Source: Neobacillus sp. FSL H8-0543 (lineage in GTDB: Bacteria > Bacillota > Bacilli > Bacillales > Cytobacillaceae). From it: 64,000 nucleotides of DNA. A program made the translations under genes and the position numbers. Under the pieces are notes generated by a model that was given only the letters and a program-made list of their open reading frames with translations, was not told the origin of the DNA and did no database searches. Where the stretch lies: positions 3,546,501 to 3,610,500 of the forward strand of contig NZ_CP151943.1 in assembly GCF_038592905.1 (NCBI RefSeq). Reading direction: 5' to 3'. Shown piece after piece: positions 1 through 64,000 of the stretch; the stretch's first letter is position 1; every line of letters starts with the position of its first letter.

Positions 1-213
1 GAGACCCTAATGTCCTCACTTCGCAGTATACCTATTAGTGATTGTTTTTTTATCTCAAACCTCACTTAAATGAATCTAGGTGCAATGGTGAGATTTTGTA
101 TCAAGAGGGTATATCAGCACCGAATACCAGGCCTTTATCAGCATACGAAACCATTAATTAAAACGTTTGTTGAAGAGGAATGATCGATAAATCGAGCCAA
201 TCGTTCCACTTTC
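1..213. other. No feature recognised
   Basis: These bases lie downstream of the LysR gene. Short open frames exist on both strands but none has a ribosome site or recognisable product. A gene running in from the left edge cannot be excluded. Confidence 0.3.
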
Positions 214-1119
214 TTACTTAAGGGTTTTTATCAAAAAAATGTTATTTACCAGTTCAATCAGTTTTTTACTGGGTAGCTGCAATGCTTCCTCATCATAAAC
301 CATGTAAAAGCTTCTGAGAAAACGGAATTCTTTAATTTCTATGTGTTTTAATGTCTGTAACTCAAGCTCTTTCTTCACTGCGTGCCTCGATAGAATGGAA
401 ACTCCCAAGCCTGCTTCCACTGCTGATTTGATGGCTTCTGTTTGCTCTAACTCAATCACGATGTTGAGTTTCATAGGATCCACATGATTTCTACGAAGGG
501 TATCTTCAATAACTTGTCTCGTCCCTGACCCCATTTCACGAATAATAAACGGAAGGGTGAATAACTCTTCAATAGATAGACATTCCTTCTCAGATAACCA
601 ATGGTTCGGCGGAGCGATGACAATCAGTTCATCCTCTGCAAAGGGAACTTGCTTTAACGATGGATATGATAGCATTGATTCAATAAACCCTAGGTTAATT
701 TCACGATTTTTTAATTTATCAATAATGTATCTTGAGTTGAATACTTTAAAACGAATAGCTACTTTCGGGTACAATTTATTAAAATCGGCTAAAACGAAGG
801 GAAGGATGTGCTCCCCAATTGTAAGGCTTGCACCGACCTGTAAATCTCCGTGAACGAATCCTTTTAGTTCCTGTAATTCATTGGTGGTTTCGTTCATAAT
901 CGAAAACAATTTTTGAACCTGTTTATATAAGATCTCTCCAGCTGGGGTTAATGACATCTTTTTCGTTGTCCGTTCAAATAATTGGCAATCCCAATGGTCC
1001 TCTAACTGTTTGATTTGTATGCTTACAGAGGATTGGGAGAGGTGAAGATCTTTTGCTGTTTGTGAGAAGCTCTTGTTATTTGCTGCCACATAAAATACTT
1101 TTAAATAATCAAGATTCAT
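214..1119 (-). CDS. LysR-family transcriptional regulator
   Basis: A 301-residue LysR-type DNA-binding regulator. Residues 1-60 form the winged helix-turn-helix (MNLDYLKVFYVAANNKSFSQ, then a recognition helix around HLSQSSVS). The rest is the two-lobed effector domain, with the common GSGTRQ and AVEAGLGVSILS segments. The ATG at 1119 is preferred because AGGAGG lies about 7 bases upstream, whereas the in-frame ATG at 1155 has no ribosome site. The gene lies 84 bases downstream of a YeiH-type exporter on the same strand. LysR genes commonly adjoin YeiH genes, so it probably controls that exporter and the pair may be co-transcribed. The effector is unknown; a sulfur compound is a guess from the family of the neighbour. 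Confidence 0.9.
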   Translation of the reverse strand: MNLDYLKVFYVAANNKSFSQTAKDLHLSQSSVSIQIKQLEDHWDCQLFERTTKKMSLTPAGEILYKQVQKLFSIMNETTNELQELKGFVHGDLQVGASLTIGEHILPFVLADFNKLYPKVAIRFKVFNSRYIIDKLKNREINLGFIESMLSYPSLKQVPFAEDELIVIAPPNHWLSEKECLSIEELFTLPFIIREMGSGTRQVIEDTLRRNHVDPMKLNIVIELEQTEAIKSAVEAGLGVSILSRHAVKKELELQTLKHIEIKEFRFLRSFYMVYDEEALQLPSKKLIELVNNIFLIKTLK

Positions 1120-1203
1120 TACTTTCCTCCTGAGGTTGCAACATCCATTTAACACTATACTACTAGAAATGAAGAAAAGTGACCTTATTAATTGAGCTAT
1201 CTT

Positions 1204-2244
1204 TTAAAAAAGACGATAGATAAATAGTAGAAGTGGAGAAATCGAGAGAAGTGCCAAGAATCCAAGTACTGCCACTCCAACTGGTTTCACTCCGGCTTTT
1301 TTAAAATCTGCCCATTTAATATTTAATCCTAGGCCAGCCATTCCCATTGCTAATAAATAGGTACTTAATAAAAGAAAAAATTGGGAGCCGCCCTTTGGAA
1401 TCCATTGTAAAGTATTGATCAAACTCATTAAGAGGAATCCAAAGATAAACCACGGAATCGGCAAGTCCTTAATATTTCCGTCCTGTTTTGAGTTCTTTCT
1501 ATTAATAAAACTAATGAACAGAGCAACTGGGATTAGAAGTAACACTCTTCCTAATTTGACAAGGATTGCGGAATCACTTCCTATATCTCCACTCGGTATC
1601 CCAGCAGCAACTACATGTGCTAGTTCGTGTAATGTAGCTCCTACCAACACTCCATATTCGGTGTCAGTGATTGGTAAGTAGGGAAAAAGAAAGATGTATA
1701 GTAGGGCACCGACAGTCCCAAGGACAGCAATACATGATACAGCAATGGCCGTTTGCTCTTGTTTTCCTCTAATGATAGGAGATATAGCTATAATTGCGGC
1801 TGCTCCACATATTGCTGTGCCTGCAGCCACTAAAGTGGTTAATTGTTTGTCCGTTTTAAAAAGTTTACCAAGGAAGAGAATAAATAACATGGTAAATGTA
1901 ATTACAATTACGTCAATTAGCAGAATTGGCAAGCCTGCATTTAGGATGTCAGTCAAATCAAGTCTAAATCCTAGAAAAATGATTCCAACCCGCAATAATC
2001 TTTTACTACTGAAATTAATACCTAGATTGTTATTTACAGAATGGTGATGGGAAACTGTATTACCCCAGATAGCACCAAGTACTATAGAAATAATCATTAT
2101 TCCCATAATCGAAAAAAACGGCAACTTCGCTACTTGCCCTGCAATTACTGCTAATCCAAATGTAAGTAAGAGACCCAATCCAAACCCATAATAATCATAT
2201 TTATTTTGCTCCCGGACCTCCACTAGAATTTTCTGTGCTTCCAT
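1204..2244 (-). CDS. YeiH/UPF0324-family putative sulfate exporter, membrane protein
   Basis: A 346-residue integral membrane protein of the YeiH (UPF0324, 'putative sulfate exporter') family. It has about ten hydrophobic segments and family-typical stretches such as GFRLDL near residue 95, AAGTAICGAAAI mid-protein and LGATLHELAHVVAAG-like sequence later. The start at 2244 is supported by GGAGGAG about 7 bases upstream; a longer frame to 2301 lacks a ribosome site. The transported substrate has not been settled for most family members. The downstream LysR gene on the same strand fits a regulator-transporter pair. Confidence 0.85.
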   Translation of the reverse strand: MEAQKILVEVREQNKYDYYGFGLGLLLTFGLAVIAGQVAKLPFFSIMGIMIISIVLGAIWGNTVSHHHSVNNNLGINFSSKRLLRVGIIFLGFRLDLTDILNAGLPILLIDVIVITFTMLFILFLGKLFKTDKQLTTLVAAGTAICGAAAIIAISPIIRGKQEQTAIAVSCIAVLGTVGALLYIFLFPYLPITDTEYGVLVGATLHELAHVVAAGIPSGDIGSDSAILVKLGRVLLLIPVALFISFINRKNSKQDGNIKDLPIPWFIFGFLLMSLINTLQWIPKGGSQFFLLLSTYLLAMGMAGLGLNIKWADFKKAGVKPVGVAVLGFLALLSISPLLLFIYRLF

Positions 2245-2344
2245 TATAACTCCTCCGGTTTTCGTTACATAATATGGCAATCTGTTAAGTGGTTTAATCA
2301 ACTAGTTAACTTAAATTTAACATAGAAATCCATAAACGCTTTTC

Positions 2345-2375
2345 TAATTATCGAATGGTATTTATTGAATAATTA
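2345..2375. promoter_or_regulatory. Inverted repeat upstream of the exporter gene
   Basis: TAATTAT and ATAATTA arms face each other across 17 bases, about 100 bases upstream of the exporter start. This is the size and place of a possible LysR operator, but the arms are AT-rich and could be chance. The stretch 2245-2556 holds nothing else I can name. Confidence 0.25.
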
Positions 2376-2556
2376 TATAAGTGGGGAGTAGGGATTAAGT
2401 AGTGTCTTTAGAGAGGAATTTTCACAAGAGGACTTTGTATTATATTGGGACAGAGTATGTATATTGTTATTGTGAGTCAAGTATTATTTCTATTTTGTTG
2501 TAATAAAAGTACACTTTTATCCGTTTCAAACTCATCCTAAAATTTGATTTAATTAA

Positions 2557-3059
2557 TAGGCTCTGTTAAATAGTTCTGATGATATTTAATAAATAAAGGA
2601 CCATATTTATAACGGGTTCCGTTTTCTATGCAAAACACCAATTTGTACAGGAAAATGCAAACCAAAATGTAATCCTTTTTGCTCTATAAAATGTAGGTCA
2701 ATTTTTAGTCTAGCAAGGGTTTATACCCTTGCTATTTTGCTTTTTATTGCTAATTTTTCGAATGGCGAATTTTACTCATAACCCCTATCCACCCTCTCCG
2801 TATTGATTTTTGTGTAAGTATGAGAATTCATAGGCGGAGAATTTCCTGCTAATGTATATAGGAAAGCGTAAGAAGCGGAAATAAGCGGAGATATTCCGCT
2901 TAACTGATCTAAATAAGATAAAATTCAATGATTTGGATTATATAAACGGAAAAACTCCCCTTATATTTAAGGAAATATGGATATTTCCCAATTTAGCCGG
3001 AATTTTTCCGTTTATTTTTCAAACACAGGGAAAACAACATTCAGGTATAACAGAGCCTA
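2557..3059. mobile_element. MITE-like element with 12-bp terminal inverted repeats
   Basis: A 503-bp non-coding segment bounded by a perfect inverted repeat, TAGGCTCTGTTA at 2557-2568 and TAACAGAGCCTA at 3048-3059. If the TA dinucleotides are taken as target duplication, the termini are GGCTCTGTTA and the flanks are TA on both sides, as left by IS630/Tc1-type transposases. It contains a 9-bp-stem hairpin (AGCAAGGGT at 2712-2720 with ACCCTTGCT at 2725-2733). It also carries several CGGA-AAAACTCC-type modules, of which the 20 bases CGGAAAAACTCCCCTTATAT at 2947-2966 recur exactly at 49058-49077. No transposase is present. Confidence 0.6.
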
Positions 3060-3089
3060 CCCTTAAATATTTTTGCAAGTAAGGAAAAG

Positions 3090-3163
3090 TGAAACTGGCA
3101 CCATCACTAAACACTTTAACACGTTAGCCCCGCGCACTTTCGCTGAACAGGGGGCTGACCCAA
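3090..3163. repeat. Degenerate copies of the intergenic palindromes
   Basis: The left half of a family-B palindrome (GTGAAACTGGCACCATC) is followed by a hairpin with GTTAGCCCC and GGGGCTGAC arms (about 3124-3162). They look like decayed relatives of the palindromes found intact further on. Confidence 0.4.
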
Positions 3164-3206
3164 AATAAGTGTATAATTGTAAATGATGTAGAAAAGAGGG
3201 ATGAAG

Positions 3207-4124
3207 ATGACATTACAACAATTAAAATATGTGATTGAAGTGGCAAAAAGTCGGTCCATTAACAAAGCGGCACAGAATTTGTTTATTAGTCAGCCAAGTC
3301 TTTCAAACGCACTAAAAGAGTTGGAAGAGAAGATCGGAATTACGGTTTTTTCGCGAACCAATAAGGGGATTGTGATTACACCTGAAGGATCGGAGTTTTT
3401 AGGGTACGCAAGGCAGGTAGTGGAACAGGCAGAACTTCTTGAGAATCGCTATACGAAAACACGATCGCCGCAGCAAAATTTCTCAGTATCTGGTCAGCAT
3501 TATGCCTTTGCGGTAAGTGCCTTTGTCCGTCTATTAAAAGAGTATGACCGCGAGGAATACGAGTTCACTTTACGAGAAACTAGGACCTATGAAATCATTG
3601 CTGATGTGAAAGACCTCCGTAGTGAGATTGGGATTTTATATCTGAATGATTTTAATCAACATGTGATTCAAAAATTTCTAAGAGAAGGAAATTTAAAGTT
3701 CCATGAACTATTTGAAGCAAAGCCCCATGTCTTTATTAGCTCAACCAATCCTCTGGCGGTACAGGAATATGTCACATTATCTGATTTGGATCCCTATCCA
3801 TACTTGTCTTATGAGCAGGGGGATTATAATTCCTTCTATTTTTCGGAGGAAATTCTTAGCACGCTAACTAGACCGAAGAATATTAAGGTAAGTGATCGGG
3901 CAACTTTATTTAACTTATTGATTGGATTAAATGGCTACACCATTTCAACAGGTGTGATTAGTCATAAATTAAATAGCAAAGACATAATTGCCGTTCCTCT
4001 GAAGGTGGATGAACGAATTCATGTGGGCTATATTACCCATAAAAGCGTCACAACCAGTAAGTTGGGCAATATCTACATTCAATATTTAAAAGAATCGATT
4101 GGAGAAGAATTACAACAGCTATAG
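3207..4124 (+). CDS. LysR-family transcriptional regulator (CysB/CysR-like)
   Basis: A 305-residue LysR regulator. The N-terminal helix-turn-helix runs through residues 1-62 (TLQQLKYVIEVAKSRSINKA; ISQPSLSNALKELE). The effector domain follows but lacks the usual Gly-rich LysR substrate-loop sequence, so its ligand cannot be guessed. Two in-frame ATGs exist; that at 3207 is chosen because AGAGGG abuts the one at 3201. It is followed after 119 bases by a MetE-C-terminal-like methyltransferase on the same strand, with an inverted repeat between them. Control of that gene is likely but is inferred from position only. Confidence 0.9.
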   Translation: MTLQQLKYVIEVAKSRSINKAAQNLFISQPSLSNALKELEEKIGITVFSRTNKGIVITPEGSEFLGYARQVVEQAELLENRYTKTRSPQQNFSVSGQHYAFAVSAFVRLLKEYDREEYEFTLRETRTYEIIADVKDLRSEIGILYLNDFNQHVIQKFLREGNLKFHELFEAKPHVFISSTNPLAVQEYVTLSDLDPYPYLSYEQGDYNSFYFSEEILSTLTRPKNIKVSDRATLFNLLIGLNGYTISTGVISHKLNSKDIIAVPLKVDERIHVGYITHKSVTTSKLGNIYIQYLKESIGEELQQL

Positions 4125-4201
4125 TTTAAGGCTATAACAAGGGATAGATTTTAGGTGTTACGTTATAATGATTTTCCTATGCTACACTTGCCTTAGTTCA
4201 A

Positions 4202-4219
4202 ATTAAGAAGATTCTTAAT
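4202..4219. promoter_or_regulatory. Inverted repeat in front of the methyltransferase gene
   Basis: ATTAAGAA-GA-TTCTTAAT is a perfect 8-bp dyad about 25 bases before the start codon at 4244. It has the T-N11-A feature of LysR boxes and could be an operator for the adjacent LysR protein. The leader is too short (119 bases) for an S-box, which controls related genes in B. subtilis. Confidence 0.35.
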
Positions 4220-4243
4220 CTTATAGAAAGTAGGAGATTCACT

Positions 4244-5347
4244 ATGACAAAAACACTTGTTAAAGCTCCCTTTAGAGCCGATCATGTAGGAAGTCTATTA
4301 CGTCCAGAAAGAATTCATCAGGCTAGGATGGATTTCCAAGCAGGAAATATTTCAACACAAGAACTACACGCAATTGAAACAGAAGAAATCAAAAACATCG
4401 TTAACAAGCAAATTGAAGTAGGACTACAAGCTGTTACAGATGGAGAGTTTCGCCGGAGATTTTGGCATACCGATTTCCTTGAGCATTTAAATGGGGTAGA
4501 GGGCTACGTGCCAGACTCTGGATTTGCGTTCAAAGGAGAAGAAACGGAAAGATATGATGTGCGTGTAATCGGGAAGATTTCGTTTAACCAAAATCACCCC
4601 CATCTCAAAGACTTTATCGAATTTAAAGAAATTGTTGGGGACCGTGCCGTTGCCAAACAAACCATCCCAAGTCCAAATCAATTATTTAACGCCGGAATCC
4701 GTAACAAAGAAATTTATCCGAACCTTGAAGATTATGCAAACGATATTATTCAAACCTATCGCGAGGCAATTAAAGCTTTCTATGATGCAGGTTGCCGTTA
4801 CCTACAACTAGACGATGTCTATATTGCGGGTCTAAATGCACCGGAAATACCATTTAATGATAGTGGCTATTCCCGTGAACAATTAATTGATTTAGCTCTC
4901 CAAGTGGTTAATGGAGTATTGGAAGCGAAGCCGGAAGATCTCGTGATTACCACTCATCTTTGCCGGGGGAACTACCGTTCGAAATGGGCATTTGAAGGCA
5001 GCTACGCGAAAATCGCGCCAACTCTATTTGCAAAAGAAAAAGTAAACGGATTTTTCCTCGAGTATGATGATGACCGTTCTGGTGATTTCGGACCATTGGA
5101 ATACATACCTAATGGTGGTCCGCAAGTTGTGTTAGGTCTATTCACATCGAAACATGGGAACTTAGAAGATAAGGAAAATATTAAAGCGCGTGTAGCAGAA
5201 GCAACAAAATATGTGCCATTAGAGCAATTATGCATCAGTCCGCAATGCGGTTTTGCTTCTACTCATCATGGAAATATCTTGACCGAGGAAGAGCAATGGG
5301 CAAAACTGAAGTATATTGTGGATGTTTCTAAAGAGATTTGGGGATAA
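4244..5347 (+). CDS. Cobalamin-independent methionine synthase C-terminal-type methyltransferase (YxjG/YxjH-like)
   Basis: A 367-residue protein matching the C-terminal catalytic barrel of MetE, the size of stand-alone bacterial relatives such as B. subtilis YxjG/YxjH. The four zinc ligands of MetE are recognisable: His238 and Cys240 in THLCRGN, Glu273 in LEYDD, and Cys335 in SPQCGF. The expected reaction is methyl transfer to a thiol, homocysteine being the textbook acceptor. The N-terminal half of MetE, which helps bind the folate, is absent, so the methyl donor is uncertain. A clear ribosome site (TAGGAG) precedes the ATG. The last ~80 codons and the terminator are duplicated at 9614-9892. 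Confidence 0.88.
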   Translation: MTKTLVKAPFRADHVGSLLRPERIHQARMDFQAGNISTQELHAIETEEIKNIVNKQIEVGLQAVTDGEFRRRFWHTDFLEHLNGVEGYVPDSGFAFKGEETERYDVRVIGKISFNQNHPHLKDFIEFKEIVGDRAVAKQTIPSPNQLFNAGIRNKEIYPNLEDYANDIIQTYREAIKAFYDAGCRYLQLDDVYIAGLNAPEIPFNDSGYSREQLIDLALQVVNGVLEAKPEDLVITTHLCRGNYRSKWAFEGSYAKIAPTLFAKEKVNGFFLEYDDDRSGDFGPLEYIPNGGPQVVLGLFTSKHGNLEDKENIKARVAEATKYVPLEQLCISPQCGFASTHHGNILTEEEQWAKLKYIVDVSKEIWG

Positions 5348-5354
5348 GTTTTTT

Positions 5355-5386
5355 AAGCGAACAGCTAACGATGGCTGTTCGCTTTT
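5355..5386 (+). terminator. Intrinsic terminator of the methyltransferase gene
   Basis: AAGCGAACAGC pairs with GCTGTTCGCTT around a short loop and is followed by a T run. It begins 8 bases after the stop codon. Confidence 0.85.
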
Positions 5387-5466
5387 TAAGTTAAATCTGT
5401 TTACAGTGTAATGCTTATCTATCGGGAATGGTAGGGGTCAATGTTCCAATACCAATCCCTAACTCT

Positions 5467-5518
5467 AGTGCCTGACCCCCAATGAATTAAAGCGTTACTG
5501 AGCTCGGGGTCAGGCACT
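5467..5518. repeat. Family-A palindrome, copy 1
   Basis: AGTGCCTGACCCCC, then a GAATTAAAGCG centre, then GGGGTCAGGCACT, about 52 bases. The arms are complementary, giving a REP-like hairpin. Related copies are at 9529, 9901, 39632, 46953 and 58929, with partial ones at 49746, 58990 and 60467. Confidence 0.8.
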
Positions 5519-5741
5519 ATTTTTAAGATGGTAGCACAATATGCCAAAACGGCGGGATATTTAATGAATTAACCTACTACCATATGCCACGTCGTACCGA
5601 GATATAAAAATCAATCATTTTCTATTTTTTATTCTAATGATGAAGCCGAATACATAGAAGAGGAAACTAAGTTAATAGAGACAAAAAACAAACTAAGCGA
5701 AACCATTAGCGAGTTTCTGTTTTAACTAACAAAATAAGAAA

Positions 5742-5781
5742 GTGACTGGTACCATCCAAAAATATGGAAGGTGCCTGTCAC
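5742..5781. repeat. Family-B palindrome, copy 1
   Basis: GTGACTGGTACCATCC and GGAAGGTGCCTGTCAC flank a short AT-rich loop, forming a 40-base hairpin. Relatives lie at 39014, 39571, 41882, 49667 and 62084. Between copies A1 and B1 (5519-5741) there is only a short stop-free remnant ending near 5722 with no recognisable identity. Confidence 0.75.
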
Positions 5782-5821
5782 TTGAATTTACTTGAATTTT
5801 TGCCTCGCGACAAGTGAGCAA

Positions 5822-5968
5822 ATGCTAATGGGCATAAACATGAAGGAAGGACTTACTTCACCCATTCCTTCTTTGATCCAATCCCAAATTGAAAGTCTAC
5901 GGAAATTACATCAAGACCTGCCAAAGCCTAATGAAGTCGGCAGAACAATTGGTATAAGAAAAAAATAA
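5822..5968 (+). CDS. Possible small ORF or 3' gene remnant, unknown
   Basis: A 48-codon frame (ending QDLPKPNEVGRTIGIRKK) without a good ribosome site but followed within 40 bases by a very strong terminator. It is best read as the surviving 3' end of a decayed gene. Its composition is protein-like (paired Pro, mixed charge). I do not recognise the family. Confidence 0.3.
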   Translation: MLMGINMKEGLTSPIPSLIQSQIESLRKLHQDLPKPNEVGRTIGIRKK

Positions 5969-6002
5969 TTAAAAATACTGTAAAGAAAAACAAAAATTTA
6001 AA

Positions 6003-6041
6003 AATGATTGAGGGGGCTTAAAGCCCCTCAATCATTTTTTA
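6003..6041 (+). terminator. Strong intrinsic terminator
   Basis: An AATGATTGAGGGG arm pairs with CCCCTCAATCATT and is followed by six T. It closes a transcript entering from the left. From here to 6405 I see only a 68-codon frame (6128-6334) that I do not accept. Confidence 0.85.
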
Positions 6042-6405
6042 AAACTAACTGCGAGATACACTCGGCGTTGTTTAAGTGGTGATCGCAGATATATTGATAT
6101 AGCAGTGTTAAATCTTTTACATATAATATGTTCTATCTAGGGAAAATGAAAAATAATATAGCCAAGGGAAAGGAGATGTTATTATTATTCAATTCTACAT
6201 TAAACATCTTTTGGAAATTGACATACAAGTTACCATTTCTAACGAGAGGGAAAAAACCCTTAAAAATGGAACCAAGGTATTCCGTACTACTTTACAAAGA
6301 ACTCGACCGATTATTCCTGGTAAATAATAACTAAATCCTCTTCAATCGCTTGTAAATGGACTATTACTTCTATAAAATTAAGCCAAATAAGGAGGCGGTG
6401 CTTAT

Positions 6406-7245
6406 TTGGCTTGGAAAGAGAGATTTAAACAATTTGGCGTGCCAGGTTTCATTTTATTTCTAATTATATCTCTATTTACCTTTTATTTAATCACCAATGA
6501 CGCCGAACTACTGAAAGATCTCCATAAAAATATGTCCAAGTTTATTACTGCTGATTTTTTTAAGTACCTTGAAAACGAAAGTCCCTTATTACAAGCGTTG
6601 CATTTTATACTTTTAATTTTGATTTACGGTTTATTTCTTATGGGTTTTGTAAATGCTGTTTTAATAGTTAGAAATGTAATTATGAAAAAACCTCCTGCAC
6701 TTCTTTTACGTAAGATCGATGATTACGATTCATACTTAGATCTTGAGGACAAGTTAGGAGATATATTAACAGCATTTGATCAACAATCTTCTCTTAGAGT
6801 AATCGACGAAAAAGTCACGATATTCATGATTAGTAATCATGCAGAAATCAAAAGAATATTCGGTCTTCCTGAACGCCAAATTGAATTTATTTGGTACTTT
6901 GAAGGAAAAGACAACGACATTGAATTAGTTCATTTAAAAACACCGACAGATATCGAATGTGCAGCTAAATTAATAAACTCTGCACTAGATATGCCTTATG
7001 TTCGAGTACAAGAATCTGCTGTCAACAGCAGAATGGAATTACGAGATAGTCCTATTAAGCAGTTCATTACCGTTCGAAATTATGGTAATTTGAAATTAGG
7101 ACTAGCAGTATTTATCCTCAAAGATAACATATTTACGAATGAAAACTTGAAGGAATTTACCTTCTACACATCGAAAATGATCTTAATAGGAACGAATAAC
7201 CGATTTTTAAGACAATTCAAAAGGAAAAAGAATGCAGGAAATTAG
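6406..7245 (+). CDS. Two-pass membrane protein of unknown function
   Basis: A 279-residue protein starting at TTG, with GGAGG about 9 bases upstream. It has two transmembrane segments (about residues 14-30 and 66-90) separated by an extracytoplasmic loop, then a ~180-residue cytoplasmic domain rich in charged residues (from KPPALLLRKIDDYDSY onward). I do not recognise the domain. The stop is 12 bases before a 51-residue ORF with its own AGGAG, and both are followed by one terminator, so they form a two-gene operon. Confidence 0.7.
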   Translation: MAWKERFKQFGVPGFILFLIISLFTFYLITNDAELLKDLHKNMSKFITADFFKYLENESPLLQALHFILLILIYGLFLMGFVNAVLIVRNVIMKKPPALLLRKIDDYDSYLDLEDKLGDILTAFDQQSSLRVIDEKVTIFMISNHAEIKRIFGLPERQIEFIWYFEGKDNDIELVHLKTPTDIECAAKLINSALDMPYVRVQESAVNSRMELRDSPIKQFITVRNYGNLKLGLAVFILKDNIFTNENLKEFTFYTSKMILIGTNNRFLRQFKRKKNAGN

Positions 7246-7257
7246 GAGACGGCTTTT

Positions 7258-7413
7258 ATGGAAAAAACAGTCAAATCAAACACCAGTGGTTCCTCCACTA
7301 TCAAACGAAACGGCGCTATTGTTAAAGGGACAAAAGGTAATGGGATTGCCCATCTGATCAATCGTAAGGGTAATGTGAGTATTTCGGCAAATAGAAAAAG
7401 TCAAAATGCTTAA
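7258..7413 (+). CDS. Small basic protein, partner of the upstream membrane protein
   Basis: A 51-residue Gly/Asn/Lys/Ser-rich protein (MEKTVKSNTSGSSTIKRNGA at the start) with a good ribosome site (TTAGGAGAC) and a terminator directly after it. The alternation of short hydrophobic and Gly/Asn residues hints at beta structure. I know no family for it. Position makes co-expression with the preceding gene very likely. Confidence 0.6.
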   Translation: MEKTVKSNTSGSSTIKRNGAIVKGTKGNGIAHLINRKGNVSISANRKSQNA

Positions 7414-7418
7414 ATGAA

Positions 7419-7446
7419 AAAACAGCACTTAAATATGTGCTGTTTT
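7419..7446. terminator. Bidirectional-looking terminator
   Basis: AAAACAGCAC and GTGCTGTTTT arms flank an 8-base loop just after the 51-residue gene. It can serve that gene; the endonuclease gene on the other strand ends at 7516. Confidence 0.7.
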
Positions 7447-7515
7447 CTTATTTAAGCATTTCAGAAAATCCAGGCAATGGAAAATCACGAAAATTTTTTT
7501 TGCATTAAAAACATT

Positions 7516-8319
7516 TTATTCACATATCAATTTCTCAGCCATTTCCGTAAAGTCAATAAACGGATTCCGGTTCCCTTGTAATTCAAAGATAGCTAGGTTC
7601 CGGTGTTTTTCATAAAGAGTCACTGGAAATTGCTTATGCCACTTCAGTAATACCTGCAGGTTCACAAGATTGTTATTTACTATTCCCTGGTACCGGGTTA
7701 AAAAATAAAAAGTGGCCCTTGCAACAATTCCCTTTCCATATTCAGGCTCAAACTTTCCTTTATCTGCCTTTCCACAGCCTTCCTTAACTCCTAAAGTAAG
7801 GTTCTCCGGAACATAGTCAGCAAAATCATAATAAGACCTGTTTCCGCGTCTGCTGTTACATTCGGGATCACAGGAAAATAAATGATGCAAGTCTCCCTTC
7901 ATTGGCTCTTGTTTATCAAACCATGACTGTGGTACCACATGCTCGCAATTAAGAGTAATTTCATCAGGTAAACTAGCTCTGTTTCCACTTACTATGTTTT
8001 CAAGAATACGAATATCTTCCTCAATGACAGCAAGCGGATCCATTCCTTTCCCGGAATATAAGCTTTTCAATTTCCCATTCTCATGAAGATCTACCCATTG
8101 GTAAACATAACGATGAGGAGAGTAATCCAGCCTATTAATATGTGTTTTTTCTAATAAATAATGAAAACTGTTTCTCTCAAATTTAGTATTTTTATAGTAC
8201 GTTTGTTGGATTTCTAAATCCCTTTGTTCCTCATAGTAGCTGCGGTTATTGATGTATTCCAAATAGGCTGCCTTTGCGTTCTCCCGTTCTTTTGTCAGCA
8301 ATTCCAGATTATTCATCAT
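7516..8319 (-). CDS. Endonuclease I family (EndA/Bsn-like) nuclease without signal peptide
   Basis: A 267-residue member of the endonuclease I family (beta-beta-alpha-metal nucleases). The core is EHVVPQSWF at 126-134, with His127 as the expected general base, then HHLFSCDPECNSRRGNRSYY at about 145-164 carrying the metal-binding Asn. Family members such as E. coli EndA and Bacillus Bsn are exported, but this protein starts with a charged helix and has no signal peptide. Its start overlaps the stop of the intracellular subtilisin gene by four bases. The second ATG (8316) has the better spacing from GTGGAG. The pair suggests intracellular nucleic-acid breakdown coupled to proteolysis, perhaps late in sporulation; that role is inference. 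Confidence 0.85.
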   Translation of the reverse strand: MMNNLELLTKERENAKAAYLEYINNRSYYEEQRDLEIQQTYYKNTKFERNSFHYLLEKTHINRLDYSPHRYVYQWVDLHENGKLKSLYSGKGMDPLAVIEEDIRILENIVSGNRASLPDEITLNCEHVVPQSWFDKQEPMKGDLHHLFSCDPECNSRRGNRSYYDFADYVPENLTLGVKEGCGKADKGKFEPEYGKGIVARATFYFLTRYQGIVNNNLVNLQVLLKWHKQFPVTLYEKHRNLAIFELQGNRNPFIDFTEMAEKLICE

Positions 8320-9278
8320 AACTCCACTTTTTCAGGGATCAATAGCTTATTAAAGATTTCTAACAAGTGTTCCGTTACAGTTAAATAAATTAATCCATTG
8401 CCTTCAAGTTTTGGAGAATTTCCTAATGGCACTGTTCTTTTTATTAATTGTGCATAAAGTTCAGCCTCTGAGAGATTCCGCTCAAAGGCTGTATTGGCAA
8501 GAACTTTTATTAGAGCCATTGCTCCGGAAACATGAGGTGTTGCCATTGACGTTCCACTTAATGAAGCATATTTTCCATTTAAATAGGTTGATAAAATTTT
8601 CTCCCCAGGAGCCACTAAGTCTACTTCATTATTTGAATTTGTAAACCTTGAAGAATTTCTTTCTAAGTCAATGGCGCCTACACCAATCACTTCATTATAA
8701 GCCCCCGGATAAGCAAATTCATCCGTTGTATCATTGCCATCCCCTTCATTTCCTGCTGCACAGACCACAAGAATATTGTTATTAACAGCTTTTTGAATCG
8801 CTTCATGTAGTTCAGGAACATCCACTGGACCGCCAAGAGACATAGAAATAATATCAGCCTTTTGTTCTATTGCATAGTTAAGCCCATTAATAATCCATTC
8901 GTATTGGCCAGAACCATTTTTGTCAAGCACCTTGATAATAAGCAGTTTTGCTTCAGGGGCTACACCTACAACACCGTCATTGTTTTGTATTGCAGCAATT
9001 GTCCCTGCAACATGGGTACCATGCCCATTGTAATCCTTGTAAACATCAGGGTTCCCGTTATCATCCACTGTAAAATTTCTTCCGCCGACAATCTGCTCTT
9101 TTAAGTCAAGATGAGTCAAATCACAGCCAGTATCCAATATGGCAACTGTAACTCCTTTGCCTTTTGTTTGATCCCAAATTCTTGGAGCCTGAATCATTTC
9201 TACCCCTTTGGGAACTTCATTGACCTTTTCTACTAGTTCAATTACTTGAAACGGAATCAAACTTACTTTTCGCTCCAC
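8316..9278 (-). CDS. isp: Intracellular subtilisin (intracellular serine protease)
   Basis: A 320-residue subtilase of the intracellular type. There is no signal peptide. The short pro-peptide carries the LIPF motif at residues 7-10, equivalent to the inhibitory LIPY of Bacillus ISPs, which is removed on activation. The catalytic triad is Asp49 (ILDTGCD), His86 (NGHGTH) and Ser244 (SGTSMATP); the oxyanion Asn177 sits in AAGNEG. Length and segments such as GSGQYEWIINGLNYAIEQK follow known ISPs closely. The start is GTG with AGGAGGG 7-8 bases upstream. It is translationally coupled to the following endonuclease I gene. ISPs act in the cytosol in stationary phase and sporulation. Confidence 0.95.
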   Translation of the reverse strand: MERKVSLIPFQVIELVEKVNEVPKGVEMIQAPRIWDQTKGKGVTVAILDTGCDLTHLDLKEQIVGGRNFTVDDNGNPDVYKDYNGHGTHVAGTIAAIQNNDGVVGVAPEAKLLIIKVLDKNGSGQYEWIINGLNYAIEQKADIISMSLGGPVDVPELHEAIQKAVNNNILVVCAAGNEGDGNDTTDEFAYPGAYNEVIGVGAIDLERNSSRFTNSNNEVDLVAPGEKILSTYLNGKYASLSGTSMATPHVSGAMALIKVLANTAFERNLSEAELYAQLIKRTVPLGNSPKLEGNGLIYLTVTEHLLEIFNKLLIPEKVEL

Positions 9279-9528
9279 TTTTATTCCCTCCTGTAGGATT
9301 AAATTGAAGCCGACCCGTGATGTTGTTAATAGTGTAACAATTCCGACTTCTATTTAATAGCTACTTTTGAAGGATTTTTTGTTGCTAGTATTCAGAGATT
9401 GCTTTCTTTCTATCTCATTATTACTACAAGAATTCATAATAAAGGGATCGATGTTTTCCTATCGAAAAAATCCAAGTTTTTAAACTGCAATATCCTCAAC
9501 AATAAACACACCAATAACAAAGAATTCT

Positions 9529-9580
9529 AGTGCTTGACCCCCGGCGAATTAAAGCGTTTCAGCGCCGGGGGTCAGGCACC
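9529..9580. repeat. Family-A palindrome, copy 2
   Basis: AGTGCTTGACCCCC-GGCG arm and CGCC-GGGGGTCAGGCACC arm around GAATTAAAGCGTTTCAG. It lies directly in front of the duplicated methyltransferase fragment. Between 9279 and 9528 I see no other feature. Confidence 0.85.
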
Positions 9581-9613
9581 ATTTTTTATTAAGAGAAACC
9601 ATTAGCGGTTTTT

Positions 9614-9852
9614 CTAATGGTGGTCCGCAAGTTGTGTTAGGTGTATTCACATCGAAACATGGGAACTTAGAAGATAAGGAAAATATTAAAGCACGTGTAG
9701 CAGAAGCAACAAAATATGTGCCATTAGAGCAATTATGCATCAGCCCGCAATGCGGTTTTGCTTCTACTCATCATGGAAATATCTTGACCGAGGAAGAGCA
9801 ATGGGCAAAACTGAAGTATATTGTGGATGTTTCTAAAGAGATTTGGGGATAA
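9614..9852 (+). pseudogene. Duplicated 3' fragment of the MetE-like methyltransferase gene
   Basis: Bases 9614-9892 repeat 5109-5387 with about three substitutions, carrying the last 80 codons (including the zinc Cys and the C-terminus) plus the terminator. There is no promoter, ribosome site or N-terminal part, so it cannot make the enzyme. The copy sits between two family-A palindromes, which suggests that repeat-mediated recombination produced it. The low divergence means it is recent or kept alike by gene conversion. Confidence 0.95.
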
Positions 9853-9859
9853 GTTTTTT

Positions 9860-9891
9860 AAGCGAACAGCTAACGATGGCTGTTCGCTTTT
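9860..9891 (+). terminator. Duplicated terminator
   Basis: Identical in stem and loop to the terminator at 5355-5386; part of the duplicated segment. Confidence 0.8.
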
Positions 9892-9900
9892 TCTAACTCT

Positions 9901-9952
9901 AGTGCCTGAGCCCCAGTGTGTTAAAGTATTAACGTAGCGGGGCGCAGGCACC
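9901..9952. repeat. Family-A palindrome, copy 3
   Basis: AGTGCCTGAGCCCC and GGGGCGCAGGCACC arms about a TTAAAG centre. A G-to-C exchange in the left arm is matched by one in the right arm, so pairing is kept. Confidence 0.8.
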
Positions 9953-10051
9953 TTTATTTTCCATCAACTTTACACGTTTAGATTCTTCATGTATTATTTG
10001 AATTAAAACACTTAACTGATTTTTCAGATTTTTAAAACAGGAGGCGAATGA

Positions 10052-10327
10052 ATGGAGGAGCAAATTTTACAATTGATTCGTAAGAGAAAGCAGTTGATGA
10101 CATCTGCTTTGGCTGCTGCATTACTGTTTTATTTTTTTCTTCCTTTTTCTCTTATTTTCATTCCTGATGTGATGAATCGGCCAAGCTTCATTTATAGTAT
10201 TTCTTCGGCATGGTTATATGCATTTTTACAAATTCCGATGACATGGTTCTTCTGTGGGCTTTACCATAGGACTGCTAATAAAATTGATAGACAGATGGAA
10301 GGAATCGATAAGGAGAAATCGTTGTGA
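10052..10327 (+). CDS. DUF485-family small membrane protein
   Basis: A 91-residue protein with two transmembrane helices separated by a short loop, the layout of DUF485 (E. coli YjcH, which precedes the acetate permease ActP). AGGAGG lies 7 bases before the ATG. Its TGA overlaps the GTG start of the next gene by four bases (GTGA), so the two are translationally coupled. The expected role is as an accessory subunit of the following sodium:solute symporter. A second DUF485/symporter pair lies at 14527-16405. Confidence 0.85.
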   Translation: MEEQILQLIRKRKQLMTSALAAALLFYFFLPFSLIFIPDVMNRPSFIYSISSAWLYAFLQIPMTWFFCGLYHRTANKIDRQMEGIDKEKSL

Positions 10328-11877
10328 ATCCTACATATTTTTTATTTCTTATTTATATCATTGTTTGTACATTAATTATTACATATTGGGCAGCCAAGCG
10401 AAGTAAAACAACGAATCGGTTTTATATTGCTGCTGGGTCATTAACAGGTTTTCAAAATGGAATGGCAATAGCTGGCGATTTCATTAGTGCAGCCTCCTTT
10501 CTAGGGATTGTTGGGATGGTGGCAATCCGTGGCTATGATGGTTTTTTATATTCCATTGGTTTTTTAGTTTCCTATCTTGTTGTTTTATTTTTAATTGCTG
10601 AACCCATACACCGTCAAGGTAAATATTCTCTTGGAGATGTCATTTGTTCACGATTTCCAAGTGGGAAAATGCGATTAATTATGGCTTTTTGTACGTTTAT
10701 CATCTCCATCCTGTACATAATCCCTCAGCTTGTTGCTTCAGGATTTTTACTTCGTTTACTGCTTGAGATCAATTATTCCGTATCAGTCATTGTGATAGGG
10801 GGATTAATGACGATTTACGTCGTTGTAGGTGGGATGATTGCGACTTCATGGGTACAGATTGTGAAAACCGTTCTTCTTATGTCAGGAACATTTCTTCTCA
10901 CACTTATCGTATTTTCCCATTTTAATTGGGATGTTTCGAAGTTAATTGAAGAAGTAAAAACAGGTACGCCATTGGGAGAGAATTTTTTCCTTCCTGGAAA
11001 TTTATTTGATAATCCACTGGAATTCCTTTCACTACAACTTGCTTTAGTACTTGGGACTGCAGGATTGCCTCATATTTTAATACGACTATTTACAGTTAGT
11101 AATACATATGAGGTTCGCAGGTCTTTAATAAGCGCAACATGGATTATTGGAATTTTTTATATAATGACACTCGCCTTAGGTCTTGGGACTGTCGCATTTT
11201 TAGGCTATGATTCGCTAATGGCGCTCGATCCTACGGGGAATTTAGCTGCTCCGTTACTTGCCAAGGCGGTTGGAGGTGACTTCCTGTTGGCATTTGTTTC
11301 TGCGATTGCCTTTACAACCATTGTTGCAGTTGTTGCAGGGCTCGTTATTTCCGCTACAACTGCTTTTGCCCATGATATTTTCCATCATATCGTTAAAAAA
11401 GGGAAATCAACAGAGAAGGAACAATTGAGGGCAGCACGCTGGTCAGCATTAGGAATCGGATTGATTTCCACTTTATTTGCACTACGATTAGAGACCATTA
11501 ATGTAACATTTCTTGTTTCGATGACTTTCATTGTTGCAGCTTCAAGTATTTTCCCCGTTCTTTTATTAACGTTTTATTGGAAGCGCTTTACTCAAGTAGG
11601 AGTCATTATGGGATTGCTTAGTGGCCTTGTTGCGTCTTTACTATTCGTCATGTTAGGTCCTCACATTATGAATCCACAGGATGGATGGATTCGAGGTGAG
11701 GCAGTATTCTCCTTATATAATCCAGGCATTATTACAATTCCAATTGGCTTTGTTGGTGCATATTTGGGAACGATTCTTTCAAGAAGGCAATCCCAATCCA
11801 TAGCAGAATTTAACGAGTTTTATATTCAATCCCAGTCCGGCATTGCTTCAAGGGGAGAAAAGAAATGGAAAGCTTAA
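10324..11877 (+). CDS. Sodium:solute symporter (ActP-like monocarboxylate permease)
   Basis: A 517-residue SSS-family permease with about 13 hydrophobic helices. Family landmarks include AGSLTGFQNGMAIAGDFISA near residue 40, ATSWVQIVK and GTAGLPHILIRLF, which closely follow acetate/pyruvate-type symporters. The start is GTG overlapping the DUF485 stop. It lies in one operon with a LytS-type kinase and a LytTR regulator and resembles the second permease at 14870. Monocarboxylate uptake is the likely function; the exact substrate (acetate, pyruvate, lactate) cannot be told from sequence. It may also act as co-sensor for the kinase, which is inference. Confidence 0.88.
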   Translation: MNPTYFLFLIYIIVCTLIITYWAAKRSKTTNRFYIAAGSLTGFQNGMAIAGDFISAASFLGIVGMVAIRGYDGFLYSIGFLVSYLVVLFLIAEPIHRQGKYSLGDVICSRFPSGKMRLIMAFCTFIISILYIIPQLVASGFLLRLLLEINYSVSVIVIGGLMTIYVVVGGMIATSWVQIVKTVLLMSGTFLLTLIVFSHFNWDVSKLIEEVKTGTPLGENFFLPGNLFDNPLEFLSLQLALVLGTAGLPHILIRLFTVSNTYEVRRSLISATWIIGIFYIMTLALGLGTVAFLGYDSLMALDPTGNLAAPLLAKAVGGDFLLAFVSAIAFTTIVAVVAGLVISATTAFAHDIFHHIVKKGKSTEKEQLRAARWSALGIGLISTLFALRLETINVTFLVSMTFIVAASSIFPVLLLTFYWKRFTQVGVIMGLLSGLVASLLFVMLGPHIMNPQDGWIRGEAVFSLYNPGIITIPIGFVGAYLGTILSRRQSQSIAEFNEFYIQSQSGIASRGEKKWKA

Positions 11878-13634
11878 CGATTATTTTATTTGAACGTTTG
11901 GGACTACTTCTTATAATTGCATTTGTGATGACACGGACACCTGGATTCAGGTCATTATTATACCGTAATTATAGTGTGAAGATGTCGATCGTTCATGCAG
12001 GGGTGTTTGGTTTATTTGGAATGGCCAGTACGGTTACAGGAATAGTCATACATGAGGATGGATTCTTCAGTCATCAATTAATTATTTTTCCAGTAGAGAG
12101 TCAACACTTAATTGTTAGCATGAGCCTAGTTGCGATTGTAATAGCAGGCTTATTAGGTGGACCGATACTTGGTTTAGGCGCTGGAGTTATTACTGGGATC
12201 CATCTACTATTTCTTGGAGGTGTTGGTGGACTGGCGAATGCTCTTGTCAATCCTATTACAGGCCTACTGGCAGGCTTAACGGCACGATTTTTCTCCAACG
12301 AACGTGTTATTTCTCCGTTGAAGGCATTATTTATTGGTGTTTTTCCTCCAGTTTTACACATGCAATTACTACTAATAATGTACACAGATAGACTAGATAT
12401 GATTACACTTGTCAATACAATTGGCTTACCACTTGTGTTATCAAATAGTGCAGCGATTGCCATTTTTACAGCGATGATTGGAATTGTTTTACGTGAACAA
12501 GAAAATGAGGCAGCTCTAGCATCGAAACAAGCATTAACCATCGCGAAGGAAGCACTTCCATTTTTAAAAAAGGACTCTCCTTTTGATGTTGCGAGTGGCT
12601 TAGCAAATTTATTATATACTCGTCTGAGGCTTGCTGCTGTTACCATTACAGATCAAAAGGAGGTTTTAGCCCATAAAGGTTTGGGAGATGACCATCATCA
12701 ATTTGGTGATCCGATTACAGCACATCCAGCACAAAAGGCGATTAGTATGAAAAAAATTCAAGTTACACACGTGAAATCTGATTTAATATGTACTCATAAA
12801 AAATGCAGTCTTGAGGCAGCTATCTTCATTCCGATTATAGAAGATGATAATGTAACGTATCTGATTACTTTCTATTTCCGTAAAGCAGAGCATATTTCTC
12901 CAGTTGAAATGATGATGGCACAAGGGCTGGGACAATTTATTTCAGATCAATTGAATATGCTTGGGGCGGAAAAACTAAAGGCCCATATTCGAGATGCAGA
13001 ATTAAGGAATTTACAAGCACAAATCAATCCACACTTTTTATTTAATACCCTTCAATTAATTGCTGGATTGTTTCGGGAAAATCCAGCGAAGGCTCGCCTC
13101 ATAACACTACAATTAGCAAGTTATATGAGGTTTAATATACGTTTGGTATCGAAATCACTGGTTGAACTTGAAAAAGAGTGTGAACATGCTGAAGCCTATA
13201 CGTCTATTATTCAAGAGCGATTTACAGGAAGGTTACAAATTAATTTTGTAAAGCCAGCTGAACTTTCCAATATTTATATTCCGCCATCGACCATTCAGCC
13301 CCTGATTGAAAATTCAGTTCAACATGGTTTAAAGAATGTAACAGATGGTGCAAAGATTGAAATTATAATAGAAAAGGAGAATGGGAGACTTGCCGTTTTA
13401 GTTCGGGATAATGGGAGCGGTTTTCCTACACATATTTTACCGGTTGTAAGTCTACAGCCATTAGTCAGTCATAATAATGGTGGGATAGGTATTTATAATG
13501 TAAACCAACGATTAGTTCATTTATTAGGAGAGTCAGCAAGATTGCATATTCGAAATTTGTCCTATGGGGGCAGTGAAGTGAAGTTTTCGATTCCAATTCC
13601 AAATCAATTTGAAGAAAAGCAGGTGATGGGATGA
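11865..13634 (+). CDS. LytS-type sensor histidine kinase
   Basis: A 589-residue membrane kinase. Residues 1-200 form the 5TM-LytS receptor region (AGLLGGPILGLGAGVITGIH and similar Gly-rich helices). About 220-360 looks like a GAF-type module. The His_kinase domain has the phospho-acceptor His390 in QINPHFLFNTLQ, and the ATP-binding part has PLIENSVQHGL and VRDNGSGFP. It overlaps the permease gene by 13 bases and the response-regulator gene by 4 bases. In bacilli such kinases (LytS, BtsS/PftS-like) sense carboxylates such as pyruvate. With permeases on both sides, detection of the same monocarboxylate is likely. Confidence 0.9.
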   Translation: MESLTIILFERLGLLLIIAFVMTRTPGFRSLLYRNYSVKMSIVHAGVFGLFGMASTVTGIVIHEDGFFSHQLIIFPVESQHLIVSMSLVAIVIAGLLGGPILGLGAGVITGIHLLFLGGVGGLANALVNPITGLLAGLTARFFSNERVISPLKALFIGVFPPVLHMQLLLIMYTDRLDMITLVNTIGLPLVLSNSAAIAIFTAMIGIVLREQENEAALASKQALTIAKEALPFLKKDSPFDVASGLANLLYTRLRLAAVTITDQKEVLAHKGLGDDHHQFGDPITAHPAQKAISMKKIQVTHVKSDLICTHKKCSLEAAIFIPIIEDDNVTYLITFYFRKAEHISPVEMMMAQGLGQFISDQLNMLGAEKLKAHIRDAELRNLQAQINPHFLFNTLQLIAGLFRENPAKARLITLQLASYMRFNIRLVSKSLVELEKECEHAEAYTSIIQERFTGRLQINFVKPAELSNIYIPPSTIQPLIENSVQHGLKNVTDGAKIEIIIEKENGRLAVLVRDNGSGFPTHILPVVSLQPLVSHNNGGIGIYNVNQRLVHLLGESARLHIRNLSYGGSEVKFSIPIPNQFEEKQVMG

Positions 13635-14380
13635 ATATTCGTGCGATGATTGCTGAAGATGAGATGATGGCTAGAAAGGAATTGTTGTATTTATTGAAAG
13701 ATGAGAAGGGAGTGATCCTCACTCCACATGCGGAAACGGGTGAACAATTAATTGAGTTATATTCTGAACATCGGCCGGATGTTATTTTTCTAGACGTAGA
13801 GATGCCGGGTTTCACAGGAATCGAGGCAGCACAATATATTATGAAACAGGAGACCGACACTATTCCCTTATTTGTGTTCACCACTGCATATGATGAATAT
13901 GCAATGGATGCTTTTGAAGTGGAGGCAGTTGACTACTTATTGAAACCATATGATGAGATAAGGTTTCGAAGGACGATGAAGCGAATTCGCAAAAGTTTGG
14001 CGAATCGAAAGAATAGTAGTGAAGCAGCAGGAAAAAAGAAACAAACGATTCTATCAAAGATTTTAATAGATGATGGAGAACGGATGGTTGTAGTATCTCC
14101 TGATTCTATTTACTATGCCGTGCCAAATAAACGATTCCTAGAGATTCATACCGAGGATAAGGTCGTTATGAGTCGGATGACCTTACAAGAATTAGAGGAT
14201 CAGTTAGCTGGTCATTTGTTTTTCCGTGCACATCGTAGTTATTTGGTAAATCTAAATCACGTGTTGGAAATAACCCCTTGGTTTAATGGAACAAGCAATT
14301 TGACGTTAAAAGATAAAAAACGAACAAAAATCCCTGTAAGTCGTTCTGCGAATAAATCCATTTTTGAAAATTTTAAATGA
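13631..14380 (+). CDS. LytR/AlgR-type response regulator (LytTR DNA-binding domain)
   Basis: A 249-residue response regulator. The receiver domain has the acidic pocket EDE near residue 10, phospho-acceptor Asp55 in IFLDVEMPG and the switch Lys in LLKPYDE. A linker leads to a C-terminal LytTR domain (about residues 145-249, with FFRAHRSYLVNLNHV). It is translationally coupled to the LytS-type kinase. LytTR proteins bind pairs of ~9-bp direct repeats two helical turns apart; exactly such repeats occur at 14405-14455 before the next operon, which is therefore the predicted target. Confidence 0.93.
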   Translation: MNIRAMIAEDEMMARKELLYLLKDEKGVILTPHAETGEQLIELYSEHRPDVIFLDVEMPGFTGIEAAQYIMKQETDTIPLFVFTTAYDEYAMDAFEVEAVDYLLKPYDEIRFRRTMKRIRKSLANRKNSSEAAGKKKQTILSKILIDDGERMVVVSPDSIYYAVPNKRFLEIHTEDKVVMSRMTLQELEDQLAGHLFFRAHRSYLVNLNHVLEITPWFNGTSNLTLKDKKRTKIPVSRSANKSIFENFK

Positions 14381-14404
14381 TAAGATCATAGAGTTAAATC
14401 TACA

Positions 14405-14475
14405 ACCATTCATGAGCCATACATAACCGTTCACCATCTATTTTCAACCGTTCATCCATTTTTAAATTATATAAT
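14405..14475 (+). promoter_or_regulatory. LytTR-type operator (three 21-bp-spaced direct repeats) and promoter
   Basis: ACCATTCAT at 14405, ACCGTTCAC at 14426 and ACCGTTCAT at 14447 form an exact 21-bp ladder. A TATAAT -10 box lies at 14470-14475; 17 bases upstream of it, the -35 position falls on the third repeat, so the regulator replaces a poor -35, as an activator would. The start codon is at 14527. Confidence 0.75.
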
Positions 14476-14526
14476 ATTCGGAATATATATAATTATCTAT
14501 AAGTTAATGGAAGGGGATGGTCGATT

Positions 14527-14856
14527 TTGGCTCAAAAAGAATTGATTACTAGCAAGGAGAAAGGTATTGATTATCTAAAGGTAAAAAGTAGCCCACAATT
14601 TAAACGATTTTTGAGCAAAAAGAAACAATTTTTAGTACCGATGACTGTATTTTTCATGATTTTTTACTTTTTATTGCCAATTTTCACCTCTTACACAACT
14701 TTTTTAAACACCCCAGCAATTGGAGATATTTCTTGGACTTGGATTTTTGCCATTTCACAGTTTGTGATGGTTTGGGTGCTAAGTTCAATCTATGTAAAAA
14801 AAGCAGCTTCCTTTGACAAAGAATCCGAGCAAATCATTAATGAGCAGTTAAAATAG
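14527..14856 (+). CDS. DUF485-family small membrane protein (second copy)
   Basis: A 109-residue protein with a charged N-terminal extension of about 35 residues and then two transmembrane helices with the DUF485 pattern (FFMIFYFLLPIFTSYT; FVMVWVLSSIYVKKA). The start is TTG, with GGAAGGGG about 9 bases upstream. It is 13 bases ahead of the second symporter gene and forms the start of the operon controlled from 14405-14475. It probably acts as the small subunit of that symporter, like the pair at 10052-11877. Confidence 0.85.
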   Translation: MAQKELITSKEKGIDYLKVKSSPQFKRFLSKKKQFLVPMTVFFMIFYFLLPIFTSYTTFLNTPAIGDISWTWIFAISQFVMVWVLSSIYVKKAASFDKESEQIINEQLK

Positions 14857-14869
14857 GGGGGTATGGTAG

Positions 14870-16405
14870 ATGGATCCGGTAGTAGTTATTCTTTTTCTCA
14901 TAATCGTAATTCTTACGTTAGTCATCACTTTTTTTGCAGCAAAACAAACAAAATCAACTGGAGATTTTTATACGGCGGGTGGGGGATTGACTGGATGGCA
15001 AAATGGATTAGCAATAGCTGGTGATTATTTATCGGCGGCATCCTTCCTTGGTATTGCAGGAATGATTGCTTTAAAAGGGTTTGATGGATTTTTCTATAGT
15101 ATCGGATTTTTGATTGCTTATTTAGTTGTATTGTTTTTAGTAGCAGAGCCATTGCGTAACCTTGGTAGATATACATTAGCGGACATGATTAATTCGCGCT
15201 TTGATGCGAAAAAGGTAAGAGGGGCTGCTGCGCTTAGTACTATTACCATTGTTCTTTTCTACATGATCGCACAACTTGTTGGTGCTGGTGCACTTATACA
15301 GTTATTATTCGAAATCCCGTATTGGATAGCCGTGTTAATTGTTGGGGTTATGATGACGATTTACGTTCTATTTGGTGGAATGATTGCAACGAGTTGGGTA
15401 CAGATTACAAAGGCTGTACTTCTGATGGCAGGAATGGTTGTCATCTCGTTCCTGGTACTAGTGAAATTTAACTTTAATATAGGGGCAATGTTTACTGAAG
15501 TGAAAACGGCAACTAGTCATGGTGCAGATTATTTAAATCCAGGAATCAAATATACAAATCCTCTAGGAACGCTTTCGTTAATGCTTGCCTTAGTGCTTGG
15601 AACAGCCGGTCTTCCACACATTCTGATGCGCTTTTTCACGGTAAAGGATGCAAAAACTGCTAGAAGCTCCGTTATAACAGCAACTTGGACGATTGGGATT
15701 TTTTATATTTTAACATTATTCCTTGGTTTTGGGGCAGCAATTTATGTCGGGGAAAGTGAAATACTCGCAGCAAATGCTGGCGGAAACATGGCTGCGCCAC
15801 TACTTGCGAAGGCAATCGGTGGGAATATATTATTTGCTTTCATTTCTGCAGTTGCATTTGCGACAATCTTAGCGGTAGTAGCTGGTCTCGTGTTATCTGG
15901 AGCATCTGCATTTGCACATGATATTTACGGACAAATTATTAAAAAAGGTGAGGTAACAGAAAAACAGCAAATGCTTGCAGCACGCTATGCAGCTCTAGGT
16001 GTATCTGTTCTATCCATTTTATTATCATTAGGTGCTCAATACTTAAACGTAGCCTTCCTAGTTTCGTTAGCATTTTGTATTGCGGCAAGTGCGAATTTGC
16101 CAGTTATTTTGTACACAGTATATTGGAAGCGCTTTAATACATCAGGTGCAATTTGGGCAGTTCTTTCCGGATTGATCTCAGCATTAGTTCTAGTCTCGAT
16201 TAGTCCTAGCGTATTTTCTCCAGTTGAAGGGGTCGCTCTATTTGTAGGAAACCCAATCTTCCCATTAGATAATCCGGCACTAGTGAGTGTTCCATTAGGC
16301 TTTCTTGGTGGTTATCTTGGAACCATTTTCTCGAAGGAAAATGATTATAAACGCTATGCTGAAGTTTCTGTGCGGGCACATACAGGCTTTAAAAAGGCGG
16401 AATAA
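14870..16405 (+). CDS. Sodium:solute symporter (ActP-like), probable target of the LytS/LytR system
   Basis: A 511-residue SSS permease clearly paralogous to the one at 10324 (shared GLTGWQNGLAIAGDYLSAAS, ATSWVQITKAVLLM and GTAGLPHILMRFFTV stretches). GGGGGG precedes the ATG. It has about 13 transmembrane helices and no extra domain. Upstream LytTR-type repeats make it the likely inducible transporter, while the first permease is made together with the sensor. Substrate: a monocarboxylate is likely, the exact one unknown. No clear terminator follows. Confidence 0.9.
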   Translation: MDPVVVILFLIIVILTLVITFFAAKQTKSTGDFYTAGGGLTGWQNGLAIAGDYLSAASFLGIAGMIALKGFDGFFYSIGFLIAYLVVLFLVAEPLRNLGRYTLADMINSRFDAKKVRGAAALSTITIVLFYMIAQLVGAGALIQLLFEIPYWIAVLIVGVMMTIYVLFGGMIATSWVQITKAVLLMAGMVVISFLVLVKFNFNIGAMFTEVKTATSHGADYLNPGIKYTNPLGTLSLMLALVLGTAGLPHILMRFFTVKDAKTARSSVITATWTIGIFYILTLFLGFGAAIYVGESEILAANAGGNMAAPLLAKAIGGNILFAFISAVAFATILAVVAGLVLSGASAFAHDIYGQIIKKGEVTEKQQMLAARYAALGVSVLSILLSLGAQYLNVAFLVSLAFCIAASANLPVILYTVYWKRFNTSGAIWAVLSGLISALVLVSISPSVFSPVEGVALFVGNPIFPLDNPALVSVPLGFLGGYLGTIFSKENDYKRYAEVSVRAHTGFKKAE

Positions 16406-16499
16406 ATGTATGTAAAAACGAGTTTTTGACATAGGGTTTATTACTAGTAGGGAAATCATTAGAAGCTATTAAATAGTTAATTAGGGGGATGAGGTGGAT

Positions 16500-16814
16500 T
16501 TGGTAATAAACAAAGAAATAAGTGTAGAAGAAAAAGTGATAAAATAACGACAACAGCCACATGGAGGGAAATTAGTTGACCGTGTTTTAACTGGTGAAGA
16601 ACGAGGTCGTGCGCTGGAGCGGGCAAGGCAGCTACCATATATTATGGTTGATTTGGAAGCTGTCATTACACTTGAAATGATTGCTACAGGTGTACTATCT
16701 CCATATGAAGGGTTTATGAATGAAGCGGACTATAAATCAGTATTAAAAGAATGGCGCTTAGCTAATGGACTTGTTTGGCCGAAAAAAGAAAAATGGTTCC
16801 TCCAGACTGCCTAG
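16500..16814 (+). pseudogene. sat: Truncated sulfate adenylyltransferase relic
   Basis: The frame reads QPHGGKLVDRVLTGEERGRA and, after about 35 residues, SPYEGFMNEADYKSVLKEWR. These match the N-terminal ~85 residues of bacterial ATP sulfurylase (PHGG..LV; SP.EGF.NE.DY). A TAA at codon 15 interrupts the frame and the catalytic core is missing: similarity stops near codon 95, where the sequence passes into the Cys-rich tail of an unrelated gene. A TTG start with a purine-rich leader survives. Dead gene. Confidence 0.85.
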
Positions 16815-16879
16815 ACTTTGATTGTGGACCAGACTGTGACGGAGGACCAGATTGTGATTGTAGACCAAAATGTAATTAA
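16793..16879 (+). pseudogene. Cys/Asp/Pro-rich 3' gene remnant
   Basis: In a different frame from the sat relic, 28 codons contain four near-repeats of a Pro-Asp-Cys unit (GPDC, GGPDC, RPKC) and end Lys-Cys-Asn-stop. Such tails occur at the C-termini of Bacillus surface or membrane proteins, possibly metal-binding. It seems to be the 3' end of a lost gene joined to the sat fragment. Confidence 0.35.
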
Positions 16880-17480
16880 ATTCAAATGGTTAAGTGTGGA
16901 AGCAAAAATAGTTGAACATCATAACGAGATAGTGACTTACGGTGTAAATGACATGGTGCTGGATACATGGGGAAAAGTTGAAAAATGGATTAGCCATCGT
17001 CCGGTCATATCTTATGGACCAAGCGGCATTGGATTTGTGAATTTTGGAACAGTAAAAGATTTCTTGGCACAGGATATTATTACATATGGATTAGGAGCGA
17101 GAGGGTTTAACCAATATGACGGGGCAGTAGAAAATATTAAATTTAAATCCATCACAACCTATGGGGATGGTTCCATTGGAATACAAGTCAGTAAGCCCAT
17201 TGGAAATATGATTATTGAAGAAAGTGTCGCAACCTATGGCTCTGTTGGCAATTCCCTAGTTAAAGGCGTAATCATGAAACTTGCGGCAAATGCCGTAAGT
17301 ATTAAATCAGGGGGAAAAATTGAAAGTTTGACCGTTAATGGAGACATTATTACACACGGTGATGGTGTTACAAGTTACGCATTGGAAGGCGGAGAAGTGA
17401 AGGAACTTAACATTGGGGGTAAAATCATTGCTAATGGTAAAAATGCGAAAAAATTATTAAAGGACGAAGAACTTGATTAA
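16818..17480 (+). CDS. Beta-solenoid repeat protein of unknown function, probably 5'-truncated
   Basis: A 220-codon frame made of about six rungs of roughly 24 residues, each marked by a V/I-T-Y-G core (IVTYG, VISYG, IITYG, ITTYG, VATYG, IITHG), followed by alternating hydrophobic residues. This suggests a right-handed beta-solenoid. The annotated TTG lies inside the Cys-rich remnant and has no ribosome site, so the original N-terminus has probably been lost in the rearrangement that joined the sat fragment here. No signal peptide or anchor is visible. I do not know the family's function. Confidence 0.5.
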   Translation: MIVDQTVTEDQIVIVDQNVIKFKWLSVEAKIVEHHNEIVTYGVNDMVLDTWGKVEKWISHRPVISYGPSGIGFVNFGTVKDFLAQDIITYGLGARGFNQYDGAVENIKFKSITTYGDGSIGIQVSKPIGNMIIEESVATYGSVGNSLVKGVIMKLAANAVSIKSGGKIESLTVNGDIITHGDGVTSYALEGGEVKELNIGGKIIANGKNAKKLLKDEELD

Positions 17481-17661
17481 AGTCAATTATTAATTTCCAA
17501 ATCATATAGTAAATCATACAAAATTGGTCAACTTAAAAAGTAACAAAACTGTCCATTCTAAGCCGTCTTACAAATAATCTAAAATTATATTATAACAACT
17601 ATTTTCCATGTATACCGTCAAAAAAAGGACAGCTGGTATCGTCAACTCTTGGACAAATTAG

Positions 17662-17964
17662 TTTGGTAGTAACACAATTATTATAAACGTAAAAACAAAG
17701 TTAACGACTGAACTAGCCGAAGTACGAGTTGATGATAAAGTATATAAAGTTGATATAACACCTTTAGAAATCAAACCTGAAAACTTATTTGAAGATATAG
17801 GATTTGGCAGTGTTTGCGAATAGGAAGTAAATGGTAAGCAACTTATTGCCAGTGTTACTGGACAAATATCTCCTGCAAGTTTTGTTGGTAGTATTGTTAT
17901 TACCTATGAATATCATGACAAAATGTTACAAGTAAAATCGATTGATTTTCAGCCCTATAAATAA
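17662..17964 (+). pseudogene. Interrupted ORF, unknown (possible secreted protein relic)
   Basis: A continuous 100-codon frame broken only by TAG at 17821. It reads NVKTKLTTELAEVRVDDKVY before and IASVTGQISPASFVGSIVIT after the stop, both protein-like. No start codon or ribosome site is left. The product is not recognised. A structured repeat (C1) begins three bases after the stop. Confidence 0.5.
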
Positions 17965-17966
17965 AG

Positions 17967-18066
17967 TTTGTGAAGAATTGTACTTAAAGTAATGGGGGCA
18001 ATAGTTAATGATTGGGATGGCTGCGGTGATCCCTTTTTTCTTATTGCATTAACTGGCAGTTTAGTG
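17967..18066 (+). repeat. Family-C structured repeat, copy 1
   Basis: Consensus: TTGTGAAGAATTGTACTTAAA, then AACTAA-loop-TTAGTT-like arm, a central variable hairpin followed by a T run, then a second AACTAAC..GCAGTTTAGTT arm. Written here in pieces: centre GGGATGGC-TGCG-GTGATCCC plus TTTTTT. See the finding on this family. Confidence 0.8.
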
Positions 18067-18149
18067 GAAGAAACAAAATACTTATTAAGCAACGAATTTT
18101 TCCCCAGGCTAAAAAAACCTTGTACCATCCTTTTTGCCCAAGCAGTTAA

Positions 18150-18287
18150 ATGTCTCCTATTGTTATAGCGGTTAATCTTAAAAATGAAATAGCACAGGGA
18201 TTATACAAAGAATGTGGATTTGTTGATGATGGTGTTCGAAGAATGGGAAAAAAAGGTGAGCTTATTATAATGAGTTACCATTTCTAA
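18150..18287 (+). pseudogene. C-terminal fragment of a GNAT acetyltransferase
   Basis: 45 codons ending NEIAQGLYKECGFVDDGVRR and GELIIMSYHF match the last part of GNAT N-acetyltransferases (Asn-x-A..LY...GF motif, then beta 6-7). The acetyl-CoA-binding RxxGxG/A loop is missing, so it is a remnant. Confidence 0.75.
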
Positions 18288-18328
18288 ACAACAGGCTAGG
18301 TTAGAATAAATAACTGGAAAGAAGTAAG

Positions 18329-18434
18329 ATTGTGAAATCTTGTACTTAAACTATCGGGGGTGCAATAGTTAAAGAATTGGAGCTGTCATTTTGGCAGTTT
18401 TTTTCTTGTTCCACAACGTCGCAGTTTAGTTTAA
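18329..18434 (+). repeat. Family-C structured repeat, copy 2
   Basis: ATTGTGAAATCTTGTACTTAA at the left, centre AGCTGTC-ATTT-TGGCAGT followed by a T run, right arm ending CGCAGTTTAGTTTAA. Confidence 0.85.
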
Positions 18435-18551
18435 GGCTGTTTTCGTAAACTTTGTTGCTGCTTTAGTGAGTAAGAATTTATGTTATACTATATAAATTAA
18501 TCAATATGTTCTGAATTAATAAATAACTTAACGAAGAGGGATGAAGATACT

Positions 18552-18824
18552 TTGAAGGGAAAATATGGACTGTTATCCTTTATTTTAGCCATAGCAGGAA
18601 TTTTGCTATTTTGCTTGGGTTCTCAAGGAAATAATGGAGTTTTCAACTCTTATTTCTTCACAGGGCTTGCTTCTTGGATAACAAGTTTTGTGTTAGGCGT
18701 TAAAGGAGTCAAATTAAAAGAAAGTGGCTCTTTAAAAATTGTTGGAATGGGAATGATTTCGCTTATTGTTATAGGCTATGGATTGTTAATAGTTATGATT
18801 GGAATTCGTGGGTTCGGAGCATAA
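18552..18824 (+). CDS. Small membrane protein, unknown
   Basis: A 90-residue hydrophobic protein with three predicted transmembrane helices (about residues 4-22, 32-50, 62-84) and a basic turn VKGVKLKE between the second and third. The start is TTG, preceded by GAGGGATGAAG. No family recognised. It lies between two copies of the family-C repeat. Promoter-like TATACTATAT lies near 18484. Confidence 0.55.
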   Translation: MKGKYGLLSFILAIAGILLFCLGSQGNNGVFNSYFFTGLASWITSFVLGVKGVKLKESGSLKIVGMGMISLIVIGYGLLIVMIGIRGFGA

Positions 18825-18849
18825 AATGCATTCTTGTACAGAGATCAGT

Positions 18850-18908
18850 CTTGAAGGGTGATGTAATGGCAGCCTTTTCTTATTGAACTAAAGGGCAGTT
18901 TAGTTGTA
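18850..18908 (+). repeat. Family-C structured repeat, copy 3 (partial)
   Basis: The right two thirds only: GCAGCC-TTTTCTTATTG, then AACTAAAGGGCAGTTTAGTT. Confidence 0.6.
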
Positions 18909-19098
18909 GAGCGAAAAATACCATGATGCTAGGTACTCTACTCTATTCAAAAAGGGATTAATAATGGATGAAAGCTCAAGGTGTTTTAAGAATATCGATG
19001 GATTATATTAAATTTGTCGTTGCAATGGAAAATAACTGTATAATATATTAGTGAATAATTTAGTTCCTTTTTTAGGTCCTAACGAAAGGAGATCAACA

Positions 19099-22000
19099 TT
19101 GAGCGATATAAACAATACTAAGGATATTTTAGAGCGAGTATCTGATGCGTTTTATTCGTTAAATAATGAATTAAAATTTGAATATATAAATAATATTACA
19201 GAAAAACTTTTACAAATTAAATTTGAAAATGCGATTGGACAATATATTTATGATGTATTACCACACAGTGACTTGCATAAATTTGTAACACGATATAAAA
19301 AGTCATTGTCGGAACAAGTACCTCTAGAATTTGAAGAGTATTTTAACAATAAATGGTATGAAATAAGGGCATTTCCTTCTGAGGAAGGCTTGTCTGTATT
19401 TTTTAGAGATATTACAGAACAAAAGAAAGAGTTTCAAAAAATTAATTTTCTAGCTAATTACGATGTTATAACAAAAATACCGAACCGTTTTTACTTTAAT
19501 AAATACTTAAAACGCAAGTTACAATCCCAATCTATTGCTGGTTTATTTGCCGTTTTATTTATAGACATTAATAATTTTAAAATTGTTAATGATATATATG
19601 GTCATGAAGTAGGTGATCAGTTATTAAATCAAATTTCAAGACAACTAAAGAAAAAAATAGATCAATTTGGTTTCATAGCTCGATACTCTGGAGATGAGTT
19701 TCTTGTAACGCTGGAAAAACTTGATGAAAATGAAATTTCACCTTTGATTGAACGAATAATCGAATCATTTTCAAGTCCATTTTGTATAAATGGGTATGAC
19801 ATAAAAATTTCAATCTGTGTTGGGGTTAGTCAGTTTCCTAAGGATGGACAAAGTGAAGGATTTTTAATAAGACATGCAGAAAATGCAATGTATCAGGCAA
19901 AAAAAGAGGGTAGAAATAAATATAAGTTCTACGCCTTTGATGAGAATGAAGGAAGACTAGACGCTTTAAAAATAGAGGTGGAGCTCCATAAGGCGATAAA
20001 AAATAATCAGTTATTACTTCATTATCAGCCTAAAATCGATTTAAATACGGGGAAAATTGTGGGTGTTGAAGCATTAATTCGTTGGGACCACCCAGTATGG
20101 GGAATGGTATCACCAGGAACATTTATACCCATTGCTGAAGAGACAGGATTAATTTTACCTATTGGTGAATGGGCTTTGAATGCTGCTTGTAAACAAACTA
20201 AAACTTGGCAACAACAAGGTTTTTCAACAGTTGTTTCCGTCAATTTATCAGCTATTCAATTCAATCAAACTAATATAATTGATATTATTGAATCCATTCT
20301 TCAAAAAACAGGATTAGAGCCACACTTTTTAGAAATTGAGATTACTGAAACTATGACAGTCGATATTGACCGTACAATTTTTATGTTACAACAGCTTAAA
20401 AAGATTGGTGTCCGTGTAAGTATTGATGATTTTGGTACAGGTTTCAGTTCATTAAGCTATTTGAAAAACTTTCCTGTTGATACCCTAAAGATCGACCAGT
20501 GTTTTGTTAAAGAACTTCGAAACAACCCGAATGATGAAACCATGGTTAAAACCATTATTTCAATGGCTCATAATCTAAATTTGAATGTAGTGGCAGAAGG
20601 AATTGAAACAAAGGAGCAACTTGTTTTTCTACAACAGCATATATGTGATGATGGTCAAGGATATTTCTTAAGTAAGCCATTAACACCTTATCAATTAGAA
20701 GAAAAACGGTTTGAAATTGAAAAAATAGTTGAAAAACACGGAATTCCAAAGGATCTAAACCATCAAATGTTGATGGATGAATTATTGAAATCTGCCCAAA
20801 GAGAGTTACAAGATACGATTCGTTTGCATCAAGGGATGATATTTAAGTATAAAAAAATTAAAAATCGATTTATTCATACACAGTGTGATGGGGAATTATT
20901 ATACCGTTTTGGAATACTTTCTTCTCAAGTGATAGGAAAAGAGTTAGAAGATTTTCTACCTTATCAAAATGCAATTGATAAAACTGCCTACTATAGGAGG
21001 GCATGGGAAGGAGAAGAATATGTTACTTATGAGGACGAGCTAAATGGAATTAATTATCTTGCAACTTTACGTCCTATTAAAAAGGCGGGAGTAGTAGTCC
21101 AGGTGATTGGTTCATGTATTGATATAACAAAACGAAAAAAAGCGGAGAGAGCTTTACAAGAAAGCGAAGCTAAATATCGCCTGATTGCTGAAAACATGAT
21201 GGACATAGTAATGTTATTGGACATGAATGGAATGATTTTGTGTGCATCACCTTCACTTGGAAAAGTAATGGGTAATCCATTAAAATTATATGTAGGTAAA
21301 AGTTCGTTTGATTTAATACATCCTGACGACAAACAAAGCGTGATGATGGGATTTGAACATGTACTAAATACTATGACTCCATTAAGGATGGAAGCTCGTT
21401 TATTGAACATTAATGGGAAATCGGTATTATTTGAAGGACTAGGTACCCCAGTCCTTGGAGAAAATGGCGATCCAGAACATTTTATATTAGTGGGGAGAGA
21501 CATTACAGAAAAAAGGGAAATGGAAGAACAGCTCTCAAAATCAGAGAAATTATCAGTTGTGGGTCAACTTGCTGCAGGTGTTGCACATGAAATTAGAAAC
21601 CCTATAACTTCAATAAAGGGATTCATTCAACTTTTAGAAGAAGGAATCATGAAGAAAGAATTTTTCAAAGTAATTTCCAAAGAATTTAAACAAGTTGAGG
21701 AAATTCTTGAAGAATTTATTAATCTTGCCAAACCAAAAGAAATTCAATTAAAAAAGGTTAATATTAAAACTATAATTAAAGAAGTTGAGACATTATTAAA
21801 ACCAGAAGCAAATTTGAAAAACGTAGAAATTTTCCAAGAGTATAAACAAAATCTTCCTCAGATTATGTGTGATACAAACCAAATAAAACAAGTTTTCATT
21901 AATATAATTAAAAATAGCATTGAAGCAATTCCTAAAAATGGGTTTGTAGAACTCCAAGGCAGTATAGAAGGAAAAAATGTCCTAATAAAAATAATCGATA

Positions 22001-22197
22001 ATGGAATTGGGGTAAGTGAGGAGCGAGTTCAGAAATTAGGTGAGCCGTTCTATAGTAATAAAGAAAAAGGTACTGGTTTAGGTTTAATGATATGTTTTAG
22101 AATTGTTCGGGAACATAATGGGTCAATAAAAGTAAAAAGTAAAGAAAATGAAGGTACTACGGTTGAAGTTAGGTTACCAATAAAAACTTGTCAATAG
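19099..22197 (+). CDS. PAS-GGDEF-EAL-PAS-PAS-histidine kinase fusion
   Basis: A 1032-residue soluble protein in this domain order: PAS (about 1-108), GGDEF (115-270), EAL (290-535), PAS (590-680), PAS (685-805), HisKA (His830 in HEIRNP) and HATPase (NIIKNSIEAI, IDNGIGV, GTGLGL). The GGDEF signature is SGDEF (from 197), and there is no RxxD inhibitory site at the usual place. EAL residues look complete: EALIRW at 324, EITET, DDFGTGFSSLSYL, KID and VVAEGIE. It should therefore hydrolyse cyclic-di-GMP; synthesis is uncertain. The C-terminus resembles KinA-type sporulation kinases. The TTG at 19099 has AAAGGAG 7 bases upstream; a GTG at 19051 in frame has none. No response regulator adjoins. Confidence 0.9.
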   Translation: MSDINNTKDILERVSDAFYSLNNELKFEYINNITEKLLQIKFENAIGQYIYDVLPHSDLHKFVTRYKKSLSEQVPLEFEEYFNNKWYEIRAFPSEEGLSVFFRDITEQKKEFQKINFLANYDVITKIPNRFYFNKYLKRKLQSQSIAGLFAVLFIDINNFKIVNDIYGHEVGDQLLNQISRQLKKKIDQFGFIARYSGDEFLVTLEKLDENEISPLIERIIESFSSPFCINGYDIKISICVGVSQFPKDGQSEGFLIRHAENAMYQAKKEGRNKYKFYAFDENEGRLDALKIEVELHKAIKNNQLLLHYQPKIDLNTGKIVGVEALIRWDHPVWGMVSPGTFIPIAEETGLILPIGEWALNAACKQTKTWQQQGFSTVVSVNLSAIQFNQTNIIDIIESILQKTGLEPHFLEIEITETMTVDIDRTIFMLQQLKKIGVRVSIDDFGTGFSSLSYLKNFPVDTLKIDQCFVKELRNNPNDETMVKTIISMAHNLNLNVVAEGIETKEQLVFLQQHICDDGQGYFLSKPLTPYQLEEKRFEIEKIVEKHGIPKDLNHQMLMDELLKSAQRELQDTIRLHQGMIFKYKKIKNRFIHTQCDGELLYRFGILSSQVIGKELEDFLPYQNAIDKTAYYRRAWEGEEYVTYEDELNGINYLATLRPIKKAGVVVQVIGSCIDITKRKKAERALQESEAKYRLIAENMMDIVMLLDMNGMILCASPSLGKVMGNPLKLYVGKSSFDLIHPDDKQSVMMGFEHVLNTMTPLRMEARLLNINGKSVLFEGLGTPVLGENGDPEHFILVGRDITEKREMEEQLSKSEKLSVVGQLAAGVAHEIRNPITSIKGFIQLLEEGIMKKEFFKVISKEFKQVEEILEEFINLAKPKEIQLKKVNIKTIIKEVETLLKPEANLKNVEIFQEYKQNLPQIMCDTNQIKQVFINIIKNSIEAIPKNGFVELQGSIEGKNVLIKIIDNGIGVSEERVQKLGEPFYSNKEKGTGLGLMICFRIVREHNGSIKVKSKENEGTTVEVRLPIKTCQ

Positions 22198-22330
22198 GAA
22201 GAAACCTAATGAATTAAACCATATATAGCTAGTTAGGGAAAGAATATGCAGGAAGGTAATACAACGGCATTAAAAGCAAAGGGAAAAACCCCCAATGGCT
22301 TATTCATTTGTTATGAAATTAATAAATTAG

Positions 22331-22424
22331 ATTGTGAAAAAATGTACTTAAAGTAACGGGTGCAAGAGTTGAAGAACCAGCTGACGAACTGAGCGGCTTT
22401 TTTCTTGTTGAACTAACGTGGCAG
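22331..22424 (+). repeat. Family-C structured repeat, copy 4
   Basis: ATTGTGAAAAAATGTACTTAA left end, central CCAGCTG...GCGGC plus T run, right arm AACTAACGTGGCAG. The stretch 22198-22550 holds nothing else; an apparent 63-codon frame at 22444 is rejected. Confidence 0.85.
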
Positions 22425-22550
22425 GAATGCGGAATAAGCAATAGTGAAACGATTGTATAAAAATAGAGGAAAAATGACGGATATCATCTTTGCTCTATTT
22501 TACCTTGTTATTGGAAGACTCTGTAGTCTGCCTATTTTAAAAATTTTACT

Positions 22551-23057
22551 TCATACCTCTTTGACTTTTTTACTTTTTAATGAGTCCATAATAAATCTAA
22601 AAAAAAGTATGTATATGGAAGTAGCAAGAAGGTAAAAAGCAAATGAATTAAGAAAAGTCCATCCACTAAACTTAAAAACATTAAAAAACACAGCTAACCA
22701 TTCAAAGCCTAGAGCAAAAAGAGACCAAAGGATCACATATGCAGTAATATAAATACCCTTTGGATCAAACTTGTCAAATAAGTACACACATAGTAATGCA
22801 TAAGGGGAATACATCAAATACGTTATTATGTCTGTTACCTCGTATTTTTCAAGGTCATTAAGGTCATATAAATCCAAGGGTGGCGTTGCAATCAGGTGAT
22901 CCATAATAATAGCAATAGTTACAGTGAACAAAATCAATAAGATAGAAATTACAAGAGGGTATCTTTTTGGGAGGAACAAAATCAATATAAAACCACAAAC
23001 AATGGTAAGAATTATAAACCATTCATTTTCGTTAAACTGTTCTGGCAATGGTAACAA
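22551..23057 (-). CDS. Multi-pass membrane protein, unknown
   Basis: A 168-residue protein with five hydrophobic segments and Tyr/Phe-rich loops. TTG start, with AAGGG about 9 bases upstream inside the end of the preceding gene. It directly abuts the 154-residue membrane protein (stop TAA at 23058-23060), so the two are one operon. The general pattern resembles small spore-former membrane families such as CBO0543, but I cannot confirm this by eye. Confidence 0.65.
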   Translation of the reverse strand: MLPLPEQFNENEWFIILTIVCGFILILFLPKRYPLVISILLILFTVTIAIIMDHLIATPPLDLYDLNDLEKYEVTDIITYLMYSPYALLCVYLFDKFDPKGIYITAYVILWSLFALGFEWLAVFFNVFKFSGWTFLNSFAFYLLATSIYILFFRFIMDSLKSKKVKEV

Positions 23058-23522
23058 TTAGCTCATCCCTTTTCTAAGAATTTTTCTAAAGCTAGTAGAG
23101 AGGTAGCTTATAGGAAGTAAAATGACAACCCACTCTATTATGGAATAAAAAAGATTCCATTTTACAAAATCATATACATTAAGAAGATTGGCTAGATATT
23201 CAATCCCTATCAAAAGGGGTATTAAAATAAATAGCATAATCCAATTTTTCCTGTTTTTTGCCCCTTGGGTTTTATCTATATACCAAATAATAAGTACAGG
23301 AATAAGGAAGACCCTGATAAGTGCCATTGTCCAATAACTAGTTGAATGGCTATTAAAATTGATCATCTCCATATTCAATGCGAAGATGGTCATAAAGTTA
23401 TGGTGAATAATGTTAGTTACCATCCAAATGAAGAATATTTCAAATAGATGAAGATTCTTTTTGGATACGGCATATGTAAGATTTATTATCAGTGTTAATG
23501 CAAAAAAAATTGAAAATGCCAT
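23058..23522 (-). CDS. Multi-pass membrane protein, unknown (CBO0543-like pattern)
   Basis: A 154-residue protein with about five transmembrane segments. ATG with GGAGGAG directly upstream. It shares an organisation of helices with the protein encoded just after it, so the two may be distant paralogues acting together. The resemblance to CBO0543-type membrane proteins is a weak recollection, not a motif match. Confidence 0.65.
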   Translation of the reverse strand: MAFSIFFALTLIINLTYAVSKKNLHLFEIFFIWMVTNIIHHNFMTIFALNMEMINFNSHSTSYWTMALIRVFLIPVLIIWYIDKTQGAKNRKNWIMLFILIPLLIGIEYLANLLNVYDFVKWNLFYSIIEWVVILLPISYLSTSFRKILRKGMS

Positions 23523-23584
23523 AGCTCCTCCACTAAATTGCTTTTTTTAATAGTTTTATCTCTCTATGTTTAAAATATTCCTTC

Positions 23585-23633
23585 TTCAACTAAAGGGTGC
23601 GTTGGTCCAGGAGGATTAACGTCCTTTTTTTAA
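23585..23633 (+). repeat. Family-C structured repeat, copy 5 (divergent, partial)
   Basis: CAACTAAAGGGTGCGTTGGTC, then AGGAGGATTAACGTCCTTTTTTT: the left arm and a different central hairpin (AGGA-GGATTAACG-TCCT). Confidence 0.5.
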
Positions 23634-23665
23634 TGTTGCAATAAATCAGGAGCTTATCCGTATGT

Positions 23666-23842
23666 ATGGTGGCGATAGAATGTTTCAATGTGGGTCCAGG
23701 AGAACACAGACTGTTAAATTTAAGGGATATGGAGCCCTTTTTAAATACAGTTTTGAAATACTCTCCTGTCGATGCTTGTTTTTGTGTTAGCTGTGGTAAT
23801 GTATTATTACTAAAAGTAAGAAACCCAGAAAAGTTCATTTGA
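23666..23842 (+). CDS. Possible small Cys-rich protein or 3' remnant
   Basis: A 58-codon frame that includes CFCVSCGNVLLL, a zinc-knuckle-like Cys arrangement, and an acidic/hydrophobic middle. There is no good ribosome site at the ATG. A frame of 87 codons on the other strand covers the same bases and looks less protein-like. Uncertain. Confidence 0.25.
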   Translation: MVAIECFNVGPGEHRLLNLRDMEPFLNTVLKYSPVDACFCVSCGNVLLLKVRNPEKFI

Positions 23843-23922
23843 ATTTTATACAATGATTACGGTAATGAAAGGGTAACAGTGACGGGCAGGTTGAAGATCT
23901 ACCTGTGTAATATATTGAAGGA

Positions 23923-23955
23923 AAAAATCAGCTGTTTAATAGCAGCTGATTTTTT
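23923..23955. terminator. Bidirectional terminator after the CotF-type genes
   Basis: AAAAAATCAGCTG and CAGCTGATTTTTT are perfect arms around an 8-base loop, 27 bases beyond the stop of the minus-strand coat gene. Confidence 0.85.
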
Positions 23956-23981
23956 ATTGCATAAAAAATACGATACTGCCC

Positions 23982-24281
23982 CTATTGATCTTTAAGGTTT
24001 AAAGCTGTATGTGCATCCTGCAGTCTCACATTTAATTGGTCACCTAAATTATTAGGGTGATAATATCCATTGGCAGTCATAAAATCCGTTATCTTTGCAT
24101 GTGTATCCACTGCATTTCTTAATTGCTCGCGAAGAGCTGATTTTAATTCAGGTGTAGCTGTTTCAGTAATAGCAAATGCGAGATTTCTGACGGCAGATTT
24201 AGATGAAATCAGAAAATCCGAGGCGATTGCCCGTTCTGTTAAGCCTCCCATTCCAGCCATATTTTGCAGTAGATTAGTCAT
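23982..24281 (-). CDS. CotF-family spore coat protein
   Basis: A 99-residue CotF-domain protein. It has the helical pattern SDFLISSKSAVRNLAFAITE, then TATPELKSALREQL and a C-terminal GYYHPNNLGDQLNV, which is diagnostic of the coat protein F family (B. subtilis CotF, YraF, YraD). GGAGGAG precedes the ATG. It overlaps the upstream 70-residue gene by 8 bases, a small-partner/CotF pair also found in the divergent operon at 24631. Expected to be made in the mother cell and placed in the coat. Confidence 0.88.
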   Translation of the reverse strand: MTNLLQNMAGMGGLTERAIASDFLISSKSAVRNLAFAITETATPELKSALREQLRNAVDTHAKITDFMTANGYYHPNNLGDQLNVRLQDAHTALNLKDQ

Positions 24282-24486
24282 TGTGAGTCTCCTCCCGGTT
24301 TGTAATAAAGGTCTGAAGTTGCTTCAGACCTTGACTTCCTGATTCTAAATCACCAGAAAGAATTGTTTTAAGATCTCCATCAGGAAGCAATTTGCTCATA
24401 GTTACAGCTTTTGTTAAACATACTGTTTTAAATGCAATTAACTCGAGTGTCTCCAGTGTTTCATGAAGACCTAAATATTTTGTCAA
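24274..24486 (-). CDS. Small spore-coat-associated protein (YraE/YraG-like)
   Basis: A 70-residue helical protein starting at TTG with GGAGAGA 6 bases upstream. It aligns by eye with the 71-residue product at 24631 (HETLETLELIAFKTVCLTKA against HETMETHEILNLKTVCLLKS), so both belong to the same YraE/YraG-type family. It is translationally overlapped with the CotF-domain gene after it. Confidence 0.8.
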   Translation of the reverse strand: MTKYLGLHETLETLELIAFKTVCLTKAVTMSKLLPDGDLKTILSGDLESGSQGLKQLQTFITNREETHND

Positions 24487-24594
24487 GAGTATCTCTCCAA
24501 TCTTTAAAAACTTCTCTTATCTTACTTCAGACAGGAGATTCATATTCCACCAAAAATATTCCATAACCAGTAATATTTCATTGAATAATATTAA

Positions 24595-24603
24595 CATATT
24601 ATA
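24595..24603 (+). promoter_or_regulatory. Possible sporulation -10 element
   Basis: CATATTATA fits the CATA-N3-TA form of sigma-K -10 boxes, 28 bases before the start codon at 24631. No convincing -35 was found, so this is a weak call. Confidence 0.2.
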
Positions 24604-24630
24604 GGGATTTTAATTTCAGGAGGTGAAGTC

Positions 24631-24846
24631 ATGGAGAAGGAAATCTTGGCTTATCATGAAACAATGGAAACACATGAGATATTAAACCTGAAAACAGTAT
24701 GCTTATTGAAATCAAAGCTTATGCAGGGGCTTTGCTTCGATAATGATTTAAAAGCACTGATGGAAAAAGATGTTCAACAGTCAATCGCAGCGATAAATGA
24801 ACTTAAAGAATTTTATAAAGGTGCAAGAACCAATTATATAGGGTGA
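24631..24846 (+). CDS. Small spore-coat-associated protein (YraG-like)
   Basis: A 71-residue helical protein with a strong AGGAGGTGA site. It is first in a three-gene operon with a CotF-domain protein and a zinc alcohol dehydrogenase, the same gene content as yraG-yraF-adhB of B. subtilis. It is paralogous to the divergent gene at 24274-24486. Likely a coat component; its exact role is unknown. Confidence 0.82.
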   Translation: MEKEILAYHETMETHEILNLKTVCLLKSKLMQGLCFDNDLKALMEKDVQQSIAAINELKEFYKGARTNYIG

Positions 24847-24856
24847 GGTGAAAAAA

Positions 24857-25219
24857 ATGGAAATGGATTATTTGGATCCCCAAGGGGCTGAACATATGCC
24901 AGAAATGGCAGATTCAGGCATTGCATTGGAATTTCTTCTTTCAGTTAAAACGGGCATTCATACATATGCCATTGCGTTAACTGAAACAGCGAGCCTGGAG
25001 TTAAGGGAAGCATTATACAGGCAAATGGAACAATCCATTGATTTACACACAGAGATATCTGAATTGATGATAAGCAAGGGCTGGTTATATCCGAACGATG
25101 TTGGCAAGCAAGTTGAGTTGGATCTTAAATCTGCCGACAATGCTTTAATGATTGCCGGGATGAACTTATTCCCGAATGATACGGATAGACTTGGAATGTT
25201 CGCAACGCCTAATAAATAA
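24857..25219 (+). CDS. CotF-family spore coat protein (YraF-like)
   Basis: A 120-residue CotF-domain protein (SGIALEFLLSVKTGIHTYAI, then SKGWLYPNDVGKQVELD). The ATG at 24857 is preferred to the upstream GTG at 24848 because GAGGTG lies 6 bases before it. It is 10 bases after the YraG-like gene and 15 bases before the dehydrogenase. The C-terminal 20 residues (LFPNDTDRLGMFATPNK) extend beyond the shorter paralogue at 23982. Confidence 0.87.
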   Translation: MEMDYLDPQGAEHMPEMADSGIALEFLLSVKTGIHTYAIALTETASLELREALYRQMEQSIDLHTEISELMISKGWLYPNDVGKQVELDLKSADNALMIAGMNLFPNDTDRLGMFATPNK

Positions 25220-25234
25220 GGGGGGTAAGAAAAA

Positions 25235-26371
25235 ATGAAAGCTGTCACGTACCAGGGGAATAAAAATGTCCAGGTTAAAGAAGTAAAAGACCCAAAAATT
25301 AAAAATCGCGATGATATCATTATAAAAATAACATCTTCTGCTATATGTGGATCGGATTTGCATTTGCTTCATCAAATGATTCCCAATATGCCAACTGATT
25401 ACGTAATAGGTCATGAACCGATGGGGGTAGTCGAAGAAGTTGGACCGGAAGTAACAAAATTGAGTAAAGGGGATCGGGTAATTATTCCCTTTAATGTAAG
25501 CTGCGGGCATTGCTGGTACTGTAACCATGACTTAACTAGCCAATGTGATAATTCTAACCCTCATGGTGACATGGGCGGTTTCTTTGGATATTCAGAAACA
25601 ACCGGTGGATATGCTGGCGGACAAGCTGAATATATGCGAGTTCCATATGGAAACTTTACTCCCTTTAAAATACCGGCGAATTGCGAAGTAGAAGATGAAA
25701 AGTTAGTGTTACTTGCAGATGCAGCCTCAACAGCTTATTGGAGTGTAGATCACTCTGGTGTCAAAGCTGGTGATACTGTAATCGTTTTAGGATGTGGTCC
25801 AGTAGGTCTCCTTGCTCAAAAATTTGCCTGGTATAAAGGTGCTGAGCGAGTTATTGCTGTCGATTACATCAATTACCGGCTTGATCATGCGAAACGAACC
25901 AATAAAGTGGAGACTGTAAATTTTGAGGAACATGAAAACGTTGGCGAATATTTAAGAGAGATAACACAAGGCGGAGCAGATATCGTTATTGATTGTTCAG
26001 GTATGAGCGGCAAGATGACTCCTCTTGAATATCTTGCATCCGGAATGAAGCTTCATGGCGGTGCAATGGGCGGGCTTGTCATTGCGTCACAGGCAGTACG
26101 CAAAGCTGGGACCATCCAAATTACCGGTGTTTATGGGGGACGTTATAATGGTTTCCCGTTAGGAGACATCTTCCAAAGAAATGTTGACATTAAAACGGGT
26201 CAAGCCCCAGTTATTCCGTATATGCCTTTTCTTTATAATCTTATATCTGAAGGAAAGGTTGATATTGGTGATGTAATTACACATGTTCTTCCATTAGACC
26301 AGGCAAAGCATGGATACGAAGTTTTTGACACAAGGACCGATAATTGTATAAAAGTCATTCTAAAACCTTAA
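25235..26371 (+). CDS. Zinc-dependent alcohol dehydrogenase (AdhB-like), coat-gene operon
   Basis: A 378-residue medium-chain dehydrogenase. The catalytic zinc site is given by Cys-Gly-Ser-Asp-His (ICGSDLH) and GHEPMG. The structural zinc lobe is CGHCWYCNHDLTSQC. The NAD-binding fold has GCGPVGLLAQ. Downstream GGADIVIDCSG and the overall length match the group of glutathione-independent formaldehyde or alcohol dehydrogenases annotated beside CotF genes (AdhB type). It oxidises an alcohol or aldehyde with NAD; the natural substrate is unknown. Its place in a coat operon suggests late sporulation expression. Confidence 0.9.
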   Translation: MKAVTYQGNKNVQVKEVKDPKIKNRDDIIIKITSSAICGSDLHLLHQMIPNMPTDYVIGHEPMGVVEEVGPEVTKLSKGDRVIIPFNVSCGHCWYCNHDLTSQCDNSNPHGDMGGFFGYSETTGGYAGGQAEYMRVPYGNFTPFKIPANCEVEDEKLVLLADAASTAYWSVDHSGVKAGDTVIVLGCGPVGLLAQKFAWYKGAERVIAVDYINYRLDHAKRTNKVETVNFEEHENVGEYLREITQGGADIVIDCSGMSGKMTPLEYLASGMKLHGGAMGGLVIASQAVRKAGTIQITGVYGGRYNGFPLGDIFQRNVDIKTGQAPVIPYMPFLYNLISEGKVDIGDVITHVLPLDQAKHGYEVFDTRTDNCIKVILKP

Positions 26372-26429
26372 ATTGAATAAATCTAAGATGAATTCCTATA
26401 AATTGTTTTAAAAAATGGAGATTGTTATT

Positions 26430-26576
26430 TTGTATAACAAGGACTTATAATTTGGGATAGCAGTTTTTGGTATACTATTAACAACTATTTACACCGCAAT
26501 ACTTGCATCACAATTAATGGTCACAAAACATAAGGTTGATTACCTATATTTCACCGATAAATTTACAGAAAGATAA
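26430..26576 (+). pseudogene. Small membrane-protein relic with an early stop
   Basis: TTG with GGAG 9 bases upstream starts a 48-codon frame broken by TAA at codon 7. The remainder (VFGILLTTIYTAILASQLMV, then DYLYFTDKFTER) is one transmembrane helix with a polar tail. Unknown family. Confidence 0.3.
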
Positions 26577-26621
26577 AACAATCATTTAAGGCGGTGATCA
26601 TCCATCGTCTTTTTTGTTGAA

Positions 26622-27169
26622 TCAATGATTTCTTAATTTGATACTGAAATAGACTTCCTGTTCCTTATCGCCTTTACCTTTGACAATGGTGGATCGGTTC
26701 GACCAAATAATTCTGCCTCTATCTAAGGAAACAATCTCTCCTATTCGGCACCAGTGGAGAACATTAATTCAAACAGAGCCTTTTCCATTGGGGTGCAGCA
26801 GGCTTCCCGTAAGTGCTCAATTTCCATTTCGGTTAGAAATTTAGGGATTCTTTTCCCGGTTTTGGGTTATTTTTTTTTAGCTGCTGGGTTTTTGGGAATA
26901 TGCCCTTCTTCATGAGACCATCGAAAAAATGATTTCATAAAACGAATTCGATGAGCCAAACTTGCAGGCTTAGGGCTTTCACTTGATTTTGCTAAATAAG
27001 ATTTTAATTGTTCTGCTGTGATCGTATCAAGTTGAACATCAACATCTTTAAAAAAGCGTATAAGTAAGGTGTATAGTAGTTTATATGCTTTTAATGTTTG
27101 CGACGAAAAGCCTTCAATACGTTTATCAGATTGATACATTTCCCATGCTTGAGACAATAACAAGTTCAT
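26622..27169 (-). pseudogene. Degraded tyrosine recombinase (XerC/phage-integrase type)
   Basis: Residues 1-100 form the N-terminal SAM-like domain (SQTLKAYKLLYTLLIRFFKD; HRIRFMKSFFRWSHEEGHIP; KNPA). After a frameshift in a homopolymer near 26870 the protein continues PKFLTEMEIEHLREACC. After a second, one-base deletion near 26740 it continues CRIGEIVSL and VKGKGDKEQEV, the start of the catalytic domain with its first Arg. The C-terminal HxxR and Tyr are missing. A dead integrase, and a hint that a mobile element once entered here. Confidence 0.85.
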
Positions 27170-27231
27170 CTCTCCCTAAAAATTCTTTTTTACAGGAATT
27201 ATTGACCTGATTTGCGAAATTGAAACGGTAG

Positions 27232-27262
27232 CTCATATTGAGCTAACGGGCAGAATAGTTGA
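27232..27262 (+). repeat. Family-C structured repeat, copy 6 (right end only)
   Basis: GAGCTAACGGGCAGAATAGTTGAAC-like right arm with no left part. The rest of 27170-27637 contains no gene I can support. Confidence 0.4.
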
Positions 27263-27496
27263 ACAAGGAATTAACCAAAATAGGTGGAATTGCGGGAAAT
27301 TGATAGTAATACAGTCTCAATCTCTCCTTGAAATGGTTAAAAAGATTCCTTTAAAAGAAAATTTTCTCAACAAGTATGTGTGATTAAAGAAGTCATTTAA
27401 TATCCCTCTTTTAGGTGAATTTGAATTAATAAAATAGTATTTGGAAATTTTTATTTGCTATGTATTGGGTGATTTACCAATTTTAACAAAATGTAA

Positions 27497-27519
27497 AACC
27501 ATCCTAAAAAAGGATGGTT
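27497..27519 (-). terminator. Hairpin downstream of the Pro/Trp/Arg-rich gene
   Basis: AACCATCCT and AGGATGGTT arms. Read on the minus strand, the second arm is followed by a T-rich tract. It lies 120 bases beyond the stop at 27638. Confidence 0.45.
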
Positions 27520-27637
27520 AAAGAAAATGGGCAAATTTTATTTTATATTTTAATAAAATTGTACGCTAAATATTACTAGGAAATTAACACAATATTGATT
27601 AGCACCAAAAAGCACCCAAAGGATGACTTATAAGAAA

Positions 27638-27937
27638 TTAATAAATAAGGTATTGCGGATAATATGGATATGGAGGATATGGATACCAGTAAACATATCT
27701 ATAAGGACCATATAATGTACTAACCAATAGACCGCCCAATACTCCACCCAGTAATCCTGCTAGAAAGGGGTTTCCAAGATAGGGTCTCCAAAAAAATGGA
27801 GGTCTCCAGAAAATAGGAGGTCTCCAAAAAAAAGGTCTTAGAAAAGGCGGTCTAATGAAAATTGGTCTCCTTATAATTCGTTCATCTGTATTTGTTATAT
27901 CTATTTGTTGTGGCATAACCTGTACTTCTGAATTCAT
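27638..27937 (-). CDS. Pro/Trp/Arg/Tyr-rich small protein, possibly surface or coat
   Basis: A 99-residue protein. The middle has four to five imperfect repeats of R-P-P-F/I-F-W (RPPFLRPFFWRPPIFWRPPF). A Gly/Leu helix follows (GLLGGVLGGLLV), and the tail is Tyr/Pro-rich (YPYPPYPYYPQY). Such low-complexity proteins are common among spore coat or envelope components of bacilli, but I do not know this one. ATG at 27937 has AGGA 8 bases upstream; ATG at 27952 has no site. The DNA repeats (GGTCTCCAAAA units) show recent internal duplication. Confidence 0.55.
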   Translation of the reverse strand: MNSEVQVMPQQIDITNTDERIIRRPIFIRPPFLRPFFWRPPIFWRPPFFWRPYLGNPFLAGLLGGVLGGLLVSTLYGPYRYVYWYPYPPYPYYPQYLIY

Positions 27938-28216
27938 AAAAACAGTCCTCATATCTTTTTGCTATTAAGAATATGCTTTTACCTATCCCGTTTCTTGTGC
28001 TTATATCATTGTTTTTAATAATTCCAACCATTAATGTCAAGCCAAGTTTTCAATAAAACAAAGGACCACGCGTTACTTTTATTGAGGTATTTGGAAACCC
28101 TTCAATATCAAAAAAGAGAAAAACATGGGTACCAATTGTTTTCGTTAATCCCAGGGTTATATGTTATAAACTTGTTACTATTTGCACATTTTAAAAGGTA
28201 AAAGAGGGTGCTTATT

Positions 28217-29719
28217 TTGGGATGGATTTTTGGACTTTATTTATTAAATACTGTTTTTATGATAATTATGGCGATTCGAGAGGTACGGCGACCAGCAGTG
28301 GCTTTAAATTGGATAACCATTAGTTTTATATTCCCTGTAATTGGATTTGGGCTTTATTTAATTACATCAAATCCCATACGTAAGAAGCGCCGTAAAAAGC
28401 CGACTTCTACTTCTAACGAATCAGACACGCTGCCTGATTCCCTTGGCAGTTCAGCTCAGGTGATCGCACAAGCATTGAAACATTTGACCGTGGATGGATT
28501 GAGGACTGGTCATGTACAGGTGCTCATAAATGGGATTAAAACCTATGATATACTAATGGAATCTATACAGAACGCAAAAAAAACGATTGACCTGGAATAT
28601 TACATATATAAAGACGACCAAATTGGAAGGCGTATTACGGACTTACTGATTGAACGGTCATTGGACGGTGTGAATATCCGTTTTATAAGAGACGGTTGGG
28701 GGAGCAGAAAATTATCTAAAACTCTGATTTTTCGGATGATGGATGCAGGAATAGAATGTCGGACTATTTTTCCTTTACGTCCCCCTTGGATTTTTTCAAC
28801 TTTGAATAACCGGGATCATTGTAAGATTGTTCTAATCGACGGTAGGGAAGCTTTTACCGGTGGGATTAATATTGGAGATGAATATACCGGATTAAAGCCA
28901 AATGTAGGACACTGGCGTGACACTCATGTAAGAGTAGTGGGTGAAGCTTCATCTGATTTGAAAATGATCTTCGAAGACCATTGGAATATTGCTTCACCAG
29001 AACTAATAAATACAAAATCTAGAATGAAAACAAAAACTGGAAAAGATGGTTCCCCCATCACTCCTACAACCAGCTTATCAAACCCATTTACCATGTTGAC
29101 AGAATGGAGCACCGAGTTGGGGACTATTGAAGAAACAAACGCGAATGAAGTTCCGACCAATGGGATGCACCAAGCCTATGTACAGACAGTGGAAGGCAAT
29201 CCTGGTATTCCTACGCCAGTTATTAGGCAGGCTTACTTTATCGGGATAACACAAGCCACAAAGACCGTTGATATCACCACACCCTACTTTGTACCAGATC
29301 AAGATATTATTATGGGACTTAAGACAGCAGTTGAACGTGGAGTACGTGTAAGACTGCTGGTTCCTCGTCAAGAGGATCAAAAAATCGTAGAACATGCAAG
29401 TTTTACTTATTACGGAGAGTTGTTGGAAGCAGGGGTTCATATCTACCTATATAACAAAGGCATGCTGCACGCGAAGTCGATGGTTATCGATGGGGAAGTA
29501 GCGGAAGTAGGAGCAGCAAACTATGATATGAGAAGTTTTCGCTTAAATTACGAAGTTTGTGAATTTTTTTACAGTAAAGACGTGGCAAAAGACCTTACAG
29601 AACAATTTGAGCGGGACCTACATGATTCTGTCTCTTTACAAATGAAGGATATATGTCAGCGCTCTCCTTTACAGAGGTTAATGCAGCAGGGTGCCCGTCT
29701 CCTTTTTCCGTTGTTGTAG
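28217..29719 (+). CDS. cls: Cardiolipin synthase (phospholipase D family)
   Basis: About 500 residues. Two N-terminal transmembrane helices are followed by two PLD catalytic motifs, HCKIVLIDGREAFTGG and HAKSMVIDGEVAEVGAANYD (HxKx4D each), as in bacterial cardiolipin synthases, which join two phosphatidylglycerols into cardiolipin and glycerol. TTG at 28217 is favoured: AGAGGG ends 8 bases upstream, whereas the in-frame GTG at 28208 overlaps that site. The spacer between the two motifs carries a Thr/Asn-rich insert. It has its own promoter region and no obvious operon partner. Confidence 0.92.
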   Translation: MGWIFGLYLLNTVFMIIMAIREVRRPAVALNWITISFIFPVIGFGLYLITSNPIRKKRRKKPTSTSNESDTLPDSLGSSAQVIAQALKHLTVDGLRTGHVQVLINGIKTYDILMESIQNAKKTIDLEYYIYKDDQIGRRITDLLIERSLDGVNIRFIRDGWGSRKLSKTLIFRMMDAGIECRTIFPLRPPWIFSTLNNRDHCKIVLIDGREAFTGGINIGDEYTGLKPNVGHWRDTHVRVVGEASSDLKMIFEDHWNIASPELINTKSRMKTKTGKDGSPITPTTSLSNPFTMLTEWSTELGTIEETNANEVPTNGMHQAYVQTVEGNPGIPTPVIRQAYFIGITQATKTVDITTPYFVPDQDIIMGLKTAVERGVRVRLLVPRQEDQKIVEHASFTYYGELLEAGVHIYLYNKGMLHAKSMVIDGEVAEVGAANYDMRSFRLNYEVCEFFYSKDVAKDLTEQFERDLHDSVSLQMKDICQRSPLQRLMQQGARLLFPLL

Positions 29720-29797
29720 CCATTAACATAGTATCAAATTTGGGAATACAGAATTGGAAGAGAGATTACTGGTTTATTTTTAAGTTGTTATATAATA

Positions 29798-29895
29798 ATT
29801 GTGAAAGGTTTCACTTAAACTAACGGGGTGCTTTAGTTAAACAAGTGGCTGCCTGTAAGGGTAGCTTTTTCTTATTGAACGAACGAGCAGGTTAG
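29798..29895 (+). repeat. Family-C structured repeat, copy 7
   Basis: ATTGTGAAAGGTTTCACTTAA left end, AACTAACGGGGTGCTTTAGTT arm (given in part), centre GGCTGCC-TGTA-AGGGTAGC plus T run, right end GAGCAGGTTAGT. Confidence 0.8.
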
Positions 29896-29960
29896 TAAAA
29901 AAAAGAGGAAATTCACATTCGTATCAAGAACAAATATTATAAATGAAAGGAGTGACGAAG

Positions 29961-30305
29961 ATGATTGAAAGAATTGACACTGTATGCTTAAAGGTAATTA
30001 ATGTTGAAGAATCAAGTGAGTGGTATCAAAATATTTTGGGGTTTAAAGAGACTTATAAAGGTGAGGGCTATCGAATTCTGAGCATTGGAAACAGCAAGGT
30101 GCCTTTAACTATTGAAGAAGGAGATGTAAAGCCTATTAATAACGGTACATATCCTATATTTTTTTCAAAAGATATTAATAAAATATATAAAAAACTAAAA
30201 GAGCAAGGTGTTAATGTTAGTGAATTGCACAATGACGGTGTAAACAACTTTTTTGATTTTTATGATCGAGACAACAATAAACTACAAATTTGTTATTGGA
30301 AATAA
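29961..30305 (+). CDS. VOC-family (glyoxalase/bleomycin-resistance-like) protein
   Basis: A 114-residue single vicinal-oxygen-chelate domain: IERIDTVCLKVINVEESSEW at the start, ILGFKETYKG, and a C-terminal FFDFYDRDNNKLQICYW with the usual metal-ligand Asp/Gln region. ATG at 29961 has AAAGGAGTGACG 5-6 bases upstream; the ATG at 29943 has none. The substrate is not predictable. It is flanked on both sides by family-C repeats. Confidence 0.82.
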   Translation: MIERIDTVCLKVINVEESSEWYQNILGFKETYKGEGYRILSIGNSKVPLTIEEGDVKPINNGTYPIFFSKDINKIYKKLKEQGVNVSELHNDGVNNFFDFYDRDNNKLQICYWK

Positions 30306-30312
30306 ATTAAGA

Positions 30313-30404
30313 GCTTCTTATTCAACTACCGTGGGCGAAGAGCTGAAGATTGGGATTGCTACGGTGATCCTTTTTTTGTGTGCTAACGGTCAGTTTAGTT
30401 CAAT
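30313..30404 (+). repeat. Family-C structured repeat, copy 8
   Basis: It starts 8 bases after the VOC stop codon. Centre GGATTGC-TACG-GTGATCC followed by seven T, right end CTAACGGTCAGTTTAGTTCAA; the left arm is divergent. Confidence 0.75.
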
Positions 30405-30508
30405 AATGGGTTGAATTTGATGTATAAAAAAACGCTTCATCTTTTATCTGCGGCGAAAAATAGAGAAGCGAATTAATTTTAAACGTTTTTATTTTAGCGT
30501 AATTGAAT

Positions 30509-31327
30509 TTAGTTATTTTGTTTTTTAAGCTTTTCCTCAATATAATTTTTAAAGAGTTCATTCAGCAACTTATTCCAACCATTTCGATGATTTTGTTCCC
30601 ACTCTGGCTCTAAAAGACCTACCACTTGATGGGATAGTTTTAAAACGGTTGCTGAACCTTTTTCTTCTAATTTAAAACCGTAATTACTGTTAACTGCTCC
30701 TTTCATTTCACTGATAGGTCCGTTGAGTCTAATTTCATCTGACTCCTTAAAATAAGTCACTATCCCCCAAATGATTCCTTGTCCATTTCCCCAATCTTCA
30801 TAAAAACGACCGCCTAACTTAGGCTCAAAAAAAAGTGTTCCTTTATCTAGGACTCCCTTTGTCCCAAATGCCCACCATTCATTAATATCTTTTGTTAATG
30901 AATCAAATACTAAATTTCGTGGTGCATTGATTAAAATTTCCTGTTCTATCTGAAACGAACTAACCTCTGGTTTCTGTGTTTGGTTTGACATTGTTAGTAT
31001 ACTCCCTTCATTCATTTCAAGTTTTTCTTTTAAATTGACTAGCGATGTTGAAAATTGTGATTCATAACGATTTATCCAGCGATTATAAAGCTGTTGTATT
31101 GGAATAGCATTAAAAAAGTACAGTCTAAATCGTCCCTGTTTCCTCGATACTACCAGTTCTGCTTTCTGCAAAATATCGAGATGTTTCATAACGGCAAATC
31201 TAGATTCTAAAAATTTATCGCATATATCCGAAGTGGACATTGGACCGTCCTTTAACAAATCGAGTATGTCTCTTCTTGATTGATGGGACAATGCCTTAAA
31301 TACCGATGTTAAATCTTCGTTATTCAT
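30509..31327 (-). CDS. ArsR-type regulator fused to an SRPBCC (AHSA1/START-like) domain
   Basis: 272 residues. Residues 1-95 are an ArsR winged helix (VFKALSHQSRRDILDLLKDG; FAVMKHLDILQKAELVVSRK) without the metal-binding ELCVCDL motif. After a linker, about 125-265 form an SRPBCC ligand-binding domain (QEILINAPRNLVFDSLTKDI; GGRFYEDWGNGQGIIWGIVT). Fusions of this kind probably sense a small hydrophobic ligand and act as autonomous one-component repressors. The target is unknown. GGTGAG lies before the ATG. Confidence 0.85.
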   Translation of the reverse strand: MNNEDLTSVFKALSHQSRRDILDLLKDGPMSTSDICDKFLESRFAVMKHLDILQKAELVVSRKQGRFRLYFFNAIPIQQLYNRWINRYESQFSTSLVNLKEKLEMNEGSILTMSNQTQKPEVSSFQIEQEILINAPRNLVFDSLTKDINEWWAFGTKGVLDKGTLFFEPKLGGRFYEDWGNGQGIIWGIVTYFKESDEIRLNGPISEMKGAVNSNYGFKLEEKGSATVLKLSHQVVGLLEPEWEQNHRNGWNKLLNELFKNYIEEKLKKQNN

Positions 31328-31480
31328 TTTGGCTCACCTTCTGGTCTTTATTTAATAAGTTAAGACCTCCTTTAATTATGTTACCTTTTTGTAACGTGAC
31401 CAAATAGAAACATATTAAAAAATATATTGTCAAATAACCACAGAAAATAAAATTTTCCATTTGCAATTTCTTTCTTTTAT

Positions 31481-31583
31481 ATTGTGAAGAAATGTACTTA
31501 AACTATCTGGTGCGATAGTTTAAGATCACCAGCTGCTTCGGCGGCTTTTTTTCTTGTTCCACTAACGGTGCAGGTTAGTTGAA
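31481..31583 (+). repeat. Family-C structured repeat, copy 9
   Basis: ATTGTGAAGAAATGTACTTAA left end, centre CCAGCTGC-TTCG-GCGGCTTTTTTT, right end CTAACGGTGCAGGTTAGTTGAA. Together with the preceding ~150 non-coding bases it fills the gap 31328-31693. Confidence 0.9.
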
Positions 31584-31693
31584 GAAGCATTGTCAAACAA
31601 ACTGCATAATTTCTATGGAAGTATTCTATGGTAATATAATAATATATTAGAAATTAAGATTATTTATTTAATCTAAATGGAGAGGGATTGTTT

Positions 31694-32332
31694 GTGATAG
31701 TGCGTTCGAAGAAATTAGATGGGAGCATTAAATCCAGCTCTTTTCTGATTGGACTTGGTTTATTGGCGGGTATAATAACAAGGTTGACGGATTTTTTTCC
31801 ATATGATGACCTATGGAGTTTCAGCTCAATAGCGACTTTATTTGGCTTCTGGATGTTAACGGTAACATTAGTGATATACGTTAGTTCTTCAAATAAAAAT
31901 GCTGCTATTAATGTTTTCTTGTACTTATTCGGTATGAATTTCAGCTTTTACTTTTTGAAATATATACTTGGCTTTTTTGTTCCAAGATTTTATGATGAAG
32001 GGTTTCAATGGAATCTATTTATACTTTATAATATTTTGGCTTTAGTATGTAGTGCTATTGCTTACGTGCTATACTTCTGGAATAAAGATAATAAGCTGAG
32101 CAGCTTTTTGTATGCATTACCAGTAAGCGGATTAGTTGCGGAAACAATTGGTATAAGTATCTATTTGTATAATAATCATACTTTTTTATTTCAATTGATT
32201 TTTGATTTCCTGAGTCTGATAGTATTAGGCTGTTGGTTTTATAAAAAAGCAAATAATAAATTGATTTATATAATGACAATTGTCGCTGTATCTTCCATAG
32301 TCTATTTTGTGGTTTACCGTCCATTTCTCTAA
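31694..32332 (+). CDS. Seven-helix-like membrane protein, unknown
   Basis: 212 residues, almost entirely hydrophobic, with about seven transmembrane segments and Tyr/Phe-rich short loops. GTG at 31694 is preferred because GGAGAGGG lies 7 bases upstream. I recognise no family motif. It stands alone between two family-C repeats. Confidence 0.6.
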   Translation: MIVRSKKLDGSIKSSSFLIGLGLLAGIITRLTDFFPYDDLWSFSSIATLFGFWMLTVTLVIYVSSSNKNAAINVFLYLFGMNFSFYFLKYILGFFVPRFYDEGFQWNLFILYNILALVCSAIAYVLYFWNKDNKLSSFLYALPVSGLVAETIGISIYLYNNHTFLFQLIFDFLSLIVLGCWFYKKANNKLIYIMTIVAVSSIVYFVVYRPFL

Positions 32333-32424
32333 GTGTTTTCCATTTTGCATAGAAGTTATATTAATATTTATAGAATAGGTTATACAAGGCAACCTTTTTT
32401 AACTATTGCTTTTTTGATATTAAT

Positions 32425-32508
32425 TCATACTTAAACTAACGGGGTGCTTTACTTCAAGAAGGATTATAGCCTTTTTCTTATTCAACTAAAGCAGCAGGAT
32501 AGTTTAAG
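32425..32508 (+). repeat. Family-C structured repeat, copy 10
   Basis: ACTTAAACTAACGGGGTGCT left part, short centre GGATTATAGCC plus T run, right end CTAAAGCAGCAGGATAGTTTAA. Confidence 0.7.
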
Positions 32509-32560
32509 AAAATTAATAAATCTTGGGGAAAAGAAGTCTAAGAAAAGAAGGTGCTAAATT

Positions 32561-33103
32561 ATGTTTTTAAAATTACAAACTGAACGTTTAACTTTACAGC
32601 CTTTCAAAAAAGAGGATGCAAGTAGAATTAAAGATTTGGCAAATAACAAAGAAATAGCAAGTATTCTCGGTCTTCCACATCCATACGAATTGGAATATGC
32701 TGAGGATTGGATTGCTGTCCAGCCAGAACAAATCGAAAAGGGAGTGGAATACCCTTTAACAATAGTATCAAATGAATTAAACGAAATAATAGGAACTATT
32801 ACAATAAGGATTGATAATAGTAATAATAAAGGTGAACTTGGTTATTGGATTGGAAAAGATTATTGGGGGAACGGGTTTGCTACGGAAGCAGTACATAAGA
32901 TAATAGAATTTGGATTCACTCAATTGAATCTAAACAAAATTGGGGCATCTGCCATTTCCAGAAATAAAGCATCAAAAATAGTTTTGGAGAAAGCTGGATT
33001 ACAAAAAGAAGGAACATTAAGGCAAAATAGACTTCTAAAAAATAAGTATGAAGATGTCGATATATATGGTCTTTTACAAATAGAATATAAAAAAAGTTAT
33101 TAA
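32561..33103 (+). CDS. GNAT acetyltransferase, RimJ/RimL type
   Basis: 180 residues with the layout of ribosomal-protein/antibiotic-type N-acetyltransferases: LQTERLTLQPFKKEDASRIK at the start, IGTITI, then GELGYWIGKDYWGNGFATEA, whose GxxYWGxGxA loop binds acetyl-CoA. NKIGASAISRNKASKIVLEK and GLQKEGTLRQ follow. Such enzymes acetylate an alpha-amino group or a small amine; the acceptor is unknown. AAGGTG precedes the ATG. The stop codon lies inside the left end of a family-C repeat. Confidence 0.88.
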   Translation: MFLKLQTERLTLQPFKKEDASRIKDLANNKEIASILGLPHPYELEYAEDWIAVQPEQIEKGVEYPLTIVSNELNEIIGTITIRIDNSNNKGELGYWIGKDYWGNGFATEAVHKIIEFGFTQLNLNKIGASAISRNKASKIVLEKAGLQKEGTLRQNRLLKNKYEDVDIYGLLQIEYKKSY

Positions 33104-33188
33104 AGTAACGGGTGCAAGAGTTTAAGATCACCAGCTGCTTCGGCGGCTTTTTTTCTTGTTCCACTAACGAAGCAGCTTAGTTCAATAA
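33098..33188 (+). repeat. Family-C structured repeat, copy 11
   Basis: It overlaps the last codons of the acetyltransferase gene. TTAAAGTAACGGGTGCAAGAG, centre CCAGCTGC-TTCG-GCGGC plus T run (same as copy 9), right end ACGAAGCAGCTTAGTTCAA. Confidence 0.85.
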
Positions 33189-33200
33189 GCAATAAGAAAA

Positions 33201-33234
33201 AAAGACTAGCTTTTTTGATTTTAAGCTAGTCTTT
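33201..33234 (-). terminator. Terminator of the laccase gene
   Basis: AAAGACTAGCTT and AAGCTAGTCTTT are perfect arms. On the minus strand they are followed by a T run, 56 bases past the laccase stop. Confidence 0.8.
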
Positions 33235-33289
33235 ATATTCCCCTTATTTTTAAGAGTGGTGATGATGGGAATGAATGGTGATGATGATC

Positions 33290-35023
33290 TCAATCAGAAC
33301 TTGACTCATCATGGTGATGATGATGGCCATGATCTGAACTTGATTCATCATGGTCATGGTCCTCTTTACATCCACAATGTTCTTGGTCTTCATGACAACA
33401 TTGAGTAAACGAATCATCCGGACACACGCCTGGAATAGGAATGCATGGGTCAAAATCATGGTTTTGGAGCACTTCGTACGGTCGCATCATATCATGGTCT
33501 TCATGTTCAAGGATATGGCAATGCCATGGATAGATTCCAGTAAACGGTCCAAAGCGTGCGATTATTCGAGTGACTTCACGAGGGTTAGCACGTACGGTAT
33601 CCTTCCAGCCATTTTCATTGTCATTAGGAGGAACCCTTGTACCGACAATAAGTGGATTGTTGGGATTGTTAGGATCCAAGGGATTACCAGTGAAAGTTGC
33701 ACGGTCAAGAATTTGGAATTGAACAAGATGCAAGTGAATTGGATGGGTATCAATTGTTTGATTATAAAGTTCCCAAATTTCAACTGTCCCGTTAGATGGA
33801 GTTTCAGTGATCGGCAAATCTCTAAATCCCATATGATTCAATAAGAGCAGTAGACGTCCAAAGCGATCCGTATCTTCATTCAAGGTGTTTATACGAGTGG
33901 TGACAGCAAGCCCAGGGTCTAAACGTTCAAAGCAGCTTAGATTGTTTGGAATATCACTATGATCTGAATGAGATAGATGGGTTTTAACGCGAAATTCCAT
34001 AATTTGTGCCAAATCAGGTGTAGGCGGAGTGCCATCTGGGAAAGGAGCATTTGCACTATTGGTAAGAATAATTCGTTCTCCTTTATGTTTTGAAAAATCA
34101 ACAATGACATCAGCTCGTTCCGCAGGTGCAAGAATAATCTCATTAGTTAGAACAGGATGTTCGAATAAACCACCTTCAGATCCAATCTGAACAAATTCTT
34201 GACCAGAACTTAAACGGATTGTATAGAACCTTGCATTAGATCCATTATAAATTCGAAAACGGTATTTTCGTGGCTCGACTTCAAGATATGGCCAGACTTT
34301 GCCATTCACCAATATGGTATCTCCGAAAAATTCCGGTACTATAGAAGGATTTGGGAAAAATGGAACTTCAGGTGTTGGAGGGGGTACTGGATCAGGCTGT
34401 GACGGATAGAATAACTCACCGTTCGGGAAAAATGAACGGTCTTGAATTACCAAAGGAATTTCAAACTTACCACTCGGAAGGTTTAAGCTCTCCTCATGGG
34501 AATCACGTATAAAATATAACCCCGCAAGGCCGGCATATACATTTAGTCGTGTAATCCCAAGAGCGTGGTCATGGTACCAAAGAGGGGCTGGGCGTTGACA
34601 GTTAGGGTAGTAGTAAACTTCATGTAGAAATTTCGGACCTATATTTTCGAAATCTCGGGTAAACCATGCGTCTGGAAACCCATCATTTTCAGGACGGACA
34701 CGTCCTCCATGTAAATGAACAACGGTTCGAACAGAAGGCTGGTTTGGTTCTGCTCCGTCAATGGTTCGATCAACAGGTAAAAGATGCTCAAAAGGCAGTT
34801 TATTCATCCATTTCACTAAGATAGGCTGGTTCCGTCTGGCTTCAAAGGTTGGACCAGGATATGTCCCGTTATATCCCCAAACCGTTGTAGGTGGCAAATC
34901 TCTGTGTAACTTTTGTTTAACTTGCAGCATACTGACCTCAAAGTACGGAATTCCATTACGAAAGCCTACAGGTTTTATTACCGAAGGCAGAGGCAAAGCA
35001 TCGACAAACTTGGCTAAAGACAA
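33290..35023 (-). CDS. cotA: CotA-like spore coat multicopper oxidase (laccase) with His/Asp-rich tail
   Basis: 577 residues. All four copper motifs are present: HLHGG, WYHDH, THPIHLHLVQ and HCHILEHEDHDMM, with the last Met as a type-1 copper ligand. The N-terminus (FVDALPLPSVIKP) and body follow B. subtilis CotA (513 residues), which oxidises phenols and bilirubin on the spore surface. After the last copper motif there are about 65 extra residues: a Cys-containing stretch (CCHEDQEHCGC), then repeats of DHDESSSD and HHHHH. This tail could bind copper or other metal. The DNA continues with more His codons beyond the TGA, which suggests the repeat tract has changed length recently. AGGGGG precedes the start. 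Confidence 0.93.
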   Translation of the reverse strand: MSLAKFVDALPLPSVIKPVGFRNGIPYFEVSMLQVKQKLHRDLPPTTVWGYNGTYPGPTFEARRNQPILVKWMNKLPFEHLLPVDRTIDGAEPNQPSVRTVVHLHGGRVRPENDGFPDAWFTRDFENIGPKFLHEVYYYPNCQRPAPLWYHDHALGITRLNVYAGLAGLYFIRDSHEESLNLPSGKFEIPLVIQDRSFFPNGELFYPSQPDPVPPPTPEVPFFPNPSIVPEFFGDTILVNGKVWPYLEVEPRKYRFRIYNGSNARFYTIRLSSGQEFVQIGSEGGLFEHPVLTNEIILAPAERADVIVDFSKHKGERIILTNSANAPFPDGTPPTPDLAQIMEFRVKTHLSHSDHSDIPNNLSCFERLDPGLAVTTRINTLNEDTDRFGRLLLLLNHMGFRDLPITETPSNGTVEIWELYNQTIDTHPIHLHLVQFQILDRATFTGNPLDPNNPNNPLIVGTRVPPNDNENGWKDTVRANPREVTRIIARFGPFTGIYPWHCHILEHEDHDMMRPYEVLQNHDFDPCIPIPGVCPDDSFTQCCHEDQEHCGCKEDHDHDESSSDHGHHHHHDESSSD

Positions 35024-35241
35024 AATTTCATTCCCCCTTATAATTTTAAATTATAAAATGAATAATTGAAAAAATTGTAATTATTGTGAAGAAAAAAGTT
35101 GTGGTTAGAACAATTTTTACCAATGTGTACTAGCAGTGTATGTAGTAGATATGGGAAATGTAAGGGCAAAAGAATAAAAGAATAGAATAATCATGTAATT
35201 AGTCGGGCTAATCATCCCATTTTTTTATCATTGAATGGAAG

Positions 35242-35279
35242 ATTGTGAACTATTGTACTTAAACAAACAGGTGCTTTAA
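35242..35279 (+). repeat. Family-C structured repeat, copy 12 (left half only)
   Basis: ATTGTGAACTATTGTACTTAA, then ACAGGTGCTTTAA, after which the sequence departs from the family. The preceding 35024-35241 holds the laccase promoter region but no clear boxes. Confidence 0.65.
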
Positions 35280-35299
35280 CATATAAAGAATAAAATTTA

Positions 35300-35350
35300 A
35301 GAGCCAAAAATATATAAGGTTTTATGCATTTCTTGTATATTTAGGCTCTC
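35300..35350. other. Long imperfect hairpin
   Basis: AAGAGCC-AAAAATATA and TATATTT-AGGCTCT arms with partly paired centre. No T run of terminator type follows. A second hairpin, CAGCCTT-gatgatt-AAGGCTG, lies near 35440-35462. I see no gene between 35024 and 35586. Confidence 0.5.
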
Positions 35351-35586
35351 TTATATTCATAAAACACTGTAATAAACAAGATGTCTTGATTACCGAAACA
35401 ATATGGACATGATTCTATCAAGTAAACTGGACCAGCAAAACTTCAGCCTTGATGATTAAGGCTGTTATTTCAGCATATCTATGTAAAAGAAGGTTTCTAA
35501 ATGAAAAAAGGTTATTCAACATATTAAGAAAGAATTGTATCATCTTATATTTCGGTCACAACTGGGGATGTAAGTAAAGATGAATT

Positions 35587-36375
35587 TTATAATTCCTTAT
35601 TTTCTATAAATCTCTTTGCATAGGTTTCAGAAGTTGTGTGGCTATGGATGATATTGATATTCTCCTGATTATACATGGCTCTATTTGTCCAATTGAACGA
35701 CCCATTTATTGTAGTTTTTAAGTCAATGACACAAAATTTATCGTGTAAAATATTATCTTGATAGGCTCCAAAGCCATTTACCCTATATGTTTCAAAATAG
35801 GATTCAAAGTCAAAACCAGTTCTTCTATTAATATCATCGTTATTAATAATAACTTGAACATTAACTCCTTGAGCAGCCATTTCCTTTAACTTTTCAAAAA
35901 GAACTCTATCTGTAAACCATGCAACGGACACCCAAATGGTAAATAGAGCTTGGTCTAGCTGTTCACGTATGTCACGTTGGATATTTTCAAAAGATGCCTG
36001 GATTTCAATCGTTTCATCGGGAATTAATCCTTCTCCTGTTACGATAAATTCACCTTGTTCATTCTTTTCAAATTTGTACCCACAATATCTAATAATTTCA
36101 TTCATAGGTTCTACCAAACTAGAATAGATATCGATGTCGATTTCGAGATTTATCCTTGAATAAACAATTTCATTTAAAAGTAGTTCAAGTTGTTTTGATT
36201 CATTAATTTGCTTTAGTTTGTCTAAAGTATAATCTTTTCTGGAAGGGAATCCTCTCCCATAGACATCTCTAGAACCAAATCTGTTAAACAGATCTACTAA
36301 TTCTGAACCTGTTCGATAACACACTTCATTTATGAAGGGTACTAATTGTTTTAAAGCGACCATATCTAATTTCAT
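35587..36375 (-). CDS. PLD-like nuclease domain protein with unknown N-terminal domain
   Basis: 262 residues. The C-terminal ~130 form a single-HKD phospholipase-D-like domain (ALFTIWVSVAWFTDRVLFEK; NILHDKFCVIDLKTTINGSF), as in the dimeric Nuc/BfiI-type nucleases, where two subunits share one active site. The N-terminal ~130 residues are helical (VPFINEVCYRTGSELVDLFN) and unfamiliar. Such two-domain proteins are frequent in defence islands, where the first domain recognises and the second cuts; here no neighbouring defence gene is evident except the broken Mrr-like gene 5 kb away. A stand-alone nuclease role is therefore only inference. Confidence 0.75.
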   Translation of the reverse strand: MKLDMVALKQLVPFINEVCYRTGSELVDLFNRFGSRDVYGRGFPSRKDYTLDKLKQINESKQLELLLNEIVYSRINLEIDIDIYSSLVEPMNEIIRYCGYKFEKNEQGEFIVTGEGLIPDETIEIQASFENIQRDIREQLDQALFTIWVSVAWFTDRVLFEKLKEMAAQGVNVQVIINNDDINRRTGFDFESYFETYRVNGFGAYQDNILHDKFCVIDLKTTINGSFNWTNRAMYNQENINIIHSHTTSETYAKRFIENKEL

Positions 36376-36550
36376 ATTTTATCCATCCTTTCACTACTAA
36401 TATATTATATGTAAATTCTTAATCAAGAGTTTTTATATCGATTTAGAAATAAAAGTAAACTCCCCACCTACAATCATTATCCATGACCTTATTATCCAAC
36501 TAAATCCAAAGGAACTTACTGGACAATTAGGGTTAACCATTAATTAATGA

Positions 36551-36642
36551 GTACAGCTGTAACCTTGTTTCAGTAACAGCGAGCGATGCAAGAAGGAAAT
36601 CGCTCCTTCTTTATTGATCTAATGGGGCAGCTTAGCTGTACA
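36551..36642 (+). repeat. Family-C-like structured repeat, copy 13 (divergent)
   Basis: GTACAGCTGTAAC at the left and GCTTAGCTGTAC at the right are inverted. The centre AAGGA-AATCGC-TCCTT keeps the hairpin plus T-rich pattern. It belongs to the family by layout rather than by close identity. 36376-36550 contains nothing recognised. Confidence 0.5.
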
Positions 36643-36816
36643 AGTAATAAATTTAATGGTTTAAAGTTATAGAGCATTTCTTTGAATGAGGAATGCTTAT
36701 TATTTTTGCTTAAAAAAAACCTACAATAAAAATGTTATTCAAATTAATAAATATTTATTGTAAATCAATAATATATATATTAAAATCAAAACAGAATAAA
36801 TAAGTGAGGTGCTTTT

Positions 36817-37299
36817 ATGGAAAAAGTAACAACGTTGTTTTTAAAAATAGCTGTTATTCTTTTAGGAGTCCCAGTTCTTGCTCTGTGCATCTTTTTGGTG
36901 CCTGAGATGGCGGATCTTGCAGCAAAATTGCTTCCAGATTTTGCTTTTATAAAATATCTCGTTTTCATCGCTTTTGATGCATCGGCGATACCTTTTTACT
37001 TTGCTTTGTATCAGGCTTTCAAACTCTTACGCTATATTGACAAAAATAAAGCTTTCTCCGATTTATCTGTAAAAGCTTTAAAAAAAATCAAATACTGTGC
37101 CATCACAATCAGTATTTTGCATGTGCTAGTTTGGCCGCTCTTCTATATCTTTGCGGAGGTAGATGACGCACCAGGAGTTATCTTTGTCGGATTGGTTGTT
37201 CCTTTTACTTCGATGGTTATCGCAGTCTTTGCGGCTGTTCTCCAAAAACTTTTACAAGAAGCAATTAATATCAAATCAGAAAATGATTTAACGGTCTGA
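36817..37299 (+). CDS. DUF2975-family membrane protein (YoaS-like)
   Basis: 160 residues with four transmembrane helices; KLLRYIDKNKAFSDLSVKAL between helices two and three is typical of DUF2975. GAGGTG precedes the ATG. It lies 11 bases ahead of a YozG-type HTH gene; the same gene order (yoaS-yozG) occurs in B. subtilis. These modules are thought to be a membrane protein plus dedicated regulator, but the function is unknown. Confidence 0.82.
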   Translation: MEKVTTLFLKIAVILLGVPVLALCIFLVPEMADLAAKLLPDFAFIKYLVFIAFDASAIPFYFALYQAFKLLRYIDKNKAFSDLSVKALKKIKYCAITISILHVLVWPLFYIFAEVDDAPGVIFVGLVVPFTSMVIAVFAAVLQKLLQEAINIKSENDLTV

Positions 37300-37310
37300 G
37301 GTGAAAAACA

Positions 37311-37526
37311 ATGGCAATTATAATCAATATTGATGTGATGTTAGCAAAAAGGAAAATGAGCGTAACAGCACTTTCGGAGAAGGTTGGAATAACAATGGCG
37401 AACCTATCTATATTGAAAAATGGAAAGGCAAAAGCGATTCGATTATCCACTTTAGAGGCAATTTGTAAGGCTTTAGAATGTCAGCCTGGAGATATTTTAG
37501 AATACAAAAGTGACGAAGAACGTTAA
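37311..37526 (+). CDS. yozG: Cro/CI-type HTH regulator (YozG-like)
   Basis: 71 residues, almost all one helix-turn-helix: VMLAKRKMSVTALSEKVGIT, then ANLSILKNGKAKAIRLSTLE and CKALECQPGDILEY. This is the compact XRE subfamily represented by YozG. GAGGTGAAA lies before the ATG. Located between two membrane-protein genes in one operon, it probably regulates its own operon. Confidence 0.9.
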   Translation: MAIIINIDVMLAKRKMSVTALSEKVGITMANLSILKNGKAKAIRLSTLEAICKALECQPGDILEYKSDEER

Positions 37527-37571
37527 ACATTGAGGAGACTTAATATAACAATTATTAGGGGAGGTATAACT

Positions 37572-38819
37572 ATGGACATTAACAATTTGATTATTGAAAA
37601 TATTTCTAACCCTCATGAGCTGGAGAGAATGTATAGAAAAGACCCGAAAGCTTTTAAAAAGGCATTCTCACACGCATGGGAACAAAATCCTAATTCTCAG
37701 GTTCTTGGCGTTTGGTATGAAAGATTGCATTTCAAGGAAACGGCAATTACAGAAAAATCTTCCTTCCTTCAAAAAGGTTTCTTATTCATGGGCATTTTAG
37801 CCATTCTGGCCGGGATAAGCACCAGGATCATTTTCCATTTTGTCGAACAGGAAGCAATTGCTCCAATTAACCTGGCTTTTGGTATAATTCCCTTTATTGC
37901 TGCCTATTTTGTTTACAATAATACTCCGAAAAAAAGTGTTATTTATTCCCTTGCAGCGTTGTTCCTAATTTCCGGGTTTTATCTTAATATGCTGCCATTA
38001 AATTATAAAGACAGTATTATCCTTGCTTATTTACACCTTCCCATATTCTTATGGGTATTGGTAGGGCTTGCCTTTACAGGGAATGAATATTCAAAAGGCA
38101 GTACAAGATTAGCCTATATTAAATTTAATTTGGAATTTTGTATTCTCTACGCCAGCATGGCAGTTAGCGGAATGGTACTAGCGGCCTTAACCATGCAGTT
38201 ATTTAGCTTTGTTGGCTTGGATATAGAAGACTTCTATTTTAGTAATGTCGTTTTATTTGGTGCTGCCGCTCTCGCTATTGTGGCTGCATACCTGGTATCA
38301 ATGAATCTTAAACTTGCTAAGAATATTACACCATATTTAGCTAAAATTTTTAGTCCACTTGTCCTAGTCACATTGTTGGTCTATCTTATAACGGTTATAT
38401 GGGTGGGGAAAAATCCATTCTTGGACCGCAATTTCCTGATAGCTTTCAACGGAATACTCCTAGGTGTATTGGCCGTTACCATATTTTCCATTACCGAGAG
38501 CGACTCAGACGAGAAAAAGAACATTTCAGATTATATAAATTTTGCCTTAATTGTTCTTGCGCTTATCATTGACAGTGTGGCTTTGTCAGCCATCGTGTTC
38601 AGACTTTCTTCTTATGGGATTACGCCTAATAGACTTGCTGTTTTAGGAGTAAACATACTTATCTGGGCAAATCTAATTTGGATTATGCTCTCCTATATGC
38701 GTTTTCTACAAAACAAATCCGGACCTTCAACTATCCAAGATGCCGTTACTAAGTATTTGCCGGTTTACGGACTTTGGGCAGCTTTCGTTACATTTACTTT
38801 TCCTATAATTTTTAATTAG
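37572..38819 (+). CDS. Large multi-pass membrane protein (DUF4153-like), unknown
   Basis: 415 residues from the ATG at 37572, chosen because GGGGAGG lies 6 bases upstream. A cytoplasmic N-terminal ~75 residues (LERMYRKDPKAFKKAFSHAW; NPNSQVLGVWYERL) is followed by about eleven transmembrane helices. The pattern fits DUF4153-type proteins, but I cannot be sure. It is the third gene of the DUF2975/HTH operon. The gap 38820-39013 opens with TAGGCTCAGTTAATG, close to the terminal repeat of the element at 2557, without a right end. Confidence 0.65.
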   Translation: MDINNLIIENISNPHELERMYRKDPKAFKKAFSHAWEQNPNSQVLGVWYERLHFKETAITEKSSFLQKGFLFMGILAILAGISTRIIFHFVEQEAIAPINLAFGIIPFIAAYFVYNNTPKKSVIYSLAALFLISGFYLNMLPLNYKDSIILAYLHLPIFLWVLVGLAFTGNEYSKGSTRLAYIKFNLEFCILYASMAVSGMVLAALTMQLFSFVGLDIEDFYFSNVVLFGAAALAIVAAYLVSMNLKLAKNITPYLAKIFSPLVLVTLLVYLITVIWVGKNPFLDRNFLIAFNGILLGVLAVTIFSITESDSDEKKNISDYINFALIVLALIIDSVALSAIVFRLSSYGITPNRLAVLGVNILIWANLIWIMLSYMRFLQNKSGPSTIQDAVTKYLPVYGLWAAFVTFTFPIIFN

Positions 38820-39013
38820 ATAGGCTCAGTTAATGTAACGAAAAGCTAATCTTCTGATGGGATTGGTCTAGGTGAAGTATATAGAGCCTCTGTGCGTCAC
38901 TCAAAGCTTACAAAGGAGAAATGGCATAAAATGTATAAGAACGCCAAAGTCAATGTAAATGTAGACTTTAAAATGATGAGATCGGGCATAAATGATTAAA
39001 CTTGAATAGGCAA

Positions 39014-39057
39014 AGTGCGCAGGCACCATCCAAAAATATGGAAGGTGCCTGTGCACT
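39014..39057. repeat. Family-B palindrome, copy 2
   Basis: AGTGCGCAGGCACCATCC and GGAAGGTGCCTGTGCACT flank a short AT loop. Its right edge is the 5' breakpoint of the oxidoreductase fragment. Confidence 0.85.
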
Positions 39058-39060
39058 TTT

Positions 39061-39521
39061 TTGAGGAAATCCATGGGGAGATAGTTGGATATAGAATTGA
39101 TGAGGCTCTTCAACTAATAGATAGAGTGGTAGAGGAAGGAATCGATTATCTTCATATTTCTCTCTTTACCGGTTATCAAGATGGACCTGTAGGAATGGAT
39201 CAATCCTATGGTCAGCAAATCAAAAAAGTGGTAAACGAAAGATGCCCAGTGATGATTGTCTCCAATGTCTTTACGGCAGAAGATGCATTGAATGCACTAA
39301 ATTACGGAGATATTGTTGCGATTGGCCGAGCCGCTTTAATTGAACCAGAATTTGCAAGAAAAATAAGGGAAGGCCGTGCAGGGGAGATTGCGAAATCCGT
39401 TGAAAACCGTTTACACACCCTAGCAATCCCGGAAAAAGCAATCGAGTGGTTTACAATGGAAGGTTCACCGCTGCCTCCATTACTAGGTATTGAAAACAGC
39501 AAACAGGAAGTACTCGTCTAA
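39061..39521 (+). pseudogene. C-terminal fragment of an Old-Yellow-Enzyme family oxidoreductase
   Basis: About 150 codons matching the last 45 per cent of NADH:flavin oxidoreductases: EALQLIDRVVEEGIDYLHIS, PVMIVSNVFTAEDALNALNY, GDIVAIGRAALIEPEFARKI (the FMN phosphate-binding end of the barrel). The first half, with the catalytic His/Asn and Tyr, is gone, and the frame upstream of 39061 is merely the palindrome. Not functional. Confidence 0.88.
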
Positions 39522-39570
39522 TCGTTTATGTAAATAAGACAAGATATTATAGTCGTTCTATGAGAAAAAA

Positions 39571-39600
39571 AGGGCAGGTACCTAAAATGGTGCCTGCCCT
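39571..39600. repeat. Family-B palindrome, copy 3 (short form)
   Basis: AGGGCAGGTACC and GGTGCCTGCCCT with a 6-base centre, 50 bases after the oxidoreductase fragment. Confidence 0.75.
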
Positions 39601-39631
39601 AACTGTTTTCTGAAAAGGGCAACAAAATTCT

Positions 39632-39683
39632 AGTGCCTGACCCCCAGTGAATTAAAGCGTTTCATCGCCGGGGGTCAGGCACC
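39632..39683. repeat. Family-A palindrome, copy 4
   Basis: AGTGCCTGACCCCC-AGTG and CGCC-GGGGGTCAGGCACC arms around GAATTAAAGCGTTTCAT-like centre. Confidence 0.85.
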
Positions 39684-39765
39684 ATATTTCATGTATGAAG
39701 AAGGAGTATCTATATTTAGAATATAATGAGGGTAAATTAATCAAAAGAATTGTAAGAGGTGCAAG

Positions 39766-40218
39766 ATGAAACGATTTATTTCATGCATATTTATCATCTC
39801 AACTTTTTGTATTTATCCTATACAATCAAAGGCAGCAACCTTCCCTTGCAGTATGGTCTTGGAACCAATTGATAAAAATCTTGAAAATGCAAAGGGTACA
39901 GCATTAATTTATAAAGTGCGGTTGCGTCCGCCTAGTTTCGCACGAACTAATATAAGTATCCTTGGAGTTCACCTTCCTGAGCCATCCTCTTTTGGTAATT
40001 ACGACAGTTATGAAGGATTCGCATTTAAGCCAAGTGAAATTAGTTGGCGTTTTAGACTTTATCCAACTTCAGAAATAGATAGTCCAACTTGGGCAGGAAG
40101 ATTTGATGAAATAACAGCAAAGTTGGAAAATGTAGAAGTGCAGGTTCGTCTTTCTAATTCAAAGAATGAAAAATTGGGTCCACCTATTTTAAGAAGCAAT
40201 ATCAATAAGTGTAGGTAA
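39766..40218 (+). CDS. Secreted protein of unknown function
   Basis: 150 residues with a clear signal peptide (MKRFISCIFIISTFCIYPIQ, cleavage after SKA-A). The mature part is about 125 residues with beta-strand character, ending in NINKCR; one Cys near each end may form a disulfide. AGAGGTG precedes the ATG. No family recognised, no operon partner. A family-C repeat follows the stop. Confidence 0.65.
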   Translation: MKRFISCIFIISTFCIYPIQSKAATFPCSMVLEPIDKNLENAKGTALIYKVRLRPPSFARTNISILGVHLPEPSSFGNYDSYEGFAFKPSEISWRFRLYPTSEIDSPTWAGRFDEITAKLENVEVQVRLSNSKNEKLGPPILRSNINKCR

Positions 40219-40221
40219 AAA

Positions 40222-40303
40222 TAAGCTAAGGTGCATTACTTGAAGAACCAGCTGCCATTTTGGTGGCTTTTCTTATTGTGCTAACGTGGCAGTTTAGTTT
40301 AAC
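40222..40303 (+). repeat. Family-C structured repeat, copy 14
   Basis: Left arm shortened (AGCTAAGGTGCATTACTTGAA); centre CAGCTGCC-ATTT-TGGTGGC plus TTTT; right end CTAACGTGGCAGTTTAGTTTAA in part. Confidence 0.75.
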
Positions 40304-40419
40304 AAATATAGCCAATAATTAGACGAAAAAAGGTTATAGGAACGCTTTGGAAATTTAGTATAATAAGGAAGGTAGTACCTTAATTACAAATAATTGGAAT
40401 GTTGGAGGAGGGGTTATTT

Positions 40420-40629
40420 ATGAAGAATTCAGTGTTGTGTTTCATCATAGGACTTATTGTAATATTAATTAGTACACCTTTAGCATACAAATTAGTTGAT
40501 GTCATTTATTTTAATAAAAACTTATCTGGTGAATATGTTTCTATATTAAATGGATTCATATATTCAATTATGCTAATTGGTTTCTTAATATTTAGTATTG
40601 GTTTGTTAATCAAATTGAAAGAAAAATAA
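40420..40629 (+). CDS. Small two-helix membrane protein, unknown
   Basis: 69 residues with two transmembrane helices separated by a 20-residue loop (YFNKNLSGEYVSILN). ATG at 40420 has GGAGGAGG 7 bases upstream. No family recognised. It lies between two family-C repeats. Confidence 0.6.
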   Translation: MKNSVLCFIIGLIVILISTPLAYKLVDVIYFNKNLSGEYVSILNGFIYSIMLIGFLIFSIGLLIKLKEK

Positions 40630-40696
40630 TTTATAGCCTAAAACAACCTTGTATTATTCAAAAAAGGGAAATCCAAAATTCTTCTTCAATGATAAA

Positions 40697-40788
40697 ATTG
40701 TGAAGAATCGCACATAAAGTAACAGGTGCCATACTCCAAGAAGGACGTTTGGCATTTATTATTGAAGTAAAGTCGCAGTTTAGTGTGA
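40697..40788 (+). repeat. Family-C structured repeat, copy 15
   Basis: ATTGTGAAGAATCGCACATAA left end, AGTAACAGGTGCCATACT arm, weak centre, right end AAAGTCGCAGTTTAGTGTGA. It is the last copy; none was seen from here to 64000. Confidence 0.75.
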
Positions 40789-40853
40789 GAAGGAAAATTA
40801 AAAACAAGCAGCGAATTATTATTTATATATAAAATATTTAGGGAATGATTTTG

Positions 40854-41770
40854 ATGAAACAGGATGGCTCAGCAATGACGAAGGATAAAAAAGAAATTTT
40901 GGAAGATATAAAAAAACCATATCTAATTAAGCCTGTAACTGCAGTTATGGTATTAATTTTAACTGCTTTTATTTTTTTCTTAATTATAGGTGCGATAAAT
41001 AATGTCGGAAAAAATATATCTTCTGATTTTATCAGTGCTTTAATCAATTTGTTCTTCGTATGGAATTTGGGATTTGGGCTATACAAAGGAGCTTGGCAAT
41101 ATTTGAATTCTCGAAAGATAAACAAAGTGCTTTTTCCTAAACTTGACCAGTTTATAAATGAAAGTAAAGAAAAAGGTTATGATGAAACGGAAACAGAAGT
41201 TTATGAAAAGGTCAAAGTAGCTTATACGGACTACGCAGTAGTAAATTATTTAGTCTTACTCCAATTGCTCCTATACTAAAAATAAATAGAGAAGATAGTC
41301 GATTTGTTGATTCATATGGAGTCGCTGATGATATTGATAATGAAACAAATTTAGCTGCAATGGACTGGCAAGATTTTGAGCATTTGATTCGGGAGATTTT
41401 TGAGAAAGAATTTAATAGCTCTGGTGGAGAAGTGAAAATTACACAGGCAAGCAAAGATGGTGGGGTTGATGCAGTGGCATTTGACCCTGATCCAATAAGA
41501 GGTGGAAAGATAGTCATTCAGGCAAAAAGGTATACAAATGTTGTTGGTGTATCTGCTGTTCGAGATTTATATGGTACGGTGATGAATGAAGGGGCTACAA
41601 AAGGAATTTTAGTCTCAACTGCAGACTATGGTCCAGATGCGTACAATTTTGCCAAGGATAAACCACTTACTTTATTAAATGGTAACAATCTTTTACACCT
41701 GCTTCATAAACATGGACATCAAGCAAAAATTGATTTAAAAGAGGCAAAGATGTTAATGATGCAAAAATAA
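40854..41770 (+). pseudogene. Frameshifted membrane-anchored Mrr-like restriction endonuclease
   Basis: Two frames that belong together. The first (to 41279) encodes two transmembrane helices and a coiled segment. The second, open from about 41210, encodes the Mrr catalytic domain: MDWQDFEHLIREIFEKEF, DGGVDAVAFD (catalytic Asp), IVIQAKRY (QAK motif) and GILVSTADYG. The two frames overlap between about 41210 and 41279, and one indel there would restore a ~305-residue protein of N-terminal membrane domain plus Mrr_cat domain. Mrr enzymes cut modified DNA. Unless a programmed shift is used, the gene is inactive; a sequencing error is also possible. Confidence 0.75.
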
Positions 41771-41881
41771 TATTTTGTAGTAAACCTAATTAATGATTTG
41801 AATACAAAAAATGCTAATTATTACGCAGGAGGAATTAGCACAGTAATTACAAATACTATGGACCTTTTTTTACTGAAAAAA

Positions 41882-41922
41882 AGTGACAGGTACCATCCAA
41901 AATATGGAAGGTGCCTGTCACT
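41882..41922. repeat. Family-B palindrome, copy 4
   Basis: AGTGACAGGTACCATCC and GGAAGGTGCCTGTCACT. It lies 33 bases past the stop of the dehydrogenase gene and may serve as its terminator hairpin. Confidence 0.85.
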
Positions 41923-41955
41923 TGAATTTTATTTTTCCAGTTGGTTTTCGGATGA

Positions 41956-42717
41956 TTATTCTCCGCCAGTAACACCGATTGCTTCGCCAGTAATCGCTGC
42001 TGCACCGTCTGAAGCTAAGAATAGAGCTGTTGCAGCAATTTCTGAAGGTTCAAGTAAACGTCCTAACCATTGGTTTCCAAGGATATGTGTTTTCAATGCT
42101 TCTTCTACTGTAGATCCATCTTTTTCTGCAAGTACTGGTAATTGTTTTTCAATTAGTTGTGTACGAGTTGGTCCAGGTAAAATTGAATTAGCTGTAATAC
42201 CGTATTCGGCATTTTCCATTGCAACTACATTTGTAAATCCAATTTGTCCGTATTTTGCTGCAACATATGCAGATTTATATTTATCAGGTCTTCTACCGTG
42301 TCCTGAAGAAATTGTTATAATACGACCATATTTTTGCTTCTTCATTGCAGGAAGTACATGTTTCGTTGCTAAGAATGTCCCTTTTAAAATAACATCCACC
42401 ACTAGATCCCATTTTTCTTCTGGGAATTCATCAGTAGGTGAAATAAACTGAAGACCTGCATTGTTTACTAGTACGTCTACTGTTCCACGGTCTGCGATAA
42501 CCTGTTCAACTGCTGTTTTCATACTTTCTTCAATTGCTACGTTTACTTTGTATCCTTTTGCATTTCCTAATTTTTCAGCTGCACCATTTGCAGCTTCTTC
42601 ATTTAAATCAAAGATTGCAACAAAATCACCATTTTTTACAAATTCCTCTGCTATAGCATAGCCAATTCCTTGAGCTGCACCTGTTACGATTACTGTACGT
42701 TCTTTTTGAGTTGTCAT
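41956..42717 (-). CDS. 3-hydroxybutyrate dehydrogenase-like short-chain dehydrogenase
   Basis: 253-residue SDR. Cofactor motif TGAAQGIG (about 12-19), NNAG, catalytic Ser in ISSGHG and YxxxK in SAYVAAKYG. The HGRRPDKYKSAYVAAKYG segment and the C-terminal IGVTGGE resemble D-3-hydroxybutyrate dehydrogenases (B. subtilis YxjF type), which convert 3-hydroxybutyrate to acetoacetate with NAD. AGGGGG precedes the ATG. It follows a GntP-type permease gene on the same strand, as in yxj loci, so the pair probably takes up and oxidises 3-hydroxybutyrate. Confidence 0.87.
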   Translation of the reverse strand: MTTQKERTVIVTGAAQGIGYAIAEEFVKNGDFVAIFDLNEEAANGAAEKLGNAKGYKVNVAIEESMKTAVEQVIADRGTVDVLVNNAGLQFISPTDEFPEEKWDLVVDVILKGTFLATKHVLPAMKKQKYGRIITISSGHGRRPDKYKSAYVAAKYGQIGFTNVVAMENAEYGITANSILPGPTRTQLIEKQLPVLAEKDGSTVEEALKTHILGNQWLGRLLEPSEIAATALFLASDGAAAITGEAIGVTGGE

Positions 42718-42842
42718 GATTATTTCCCCCTACATTTCAATGTTTTATTAAAATACATAATTTAGTCGAAAAATGATTAACTACTTAATTGTGTGGACCT
42801 TTCTCTATTGTTTCACCTCCTTAAATGGAAGTTTTTCAGATA

Positions 42843-44162
42843 TCAATAAATAATTATAGCTGTAATTAATACTGCGATTAGAGCAAGTAAATTAGCACCC
42901 GTTACTGCGATAAATTGATACTTAAAGCCATTTTGATGAGTAAGTCCTGTTAAAGCTAAAAATGTTAATACCGCACCATTATGCGGCATAATGGTAATCA
43001 CTGATGATGCAACCGCTGATACCCTATGGATTACTTCAGGGTTAAGTCCCATATCTAAGTAACTTTGACCGAATGCTTGCATAACAATTCCTAACGCTCC
43101 TGATGCAGAACCTGTTATCCCACCAAAAAGAGCCGAAGCAACGGATAAACTGATAAGCGGATTACCCGGAATATTTAAAATAAAGTCAGAAATATACTTA
43201 AAGCCAGGTGCTAACGTGATAACCACGCCAAAAGCTACGGCTGATGAAGTGAAGAAAACTGGCATAATAGAACCGCTTGCGCCTTCATTAATCACTGCTT
43301 TTTGGCTTGGGATATATTTTTTAAATAAAATAGCTGAGACAATAACAGCAGCAGCTAATCCGATTACAATAATATTAGGTACTTTTAAAACACTGCCAAC
43401 GAGGATAATAGCAATCAAAAGTACGATGGGAGTAACACTTAAGAAAAAGGAGGGGATTTCCTCTTTTAATTCTTCATTCGAATCTTTCACATTAAAATCA
43501 GCAAATGTTTCTCCTCTTGCTATACTTTTATTTAATGCAAATTTCATATACCATAAACCAAAGGAAGCTGCTACAACCGCTCCAATAATCCCTAAGAGTG
43601 GTGCCGCCGTAAGGGTTGTACCAAGATAAGCCGTTGGAACAACATTTTGAATAGATGGTGTAGCAGGTAACATCGTCATCGTAAACGTACCTAAACCGAC
43701 CTGAACAGGAATTGTTACTAAATTCCATGCAATATTTAATTGTTTAAATAATGGTTTTGCAAGCGGAATAAGTACAAATATAACAACAAATAAACTAACT
43801 CCTCCGTATGTTAAAATAGCCGTAATTATGAGTAGTGCAACTAATACCGAAAAAGGATTTTTTGTACCTGTTTTTTCAAGAATTTTTTGTGCAATAGATT
43901 GGGCGGCTCCACTCTTATCGATATATTTAGCTAAAATTGCTCCTAAAAGAAAGACAACAAAGAAGTTTATAATAAATCCTGTTAAACCCGTCATATAGGA
44001 ATTCTCTTTTCCAATTAAGGAAGTGAAAAAGTCTAGCTGGTTTGTTATGATCACGATAATCGATGCAATTGGAGCAACAATCAAAATACTAAAGCCTTTC
44101 ATTGCTCCATATATGACTACTATTATTCCAAGTAATATTCCAAAAACTTGAATGATATCCAT
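42843..44162 (-). CDS. GntP-family permease, probable hydroxybutyrate transporter
   Basis: 439 residues with about 12-13 transmembrane helices; GntP hallmarks such as LTYGGVSLFVVIFVLIPLAK and MLPATPSIQNVVPTAYLGT-like sequence are present (the latter given in part). It is close in kind to B. subtilis YxjC, next to the hydroxybutyrate dehydrogenase gene. GAGGGGAAG precedes the ATG. The 125-base gap to the dehydrogenase has a GGAGGTG-like site but no strong terminator, so co-transcription is likely. A LysR gene 1.9 kb upstream, now cut off by an IS, may be the former regulator. Confidence 0.87.
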   Translation of the reverse strand: MDIIQVFGILLGIIVVIYGAMKGFSILIVAPIASIIVIITNQLDFFTSLIGKENSYMTGLTGFIINFFVVFLLGAILAKYIDKSGAAQSIAQKILEKTGTKNPFSVLVALLIITAILTYGGVSLFVVIFVLIPLAKPLFKQLNIAWNLVTIPVQVGLGTFTMTMLPATPSIQNVVPTAYLGTTLTAAPLLGIIGAVVAASFGLWYMKFALNKSIARGETFADFNVKDSNEELKEEIPSFFLSVTPIVLLIAIILVGSVLKVPNIIVIGLAAAVIVSAILFKKYIPSQKAVINEGASGSIMPVFFTSSAVAFGVVITLAPGFKYISDFILNIPGNPLISLSVASALFGGITGSASGALGIVMQAFGQSYLDMGLNPEVIHRVSAVASSVITIMPHNGAVLTFLALTGLTHQNGFKYQFIAVTGANLLALIAVLITAIIIY

Positions 44163-44632
44163 AATTATCTTCCCCTCATTATTTTTACTTTATATGTTAG
44201 TGTTTCCTATATTTTACCTTTTATTTATCTCTATTTCATATATCTCAAAATCGAGATATATGGATAAAAAAAACTAATTAAATGCAAATTCCTTCTTTAT
44301 AATCGGTTTCTACTAGCATAATCTTCCAAAAATAAAATCCACTATAGTCATAAAAGCAATAAATGTTAATGATATCTCCATTGGCTTTGTTATCTGTACT
44401 GTATTGATCCCCCTTAAATATTTAATAAAATGTTTTTCCCTAACGGTTCCAATAAAGTATGTCACAAAATATTCACATTTAGAAATACTAATAAAGTTAT
44501 GGTATCTATACCTGTTAGGTTATAAATTGATGAATAATACCTTCATACTCATTGAAGCTACTAACACATCGCTGTTTCTATTGGAAATTGAGGATATATT
44601 GAACTACCCCCACTTAATTTTCTAAAGAAAAT

Positions 44633-44800
44633 TTGAAGGGAGAGATTCCTAAGAACACCAACCTATCGGTTGATTATGATTAGGCGATCCCCGCAGTTCC
44701 TGCGGTTAGAAGTCTAGTTGCTTCATTTTTAAGATTTAATCCTGCATTAATATCCCTTTGATGATGGGAATGGCACTTCGGACAATCCCATTCACGCAAT
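44633..44800 (-). ncRNA. Candidate omega RNA of TnpB (right-end RNA)
   Basis: In IS200/IS605 elements the guide RNA overlaps the 3' end of tnpB and runs through the right end into flanking DNA. Here the minus-strand region after the stop contains hairpins (CCGCAGGAACTGCGG inside the last codons; AACCGATAGGTT just after). The guide would be the bases next to the TCAA end, reading ATTTTCTTTAGAAAATTAAG (plus 44632-44613). The 5' limit is arbitrary. Confidence 0.4.
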
Positions 44801-45864
44801 CCGAGATTTTTAAGGTCTTTGTTTTTATAGCCACAACAAGAACAAAGTTGACTGGAAGGGAAGTTTGTAGCTACGGTCACGACTTGCTTGCCATACCAAT
44901 TCGCCTTGTATTCAATCATTGTTTTGAATTGTGACCAAGATACTTCACTGATTGCTTTTGCAAGATTATGATTCTTTATCATATTAGATACCGACAAGTT
45001 TTCCATACCAATGATGTCGTGGTTTTTGACAATATCGGTTGAAATCTTGTCTAAGTAATCTTTTCTTGCATTTGCTATCTTTTCATGGATACGTGCTACT
45101 TTAACCTTTGCTTTGTACCAGTTCGCACCGCCTGGGGTTCGTCTACTCATGATTCGCTGTGCTATTATTAATTTTGTTTCTAAGGTACGTAGGAACTTTG
45201 GATTGGGGTAGATTTTGCCATCCGAAAGAGTAGCAAAGTCCTTTACGCCCATATCTATACCAATAGCCGATTGGGTTTTAGGTAATTCTGTCACCTCTGT
45301 TTCAGTTGCTATAGAAACAAAATATTTGCCTGACGGATTCCGCCTTATGATAGCACTCATGACGCGCCCTTTTACTTCACGACTTTTCGCAAAACGAACA
45401 AGACCAATTTTCGGTAATTTTATTTTATTTTCAAAGACTGTGATATTTCCGTTTGTATGCTTGGTTGTATAAGATTGGATGGGGTTCTTTTTAGACTTAA
45501 ATCGAGGTTGTTTGTTTTGTTTTTTGTAGTAGCGAGAATAAGAATCAGCTAAGTTTTCAACAGATTTTTGCAAAGCAATGCTATCTACTTCCTTTAAAAA
45601 AGAATACTGCTTCTTTAATTCGGGAAGTGATTTAACGGTATCGAATTTATTTAAGCATTTTCCTTTCCAGTTGTTTGCTGAAAGTTGACCGTTTTGGACC
45701 ATTTCTTCAACGATAGACCAATAGGCATCCTTTTCTTTTTGTTTACCTAAAAAGAAGTTGAAAACAAACCTTGAACAGCCAATTGTCTTATTAATGAGTT
45801 CTATCTGATTTTTATTTGGGTATATCCTAAATTTAAAGGCTTTATATCTTAACACAAATTTCAC
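44680..45864 (-). CDS. tnpB: RNA-guided endonuclease TnpB (IS605 OrfB)
   Basis: 394 residues. RuvC-like acidic triad: Asp204 ([11 protein letters not shown]), Glu288 (GMENLS) and Asp371 (RDINAGLN). The zinc ribbon has C341xxC344 and C361xxC364 ([14 protein letters not shown]). The N-terminal helix-turn-helix/WED part starts [20 protein letters not shown]. All catalytic parts are intact, so it is probably an active guide-directed nuclease. GTG at 45864 or 45855 may start translation. No transposase TnpA is nearby, so the element depends on one elsewhere or no longer moves. Confidence 0.93.
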
Positions 45865-46028
45865 CTCACCTCAAGAAGGAACATTTGTTCTTATTTTATC
45901 ATAGTGAGGGAGTTTTGGCTAGCGCCAACCGACATTCATCTCCCGCCTACTCATTGGTCTACGCCCTTCTCATACCTTGAGGAGGGAGTCTTCTGCCGGG
46001 AAATGATAAATTAATACGAGGAGGTTTT

Positions 46029-46946
46029 ATGATGTTGAAAGATCTATCTGGAAAATATTTAAAGTCAATTGCTGAATACGGGAATTTCTCACATGCCGCA
46101 AAGGCCCTTTATATATCACAGCCATACCTTAGCAAATATATTAAGAATTTGGAGGATGAACTAGGAATTGAGTTAGTAAACCGGAGAGTAAATCCTTTAA
46201 CGTTAACATATGCAGGGGAACGATATTTATCTTATATGAATGAAATAGAACAGACATATAAAAAATTGCATCATGAAATTGAGTCAATCTCAAATATGGA
46301 AAAAGGGCAGCTAAAGCTTGGTATAAACCCAATATTAGGTTCTCATACCCTCTATAATATTTTACCTGAATTCATCTTGAATTACCCTGGGATTGAAATT
46401 GAACTGGTTGAGGAATCTGCGAATGATATGGAATCTCTGCTTTTAGAGGGGAAAATTGATATATGTTTAAACATGCTTCCTATATTTAATCAAGAAATTG
46501 TCTATGAAATCCTTTATGAAGAAAAACTGTATCTTGTTATTTCCCCTAATCATAAGCATTATAATCCTGATCAGAAACCAATTGCCCATATTCCATTTAA
46601 TCCTCATCTTCTGGACGGAGAAAAATTCATTTTACTAAAAAAAGGGCTTGGTTTAAGAAGACTCACAGATGAGATATTTAAAGAATACTCCATTAATCCT
46701 AATATTGTAATCGAAACGCAGAATATCGAAAGTGCATTCCGATTAGCAAATAGAGGCGTTGGTTTAACCATTATACCAGAGAGTTTGGTTACTCGAGATA
46801 ATATAATTACTGATTCTATTTACTACACTTTAGGAAACCCGGTTTATAAAAATCATGTAGTGGTCAGTTATAAAAAAGGGGAATCCTTGTCTGCTCCCGC
46901 TCTTACATTCCTGAGTATAGCAAAAGAAAAGTATAAGCAATTTTAA
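46029..46946 (+). CDS. LysR-family transcriptional regulator
   Basis: 305 residues. HTH at residues 5-65 (LKSIAEYGNFSHAAKALYIS; QPYLSKYIKNLEDELGI), then a full effector domain (GQLKLGINPILGSHTLYNIL; GVGLTIIPESLV). GAGGAGG lies 4 bases before the first ATG and 7 before the second (46032). Only about 20 bases separate the start from the inferred edge of the TnpB element, so its own promoter has probably been displaced. It may once have been divergent to, and a regulator of, the permease/hydroxybutyrate dehydrogenase operon. Confidence 0.9.
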   Translation: MMLKDLSGKYLKSIAEYGNFSHAAKALYISQPYLSKYIKNLEDELGIELVNRRVNPLTLTYAGERYLSYMNEIEQTYKKLHHEIESISNMEKGQLKLGINPILGSHTLYNILPEFILNYPGIEIELVEESANDMESLLLEGKIDICLNMLPIFNQEIVYEILYEEKLYLVISPNHKHYNPDQKPIAHIPFNPHLLDGEKFILLKKGLGLRRLTDEIFKEYSINPNIVIETQNIESAFRLANRGVGLTIIPESLVTRDNIITDSIYYTLGNPVYKNHVVVSYKKGESLSAPALTFLSIAKEKYKQF

Positions 46947-46952
46947 AAAAAT

Positions 46953-47003
46953 GGTGCCTGACCCCCGATGCGGTAACGCTTTGCCGCAATGGGGGTCAGG
47001 CAC
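46953..47003. repeat. Family-A palindrome, copy 5
   Basis: GGTGCCTGACCCCC and GGGGGTCAGGCACAC with centre GATGCGGTAACGCTTTGCCGC in part. It begins 7 bases after the LysR stop and can act as its terminator. Confidence 0.85.
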
Positions 47004-47024
47004 ACTGGCATGGATTGTTAATAA

Positions 47025-47066
47025 AAAGGGGTACCCAATGAGTAAAATTCCACTTGGGTACCCCTT
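47025..47066 (-). terminator. Terminator of the ABC-F gene
   Basis: AAGGGGTACCCAA and TTGGGTACCCCTT arms. On the minus strand a TTTTTATT tract follows. It ends 10 bases past the stop codon. Confidence 0.85.
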
Positions 47067-47075
47067 AATCTTTAT

Positions 47076-48629
47076 TTAAAACACTTTCGTAGTCCAATCC
47101 TCACAATTCCAAATATCAGTCGCAATTTCACGATAGAATTCAGGTTCGTGGGATACCATCAAGATACTTCCGCGATATGCCTTTAAAGCACGCTTCAATT
47201 CTTCTTTTGCGTCCACATCCAAGTGATTGGTAGGTTCGTCTAAAATTAATAGGTTTGTTTGTGTGTTTAAAATTTTGCACAAACGAACTTTGGCTTTTTC
47301 ACCACCGGAAAGAACTTCGATTTTACTTTCAATATGTTTCGCCGTTAATCCGCATTTTGCAAGAGCAGCACGGACTTCAGCTTGATTCATACTTGGGAAC
47401 TCGCTCCATATCTCTTCAATACAAGTGTTGTAGTTGGACTGCTTAACTTCCTGCTCGAAGTAACCGACGTATTGATACTCACCGCGTTCCACTTTACCAG
47501 AAATCGGATTAATCAACCCAAGAATACTTTTTAGAAGAGTAGACTTACCAATACCATTTGCACCAACGAATGCAATTTTTTGTCCGCGTTCCATTTTCAA
47601 ATTCAGAGGGCGTGAAAGTGGTTCATTGTAACCAATAACTAGATCTTCTGTCTCGAAAATCCAACGACTAGCTGCACGAGCTTCTTTGAAGTTAAACTCT
47701 GGTTTTGGCTTCTCTCTCCCCAATTCAATAACTTCCATTTTGTCGAGCTTCTTCTGACGAGACATCGCCATATTCCGAGTCGCAACACTTGCCTTGTTAC
47801 GAGCAACGAAATCCTTCAAATTCGCAATTTCTTGTTGTTGACGCTTGTAAGCAGACTCTAGCTGTTGCTTCTTCATTTCATGTATGTTTAAGAAGTTATC
47901 ATAGTCACCCACATAGCGATTCAATTCTTGGTTTTCCATGTGATAGATCAAGTTAACAACATTGTTCAAGAATGGAATATCATGTGAAATCAAGATAAAT
48001 GCATTCTCATATTCCTGTAAATAGCGCTTCAACCATTCGATATGCTGTTCATCCAGATAGTTCGTAGGCTCGTCCAGTAATAGGATTTCAGGCTTTTCCA
48101 GCAAAAGCTTAGCTAGTAAAACTTTCGTACGTTGCCCACCGCTGAGGTCATCTACATCTCGATCGAGTCCAACTTCGTCTAATCCTAGACCACGAGCAAC
48201 TTCCTCAACTTTTGAATTAATTTGATAGAAATCATTACTATCTAACGTTTCTTGCAGCTCTCCAACTTCTGCAAGTAAGGCATCGATATCAGCACCTTCA
48301 TCTCCCATTTTTGCATAAAGTTCATTGATCTCTGATTCAGCATCAAAAAGATATTGAAAAGCAGTGCTCAAAGCTTCACGCATCGTAGTGCCTTTTTGAA
48401 GTACAGCATGCTGATCTAAATATCCAACACGAACTTTTCGTGACCACTCAACTTTTCCCTCGTCGGGTTGCAACTTCCCAGTAACAATATTCATGAAAGT
48501 AGACTTACCCTCACCATTTGCCCCAACTAGTCCAACGTGCTCTCCTTTTAAAAGTCGAAAAGACACATTATTAAAAATCGCACGATCACCGAAACCGTGA
48601 CTTAAATTTTGTACGTTTAATACGCTCAT
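47076..48629 (-). CDS. yfmM: ABC-F family ATPase (YfmM-like)
   Basis: 517 residues with two ABC domains in tandem and no membrane part. First: Walker A GANGEGKST, signature LSGGQRTK, Walker B ILLLDEPTNYLD. Then a linker of charged helices (KQQQEIANLKDFVARNKASV). Second: GANGIGKST, LSGGEKAK, LLILDEPTNHLD. The sequence closely follows B. subtilis YfmM (about the same length). ABC-F proteins act on the ribosome, usually to rescue or tune stalled translation, and some give antibiotic resistance; this group has no assigned drug that I know. AGGGG precedes the ATG. Confidence 0.92.
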   Translation of the reverse strand: MSVLNVQNLSHGFGDRAIFNNVSFRLLKGEHVGLVGANGEGKSTFMNIVTGKLQPDEGKVEWSRKVRVGYLDQHAVLQKGTTMREALSTAFQYLFDAESEINELYAKMGDEGADIDALLAEVGELQETLDSNDFYQINSKVEEVARGLGLDEVGLDRDVDDLSGGQRTKVLLAKLLLEKPEILLLDEPTNYLDEQHIEWLKRYLQEYENAFILISHDIPFLNNVVNLIYHMENQELNRYVGDYDNFLNIHEMKKQQLESAYKRQQQEIANLKDFVARNKASVATRNMAMSRQKKLDKMEVIELGREKPKPEFNFKEARAASRWIFETEDLVIGYNEPLSRPLNLKMERGQKIAFVGANGIGKSTLLKSILGLINPISGKVERGEYQYVGYFEQEVKQSNYNTCIEEIWSEFPSMNQAEVRAALAKCGLTAKHIESKIEVLSGGEKAKVRLCKILNTQTNLLILDEPTNHLDVDAKEELKRALKAYRGSILMVSHEPEFYREIATDIWNCEDWTTKVF

Positions 48630-48903
48630 TTTTTTAACCCCTTATCTAATATCGCATGTGGATATTTTACTAGATTTTGGCTGCATTTTCTATCTTGAAG
48701 TTATATTTTGTGAAAAATGTATTCAATTTTTGGGGCGGCTATATTGAAGTCTTCCCTTTTTAATTAAATTAGATTATTGATTTGGGTGTATTACAATAGG
48801 ATAAAAGTCTATTATACAACCGAACCTGGAGGCAAGAAATGAGTTATTTCTATGTGGGAATAACTATACAAAAAATGTGAAAATTGGTTGAATTTTAAAC
48901 GAT

Positions 48904-49180
48904 GGCTATGTAAAAGGTTATTGTTGATTTTATTCATTTAATAGACGGAGAAATTCCGCGTATTTGGTAAAAAGCATTAAAAATAGCCTAAATAGACGGA
49001 GAGATTCCGCCTATTTATATAAAAACCATAAAAATGGGGGATTTTTCCTAGCATAACCGGAAAAACTCCCCTTATATTCCACGAAACGGGCTCCAATATT
49101 GCAAATAACCGGAAAATCTCCACTTATTTCACTTTCGCTGGTTACTGAAGCGCAAATCAACAGACTTATTTAACACTGCC
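48904..49180. mobile_element. Second MITE-like element, related to 2557-3059
   Basis: Imperfect terminal inverted repeats (GGCTATGTAAAA at 48904-48915 and TTTAACACTGCC at 49169-49180, 9 of 12 pairs). Inside are four to five modules of the form A-TAGACGGAGAAATTCCGC or ACCGGAAAAACTCC, alternately matching the modules of the first element. 20 bases are identical to it. The rest of 48630-49423 holds no gene. Confidence 0.5.
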
Positions 49181-49453
49181 TAAACTATAAATATTTTAAA
49201 ACAAGTGTAAACTCATTGAATGAACTGCGTCCTTATTAGGTATTGCCATTTCCAATTTGTTTGGAGCCTTAATGTTAGCATTTGCCTTGAAGGATATAGA
49301 TTTAATAGTGCTATTACTATTTGTTTATACCTATCTGTTTATCCTTGTATATAGCACTTATTACCGTTTCAAGTAAGATAAAGAGATGTAATAGTATCAT
49401 GTACTCTAGGAAATCAGTTCTTTTTGAAAGGAGGTGATAACTTTGGCACACGA

Positions 49454-49627
49454 GTGAAAAAGTTAATACCAGGATTAGGCACTCTAGGTAAGATACAACC
49501 CGATGAGGTTAGTTTTCAGATAGAGCACCAAGCTGACTCTACTGCAGGTACACTACCTGAGTTAGTAGCAGACTTTAATGAGCTATTAGCTAAGCTTCAA
49601 GCAGCAGGTATTATGAAACAACAATAG
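49454..49627 (+). CDS. Small protein or remnant resembling phage head-fibre-like C-terminus
   Basis: 57 codons from a GTG (VKKLIPGLGTLGKIQPDEVS; TLPELVADFNELLAKLQAAG). The ending has the look of small phage structural or decoration proteins. A perfect AAAGGAGGTGATAA site upstream is followed by TTG-GCA-CAC-GAG-TGA in another frame, so the true start may have been lost through a one-base shift. Uncertain. Confidence 0.4.
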   Translation: MKKLIPGLGTLGKIQPDEVSFQIEHQADSTAGTLPELVADFNELLAKLQAAGIMKQQ

Positions 49628-49666
49628 ACCATAACCAGATCAAGGGCATAGCCCTTGGCCAAGAAT

Positions 49667-49707
49667 AGTGACAGGGACCATCCAAATATATGGAAGGTGC
49701 CTTTCAT
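49667..49707. repeat. Family-B palindrome, copy 5
   Basis: AGTGACAGGGACCATCC and GGAAGGTGCCTTTCATT; the outer pairs are decaying. Confidence 0.7.
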
Positions 49708-49745
49708 TTCTTCTATCCAGAAATTAAGAAAGTACTTAATATTGT

Positions 49746-49780
49746 GTTGACCCCCAATGTATTCAAGTAGTTTGCAGGGG
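49746..49780. repeat. Family-A palindrome, partial
   Basis: GTTGACCCCCAATG, then TTTGCAGGGG, without the outer GTGCCT/AGGCAC parts. Confidence 0.5.
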
Positions 49781-49819
49781 AATAAACAGAAATAATTTTC
49801 AAAAAAATCAAAATATTTA

Positions 49820-49882
49820 TTTACAATTAATTATGCATACTTTATACTCTTACTTAACAGAGTTAATTAATTAATTCTGTTA
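49820..49882 (+). promoter_or_regulatory. Promoter and ROK-type operator of the ROK regulator gene
   Basis: TTTACA at 49820, 17-bp spacer, TATACT at 49843. Seven bases further lies a 28-bp palindrome (49855-49882): TAACAGA and TCTGTTA arms extended by TTAATTAATTAA, with a single mismatched pair. The dyad covers the transcription start, so binding would block the promoter; this is what an autorepressing ROK protein would do. Confidence 0.7.
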
Positions 49883-49910
49883 TTAAAAACTAATTAATAG
49901 GTGTGTTTTT

Positions 49911-51128
49911 ATGAAAACTTTATTAAATAAAAAGAAAGGGACAAATTTTGAAGATGTACAAGAGATGAATCAGTCCCTACTCTTAAAACTACTGAAAAAA
50001 AATGAAATATGTACAAGAGCTGAACTTGCCAAAGAAACTGGGTTAACACAAGCATCCATTACTAAAATTATTTCGCATCTCATTAATCTAGGTGTTGTTC
50101 GGGAAGTTGGAATGGTGGAAGGGCTAAAAGGTAGAAGATCTATTGCTTTATCCCTAAATAGTAAGTTGTATAAAGTAATTGGGATTAAGTTAACAAGAGA
50201 GTCGTTTTCGATTGGGTTGTATGACATCTCTGGAATTGAATATAAAGTTCATACAGAGCCAATATTAGCGATGACAAATCCCACTACTATTTTGAAACGA
50301 ATGAAGTCAATTGTAAGTGATTTTACAAAAGTAGAAGAAGATATCGTTGCAATAGGTATTGCAATCCCTGGTCCATTCTTGAAAAATAATGAAAAAATAG
50401 CTCTTATTACACAATTTCCAGGCTGGGAGAGTATTAATTTTCGAGATGAATTTCATAAGGAATTTAATGTTCCTGTATTTATGGAACATGATGCTAATGC
50501 GGCGGCATTGTCTGAGTGGTGGTTTAACAACGAAAAACTTGAAAATAACGTCATGGTGTATTTGTTAGTGAATGATGGTGTAGGAGCAGGAATAATAGAA
50601 GATGGGCATTTATTTGTAGGCAGTCAAGGAATTGCAGGTGAGATTGGTCATATGACTATCGACTTTAATGGGAGAAAGTGTAGCTGTGGGAATTATGGCT
50701 GCTTAGAATGTTATTGCTCTACATTTGCCCTTTTAAATGATACTATCCAAGACTTATGTAATTTTGAAAAAAGCATTTTGAATCAAACAGACAATATAAC
50801 AGTTAGCGATATTTTTAAAGCTATGGATCAAGGTGATCCATTGGCTATAAAGATGATTGAACAAATCGGGGCATATTTGGGTTATGGAATAGTGAATATA
50901 GTTAACGTTTATAATCCAGACTTAATCGTTATCAGTGGCGTAATGGCTCGTGGAGGCGAGATCCTCTTATCTAAAATTCTTGAAACTATTAAGCCGAGAT
51001 TAGTATCTAGTCTTTATGAAAATGTAGAAATTAAATTAAGCGAATTTACCAATGATCCAATTCTTTACGGGGCAGCTGCTATAGCAACCGATAATTTCTT
51101 GAAAAATCCAGCCATCTTTTTACGCTAA
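49911..51128 (+). CDS. ROK-family transcriptional repressor (NagC/XylR type)
   Basis: 405 residues. Winged HTH at about 15-75 (EICTRAELAKETGLTQASIT; GVVREVGMVEGLKGRRSIAL). The ROK sugar-kinase-like fold follows, with the zinc signature GHMTIDFNGRKCSCGNYGCL, HDANAAALSEWW and a GAGIIEDGHL loop. In this class the sugar pocket senses a ligand and no kinase activity is expected. It is followed on the same strand by the phosphorylase-ECF-kinase-hydrolase operon, which it probably controls, though I found no second copy of its palindrome there. The inducer would be a sugar or sugar phosphate derived from the imported compound. Confidence 0.9.
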   Translation: MKTLLNKKKGTNFEDVQEMNQSLLLKLLKKNEICTRAELAKETGLTQASITKIISHLINLGVVREVGMVEGLKGRRSIALSLNSKLYKVIGIKLTRESFSIGLYDISGIEYKVHTEPILAMTNPTTILKRMKSIVSDFTKVEEDIVAIGIAIPGPFLKNNEKIALITQFPGWESINFRDEFHKEFNVPVFMEHDANAAALSEWWFNNEKLENNVMVYLLVNDGVGAGIIEDGHLFVGSQGIAGEIGHMTIDFNGRKCSCGNYGCLECYCSTFALLNDTIQDLCNFEKSILNQTDNITVSDIFKAMDQGDPLAIKMIEQIGAYLGYGIVNIVNVYNPDLIVISGVMARGGEILLSKILETIKPRLVSSLYENVEIKLSEFTNDPILYGAAAIATDNFLKNPAIFLR

Positions 51129-51287
51129 TCCATACGTTGAGGGATTACCATGAAAGGTGATTAAATAAATTAAAGTTCTCAAAGCAATTAGCAATCTTGG
51201 GAAAGATATTAACTTACTTCTTCAATTTTTTTTTGATAAATGAAGAGGTCAATGTGTTATTACAACAAAAGATTTTGGCATACTGAT

Positions 51288-51335
51288 TTTGAATATATAT
51301 TATTTAAATTAGATTCCGAATAATATATATTCAAA
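51288..51335. promoter_or_regulatory. Perfect 17-bp inverted repeat between ROK gene and operon
   Basis: TTTGAATATATATTATT at 51288-51304 and its exact complement at 51319-51335, with a 14-base loop. It could be the transcription terminator of the ROK gene (160 bases after its stop), an RNA hairpin of the leader, or an operator. AT-rich and without a U tract. No gene lies in 51129-51682. Confidence 0.5.
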
Positions 51336-51647
51336 TTTCCATGCATAAATGTTTTTTGATAAAGAGTGTATTGTGTAATAAGTACAATATAGATTAAACT
51401 ATTCACAAAATTAAGGGTATTCCCTCAGTAATCATAAAATCCTCTCAGGATCTTCATAATTGTAAATACATAAGTATTCCATGTTAAGAAACTTAAACTC
51501 ACATCAAGTGTCAGCCATTGAAAATTCAGATTTTTCCCTACATACTATATGGAATTTGATTACCCACAAAAATTGATACTTTAAGGGGGTGGTTTCCCAA
51601 CCAGAACATGTCTCAAAATTATGTATCTATTAACTATCGTCTAAAAA

Positions 51648-51661
51648 AGTAAGCGCTCTCA
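51648..51661. promoter_or_regulatory. Candidate cre (CcpA) site
   Basis: AGTAAGCGCTCTCA matches the TGAAAGCGCTTTCA model at 11 of 14 places and keeps the CG core. It lies 21 bases before the first gene of the operon, where CcpA would act as a roadblock, giving repression by preferred sugars. Confidence 0.4.
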
Positions 51662-51682
51662 ACAATTATAGGAGGTAAATTT

Positions 51683-52405
51683 ATGCTAATTGATAAAAAC
51701 AAACAATACCATGTTCAACTTTCGAAAGGGGATGTAGGTAGATATGTATTTGTACCTGGAGACCCTGGTAGAGTCGAACTAATTGCGAGCCTTTTTGATG
51801 AAGCATGGTTAGTTGCAGATAATCGAGAATATAAAACTTATACTGGTTATGTAGATGGAATAAAAGTATCCGTTTGTTCTACAGGGATTGGTGCACCATC
51901 GGCTAGTATCGCAATCGAAGAGTTAAGTAGAGTAGGAGCAGATACGTTCATTCGAATAGGTACAGCAGGTCCTATTCAAAAATATATAAATCGTGGTGAT
52001 GTAGTGATAGGTACAGCAGCGATTAGGGATGAAGGAACAAGTAAACAATACATGCCAATTGAATTTCCTGCTGTTGCAGATCTGGCAGTTTCAAATGCAC
52101 TATGTGAGGCAGCAGAAAAAATGGAAAAACCTTATCATGCTGGTGTTATTCAATCAAAGGATTCATTCTATGGTGAAGTAGAACCAGAGACTATGCCATT
52201 GGCGAGACAATTAAAAGAACGATGGAATTGTTGGATCGAAGGCGGAGCATTGGCTTCAGAAATGGAAGCCGCAGCCATTTATGTTGTTTCTTCTATTCGA
52301 AAACTACGTGCTGGGTGCATCTTAAATATTGATGGATCTATGGAAGAAACAATTAAAGTTGGAATTCAAGCTATTAAAATTCTTCATCAAAAAGATACAA
52401 AGTAA
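51683..52405 (+). CDS. Nucleoside phosphorylase, uridine-phosphorylase-like
   Basis: 240-residue member of the hexameric PNP/UDP family. GDPGR at 26-30 binds phosphate; CSTGIGAPSASIAIEELSRV and ADTFIRIGTAGPIQ are uridine-phosphorylase hallmarks; SKDSFYGEVEPETMP lies over the base site; EMEAAAIYVVSS contains the ribose-binding Glu-Met-Glu. It should split a nucleoside with phosphate into base and pentose-1-phosphate. AGGAGG precedes the ATG. First gene of a seven-gene operon with an ECF importer, so the nucleoside is likely the imported ligand or is made from it. Pyrimidine specificity is probable, not proven. Confidence 0.88.
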   Translation: MLIDKNKQYHVQLSKGDVGRYVFVPGDPGRVELIASLFDEAWLVADNREYKTYTGYVDGIKVSVCSTGIGAPSASIAIEELSRVGADTFIRIGTAGPIQKYINRGDVVIGTAAIRDEGTSKQYMPIEFPAVADLAVSNALCEAAEKMEKPYHAGVIQSKDSFYGEVEPETMPLARQLKERWNCWIEGGALASEMEAAAIYVVSSIRKLRAGCILNIDGSMEETIKVGIQAIKILHQKDTK

Positions 52406-52419
52406 TTGGATGGTGATTT

Positions 52420-53265
52420 TTGTTGAAAAAACCAATAATCGAGTTTAAAAATTTCTCTTACTTCTACTCGAGTAACGATTTACCTGCTCTAAAAGAAATT
52501 AATGCAACAATTGAAGAGGGCGAATTTGTCGGCCTGATTGGAAGAAATAAAGCTGGGAAATCGACTGCCTGTCTATCGATGGTAGGAATCATACCTCATG
52601 TTTTTGGTGGAGAATGGGTGGGCGATATCGAGATTAATGGGAAAGTAGTCAGTGCAGAAAATATATCAGATGTTACAGAGCTAGTAGGGATTGTTTTTCA
52701 AGACGCAGAAAGTCAATTCACTCAAGAAACAGTAGAAGATGAAATTGCCTTTGCCATGTGTAACATGGGATTTGCGAGAGAAGAAATGATTAAGAGAGTC
52801 CAAGAAGTAGCCATTAGTTGCAATTTGACAGGATTCCTTGATAGATCGCCCTTTCAATTGTCAGGTGGTCAGCAACAAAGGTTAGCGGTTGCTTGTTTGT
52901 TGGCATTAAAACCAAAGGTAATCATTCTAGATGAATCGACATCTCAACTTGATCCAATTGGAAGAGATGAAATCTTTTCTTTGGTTGCAGAACTTCATAA
53001 AGAAGGAAGAACCATCATTATGGCAGATCACAATATAGAAAAAATTGCTGAGTATAGCACGAAACTGATGGTTTTATTTGATGGAGAACTCAAAATGTTT
53101 GGACCAACAAAAGAAATTTTACAACAGAAGGAGCTCTTAAATCAGTATCATATTAGGCTCCCCCAAGTAACAGATGCTGCATACTATTTAAAAGAGGAAT
53201 ATAAAATCAATCAATTGCCTATTAACCTAGATGAGGCTATCCAAATATTTAAGAGTAATAGTTAA
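52420..53265 (+). CDS. ECF transporter ATPase, first subunit (EcfA1-like)
   Basis: 281 residues. Walker A GRNKAGKST at 41-49, Q-loop VFQDAESQFTQ, signature LSGGQQQR, Walker B VIILDESTSQLDP (Ser where Pro is common) and the H-loop ADHNIEK. The C-terminal region after 220 is the EcfA-specific extension. TTG start (52420 or 52423) with GGATGGTG upstream. It pairs with the next gene to form the ATPase heterodimer and lies 14 bases after the phosphorylase gene. Confidence 0.9.
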   Translation: MLKKPIIEFKNFSYFYSSNDLPALKEINATIEEGEFVGLIGRNKAGKSTACLSMVGIIPHVFGGEWVGDIEINGKVVSAENISDVTELVGIVFQDAESQFTQETVEDEIAFAMCNMGFAREEMIKRVQEVAISCNLTGFLDRSPFQLSGGQQQRLAVACLLALKPKVIILDESTSQLDPIGRDEIFSLVAELHKEGRTIIMADHNIEKIAEYSTKLMVLFDGELKMFGPTKEILQQKELLNQYHIRLPQVTDAAYYLKEEYKINQLPINLDEAIQIFKSNS

Positions 53266-53278
53266 GGGAGTAATAGTT

Positions 53279-54103
53279 ATGAAACCTATTATAGAAACGC
53301 AAAATCTAATCCACGAATATAAAGGAGGTGTTGTGGCACTAAAGGGAATTAATCTTAATATTTTTGAAAATGAGGTCATCAGTGTTATCGGGCAAAATGG
53401 GAGTGGAAAGACGACCCTTGTTAGACATTTTAATGGATTATTGAAGCCAACAAGGGGAAAGGTTTTGATTGAAGGAGAAGAAGCAATAAATAAGAGTGTC
53501 GGTTATTTATCAAAAAAGGTTGGATATGTTTTCCAAAATCCTAATCACCAAATTTTTTGTAAAACAGTTTTTGAGGAATTAACAGTGGGGCCTACTAATT
53601 TTAAATTTACTAAGGAAAAAACAAAAGAAAAGGTTGATTATGTTGTTGATTTATTTAATCTTCAAGACATATTAACAAAACATCCTATGACCCTTGATTA
53701 TACGAAGAAAAAGCTTGTTTCGATTGCATCTGTCATGACATTTGAACCTAAAGTTCTGATATTAGATGAACCTACAGGTGGACTGGATGTAGACGGAAGA
53801 GAATTATTAAAAAATACTATGAAGTTGCTTCATGAACAAGGAAATACCATAATTATGATCTCACATGATATGGATTTTGTAGCTGAGAACACAAATCGTA
53901 TTATTGTTATGTCGGAAGGACAAATATTATTGGACTCTAATGCTAATCATGTTTTCCAGCAACAAGAAATCTTAGATAAGGCTTGGATTGAACCTCCTCA
54001 AATCGCAATGCTAAGTTCAGCCATTGACCCAGACAGAATAACGCATTTAAGTGTAAATGAATTTGTTTCGGCATATAAAAATAAGCTAAATAAGATAATT
54101 TAA
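53279..54103 (+). CDS. ECF transporter ATPase, second subunit with degenerate signature
   Basis: 274 residues from the ATG at 53279 (GGGAGTAATAG upstream; the longer frame from 53231 overlaps the previous gene). Walker A GQNGSGKTT at 38-46, Q-loop VFQNPNHQIF, Walker B VLILDEPTGGLDV and H-loop ISHDMD are normal. Where LSGGQ should stand there is MTLDYTKKKLVSIAS. In the heterodimer the ATP site formed by this signature and EcfA1's Walker A should be weakened, leaving one competent site. Asymmetric ABC pairs are known in other families; here it may be a feature of a dedicated, non-shared ECF system. Confidence 0.9.
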   Translation: MKPIIETQNLIHEYKGGVVALKGINLNIFENEVISVIGQNGSGKTTLVRHFNGLLKPTRGKVLIEGEEAINKSVGYLSKKVGYVFQNPNHQIFCKTVFEELTVGPTNFKFTKEKTKEKVDYVVDLFNLQDILTKHPMTLDYTKKKLVSIASVMTFEPKVLILDEPTGGLDVDGRELLKNTMKLLHEQGNTIIMISHDMDFVAENTNRIIVMSEGQILLDSNANHVFQQQEILDKAWIEPPQIAMLSSAIDPDRITHLSVNEFVSAYKNKLNKII

Positions 54104-54121
54104 AAATGGGGGAGAAATAGA

Positions 54122-54742
54122 ATGGAAAGAAAAACTGCCCAAATCAATGCAAAAACTAGAGGAACTTATAGTTTAATATTAATTCCGATTGGTATTGCCA
54201 TTAATATTGTTGGTGGAGTCATTGCTGGCCAATTAAAACTTCCAATCTTCATGGACTCAATCGGAACAGTTATCATTGCGATTATTGCTGGTCCGTTAAT
54301 TGGTGGTATAACAGGGCTATCTACGAACGTAGTATTAGGTTTGATGCATGGTGATGTACTTGGAATGGCTTTTGGATTAGTTAATATGACAACCGGTATT
54401 ATAGTGGGTTTTATGGCTAAACATGGAAAGTTTAGGAACTGGATACATTTAGTCATTGCAACGCTTCTCCTAACATTATCTAATTCACTAATTGCTGCCC
54501 CAATTGTCGTTTTCCTTTATGGAGGTGTTAGTGGAGCTGGGATAGACCTTGTCGTGGCCGGATTCCTTGCTGCTGGTCAAGATATTTTCTCATCTGCATT
54601 TGTTGCACGCTTACCAGTTAACCTAATTGATAAAGGTATTGCCGTTATTATCGCATTCTTAATATTACTGAAATTACCAGACAATATGAAAAACCTTATG
54701 CCTCCGAAAAAAACTAAAAATAGTAATACAGTAGACATGTAA
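54122..54742 (+). CDS. ECF transporter S component (substrate-binding membrane protein)
   Basis: 206 residues with six hydrophobic helices. The pattern LPIFMDSIGTVIIAIIAGPL, then GGITGLSTNVVLGLMHGDVL, is typical of S components that bind small nucleoside- or vitamin-like molecules in a membrane pocket. The conserved Asp (FMDSIG) and Asn (STNVV) are candidates for ligand contacts. GGGGGAG precedes the ATG. It is encoded between the two ATPases and EcfT, so the transporter is of the dedicated (group I) type. Ligand unknown; a nucleoside or a related glycoside is inferred from the phosphorylase, kinase and hydrolase genes. Confidence 0.85.
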   Translation: MERKTAQINAKTRGTYSLILIPIGIAINIVGGVIAGQLKLPIFMDSIGTVIIAIIAGPLIGGITGLSTNVVLGLMHGDVLGMAFGLVNMTTGIIVGFMAKHGKFRNWIHLVIATLLLTLSNSLIAAPIVVFLYGGVSGAGIDLVVAGFLAAGQDIFSSAFVARLPVNLIDKGIAVIIAFLILLKLPDNMKNLMPPKKTKNSNTVDM

Positions 54743-54772
54743 AAATATTCTTTCCTAAAAGGGTTTGATTAG

Positions 54773-55546
54773 ATGTTACAAATAAAGGATAAAAATACAT
54801 TTTTCACAAGACTTTACCCAATGACGAAAATTTGGGCATCATTGGGGATAGTGATGGGGATCTTTTTATTCACAAACTATTATATTTCAACTATTGTGTT
54901 TGTACTTGCTATGGTTGCTATTTTAATAGAAGGTATGTTAAAAGAATTTAAAGTTATTCTAATAGCGGGGCTTCTCATCGGGGTTAGTTTATTTTTAATA
55001 CAAGGGATACTTAATCCAATTAATGAAACGGTTGTTTGGAATGTCATACCCGGAACGGACATTACTTTTTATAAAGAGGGATTAATTGTTGCAGTTAATG
55101 TATATTCACGAATTATGCCATTATTTGGAGTTCTATTTTTAGCAATAAGAACAATCAATATGACAGAATTTGGGGTTTCATTAAATAAAGCAGGACTTCC
55201 ATATAAGGTTGGTTTTGTTTTAACGTCTACATTTCAGATTATTCCTGTATTTAATAGGGAAATGCATCATATCATAAATGCTCAAAAGTCAAGAGGCCTT
55301 GAAACGGATGGGAATTTGTTAAGTAGAATGAAAGCATTTATCCCAATAATGGTTCCACTCATTTCAAATTCTTTAATGAAGGTTCAAAATCAAGTTATTG
55401 CATTAGAAAGCAAAGGTTTTAATGCAAATATAAAAAAAACACATTTTAGAAATCCGGAAAGGACAAAATATGATCGGTATATCGTAATATTTTCCGCTTT
55501 GTTTGGATTTGCTGGCTTGATATACAGAATTATGATATCTACTTAA
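54773..55546 (+). CDS. ecfT: ECF transporter transmembrane scaffold EcfT
   Basis: 257 residues: N-terminal helices, then the cytoplasmic coupling helices that contact the ATPases. The first coupling motif is AQKSRGLE (A-x-R-G type). The second is ALESKGFN, where the usual Arg is Lys. C-terminal helix YIVIFSALFGFAGLIYRIMI. The last 60 codons lie in a 372-bp unit that is repeated directly downstream, leaving this gene complete. Between EcfT and the kinase there is a structured hairpin region. Confidence 0.9.
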   Translation: MLQIKDKNTFFTRLYPMTKIWASLGIVMGIFLFTNYYISTIVFVLAMVAILIEGMLKEFKVILIAGLLIGVSLFLIQGILNPINETVVWNVIPGTDITFYKEGLIVAVNVYSRIMPLFGVLFLAIRTINMTEFGVSLNKAGLPYKVGFVLTSTFQIIPVFNREMHHIINAQKSRGLETDGNLLSRMKAFIPIMVPLISNSLMKVQNQVIALESKGFNANIKKTHFRNPERTKYDRYIVIFSALFGFAGLIYRIMIST

Positions 55547-55564
55547 AGGTAATTATTTAGTAGT

Positions 55565-55637
55565 GGGGCTGTCAATGCCAAAAGGATATTTGCCAATTGA
55601 ATAGAGTTTTACCAACCTTTTGGAGAACGGCAGCCCC
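55565..55637 (+). terminator. Nested hairpin between ecfT and kinase, attenuator-like
   Basis: GGGGCTG (55565) pairs with CAGCCCC (55631), enclosing CCAAAAGG (55578) with CCTTTTGG (55616); CTTTATT follows. This is a leaky terminator or a processing/stability element lowering expression of the kinase and hydrolase genes. A second exact copy lies at 55937-56009 because of the tandem duplication, so the effect would now be doubled. Confidence 0.6.
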
Positions 55638-55681
55638 CTTTATTAAAGTTATTGAAAATTACGAATTGGAGGTAGCAGATT

Positions 55682-55918
55682 ATGCTACTTGGTATTGATA
55701 TTGGTACTTCAAGTACAAAAGTAATACTTGTTAATTCAAATTCTTTAATGAAGGTTCAAAATCAAGTTATTGCATTAGAAAGCAAAGGTTTTAATGCAAA
55801 TATAAAAAAAACACATTTTAGAAATCCGGAAAGGACAAAATATGATCGGTATATCGTAATATTTTCCGCTTTGTTTGGATTTGCTGGCTTGATATACAGA
55901 ATTATGATATCTACTTAA
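55682..55918 (+). CDS. Chimeric mini-gene: kinase N-terminus fused to EcfT C-terminus
   Basis: 78 codons created by the tandem duplication: the kinase start with its full ribosome site (GGAGGTAGCAGATT) and first 18 residues (MLLGIDIGTSSTKVILVN), joined in frame to the last 60 residues of EcfT, including its final transmembrane helix. It is likely translated, because its start region is identical to that of the real kinase. It might be harmless or might interfere with EcfT assembly. Confidence 0.6.
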   Translation: MLLGIDIGTSSTKVILVNSNSLMKVQNQVIALESKGFNANIKKTHFRNPERTKYDRYIVIFSALFGFAGLIYRIMIST

Positions 55919-56053
55919 AGGTAATTATTTAGTAGTGGGGCTGTCAATGCCAAAAGGATATTTGCCAATTGAATAGAGTTTTACCAACCTTTTGGAGAAC
56001 GGCAGCCCCCTTTATTAAAGTTATTGAAAATTACGAATTGGAGGTAGCAGATT

Positions 56054-57484
56054 ATGCTACTTGGTATTGATATTGGTACTTCAAGTACAAAAGTAATACT
56101 TGTTAATAATGCTTTAGAAGTGATTTCAACAAAAAGGAAAGAATATACCATTGAAATCCCTAACTTAAATTATGCTGAACAAGATCCGAATACTTGGTGG
56201 AATTCTGTATGTGAGTGTATAAAAGCCATTCCAAATAAAGACTGTATTTCTGCAATTGGATTATCAGGTCAAATGCATGGAATTGTGGCTATTAATCGTG
56301 ATGGTAATCCGATTCGGCAAGCAATTATATGGTCAGATAATCGTTCAGTTGAGCAAACCAAAAAAATCCAGGTAATTAATTCAGATCCTACTAATTTTAT
56401 TGCAAATGGTTTTTTACTTCCCTCCCTTTTGTGGATACGAGAAAATGAACCAAATCTTTTTAAACAGATATATAAGGTGATGCTGCCAAAAGATTATATT
56501 CGGTATAAATTAACCGGACTAATTGGAACGGATCATAGTGATGCATGTGCAACGGGGGCTTATAGCTTTGAAAGGAAGGATTGGAATGATGAATTAATTG
56601 AAAAATTAGGACTTAATGTTTCGATCTTTCCAGAGATTAATCAATCGATGGATGTAGCTGGGATGATAGTATCTGATATTGCTAAGGAACTTGATTTGGG
56701 TGGTAGTACAGTTGTGGTGTATGGCGGATCCGATCATTCCATGCAATTAATTGGAAATGGGATATTTTCGGAAGGAATGATAAATTGTAACATTGGAACC
56801 GGAAGCCAAATTAGTATTACAACCAATGATTTTGAGTATGAGGTCTCTAAGCAACTAAACATATTTAGTCATGCAATTGAAAATAAATATAATATGGTTG
56901 GAACGAGTCTTAATGGTGGAATTGTTTTGCAGTGGTTAAATAACTTGTATGATAGGGATATTTCATATGAGCAAATGGATTTATTTGCTCAAAAAGTAAA
57001 TGTTGGAAGCGATGGCTTAAGATTTTTACCATATATTAATGGTGAACGGAATTTAGACCAAGACAAAAATATTAGAGGGATATGCTACGGATTATCTACC
57101 CACCATTCAAAACAACATCTTTTCCGAGCAGCAATGGAAGGAATGATATTAAGTTTACGCATAAAGTTAGAGGAAATTTGGGCTTTAGGTTTGTCATTTA
57201 ATAGGGTTATTGCTTCAGGAGGAGGGGCCAAGAGTTCTCTTCTTTTACAGATGCAAGCAGATATTTTTAACAGTGAAATTTATGTTTGTAAAACGGAAGA
57301 ACAGGCAGCACTAGGAGCAGCAATTATTGCTGGTCTCGCTACATCTGTTATTGATTCTCTTCAAACCGTTCTTAGATTATTTGAAGATAAAATGGTAGTT
57401 GTCGCTAGTCCGATTATTCAAAACGTTGAATTATATAATGAAGTTTATCAAGATTTTATCAATTTAAAGAATAAACTACTGTAA
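56054..57484 (+). CDS. FGGY-family carbohydrate kinase, xylulokinase-like
   Basis: 476 residues. N-terminal phosphate loop LLGIDIGTSSTKVIL; GLSGQMHG at 69-76; TDHSDACATGAYSFERKDWN, the segment that separates xylulokinases from glycerol kinases; YGGSDHSMQLIG with the expected catalytic Asp; C-terminal ASGGGAKSSLLLQMQADIF. It should phosphorylate a ketopentose or related polyol with ATP. No pentose isomerase is encoded beside it, which argues against ordinary xylose use. Its place after the ECF genes and before the GH172-type hydrolase suggests that it traps the sugar freed by that hydrolase. Confidence 0.88.
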   Translation: MLLGIDIGTSSTKVILVNNALEVISTKRKEYTIEIPNLNYAEQDPNTWWNSVCECIKAIPNKDCISAIGLSGQMHGIVAINRDGNPIRQAIIWSDNRSVEQTKKIQVINSDPTNFIANGFLLPSLLWIRENEPNLFKQIYKVMLPKDYIRYKLTGLIGTDHSDACATGAYSFERKDWNDELIEKLGLNVSIFPEINQSMDVAGMIVSDIAKELDLGGSTVVVYGGSDHSMQLIGNGIFSEGMINCNIGTGSQISITTNDFEYEVSKQLNIFSHAIENKYNMVGTSLNGGIVLQWLNNLYDRDISYEQMDLFAQKVNVGSDGLRFLPYINGERNLDQDKNIRGICYGLSTHHSKQHLFRAAMEGMILSLRIKLEEIWALGLSFNRVIASGGGAKSSLLLQMQADIFNSEIYVCKTEEQAALGAAIIAGLATSVIDSLQTVLRLFEDKMVVVASPIIQNVELYNEVYQDFINLKNKLL

Positions 57485-57498
57485 ATAGAGGTGAAAAT

Positions 57499-58611
57499 AT
57501 GAGTTTATTAAATCAATTACCATTTGAACTCGGTGGTGTTACTCGGCAAATTTCACCAGAAAATCCTAAGGGTGAAAAAGGAAAAGCCTGCTTATGGGAG
57601 CCCAATCCTGGGGATCCTTTTCTCGAACATAGTGGTCCTGCTGAGGATTTGGGTAAAGGCTATAAAGTAAGACCGTTTATAAATATTCGATCGGGTGAAA
57701 CAGCAGTATTGGCAGATATTGAAGGAATGGGTATTATCAATTATTTTTTTATAACTAGTAGTCTAGAAAATTATAGCGAACTTGTATTAAGAATTTATTG
57801 GGATAATGAAGAAGTCCCTTCTGTTGAAGTTCCATTAGGAGCATTCTTTGCAATGGGTCATGATTTTGCAGCACATTTGGTGAATTCTATACCTGTGGTT
57901 GTCGCTCCTAAGAAAGGTTGTACCTGTTATTGGCAGATGCCATTTCGCAAAAAAGCTTATATAACATTAACAAATGAAGGTCCAATTGATGCCTTTATAG
58001 TGGCTTACAAAATTCAGTATAAGCTAAAAGAAGTTCCGGAAAACACGGGTTACTTCCATGCACAATACAGAAGAAGCATAACGAGTCTTGATGATCCTAA
58101 CCATACAATTGTGAGTGATATCATAGGTAAAGGTAGCTATGTTGGTACATATTTAGCTTGGAACGCATTGTCCAGTAATTGGTGGGGAGAGGGGGAAGTG
58201 AAGTTTTATTTAGATGGAGATAAAGAGTACCCAACGATGGCAGATACAGGAACCGAAGATTATTTTGGTGGAGCATGGGGATTTTCTGATATTAATTCGA
58301 ATAAGGAAACATTTCAAAATAATGAACAAGCTTTTAGCTATCCATACGTAGGAATGCCACTAGCGAAGACGAATAATCCCGCTGGACCAAGAAAATACAG
58401 TTTATATAGATGGCATTTGCTCGATTCGATTGGGTTTGAAACGGATTTAAAAGTTACTGTGCAGACTCTTGGGTGGTATCCAAACTTTCCTGAGTATAAA
58501 AAATATAAACCAATTAGTGAAGACATTGCTTCCGTTGCTTACTGGTATCAGCTCGAGCCACATAACCCATTTCCAAAGTTACCTGATTTTAAGGCTCGGT
58601 GGGATAGGTAG
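57499..58611 (+). CDS. DUF2961 / GH172-type glycoside hydrolase
   Basis: 370 residues without signal peptide, covering one DUF2961 (now GH172) domain of usual length: GPGCI-like N-terminal replaced here by AEDLGKGYKVRPFI, then EVPLGAFFAMGHDFAAHLVN, WQMPFRKKAYITLTNEGP, and the signature ADTGTEDYFGGAW with Glu253 in the GTEDYF motif, a candidate catalytic residue. Characterised GH172 enzymes act on D-fructofuranosides and D-arabinofuranosides. Being cytoplasmic and in an importer operon, it should cleave an imported furanoside. GAGGTG precedes the ATG. Terminator 70 bases downstream. Confidence 0.87.
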   Translation: MSLLNQLPFELGGVTRQISPENPKGEKGKACLWEPNPGDPFLEHSGPAEDLGKGYKVRPFINIRSGETAVLADIEGMGIINYFFITSSLENYSELVLRIYWDNEEVPSVEVPLGAFFAMGHDFAAHLVNSIPVVVAPKKGCTCYWQMPFRKKAYITLTNEGPIDAFIVAYKIQYKLKEVPENTGYFHAQYRRSITSLDDPNHTIVSDIIGKGSYVGTYLAWNALSSNWWGEGEVKFYLDGDKEYPTMADTGTEDYFGGAWGFSDINSNKETFQNNEQAFSYPYVGMPLAKTNNPAGPRKYSLYRWHLLDSIGFETDLKVTVQTLGWYPNFPEYKKYKPISEDIASVAYWYQLEPHNPFPKLPDFKARWDR

Positions 58612-58681
58612 TGATTTCATATAGATGCAGAATAGCCTTCAAACCTATTTTTCTAAAACTTTTTAATAAGTAAGATAAATG

Positions 58682-58717
58682 ATAAGAAGCTGATCAAAAT
58701 TTTGGTCAGCTTCTTAT
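58682..58717 (+). terminator. Terminator of the phosphorylase-ECF-kinase-hydrolase operon
   Basis: ATAAGAAGCTGA and TCAGCTTCTTAT arms around TCAAAATTTTGG, which itself can pair; ATTGTGTTG follows. Seventy bases after the last stop codon. Confidence 0.75.
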
Positions 58718-58928
58718 TGTGTTGCTGCAGATTAATTTATTTTCTTAATACGCCCATTTTTAAAAATTAGGTGACTGTATTGAATAATAAAATGAGTTTT
58801 AAGTGCTGTTACCACCTGGATTATGTCGAGATTTGTAGAATGTATTAATAGGAGAGCTTATCATTTGAGATAATGATAGACACTCCTATTTGTATTAAAG
58901 AATTATACATGTTTACTATCGAAATTCT

Positions 58929-58980
58929 AGTGCCTGACCCCCGGTGAATTAAAGCGTTTCAGCGCCGGGGGGCAGGCACC
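58929..58980. repeat. Family-A palindrome, copy 6
   Basis: AGTGCCTGACCCCC-GGTG and CGCC-GGGGGGCAGGCACC, centre GAATTAAAGCGTTTCAG in common with copy 2. Confidence 0.85.
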
Positions 58981-58989
58981 ACTTTTGTA

Positions 58990-59025
58990 TGCGGTAACGC
59001 TTTGCCACAATGGGGGTCAGGCACC
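58990..59025. repeat. Family-A palindrome, right half
   Basis: TGCGGTAACGCTTTGCCAC and TGGGGGTCAGGCACC, of the same subtype as copy 5 at 46953, ten bases after copy 6. The two halves look like products of recombination between copies. The remaining gap to 59206 holds nothing recognised. Confidence 0.75.
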
Positions 59026-59206
59026 AGATTATGGGTTTTAGTAAAATATTGAATTGTGATTTATGTTCCCTCGGACTAAAAAATTTGGGGGAATTTTGCT
59101 TTATGGGGTCTAACTTTTACGTATAACAAAGACGTTTTGCGTAAAGATTTATTGTCTTTGATAGCTTTGAGAAAGAATAAATTTCATTGTTTTGTGTAGG
59201 AAATAT

Positions 59207-59296
59207 ATGGGTGTGATAAAATGGTTAAGGGCTAAGAGTTTAGAGGAATTTCAGATTACAACCAAGGTAATGATGAGAATTGAAGGCAAAACATGA
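59207..59296 (+). CDS. Possible 29-residue leader ORF before the Nif3-like gene
   Basis: ATG with AGGAA 6 bases upstream, 29 codons (VIKWLRAKSLEEFQITTKVM), ending 21 bases before the Nif3-like start. It could be a co-translated small protein or the tail of a lost gene. Confidence 0.3.
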   Translation: MGVIKWLRAKSLEEFQITTKVMMRIEGKT

Positions 59297-59317
59297 TGAA
59301 ATTGAGGAGGTAAGTAT

Positions 59318-60079
59318 ATGGATGTTTCACATATTGTTGAAGGTATTAATGATCTTTTTAATGTAACAAATAAGGAAATTTATTCTAGTGAATCTGGGAT
59401 TACATACCATGCAGATAAAAAAGTTAAAAAAATAGGATACTGTGTTAACCTAACGCTTGAAACTATAGAGGAAGCAAGAATTCATGGAGTTGATATGATG
59501 GTGACACACCACGATGCATGGGATGAAATATATGGATTAAGAGTGGCATGCATAGAAAAACTAGCAGAGTTTGGTATAAGTCACTATTATAACCATTTGC
59601 CACTTGATGACTGTAACTTTGGAACAAATGATAGTTTATTAAAAAAATTGAATTTAGAAACTGTTAAAAAAACCCACGAATGGGAAGGGTTATATTTTGG
59701 TAGAATCGCAGAATATGATGAGGAAATTGAATTTAATGAATTAGTAAAAAATATTGAAAATCTACTTGAAGAACCAGTTAGATACTGGCAGTTTAATAAC
59801 AAAAAGGTGAAACGAGTGGGCTTAGTCTGTGGTAATGGAGGGCCAACAGCTTGCCTTAAGGAAGCAGTTGAAAATAAGTGTGATGTATACATTACAGGTG
59901 AATGTAATTTGTATACGATTCAATATGCAAAGTTTAAAGAGATAAATCTTATCATTGGGAGTCATACTTTCACAGAATTCTTTGGAATTGAAAGCCTAGC
60001 ATTGAAATTGAATGAGAATATGAAAGAACTTGAAGTAGTGAAACTTAATGAAGAGCATTATGAAGCGAATATAAAATAA
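59318..60079 (+). CDS. Nif3-like dinuclear metal-centre family protein
   Basis: 253 residues with the NIF3/DUF34 pattern: VKKIGYCVNLTLETIEEARI, then VTHHDAWDEIYG (the HH metal site), YYNHLPLDDCNFGTNDSLLK, GLVCGNGGPTACLKEAV, and DVYITGECNLY with IIGSHTFTEFFGIESLA near the C-terminus (metal-binding His and Glu). GTP cyclohydrolase-related or metal-insertase roles have been proposed for the family, but the function is not settled. It lacks the extra PII-like middle domain of the longer YqfO type, being a short form. GAGGAGG precedes the ATG. Confidence 0.88.
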   Translation: MDVSHIVEGINDLFNVTNKEIYSSESGITYHADKKVKKIGYCVNLTLETIEEARIHGVDMMVTHHDAWDEIYGLRVACIEKLAEFGISHYYNHLPLDDCNFGTNDSLLKKLNLETVKKTHEWEGLYFGRIAEYDEEIEFNELVKNIENLLEEPVRYWQFNNKKVKRVGLVCGNGGPTACLKEAVENKCDVYITGECNLYTIQYAKFKEINLIIGSHTFTEFFGIESLALKLNENMKELEVVKLNEEHYEANIK

Positions 60080-60122
60080 TAAATAAACTGAGAGATACGT
60101 ATTTCTTAATAGAATTTAACTG

Positions 60123-60292
60123 TATGATGGTGGCCGTTACATAGTTGGAAACGACTTGGTAATAGTGACAATACTATTCAAGGAAAAATTGAAAATGTAT
60201 TAACAGAGTTGGCAGGAGAAACGATTGAAATTATTGAATCTGGAAGAACGGATTCAGGTGTACATGCTCTTGCTCAAATTTCTAAACTATAA
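60123..60292 (+). pseudogene. truA: Remnant of tRNA pseudouridine synthase TruA
   Basis: YDGGRY, then after a one-base loss WKRLGNSDNTIQGKIENVLT and SGRTDSGVHALAQ: the N-terminal 55 residues of TruA, including the catalytic Asp in GRTDxGVHA. It stops soon after (ISKL-stop), so about 80 per cent of the gene is missing and the start is broken by a stop codon. It is probably a dead extra copy, since bacilli normally keep a complete truA in the ribosomal region. Confidence 0.85.
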
Positions 60293-60293
60293 A

Positions 60294-60338
60294 ACACCCA
60301 CAAACGTTTCCTAATAACCGTTTGTAGGTGTTTTTTTA
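60294..60338 (+). terminator. Intrinsic terminator after the truA remnant
   Basis: AACACC-ACAAACG and CGTTTGT-GGTGTT arms and a run of seven T. Confidence 0.8.
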
Positions 60339-60399
60339 TTTTGTGAAAATAAATACATCATACTGCTTAACAGTGGAGTGATAGGTACTACTAATTCAT

Positions 60400-60454
60400 T
60401 TTGCCACAAAACCTTCACATTTCCGCAAAAACCACCTGACCTTTTTCTCCTTTC
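60400..60454 (+). repeat. 55-bp direct repeat, left copy
   Basis: TTTGCCACAAAACCTTCACA, then AAAAACCACCTGACCTTTTT, repeated at 62000-62054 with two differences, exactly 1600 bases apart on the same strand. The two copies flank the membrane-protein gene at 60630-61727. Confidence 0.85.
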
Positions 60455-60466
60455 AACTGGAATAAT

Positions 60467-60512
60467 GGTGCCCCCGATGCGATAACGCTTTGCACTATGG
60501 GGGCAAGGCACC
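60467..60512. repeat. Family-A palindrome, copy 7 (shortened)
   Basis: GGTGCCCCCGATGCGATAAC and TATGGGGGCAAGGCACC; the left arm has lost CCTGA. Confidence 0.7.
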
Positions 60513-60579
60513 ATATTCAGTGAGTACCGTCTTTAGCTTTGACATCTTTTGTATAAAGAAAGTTTAAAACACATAACTC

Positions 60580-60621
60580 AAAAGCCCTCTGAGAGATTAT
60601 TTAATCTAACAGAGGGCTTTT
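60580..60621. terminator. Bidirectional terminator
   Basis: AAAAGCCCTCTG and CAGAGGGCTTTT perfect arms around an 18-base loop, just past the stop of the membrane-protein gene on the minus strand. Confidence 0.85.
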
Positions 60622-60629
60622 TATCATAT

Positions 60630-61727
60630 TCAATATTTCTTTAAGTATGAACGGACCGTGTCATTGAACGTATGGGCTTCATCCATTTTTACATAGATGG
60701 AAGTAATCGATTTCTTAAAACCAAAAATTCGGTTGATCTCTACTTGTTCGTTTAATCTAATGACAAAAGGCATATTCTCTCTTTCAAGTCCATGCAAAGC
60801 AAGCTCAATACTGTTGCGTTCTTTTTCCACTTCTTTTGGAGATAACGTATTTTCCTCAATTTCCTTTACTTGTTCCCATGGAACGAATCCATATAGTCGA
60901 ATCCCTTTTTGAAAATGAATCCCTTTTGAATCAAGAACCACCGGGGATAAGCGGATGGCTTGGTAGTCAGAAATGATGAATAAAAGGCAATAAACATCAA
61001 GCGCTGTAACAATCCAGGCAGCAATGTGACTAAATTGAGCAACCAGAATATGCACTGCGACAATTTCAATAACCATCGCATGGACGAGCATAAAGAATAC
61101 GCCTAAGTAACTCCCACTCTTATGAAAAGTAAAAGTCTGGCCTTTTCTATGTTCAAGAAAGGGAGCTTTTTTTCTCCAACTGAAAAGACTGTAGTAGATG
61201 GCTGCTAGGTCAGTTGCCAAAACTCGGAGAATGAACTGGAATTTATTCAACCTTTCATTCTTGAATGAAAACGTTCTTTGAACAGCCTCGGAAAAACATA
61301 ACAAAAAGTGATAATGTACACTCTTCTCATTTTTATAGTTTTTTATCAGCAATGGAAATCTCTTTACGATTGCAACAAACAGGATGACTTCGAATAAAAT
61401 AATTCCTGCTTCTAATAGAATAACAGAATGGTTGAAATAGGTCAGGAATGCATCTGCTTCATTCGGAATCATCCAATTCGAAAGAAGTAATCCCCAGAAT
61501 ACAAAAGCACACAGCACCAGCCAGGAAACGCGCTTCTTAAAACAAAAAAAATAAAGTGCTAACGGCAAGATGATTACAAGATCAATAGCTGTACCAAGCC
61601 CCACCAAGTCATCAACAGGACCAACAAGCTGTACCTGCATGACGAGGTAATTTGGGAGTAGAAGTAGGAATAAAAAAAACACGATGCGCTTCCATGCGAC
61701 AGCCCCGAATGAAAAAGATGCTCCCAT
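60630..61727 (-). CDS. Membrane protein of unknown function with C-terminal PH-like domain
   Basis: 365 residues. Four N-terminal transmembrane helices, a cytoplasmic section (LINKYKNEKSVHYHF-like, about 130-170), two more helices around 205-250, then a ~100-residue soluble end (SPVVLDSKGIHFQKGIRLYG; GFVPWEQVKEIEENTLSPKE) that reads like a bacterial PH domain. GAGGGGATAAC precedes the ATG. The 55-bp direct repeats on both sides suggest that the gene could be lost or gained as a unit. No relatives recognised. Confidence 0.65.
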   Translation of the reverse strand: MGASFSFGAVAWKRIVFFLFLLLLPNYLVMQVQLVGPVDDLVGLGTAIDLVIILPLALYFFCFKKRVSWLVLCAFVFWGLLLSNWMIPNEADAFLTYFNHSVILLEAGIILFEVILFVAIVKRFPLLIKNYKNEKSVHYHFLLCFSEAVQRTFSFKNERLNKFQFILRVLATDLAAIYYSLFSWRKKAPFLEHRKGQTFTFHKSGSYLGVFFMLVHAMVIEIVAVHILVAQFSHIAAWIVTALDVYCLLFIISDYQAIRLSPVVLDSKGIHFQKGIRLYGFVPWEQVKEIEENTLSPKEVEKERNSIELALHGLERENMPFVIRLNEQVEINRIFGFKKSITSIYVKMDEAHTFNDTVRSYLKKY

Positions 61728-61999
61728 GTTATCCCCTCATTTCTTGAATTGTTATGAGTTGCAAGTTCCGAAGAATCCTTTTTTCCTTATCATACTACTA
61801 TTATACTAATTTCCGTTAAACATTTCACAAAAAATGGATGGATCCATCATTACAGAAATCATACCTTTGTTTCAATATTTTTTGTCATTTCCCTATGGAA
61901 AAATACAATTGGGTATTTAGAGTTTTTTATTTGTGGAAATAAATTAGCATACAATTTTTTTATAGTTTAAAGGGGAGGAGTAATCGTACCCATAATCAA

Positions 62000-62054
62000 T
62001 TTGCCACAAAACCTTCACATTTCCCCAAAAACCACCTGACCTTTTTCCCCTTTA
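62000..62054 (+). repeat. 55-bp direct repeat, right copy
   Basis: Same as 60400-60454 except one C for G and one C for T. The gap 61728-61999 contains the promoter side of the membrane-protein gene and nothing else recognised. Confidence 0.85.
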
Positions 62055-62083
62055 AACAATATATAAACTATGAAAGGAATTTT

Positions 62084-62113
62084 AGGCACTTTCCATAAAA
62101 CTGGAAAGTGCCT
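62084..62113. repeat. Family-B palindrome, copy 6
   Basis: AGGCACTTTCCA and TGGAAAGTGCCT around TAAAAC, then GTGCACTTTTT. It is placed 20 bases from the stop of the MFS gene and could terminate it. Confidence 0.75.
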
Positions 62114-62132
62114 GTGCACTTTTTCGCTGAAT

Positions 62133-63503
62133 TTAACTAAACTGCTGTAACTTAGCTCTTCGATAATATAAACCGTATATTATAACAGCCATAATGATAA
62201 CAAAGGAGAAGCAAATATAAATTGTTCTATAAACAATTTCGGAAGATAAATTTTCTTGAATGGTTAATAATAATCCGGAAATGGTCACTCCGAGCCCCGC
62301 AGCGAAAAATTGCATTAATTGGGCGATCCCTATCCCTGAACCGATTTGAGTGATTGGCAGGATCCTTGTTATCTCGTTCGAAATACTTGATGCAAGTGCG
62401 GTAAAGCCAACGCTTGCGAACATATAGGTAAAAAGGATGAAATAAGGATTGACGGTAGAAAGCCATGCAAATTGGATGGAGGCACCTAATAGCAATAATT
62501 GCCCAAAAATAATTATCGGTCCATTCCCAAAACGGTCAATGTATCTTCCTATAAATAGACCGGCAACTACGGCGATAATGGCTCCTGGAAAAATAATCAT
62601 TCCTAACTCTGCTGGTCCTTTTCCGAATACGCTTGTAAGAATAATCGGCATTAAAAACAGATTTGAAAAGTTTATGAAAAAAGCTGTACCATTAACAAAA
62701 AGGAGCTTTGTGTATTGCTTATTTCTCAGGAGGATTGGCGGAATAAACGGTTCTTCCGTCTTATTAAGATATTTCCACCACATTGCAAAAAGAACGACTG
62801 TTCCTAATAAAATCCCATACGAAAAGGTGGATAGAAAAAGTAACAGACCTGTCACACTAAGTCCCGTAAGGATAGCGCCGTATAAATCGAAATGCCCTTT
62901 TTTGATCACCTCATTCGGCAATAATTTCAGGAAGAAAGGAATAGACAGAACAGAAAAAATCGTGACAATGAAAAGATAATTCCATCCTAAATATTGAGTA
63001 ATTACTCCCCCTAATACGGGACCTAACCCAAATGCTAAAGAGGCGGCTGAAGTAATCATGGCCATTGCTTTTCCGCGCCTTGATAGGGGGATATAGCGCC
63101 CAGCCATAATCATGCTTAATCCCATAACGGCTCCTGCTCCAGCTGCTTGAAGAATTCGAACTCCTAATAAGAGAAAAAAATTAGTTGAAAAGAAACCGAT
63201 GATTGATGAGATTCCTAATAGGCAAATTCCATAGAGTAGAAGTCTTGTGAGGGGAACAAAATCAGATAGTCTGCCAAAAGTAATCGTTGAAAGTGCAAAC
63301 ATGATGGAATAACCTGATACCAGCCATGAGGCGGTGGATGAATTTAATGCTAAGTCTTTAAGTATAAATGGTAATGCAACATTAAACATGGTTGTATTCA
63401 TTACCACGAGCAAAATGGTAACACTCCATACTAAAATGAGTTTATTCTCTTGTAAGTGCACCGCGCTTTCCGTTTTGGAAGAAGCTGTTAAAATAGAAGA
63501 CAT
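62133..63503 (-). CDS. MFS drug-efflux-type transporter (DHA2-like)
   Basis: 456 residues with 14 hydrophobic helices, the DHA2 layout. Motif A variant SGYSIMFALSTITFGRLSDF (G-x-L-x-D near helix 2), NTTMFNVALPFI of motif D1 in helix 1, and GAGAVMGLSMIMAGRYIPLS with the RRGKAMA loop of helix 4-5, then GPVLGGVITQYLGW (motif C). These exporters remove drugs or metabolites using the proton gradient; the substrate is unknown. AGGAGG lies 7 bases before the ATG. The thioesterase gene upstream on the same strand ends 65 bases before it, so the two may share a transcript. Confidence 0.9.
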   Translation of the reverse strand: MSSILTASSKTESAVHLQENKLILVWSVTILLVVMNTTMFNVALPFILKDLALNSSTASWLVSGYSIMFALSTITFGRLSDFVPLTRLLLYGICLLGISSIIGFFSTNFFLLLGVRILQAAGAGAVMGLSMIMAGRYIPLSRRGKAMAMITSAASLAFGLGPVLGGVITQYLGWNYLFIVTIFSVLSIPFFLKLLPNEVIKKGHFDLYGAILTGLSVTGLLLFLSTFSYGILLGTVVLFAMWWKYLNKTEEPFIPPILLRNKQYTKLLFVNGTAFFINFSNLFLMPIILTSVFGKGPAELGMIIFPGAIIAVVAGLFIGRYIDRFGNGPIIIFGQLLLLGASIQFAWLSTVNPYFILFTYMFASVGFTALASSISNEITRILPITQIGSGIGIAQLMQFFAAGLGVTISGLLLTIQENLSSEIVYRTIYICFSFVIIMAVIIYGLYYRRAKLQQFS

Positions 63504-63567
63504 TTGATCCCTCCTTGCCTTTTAGATATTCACAAAATGGACTTTCTTTCACAAGTGGCAAGTAAGA

Positions 63568-64000
63568 TTAGTCTATTTTCACTCTTTTTCCAGCCGAGTT
63601 TCCCTTCAAAACCATACATGTACTTGTAGAATGGGCCACGAGACTTTGTTTTTCATCATATACATGACATTCCAGTAATCCGACTGTAGAGCCTTTTTTA
63701 ATTAATCTTCCCTCCGCTCGAAGATTTGACTTAAAAACTGGTTTTAGAAAATTCAACTTTATTTCAACCGTCGTAAAAAGCTCATCCTCTGCTAATGTAC
63801 TAGCAAATGCATAACCCATAGCGGCATCTGCAATGTCACATAATATGCCCCCGTGTAGCGTACCCATCGGATTATGTAATCTTTCCGCAGCATCCATTTC
63901 GATGACAACCATGCCTTCTTCCACATCTGTTACGTGAAAACCTAATACCTGTGCAATAGGAGGTCCCGGTAATTCACCTGCGGCCATTTTCTTTAAGTTC
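63568..64000 (-). CDS. PaaI-family hotdog thioesterase (5' end beyond the window)
   Basis: At least 139 residues of one hotdog fold: HNPMGTLHGGILCDIADAAM with the HGG and Asp of PaaI-type acyl-CoA thioesterases, TTVEIKLNFLKPVFKSNLRA, and VYDEKQSLVAHSTSTCMVLK. It should hydrolyse an acyl-CoA, commonly aromatic. The ATG at 63987 has no ribosome site, and the frame stays open to the window edge with residues (NLKK before MAAGELPGPPI) that fit relatives, so the true start lies outside. Confidence 0.85.
   Translation of the reverse strand, partial: NLKKMAAGELPGPPIAQVLGFHVTDVEEGMVVIEMDAAERLHNPMGTLHGGILCDIADAAMGYAFASTLAEDELFTTVEIKLNFLKPVFKSNLRAEGRLIKKGSTVGLLECHVYDEKQSLVAHSTSTCMVLKGNSAGKRVKID

Follow-up and report, generated by a model that had tools for sequence, protein, structure and literature searches.

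Positions 49911 to 58611 of the analysed DNA hold eight genes on the + strand, all with open reading frames. They are best explained as an operon for the breakdown of an unusual nucleoside under the control of a ROK repressor (probability about 0.45). The set is real and conserved; its sugar-removing half is new in this setting, and its importer half is one of a wider group linked to nucleosides. The window, i.e. the whole stretch analysed, comprises 64,000 nt of Neobacillus sp. FSL H8-0543 (GCF_038592905.1, NZ_CP151943.1, positions 3,546,501-3,610,500, forward strand). The gene order is ROK repressor - UPase (uridine-phosphorylase-like enzyme) - EcfA1 - EcfA2 - S component - EcfT - FGGY kinase - GH172, with the following features:

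49854..49868, + strand: predicted ROK operator, dyad TTAACNNNGTTAATT, sequence TTAACAGAGTTAATT, 42 bp upstream of the ROK start (motif scan)
49911..51128, + strand: ROK-family repressor, HTH and ROK domain, 405 aa (PF00480)
51648..51661, + strand: weak cre-like site AGTAAGCGCTCTCA ahead of UPase, differing from TGWAARCGYTWWCA at 2 positions (motif scan)
51683..52405, + strand: nucleoside phosphorylase resembling uridine phosphorylase, 240 aa, with K..GEV as base motif and a shortened flap loop (PF01048)
52420..53265, + strand: EcfA1 ATPase, begins with TTG, has both Walker A (GRNKAGKS) and LSGGQ (family and motif match)
53279..54103, + strand: EcfA2 ATPase, Walker A/B present, LSGGQ replaced by LDYTKKK (family and motif match)
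54122..54742, + strand: ECF S component, CD3073-like, 206 aa (PF12822)
54773..55546, + strand: EcfT transmembrane coupling protein with SRG and SKG as candidate coupling motifs (PF02361)
55363..56106, no strand: exact 372-bp tandem duplication, 55363-55734 / 55735-56106 (repeat analysis)
55565..55637, + strand: hairpin GGGGCUGUC...GGCAGCCCC resembling a terminator, between EcfT and the kinase, repeated at 55937-56009
56054..57484, + strand: FGGY carbohydrate kinase, xylulokinase-like, 476 aa (TIGR01312 match)
57499..58611, + strand: GH172 (DUF2961) furanosidase, 370 aa, Glu231 and Glu253 at catalytic positions (PF11175)
58682..58717, + strand: terminator-like inverted repeat after the last gene, 18 bp, 94% (repeat analysis)

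Domain searches agree with all gene families named in the sequence-only reading (ROK, phosphorylase, two ECF ATPases, S component, EcfT, xylulokinase-like kinase, GH172). That reading had also described one strand with short gaps. The common strand holds for all eight genes, the short gaps do not, as 554 bp separate ROK from UPase and 507 bp EcfT from the kinase. The start codon of EcfA2 is in our judgement best placed at 53279. No isomerase, mutase or deaminase is found within the eight-gene set.

The ROK protein combines HTH and ROK domain with a conserved predicted operator. The TTAACNNNGTTAATT motif matches once in the 64-kb window versus 0.03 expected, and the related clusters L038 and L039 both show it ahead of their ROK gene, consistent with the earlier proposal that the repressor gene has its own operator. 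TGWAARCGYTWWCA is the cre consensus. Matches with up to 2 mismatches occur 15 times across the window, both strands counted, hence the cre-like site is considered weak. L038 shows a better one with 1 mismatch. Operon-wide CcpA control was considered and rejected, the window's site having 2 mismatches and such sites being common here.

The same eight genes in the same order are present in Pseudoneobacillus rhizosphaerae and Evansella tamaricis (clusters L038, L039). Kinase and GH172 are therefore linked to the importer in three genera, and the association with the ECF and phosphorylase genes that the sequence-only reading had proposed holds in two genera beyond its own. All three clusters were found via GH172, so that this linkage is partly built in and the frequency of importers without GH172 cannot be read from L038 and L039. 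Identities between the window and these two range from 50 to 83% over the eight genes, with 60-61% for ROK. Among the three clusters GH172 is best conserved (82-83%), UPase and S component reach 78-80% and the FGGY kinase 50-54%; the kinase diverges much faster than GH172. Two further proteins of the S clade (P0009, 75%, and P0010, 71%) come from contigs of 66,526 and 66,341 bases, lengths not seen among the 120 listed FGGY or GH172 relatives, and their loci may lack the FGGY/GH172 pair. Contigs of 97,780 and 72,528 bases apparently common to S and FGGY matches, as well as one of 21,802 bases apparently common to GH172 and FGGY matches, give a hint of further linked copies. No further copy of the S clade was found in 159 genomes of the Virgibacillus family (best 42%) or in 60 other genomes of the window's genus (best 41%).

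The importer genes were evaluated by family models and genomic context. S component, EcfT and ATPases lie in one operon, as in group I ECF systems. The S components of the three clusters score 147.6 (window), 146.3 and 137.2 bits against NF045596 ('CD3073'), below its cut-off of 180; the range for four S proteins of this gene order is 137-153 bits. A total of 29 S relatives were tallied, of which 19 have their own EcfT and 10 are solitary. A UPase-like or nucleoside hydrolase gene is located nearby in 16 of these 19 loci, the remaining three (L074, L155, L160) showing neither, and a TudS-like gene adjoins every solitary S gene (10/10). This survey suggests that the importer half is most likely a nucleoside ECF transporter, and the assignment of the S component with its own EcfT-EcfA1-EcfA2 to nucleoside import is well supported by context. 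By pattern, the candidate EcfT coupling motifs are SRG and SKG in all three clusters, the classical Ala-Arg-Gly form not being matched exactly.

Only EcfA1 carries Walker A together with LSGGQ; the signature of EcfA2 reads LDYTKKK. One ATPase with and one without LSGGQ are found in all 22 operons of this kind, which implies an asymmetric ATPase and supports the prediction that one of the importer's two ATP sites is degenerate. The set containing EcfA2 still looks like an ECF transporter despite this site. In the closed state of a solved group II module, as described in passages of PMC10368641, both ATPase subunits engage the signature motif; an asymmetric ATPase would, if true, be a mechanistic variant of it.

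The phosphorylase narrowly misses the TIGR01718 model (277.5 bits, cut-off 280.3), and its nearest solved structure is the Streptococcus pyogenes uridine phosphorylase 3qpb (256.6 bits). The base-site Q-H of the Gram-positive type, as in 3qpb, is replaced by E-V (GEV instead of GQH). All four UPases of this gene order have GEV. Among the 30 best Lachnospiraceae UPases the site was read in 29, and each of these has GQH. The role of these Q-H residues was reportedly described by Tran in 2011. The E-V change makes a plain uridine-like base less likely. Judging from these residues, the enzyme probably acts on nucleosides whose base is not plain uracil, cleaving their N-glycosidic bond to yield pentose-1-phosphate; that the altered site fits a cytosine-type (4-amino) base is a guess. 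In the UPase tree a single clade of E-V enzymes is not rejected (p-AU 0.08, one versus two origins). The best place of a plasmid search with the UPase was 49% identical and had no ECF gene in its annotated stretch.

The two last genes score above the cut-offs of their family models. The kinase scores 408.6 bits against TIGR01312 (XylB), above the cut-off of 380.25, and GH172 scores 268.1 bits against PF11175 (cut-off 27). Its E231 and E253 align with both catalytic glutamates of alphaFFase1, E270 and E291 in the account of PMC8605356. No signal peptide was seen by eye, in keeping with the cytoplasmic location assumed earlier for this PF11175 protein. Chloroflexota GH172 relatives (60-62%) were considered as well and set aside; no FGGY kinase is shown adjoining them.

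For the operon as a whole the following route is proposed. The ECF importer would take up a nucleoside whose pentose bears a second furanose, D-arabinose or a ketopentose, which GH172 would remove in the cytoplasm; a ketopentose would explain the absence of an isomerase. The freed sugar would be phosphorylated by the FGGY kinase and could be the signal releasing the ROK repressor, which fits the usual preference of ROK regulators for sugars as ligands. The phosphorylase would split the N-glycosidic bond of the nucleoside to yield pentose-1-phosphate. That GH172 strips a second furanose from an imported nucleoside is plausible from gene content. A full route from import to use can be proposed for a disaccharide (furanosylated) nucleoside whose base is a 4-amino pyrimidine or carries some other modification. 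It would combine an ECF nucleoside importer with asymmetric ATPase, a phosphorylase with re-set base pocket, a GH172 acting on nucleoside-linked D-arabino- or ketopentofuranose and an FGGY pentulokinase; this proposal is tentative and, taken whole, somewhat unlikely. We know of no such natural nucleoside conjugate as a bacterial nutrient, and a search of open-licence papers found no pathway for one.

The spacer between EcfT and the kinase bears on whether one substrate serves all genes. The 372-bp duplication sits in the 507-bp gap and carries the hairpin twice; the repeated unit runs from the EcfT 3' end through the spacer into the 5' end of the kinase gene. L038 and L039 have different terminator-like hairpins at the same position, so that one is present in 3/3 clusters and a single uninterrupted transcript is therefore not assured. 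After GH172, the inverted repeat is the candidate for the terminator noted in the sequence-only reading. The nearest outgroup G605 (DeoR-deoC-UPase-A1-A2-S-T) lacks kinase and GH172, and its S component forms one clade with those of the three clusters (100/99). Hairpins and outgroup together allow two functions under one regulator: ECF genes and UPase would salvage an ordinary or modified nucleoside, while GH172 and kinase would use a separate furanoside, e.g. alpha-D-arabinofuranosyl oligosaccharides, entering via another transporter. The faster divergence of the kinase and the recovery of the clusters via GH172 point the same way. Against this stand the joint presence of the eight genes in each of the three genera recovered, the lack of a second transporter among them, the conservation of GH172 as the best of eight and the contigs hinting at further linked copies. 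We regard the division as possible, if somewhat unlikely. Of the earlier idea that a furanosylated nucleoside is imported and used by one system, nucleoside import is thus retained on the basis of the survey, and a single substrate for all genes is questioned by G605 and the hairpins.

Alternatively GH172 might free fructose from an alpha-D-fructofuranoside, as in the difructose anhydride use of Bifidobacterium dentium, the kinase being of a fructose type. The alphaFFase1 gene of B. dentium adjoins a GH32 gene in the description of PMC8605356, and in L039 GH172 is followed by a GH32 gene and by a PfkB gene divided between two ORFs. However, these genes occur in only 1/3 clusters, the kinase fits the xylulokinase model, and GH172 is much closer to the exo-alpha-D-arabinofuranosidase ExoMA1 (263 bits, the next three solved structures reaching 127-129 bits) than to alphaFFase1 (129 bits), two enzymes placed in distinct clades in PMC10509167. 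Fructose release is accordingly rated unlikely.

A single unusual pentose could in principle account for all three enzymes. XylB-like kinases take pentuloses as substrates, and an arabino- or ketopentofuranosyl nucleoside might release its own sugar as 1-phosphate, GH172 hydrolysing that or the nucleoside and the kinase acting on the free pentose or pentulose. Both aldo- and keto-furanosides are named as GH172 substrates in the relevant parts of PMC8605356 and PMC10509167. Phosphorylase and hydrolase would be redundant in such a scheme, which we deem quite improbable. Moreover, to our knowledge no GH172 acts on sugar phosphates or N-glycosides.

Context in distant S branches argues for a vitamin or vitamin nucleoside. 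The ECF genes of L161, a UPase-S-T-A operon, are immediately followed by a regulator with 3H and HTH_11 domains, which we take to be NiaR-like. In L159, where S is solitary, nadC, nadA and a similar regulator are found close by. These neighbours suggest nicotinamide riboside or vitamin B3 as the ligand in those branches. A ribBA-like gene is found at the edge of L154, and folate S components are the sole PDB relatives of S, with weak matches (E 0.0016 and 0.19). The NiaR-like and nad genes are the reason for keeping this ligand class under consideration. Nevertheless CD3073 is the only NCBIfam model matched by S in the three clusters, and neither these S components nor that of G605 match a vitamin model, so that the grouping with a known vitamin transporter looked for was not seen; among the proteins scanned, a sub-threshold folate-family match occurs solely in the solitary S of L075. 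An ECF system for e.g. nicotinamide riboside, processed by the enzymes, is very improbable here, as L161 and L159 belong elsewhere in the S tree, L161 has a UPase of a different type, an Rfam scan of the 64-kb window gave zero matches, and GH172 and a pentulokinase would not be needed.

The catabolic operon for an unusual nucleoside thus seems the best explanation, and the furanosylated-nucleoside pathway would, if true, establish a family of ECF transporters for nucleosides and a role new to GH172. With a group of S components that goes with nucleoside hydrolases, phosphorylases, deoC and TudS-like genes, nucleosides would join the ligand classes of ECF transporters, and the CD3073 family, so far unassigned, would gain a function open to testing. 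The added GH172 and FGGY genes suggest a natural nucleoside conjugate as nutrient. The literature consulted describes ECF transporters for micronutrients (vitamins, metals) and queuosine-type molecules; the open-licence literature searched yielded no description of nucleoside ECF transport apart from queuosine uptake by QrtT.

QrtT of Clostridioides difficile (preQ1, queuine, queuosine) is, according to sections of PMC11477304, likewise an ECF S component taking up a nucleoside, encoded in an operon with enzymes opening it. It differs by queuosine enzymes in place of UPase, kinase and GH172 and by a core ECF module outside its three-gene operon; in NCBIfam the window S matches CD3073 only. The nearest named S family is CD3073 with the TudS-related desulfidase CD3072 (NF045596 / NF045597). 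The ten solitary S genes tallied adjoin a desulfidase-like gene, whereas the window-type S has its own EcfT and ATPases. L073 of the same genome (LacI-like regulator - nucleoside hydrolase - S - T - A1 - A2 - ribokinase) is alike in importer type, with hydrolase and ribokinase where the eight-gene set has phosphorylase, FGGY kinase and GH172. The UPase shares the Lys of the K..G motif with 3qpb, which has Q-H where the window enzyme has E-V, and its flap loop is ~11 residues shorter than in Vescimonas UPase. Finally, ExoMA1 (8ic8), the nearest solved relative of GH172, acts on mycobacterial D-arabinan fragments from its own gene cluster, as stated in portions of PMC10509167, whereas the window enzyme is encoded in a nucleoside-type operon.

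All eight genes listed by the sequence-only reading were found. They lie consecutively on the + strand of the window, each as an open frame.

49911-58611, + strand: cluster genes, namely ROK repressor, uridine-phosphorylase-like (UPase-like) phosphorylase, EcfA1, EcfA2, S component, EcfT, FGGY kinase and DUF2961/GH172
55363-56106: exact 372-bp tandem duplication by which the EcfT end, the spacer and the FGGY start are copied

The intergenic distance is 554 bp between ROK and UPase and 507 bp between EcfT and FGGY, the latter owing to the tandem duplication, which leaves both frames open and represents either a recent event or an assembly error. The EcfT-FGGY spacer forms a strong hairpin. Just downstream of the cluster a gene for a DUF34/NIF3 family protein is located (59318-60079), and an imperfect 38-nt inverted repeat at 58926-59028 (ends GTGCCTGACCCCC / GGGGGTCAGGCACCA) is possibly a dispersed repeat element.

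The genome collection was scanned with the GH172 protein, a seed to which importer loci without GH172 are invisible. The remaining seven genes were also present in two of 35 GH172 loci, from Pseudoneobacillus rhizosphaerae (L038) and Evansella tamaricis (L039), in the same order and strand. The eight-gene cluster is real and conserved. Between any two of the three clusters, protein identity is highest for GH172 (82-83%), UPase and S component (78-80%), followed by EcfA1 (70-76%), EcfA2 (66-70%), EcfT (64-69%), ROK (60-61%) and FGGY (50-54%). No S component of >41% identity was found in 60 other genomes of the genus, and 397 genomes of the order yielded no GH172 of >51% apart from the window's own. 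The cluster thus occurs sporadically and was probably moved horizontally. Equal contig sizes, taken from protein tables with the contigs themselves unread, hint at additional copies: same-clade S and FGGY proteins share sizes of 97,780 and 72,528, and GH172 P0106 and FGGY P0231 share 21,802, while a third shared size (70,074) is that of E. tamaricis itself. Two more members of the S clade, from Neobacillus notoginsengisoli (75% identity) and Virgibacillus sp. W0430 (71%), may lack the FGGY and GH172 pair, because their contig sizes match those of no listed relative of either.

The neighbourhoods of 29 S component relatives were surveyed, a non-random sample of the highest-ranking matches from the genus, the order and a second family, whereby 21 were inspected as ORF lists and eight through tblastn only. 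An own EcfT is present in 19 of the 29. In 16 of these 19 the fetched stretch holds a UPase-like and/or inosine-uridine nucleoside hydrolase gene, as counted by tblastn with queries drawn from some of the same loci and gene types chosen after inspection; neither was found by tblastn in the stretches of L074, L155 and L160. Family checks were passed by two hydrolases (PF01156), one deoxyribose-phosphate aldolase (TIGR00126) and one ribokinase (TIGR02152). Elsewhere in the window's genome, a LacI-like regulator, nucleoside hydrolase, S, T, A1, A2 and ribokinase stand together (L073). The closest outgroup operon, G605, consists of DeoR, deoC, UPase, A1, A2, S and T with the core order of the window, and its S component forms one group with those of the three clusters (support 100/99). 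About 5 kb from this operon (L150, 16309-17954) a second UPase of GQH type directly 3' of a PfkB-type kinase gene possibly belongs to another nucleoside route. Taken as a whole, the survey is good evidence for a nucleoside importer, and the nucleoside idea of the sequence-only reading withstood the tests; the nucleoside may be glycosylated, as that reading proposed.

Ten S genes are solitary, and a TudS-like gene adjoins every one; two such proteins were checked and bear the NCBIfam name 'CD3072 family TudS-related putative desulfidase'. In seven of seven loci (L075-L078, L084, L086, L087) a solitary S gene of CD3073 type adjoins a TudS-like gene, which suggests uptake of a thiopyrimidine or thionucleoside. 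Some neighbourhoods speak against a uniform picture. A 3H/HTH_11 regulator directly follows the UPase-ECF operon of L161 (10731-11261), a similar one lies with nadC and nadA near the solitary S gene of L159 (8709-12339), both of which we take to be NiaR-like, and a ribBA-like gene is found at the edge of L154. Hence some distant members of the S group may carry nicotinamide riboside, a nucleoside too, or a vitamin (vitamin B3). The open frames around many weaker S matches in Lachnospiraceae span roughly 700-1600 aa and suggest fusion to other ECF parts.

The nearest solved relative of the phosphorylase is the S. pyogenes UPase. In that enzyme, as Tran et al. reportedly described in 2011, Lys touches O2 of uracil, and the remainder of the base is contacted by the residues at the Q and H positions. 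The motif K..GQH is present in 29 of the best 30 Lachnospiraceae loci returned (matches in 335 of 397 genomes), the thirtieth being unreadable with the pattern used, and GQH also in the UPases of L151-L153. The UPases of the three clusters and the ECF-linked one of G605 read KDSFYGEV. With a carboxylate replacing the amide and no adjacent His, the site would suit a 4-amino pyrimidine better than uracil. Relative to the Vescimonas UPase one loop is shortened by about 11 residues. In a tree of 17 rows, 16 of them different, the short-loop UPases of the ECF side, that of the window included, fall into one clade (8 rows, 100/99). One or two origins of the E-V change are both compatible with the tree (p-AU 0.08 for a single origin).

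EcfA1 of the window carries LSGGQ. Its EcfA2 keeps Walker A and B and shows LDYTKKK where the two best solved relatives have LSGGQ or LSFGQ; LSGGQ is absent from 17 of 17 aligned EcfA2 rows, window counted (LDYT.KK, LPLS.RKF and similar instead). By script, one ATPase with and one without LSGGQ were found in each of 20 operons (L038 and the 19 own-EcfT relatives), or 22 of 22 with the window and L039. As one ATPase lacks the motif, one of the two composite ATP sites should be degenerate in these operons. In the closed, solved group II module the signature motif is engaged by both subunits, according to PMC10368641; the passages of ECF literature examined make no mention of ATPase asymmetry.

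The exo-alpha-D-arabinofuranosidase ExoMA1 is the nearest solved relative of the window's GH172 with 263 bits, far ahead of alphaFFase1 (129 bits). In the alignment, E231 and E253 of the window's enzyme fall on the catalytic residues E270 and E291 of alphaFFase1. Inspection by eye revealed no secretion signal, hence the enzyme should act inside the cell. The FGGY enzyme meets the xylulokinase model and retains GQMHG and GGSD. Among the 35 GH172 loci tblastn found such a kinase only in L038 and L039, and none was flagged in 23 other neighbourhoods displayed (11 + 12, about 5.5-6.5 kb each side where the contig permits; GH172 ORF undisplayed in L187 and L189). In one of these, L193 (9037-11692), genes for a SIS-domain protein and a PfkB kinase come after GH172, which might be a D-arabinose route. 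Behind GH172 in Evansella (L039, 11497-13800), a PfkB-type gene split into two ORFs and a GH32 gene make a fructofuranoside link possible. A ketopentose, if released by GH172, would explain the lack of an isomerase in the set; a D-arabinose product would require an isomerase supplied from outside the set.

In a single pathway all eight genes would take part in handling one nucleoside conjugate, a reading to which we assign a probability of roughly 45%. It is backed by the joint presence of the eight genes in three genera, the one operator and the lack of a second transporter. Two modules, with importer and UPase apart from FGGY and GH172, are the less likely reading. In its favour, a terminator-like hairpin separates EcfT from FGGY in all three clusters, FGGY diverges fast, the clusters were discovered via GH172, and G605, unlike the window, has neither FGGY kinase nor GH172.

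QrtT of C. difficile, which imports queuosine (PMC11477304), is a precedent for nucleoside uptake by ECF transporters. The cluster is assembled from known kinds, an ECF importer, a nucleoside phosphorylase and a GH172 enzyme, and as a set is a variant not seen before.
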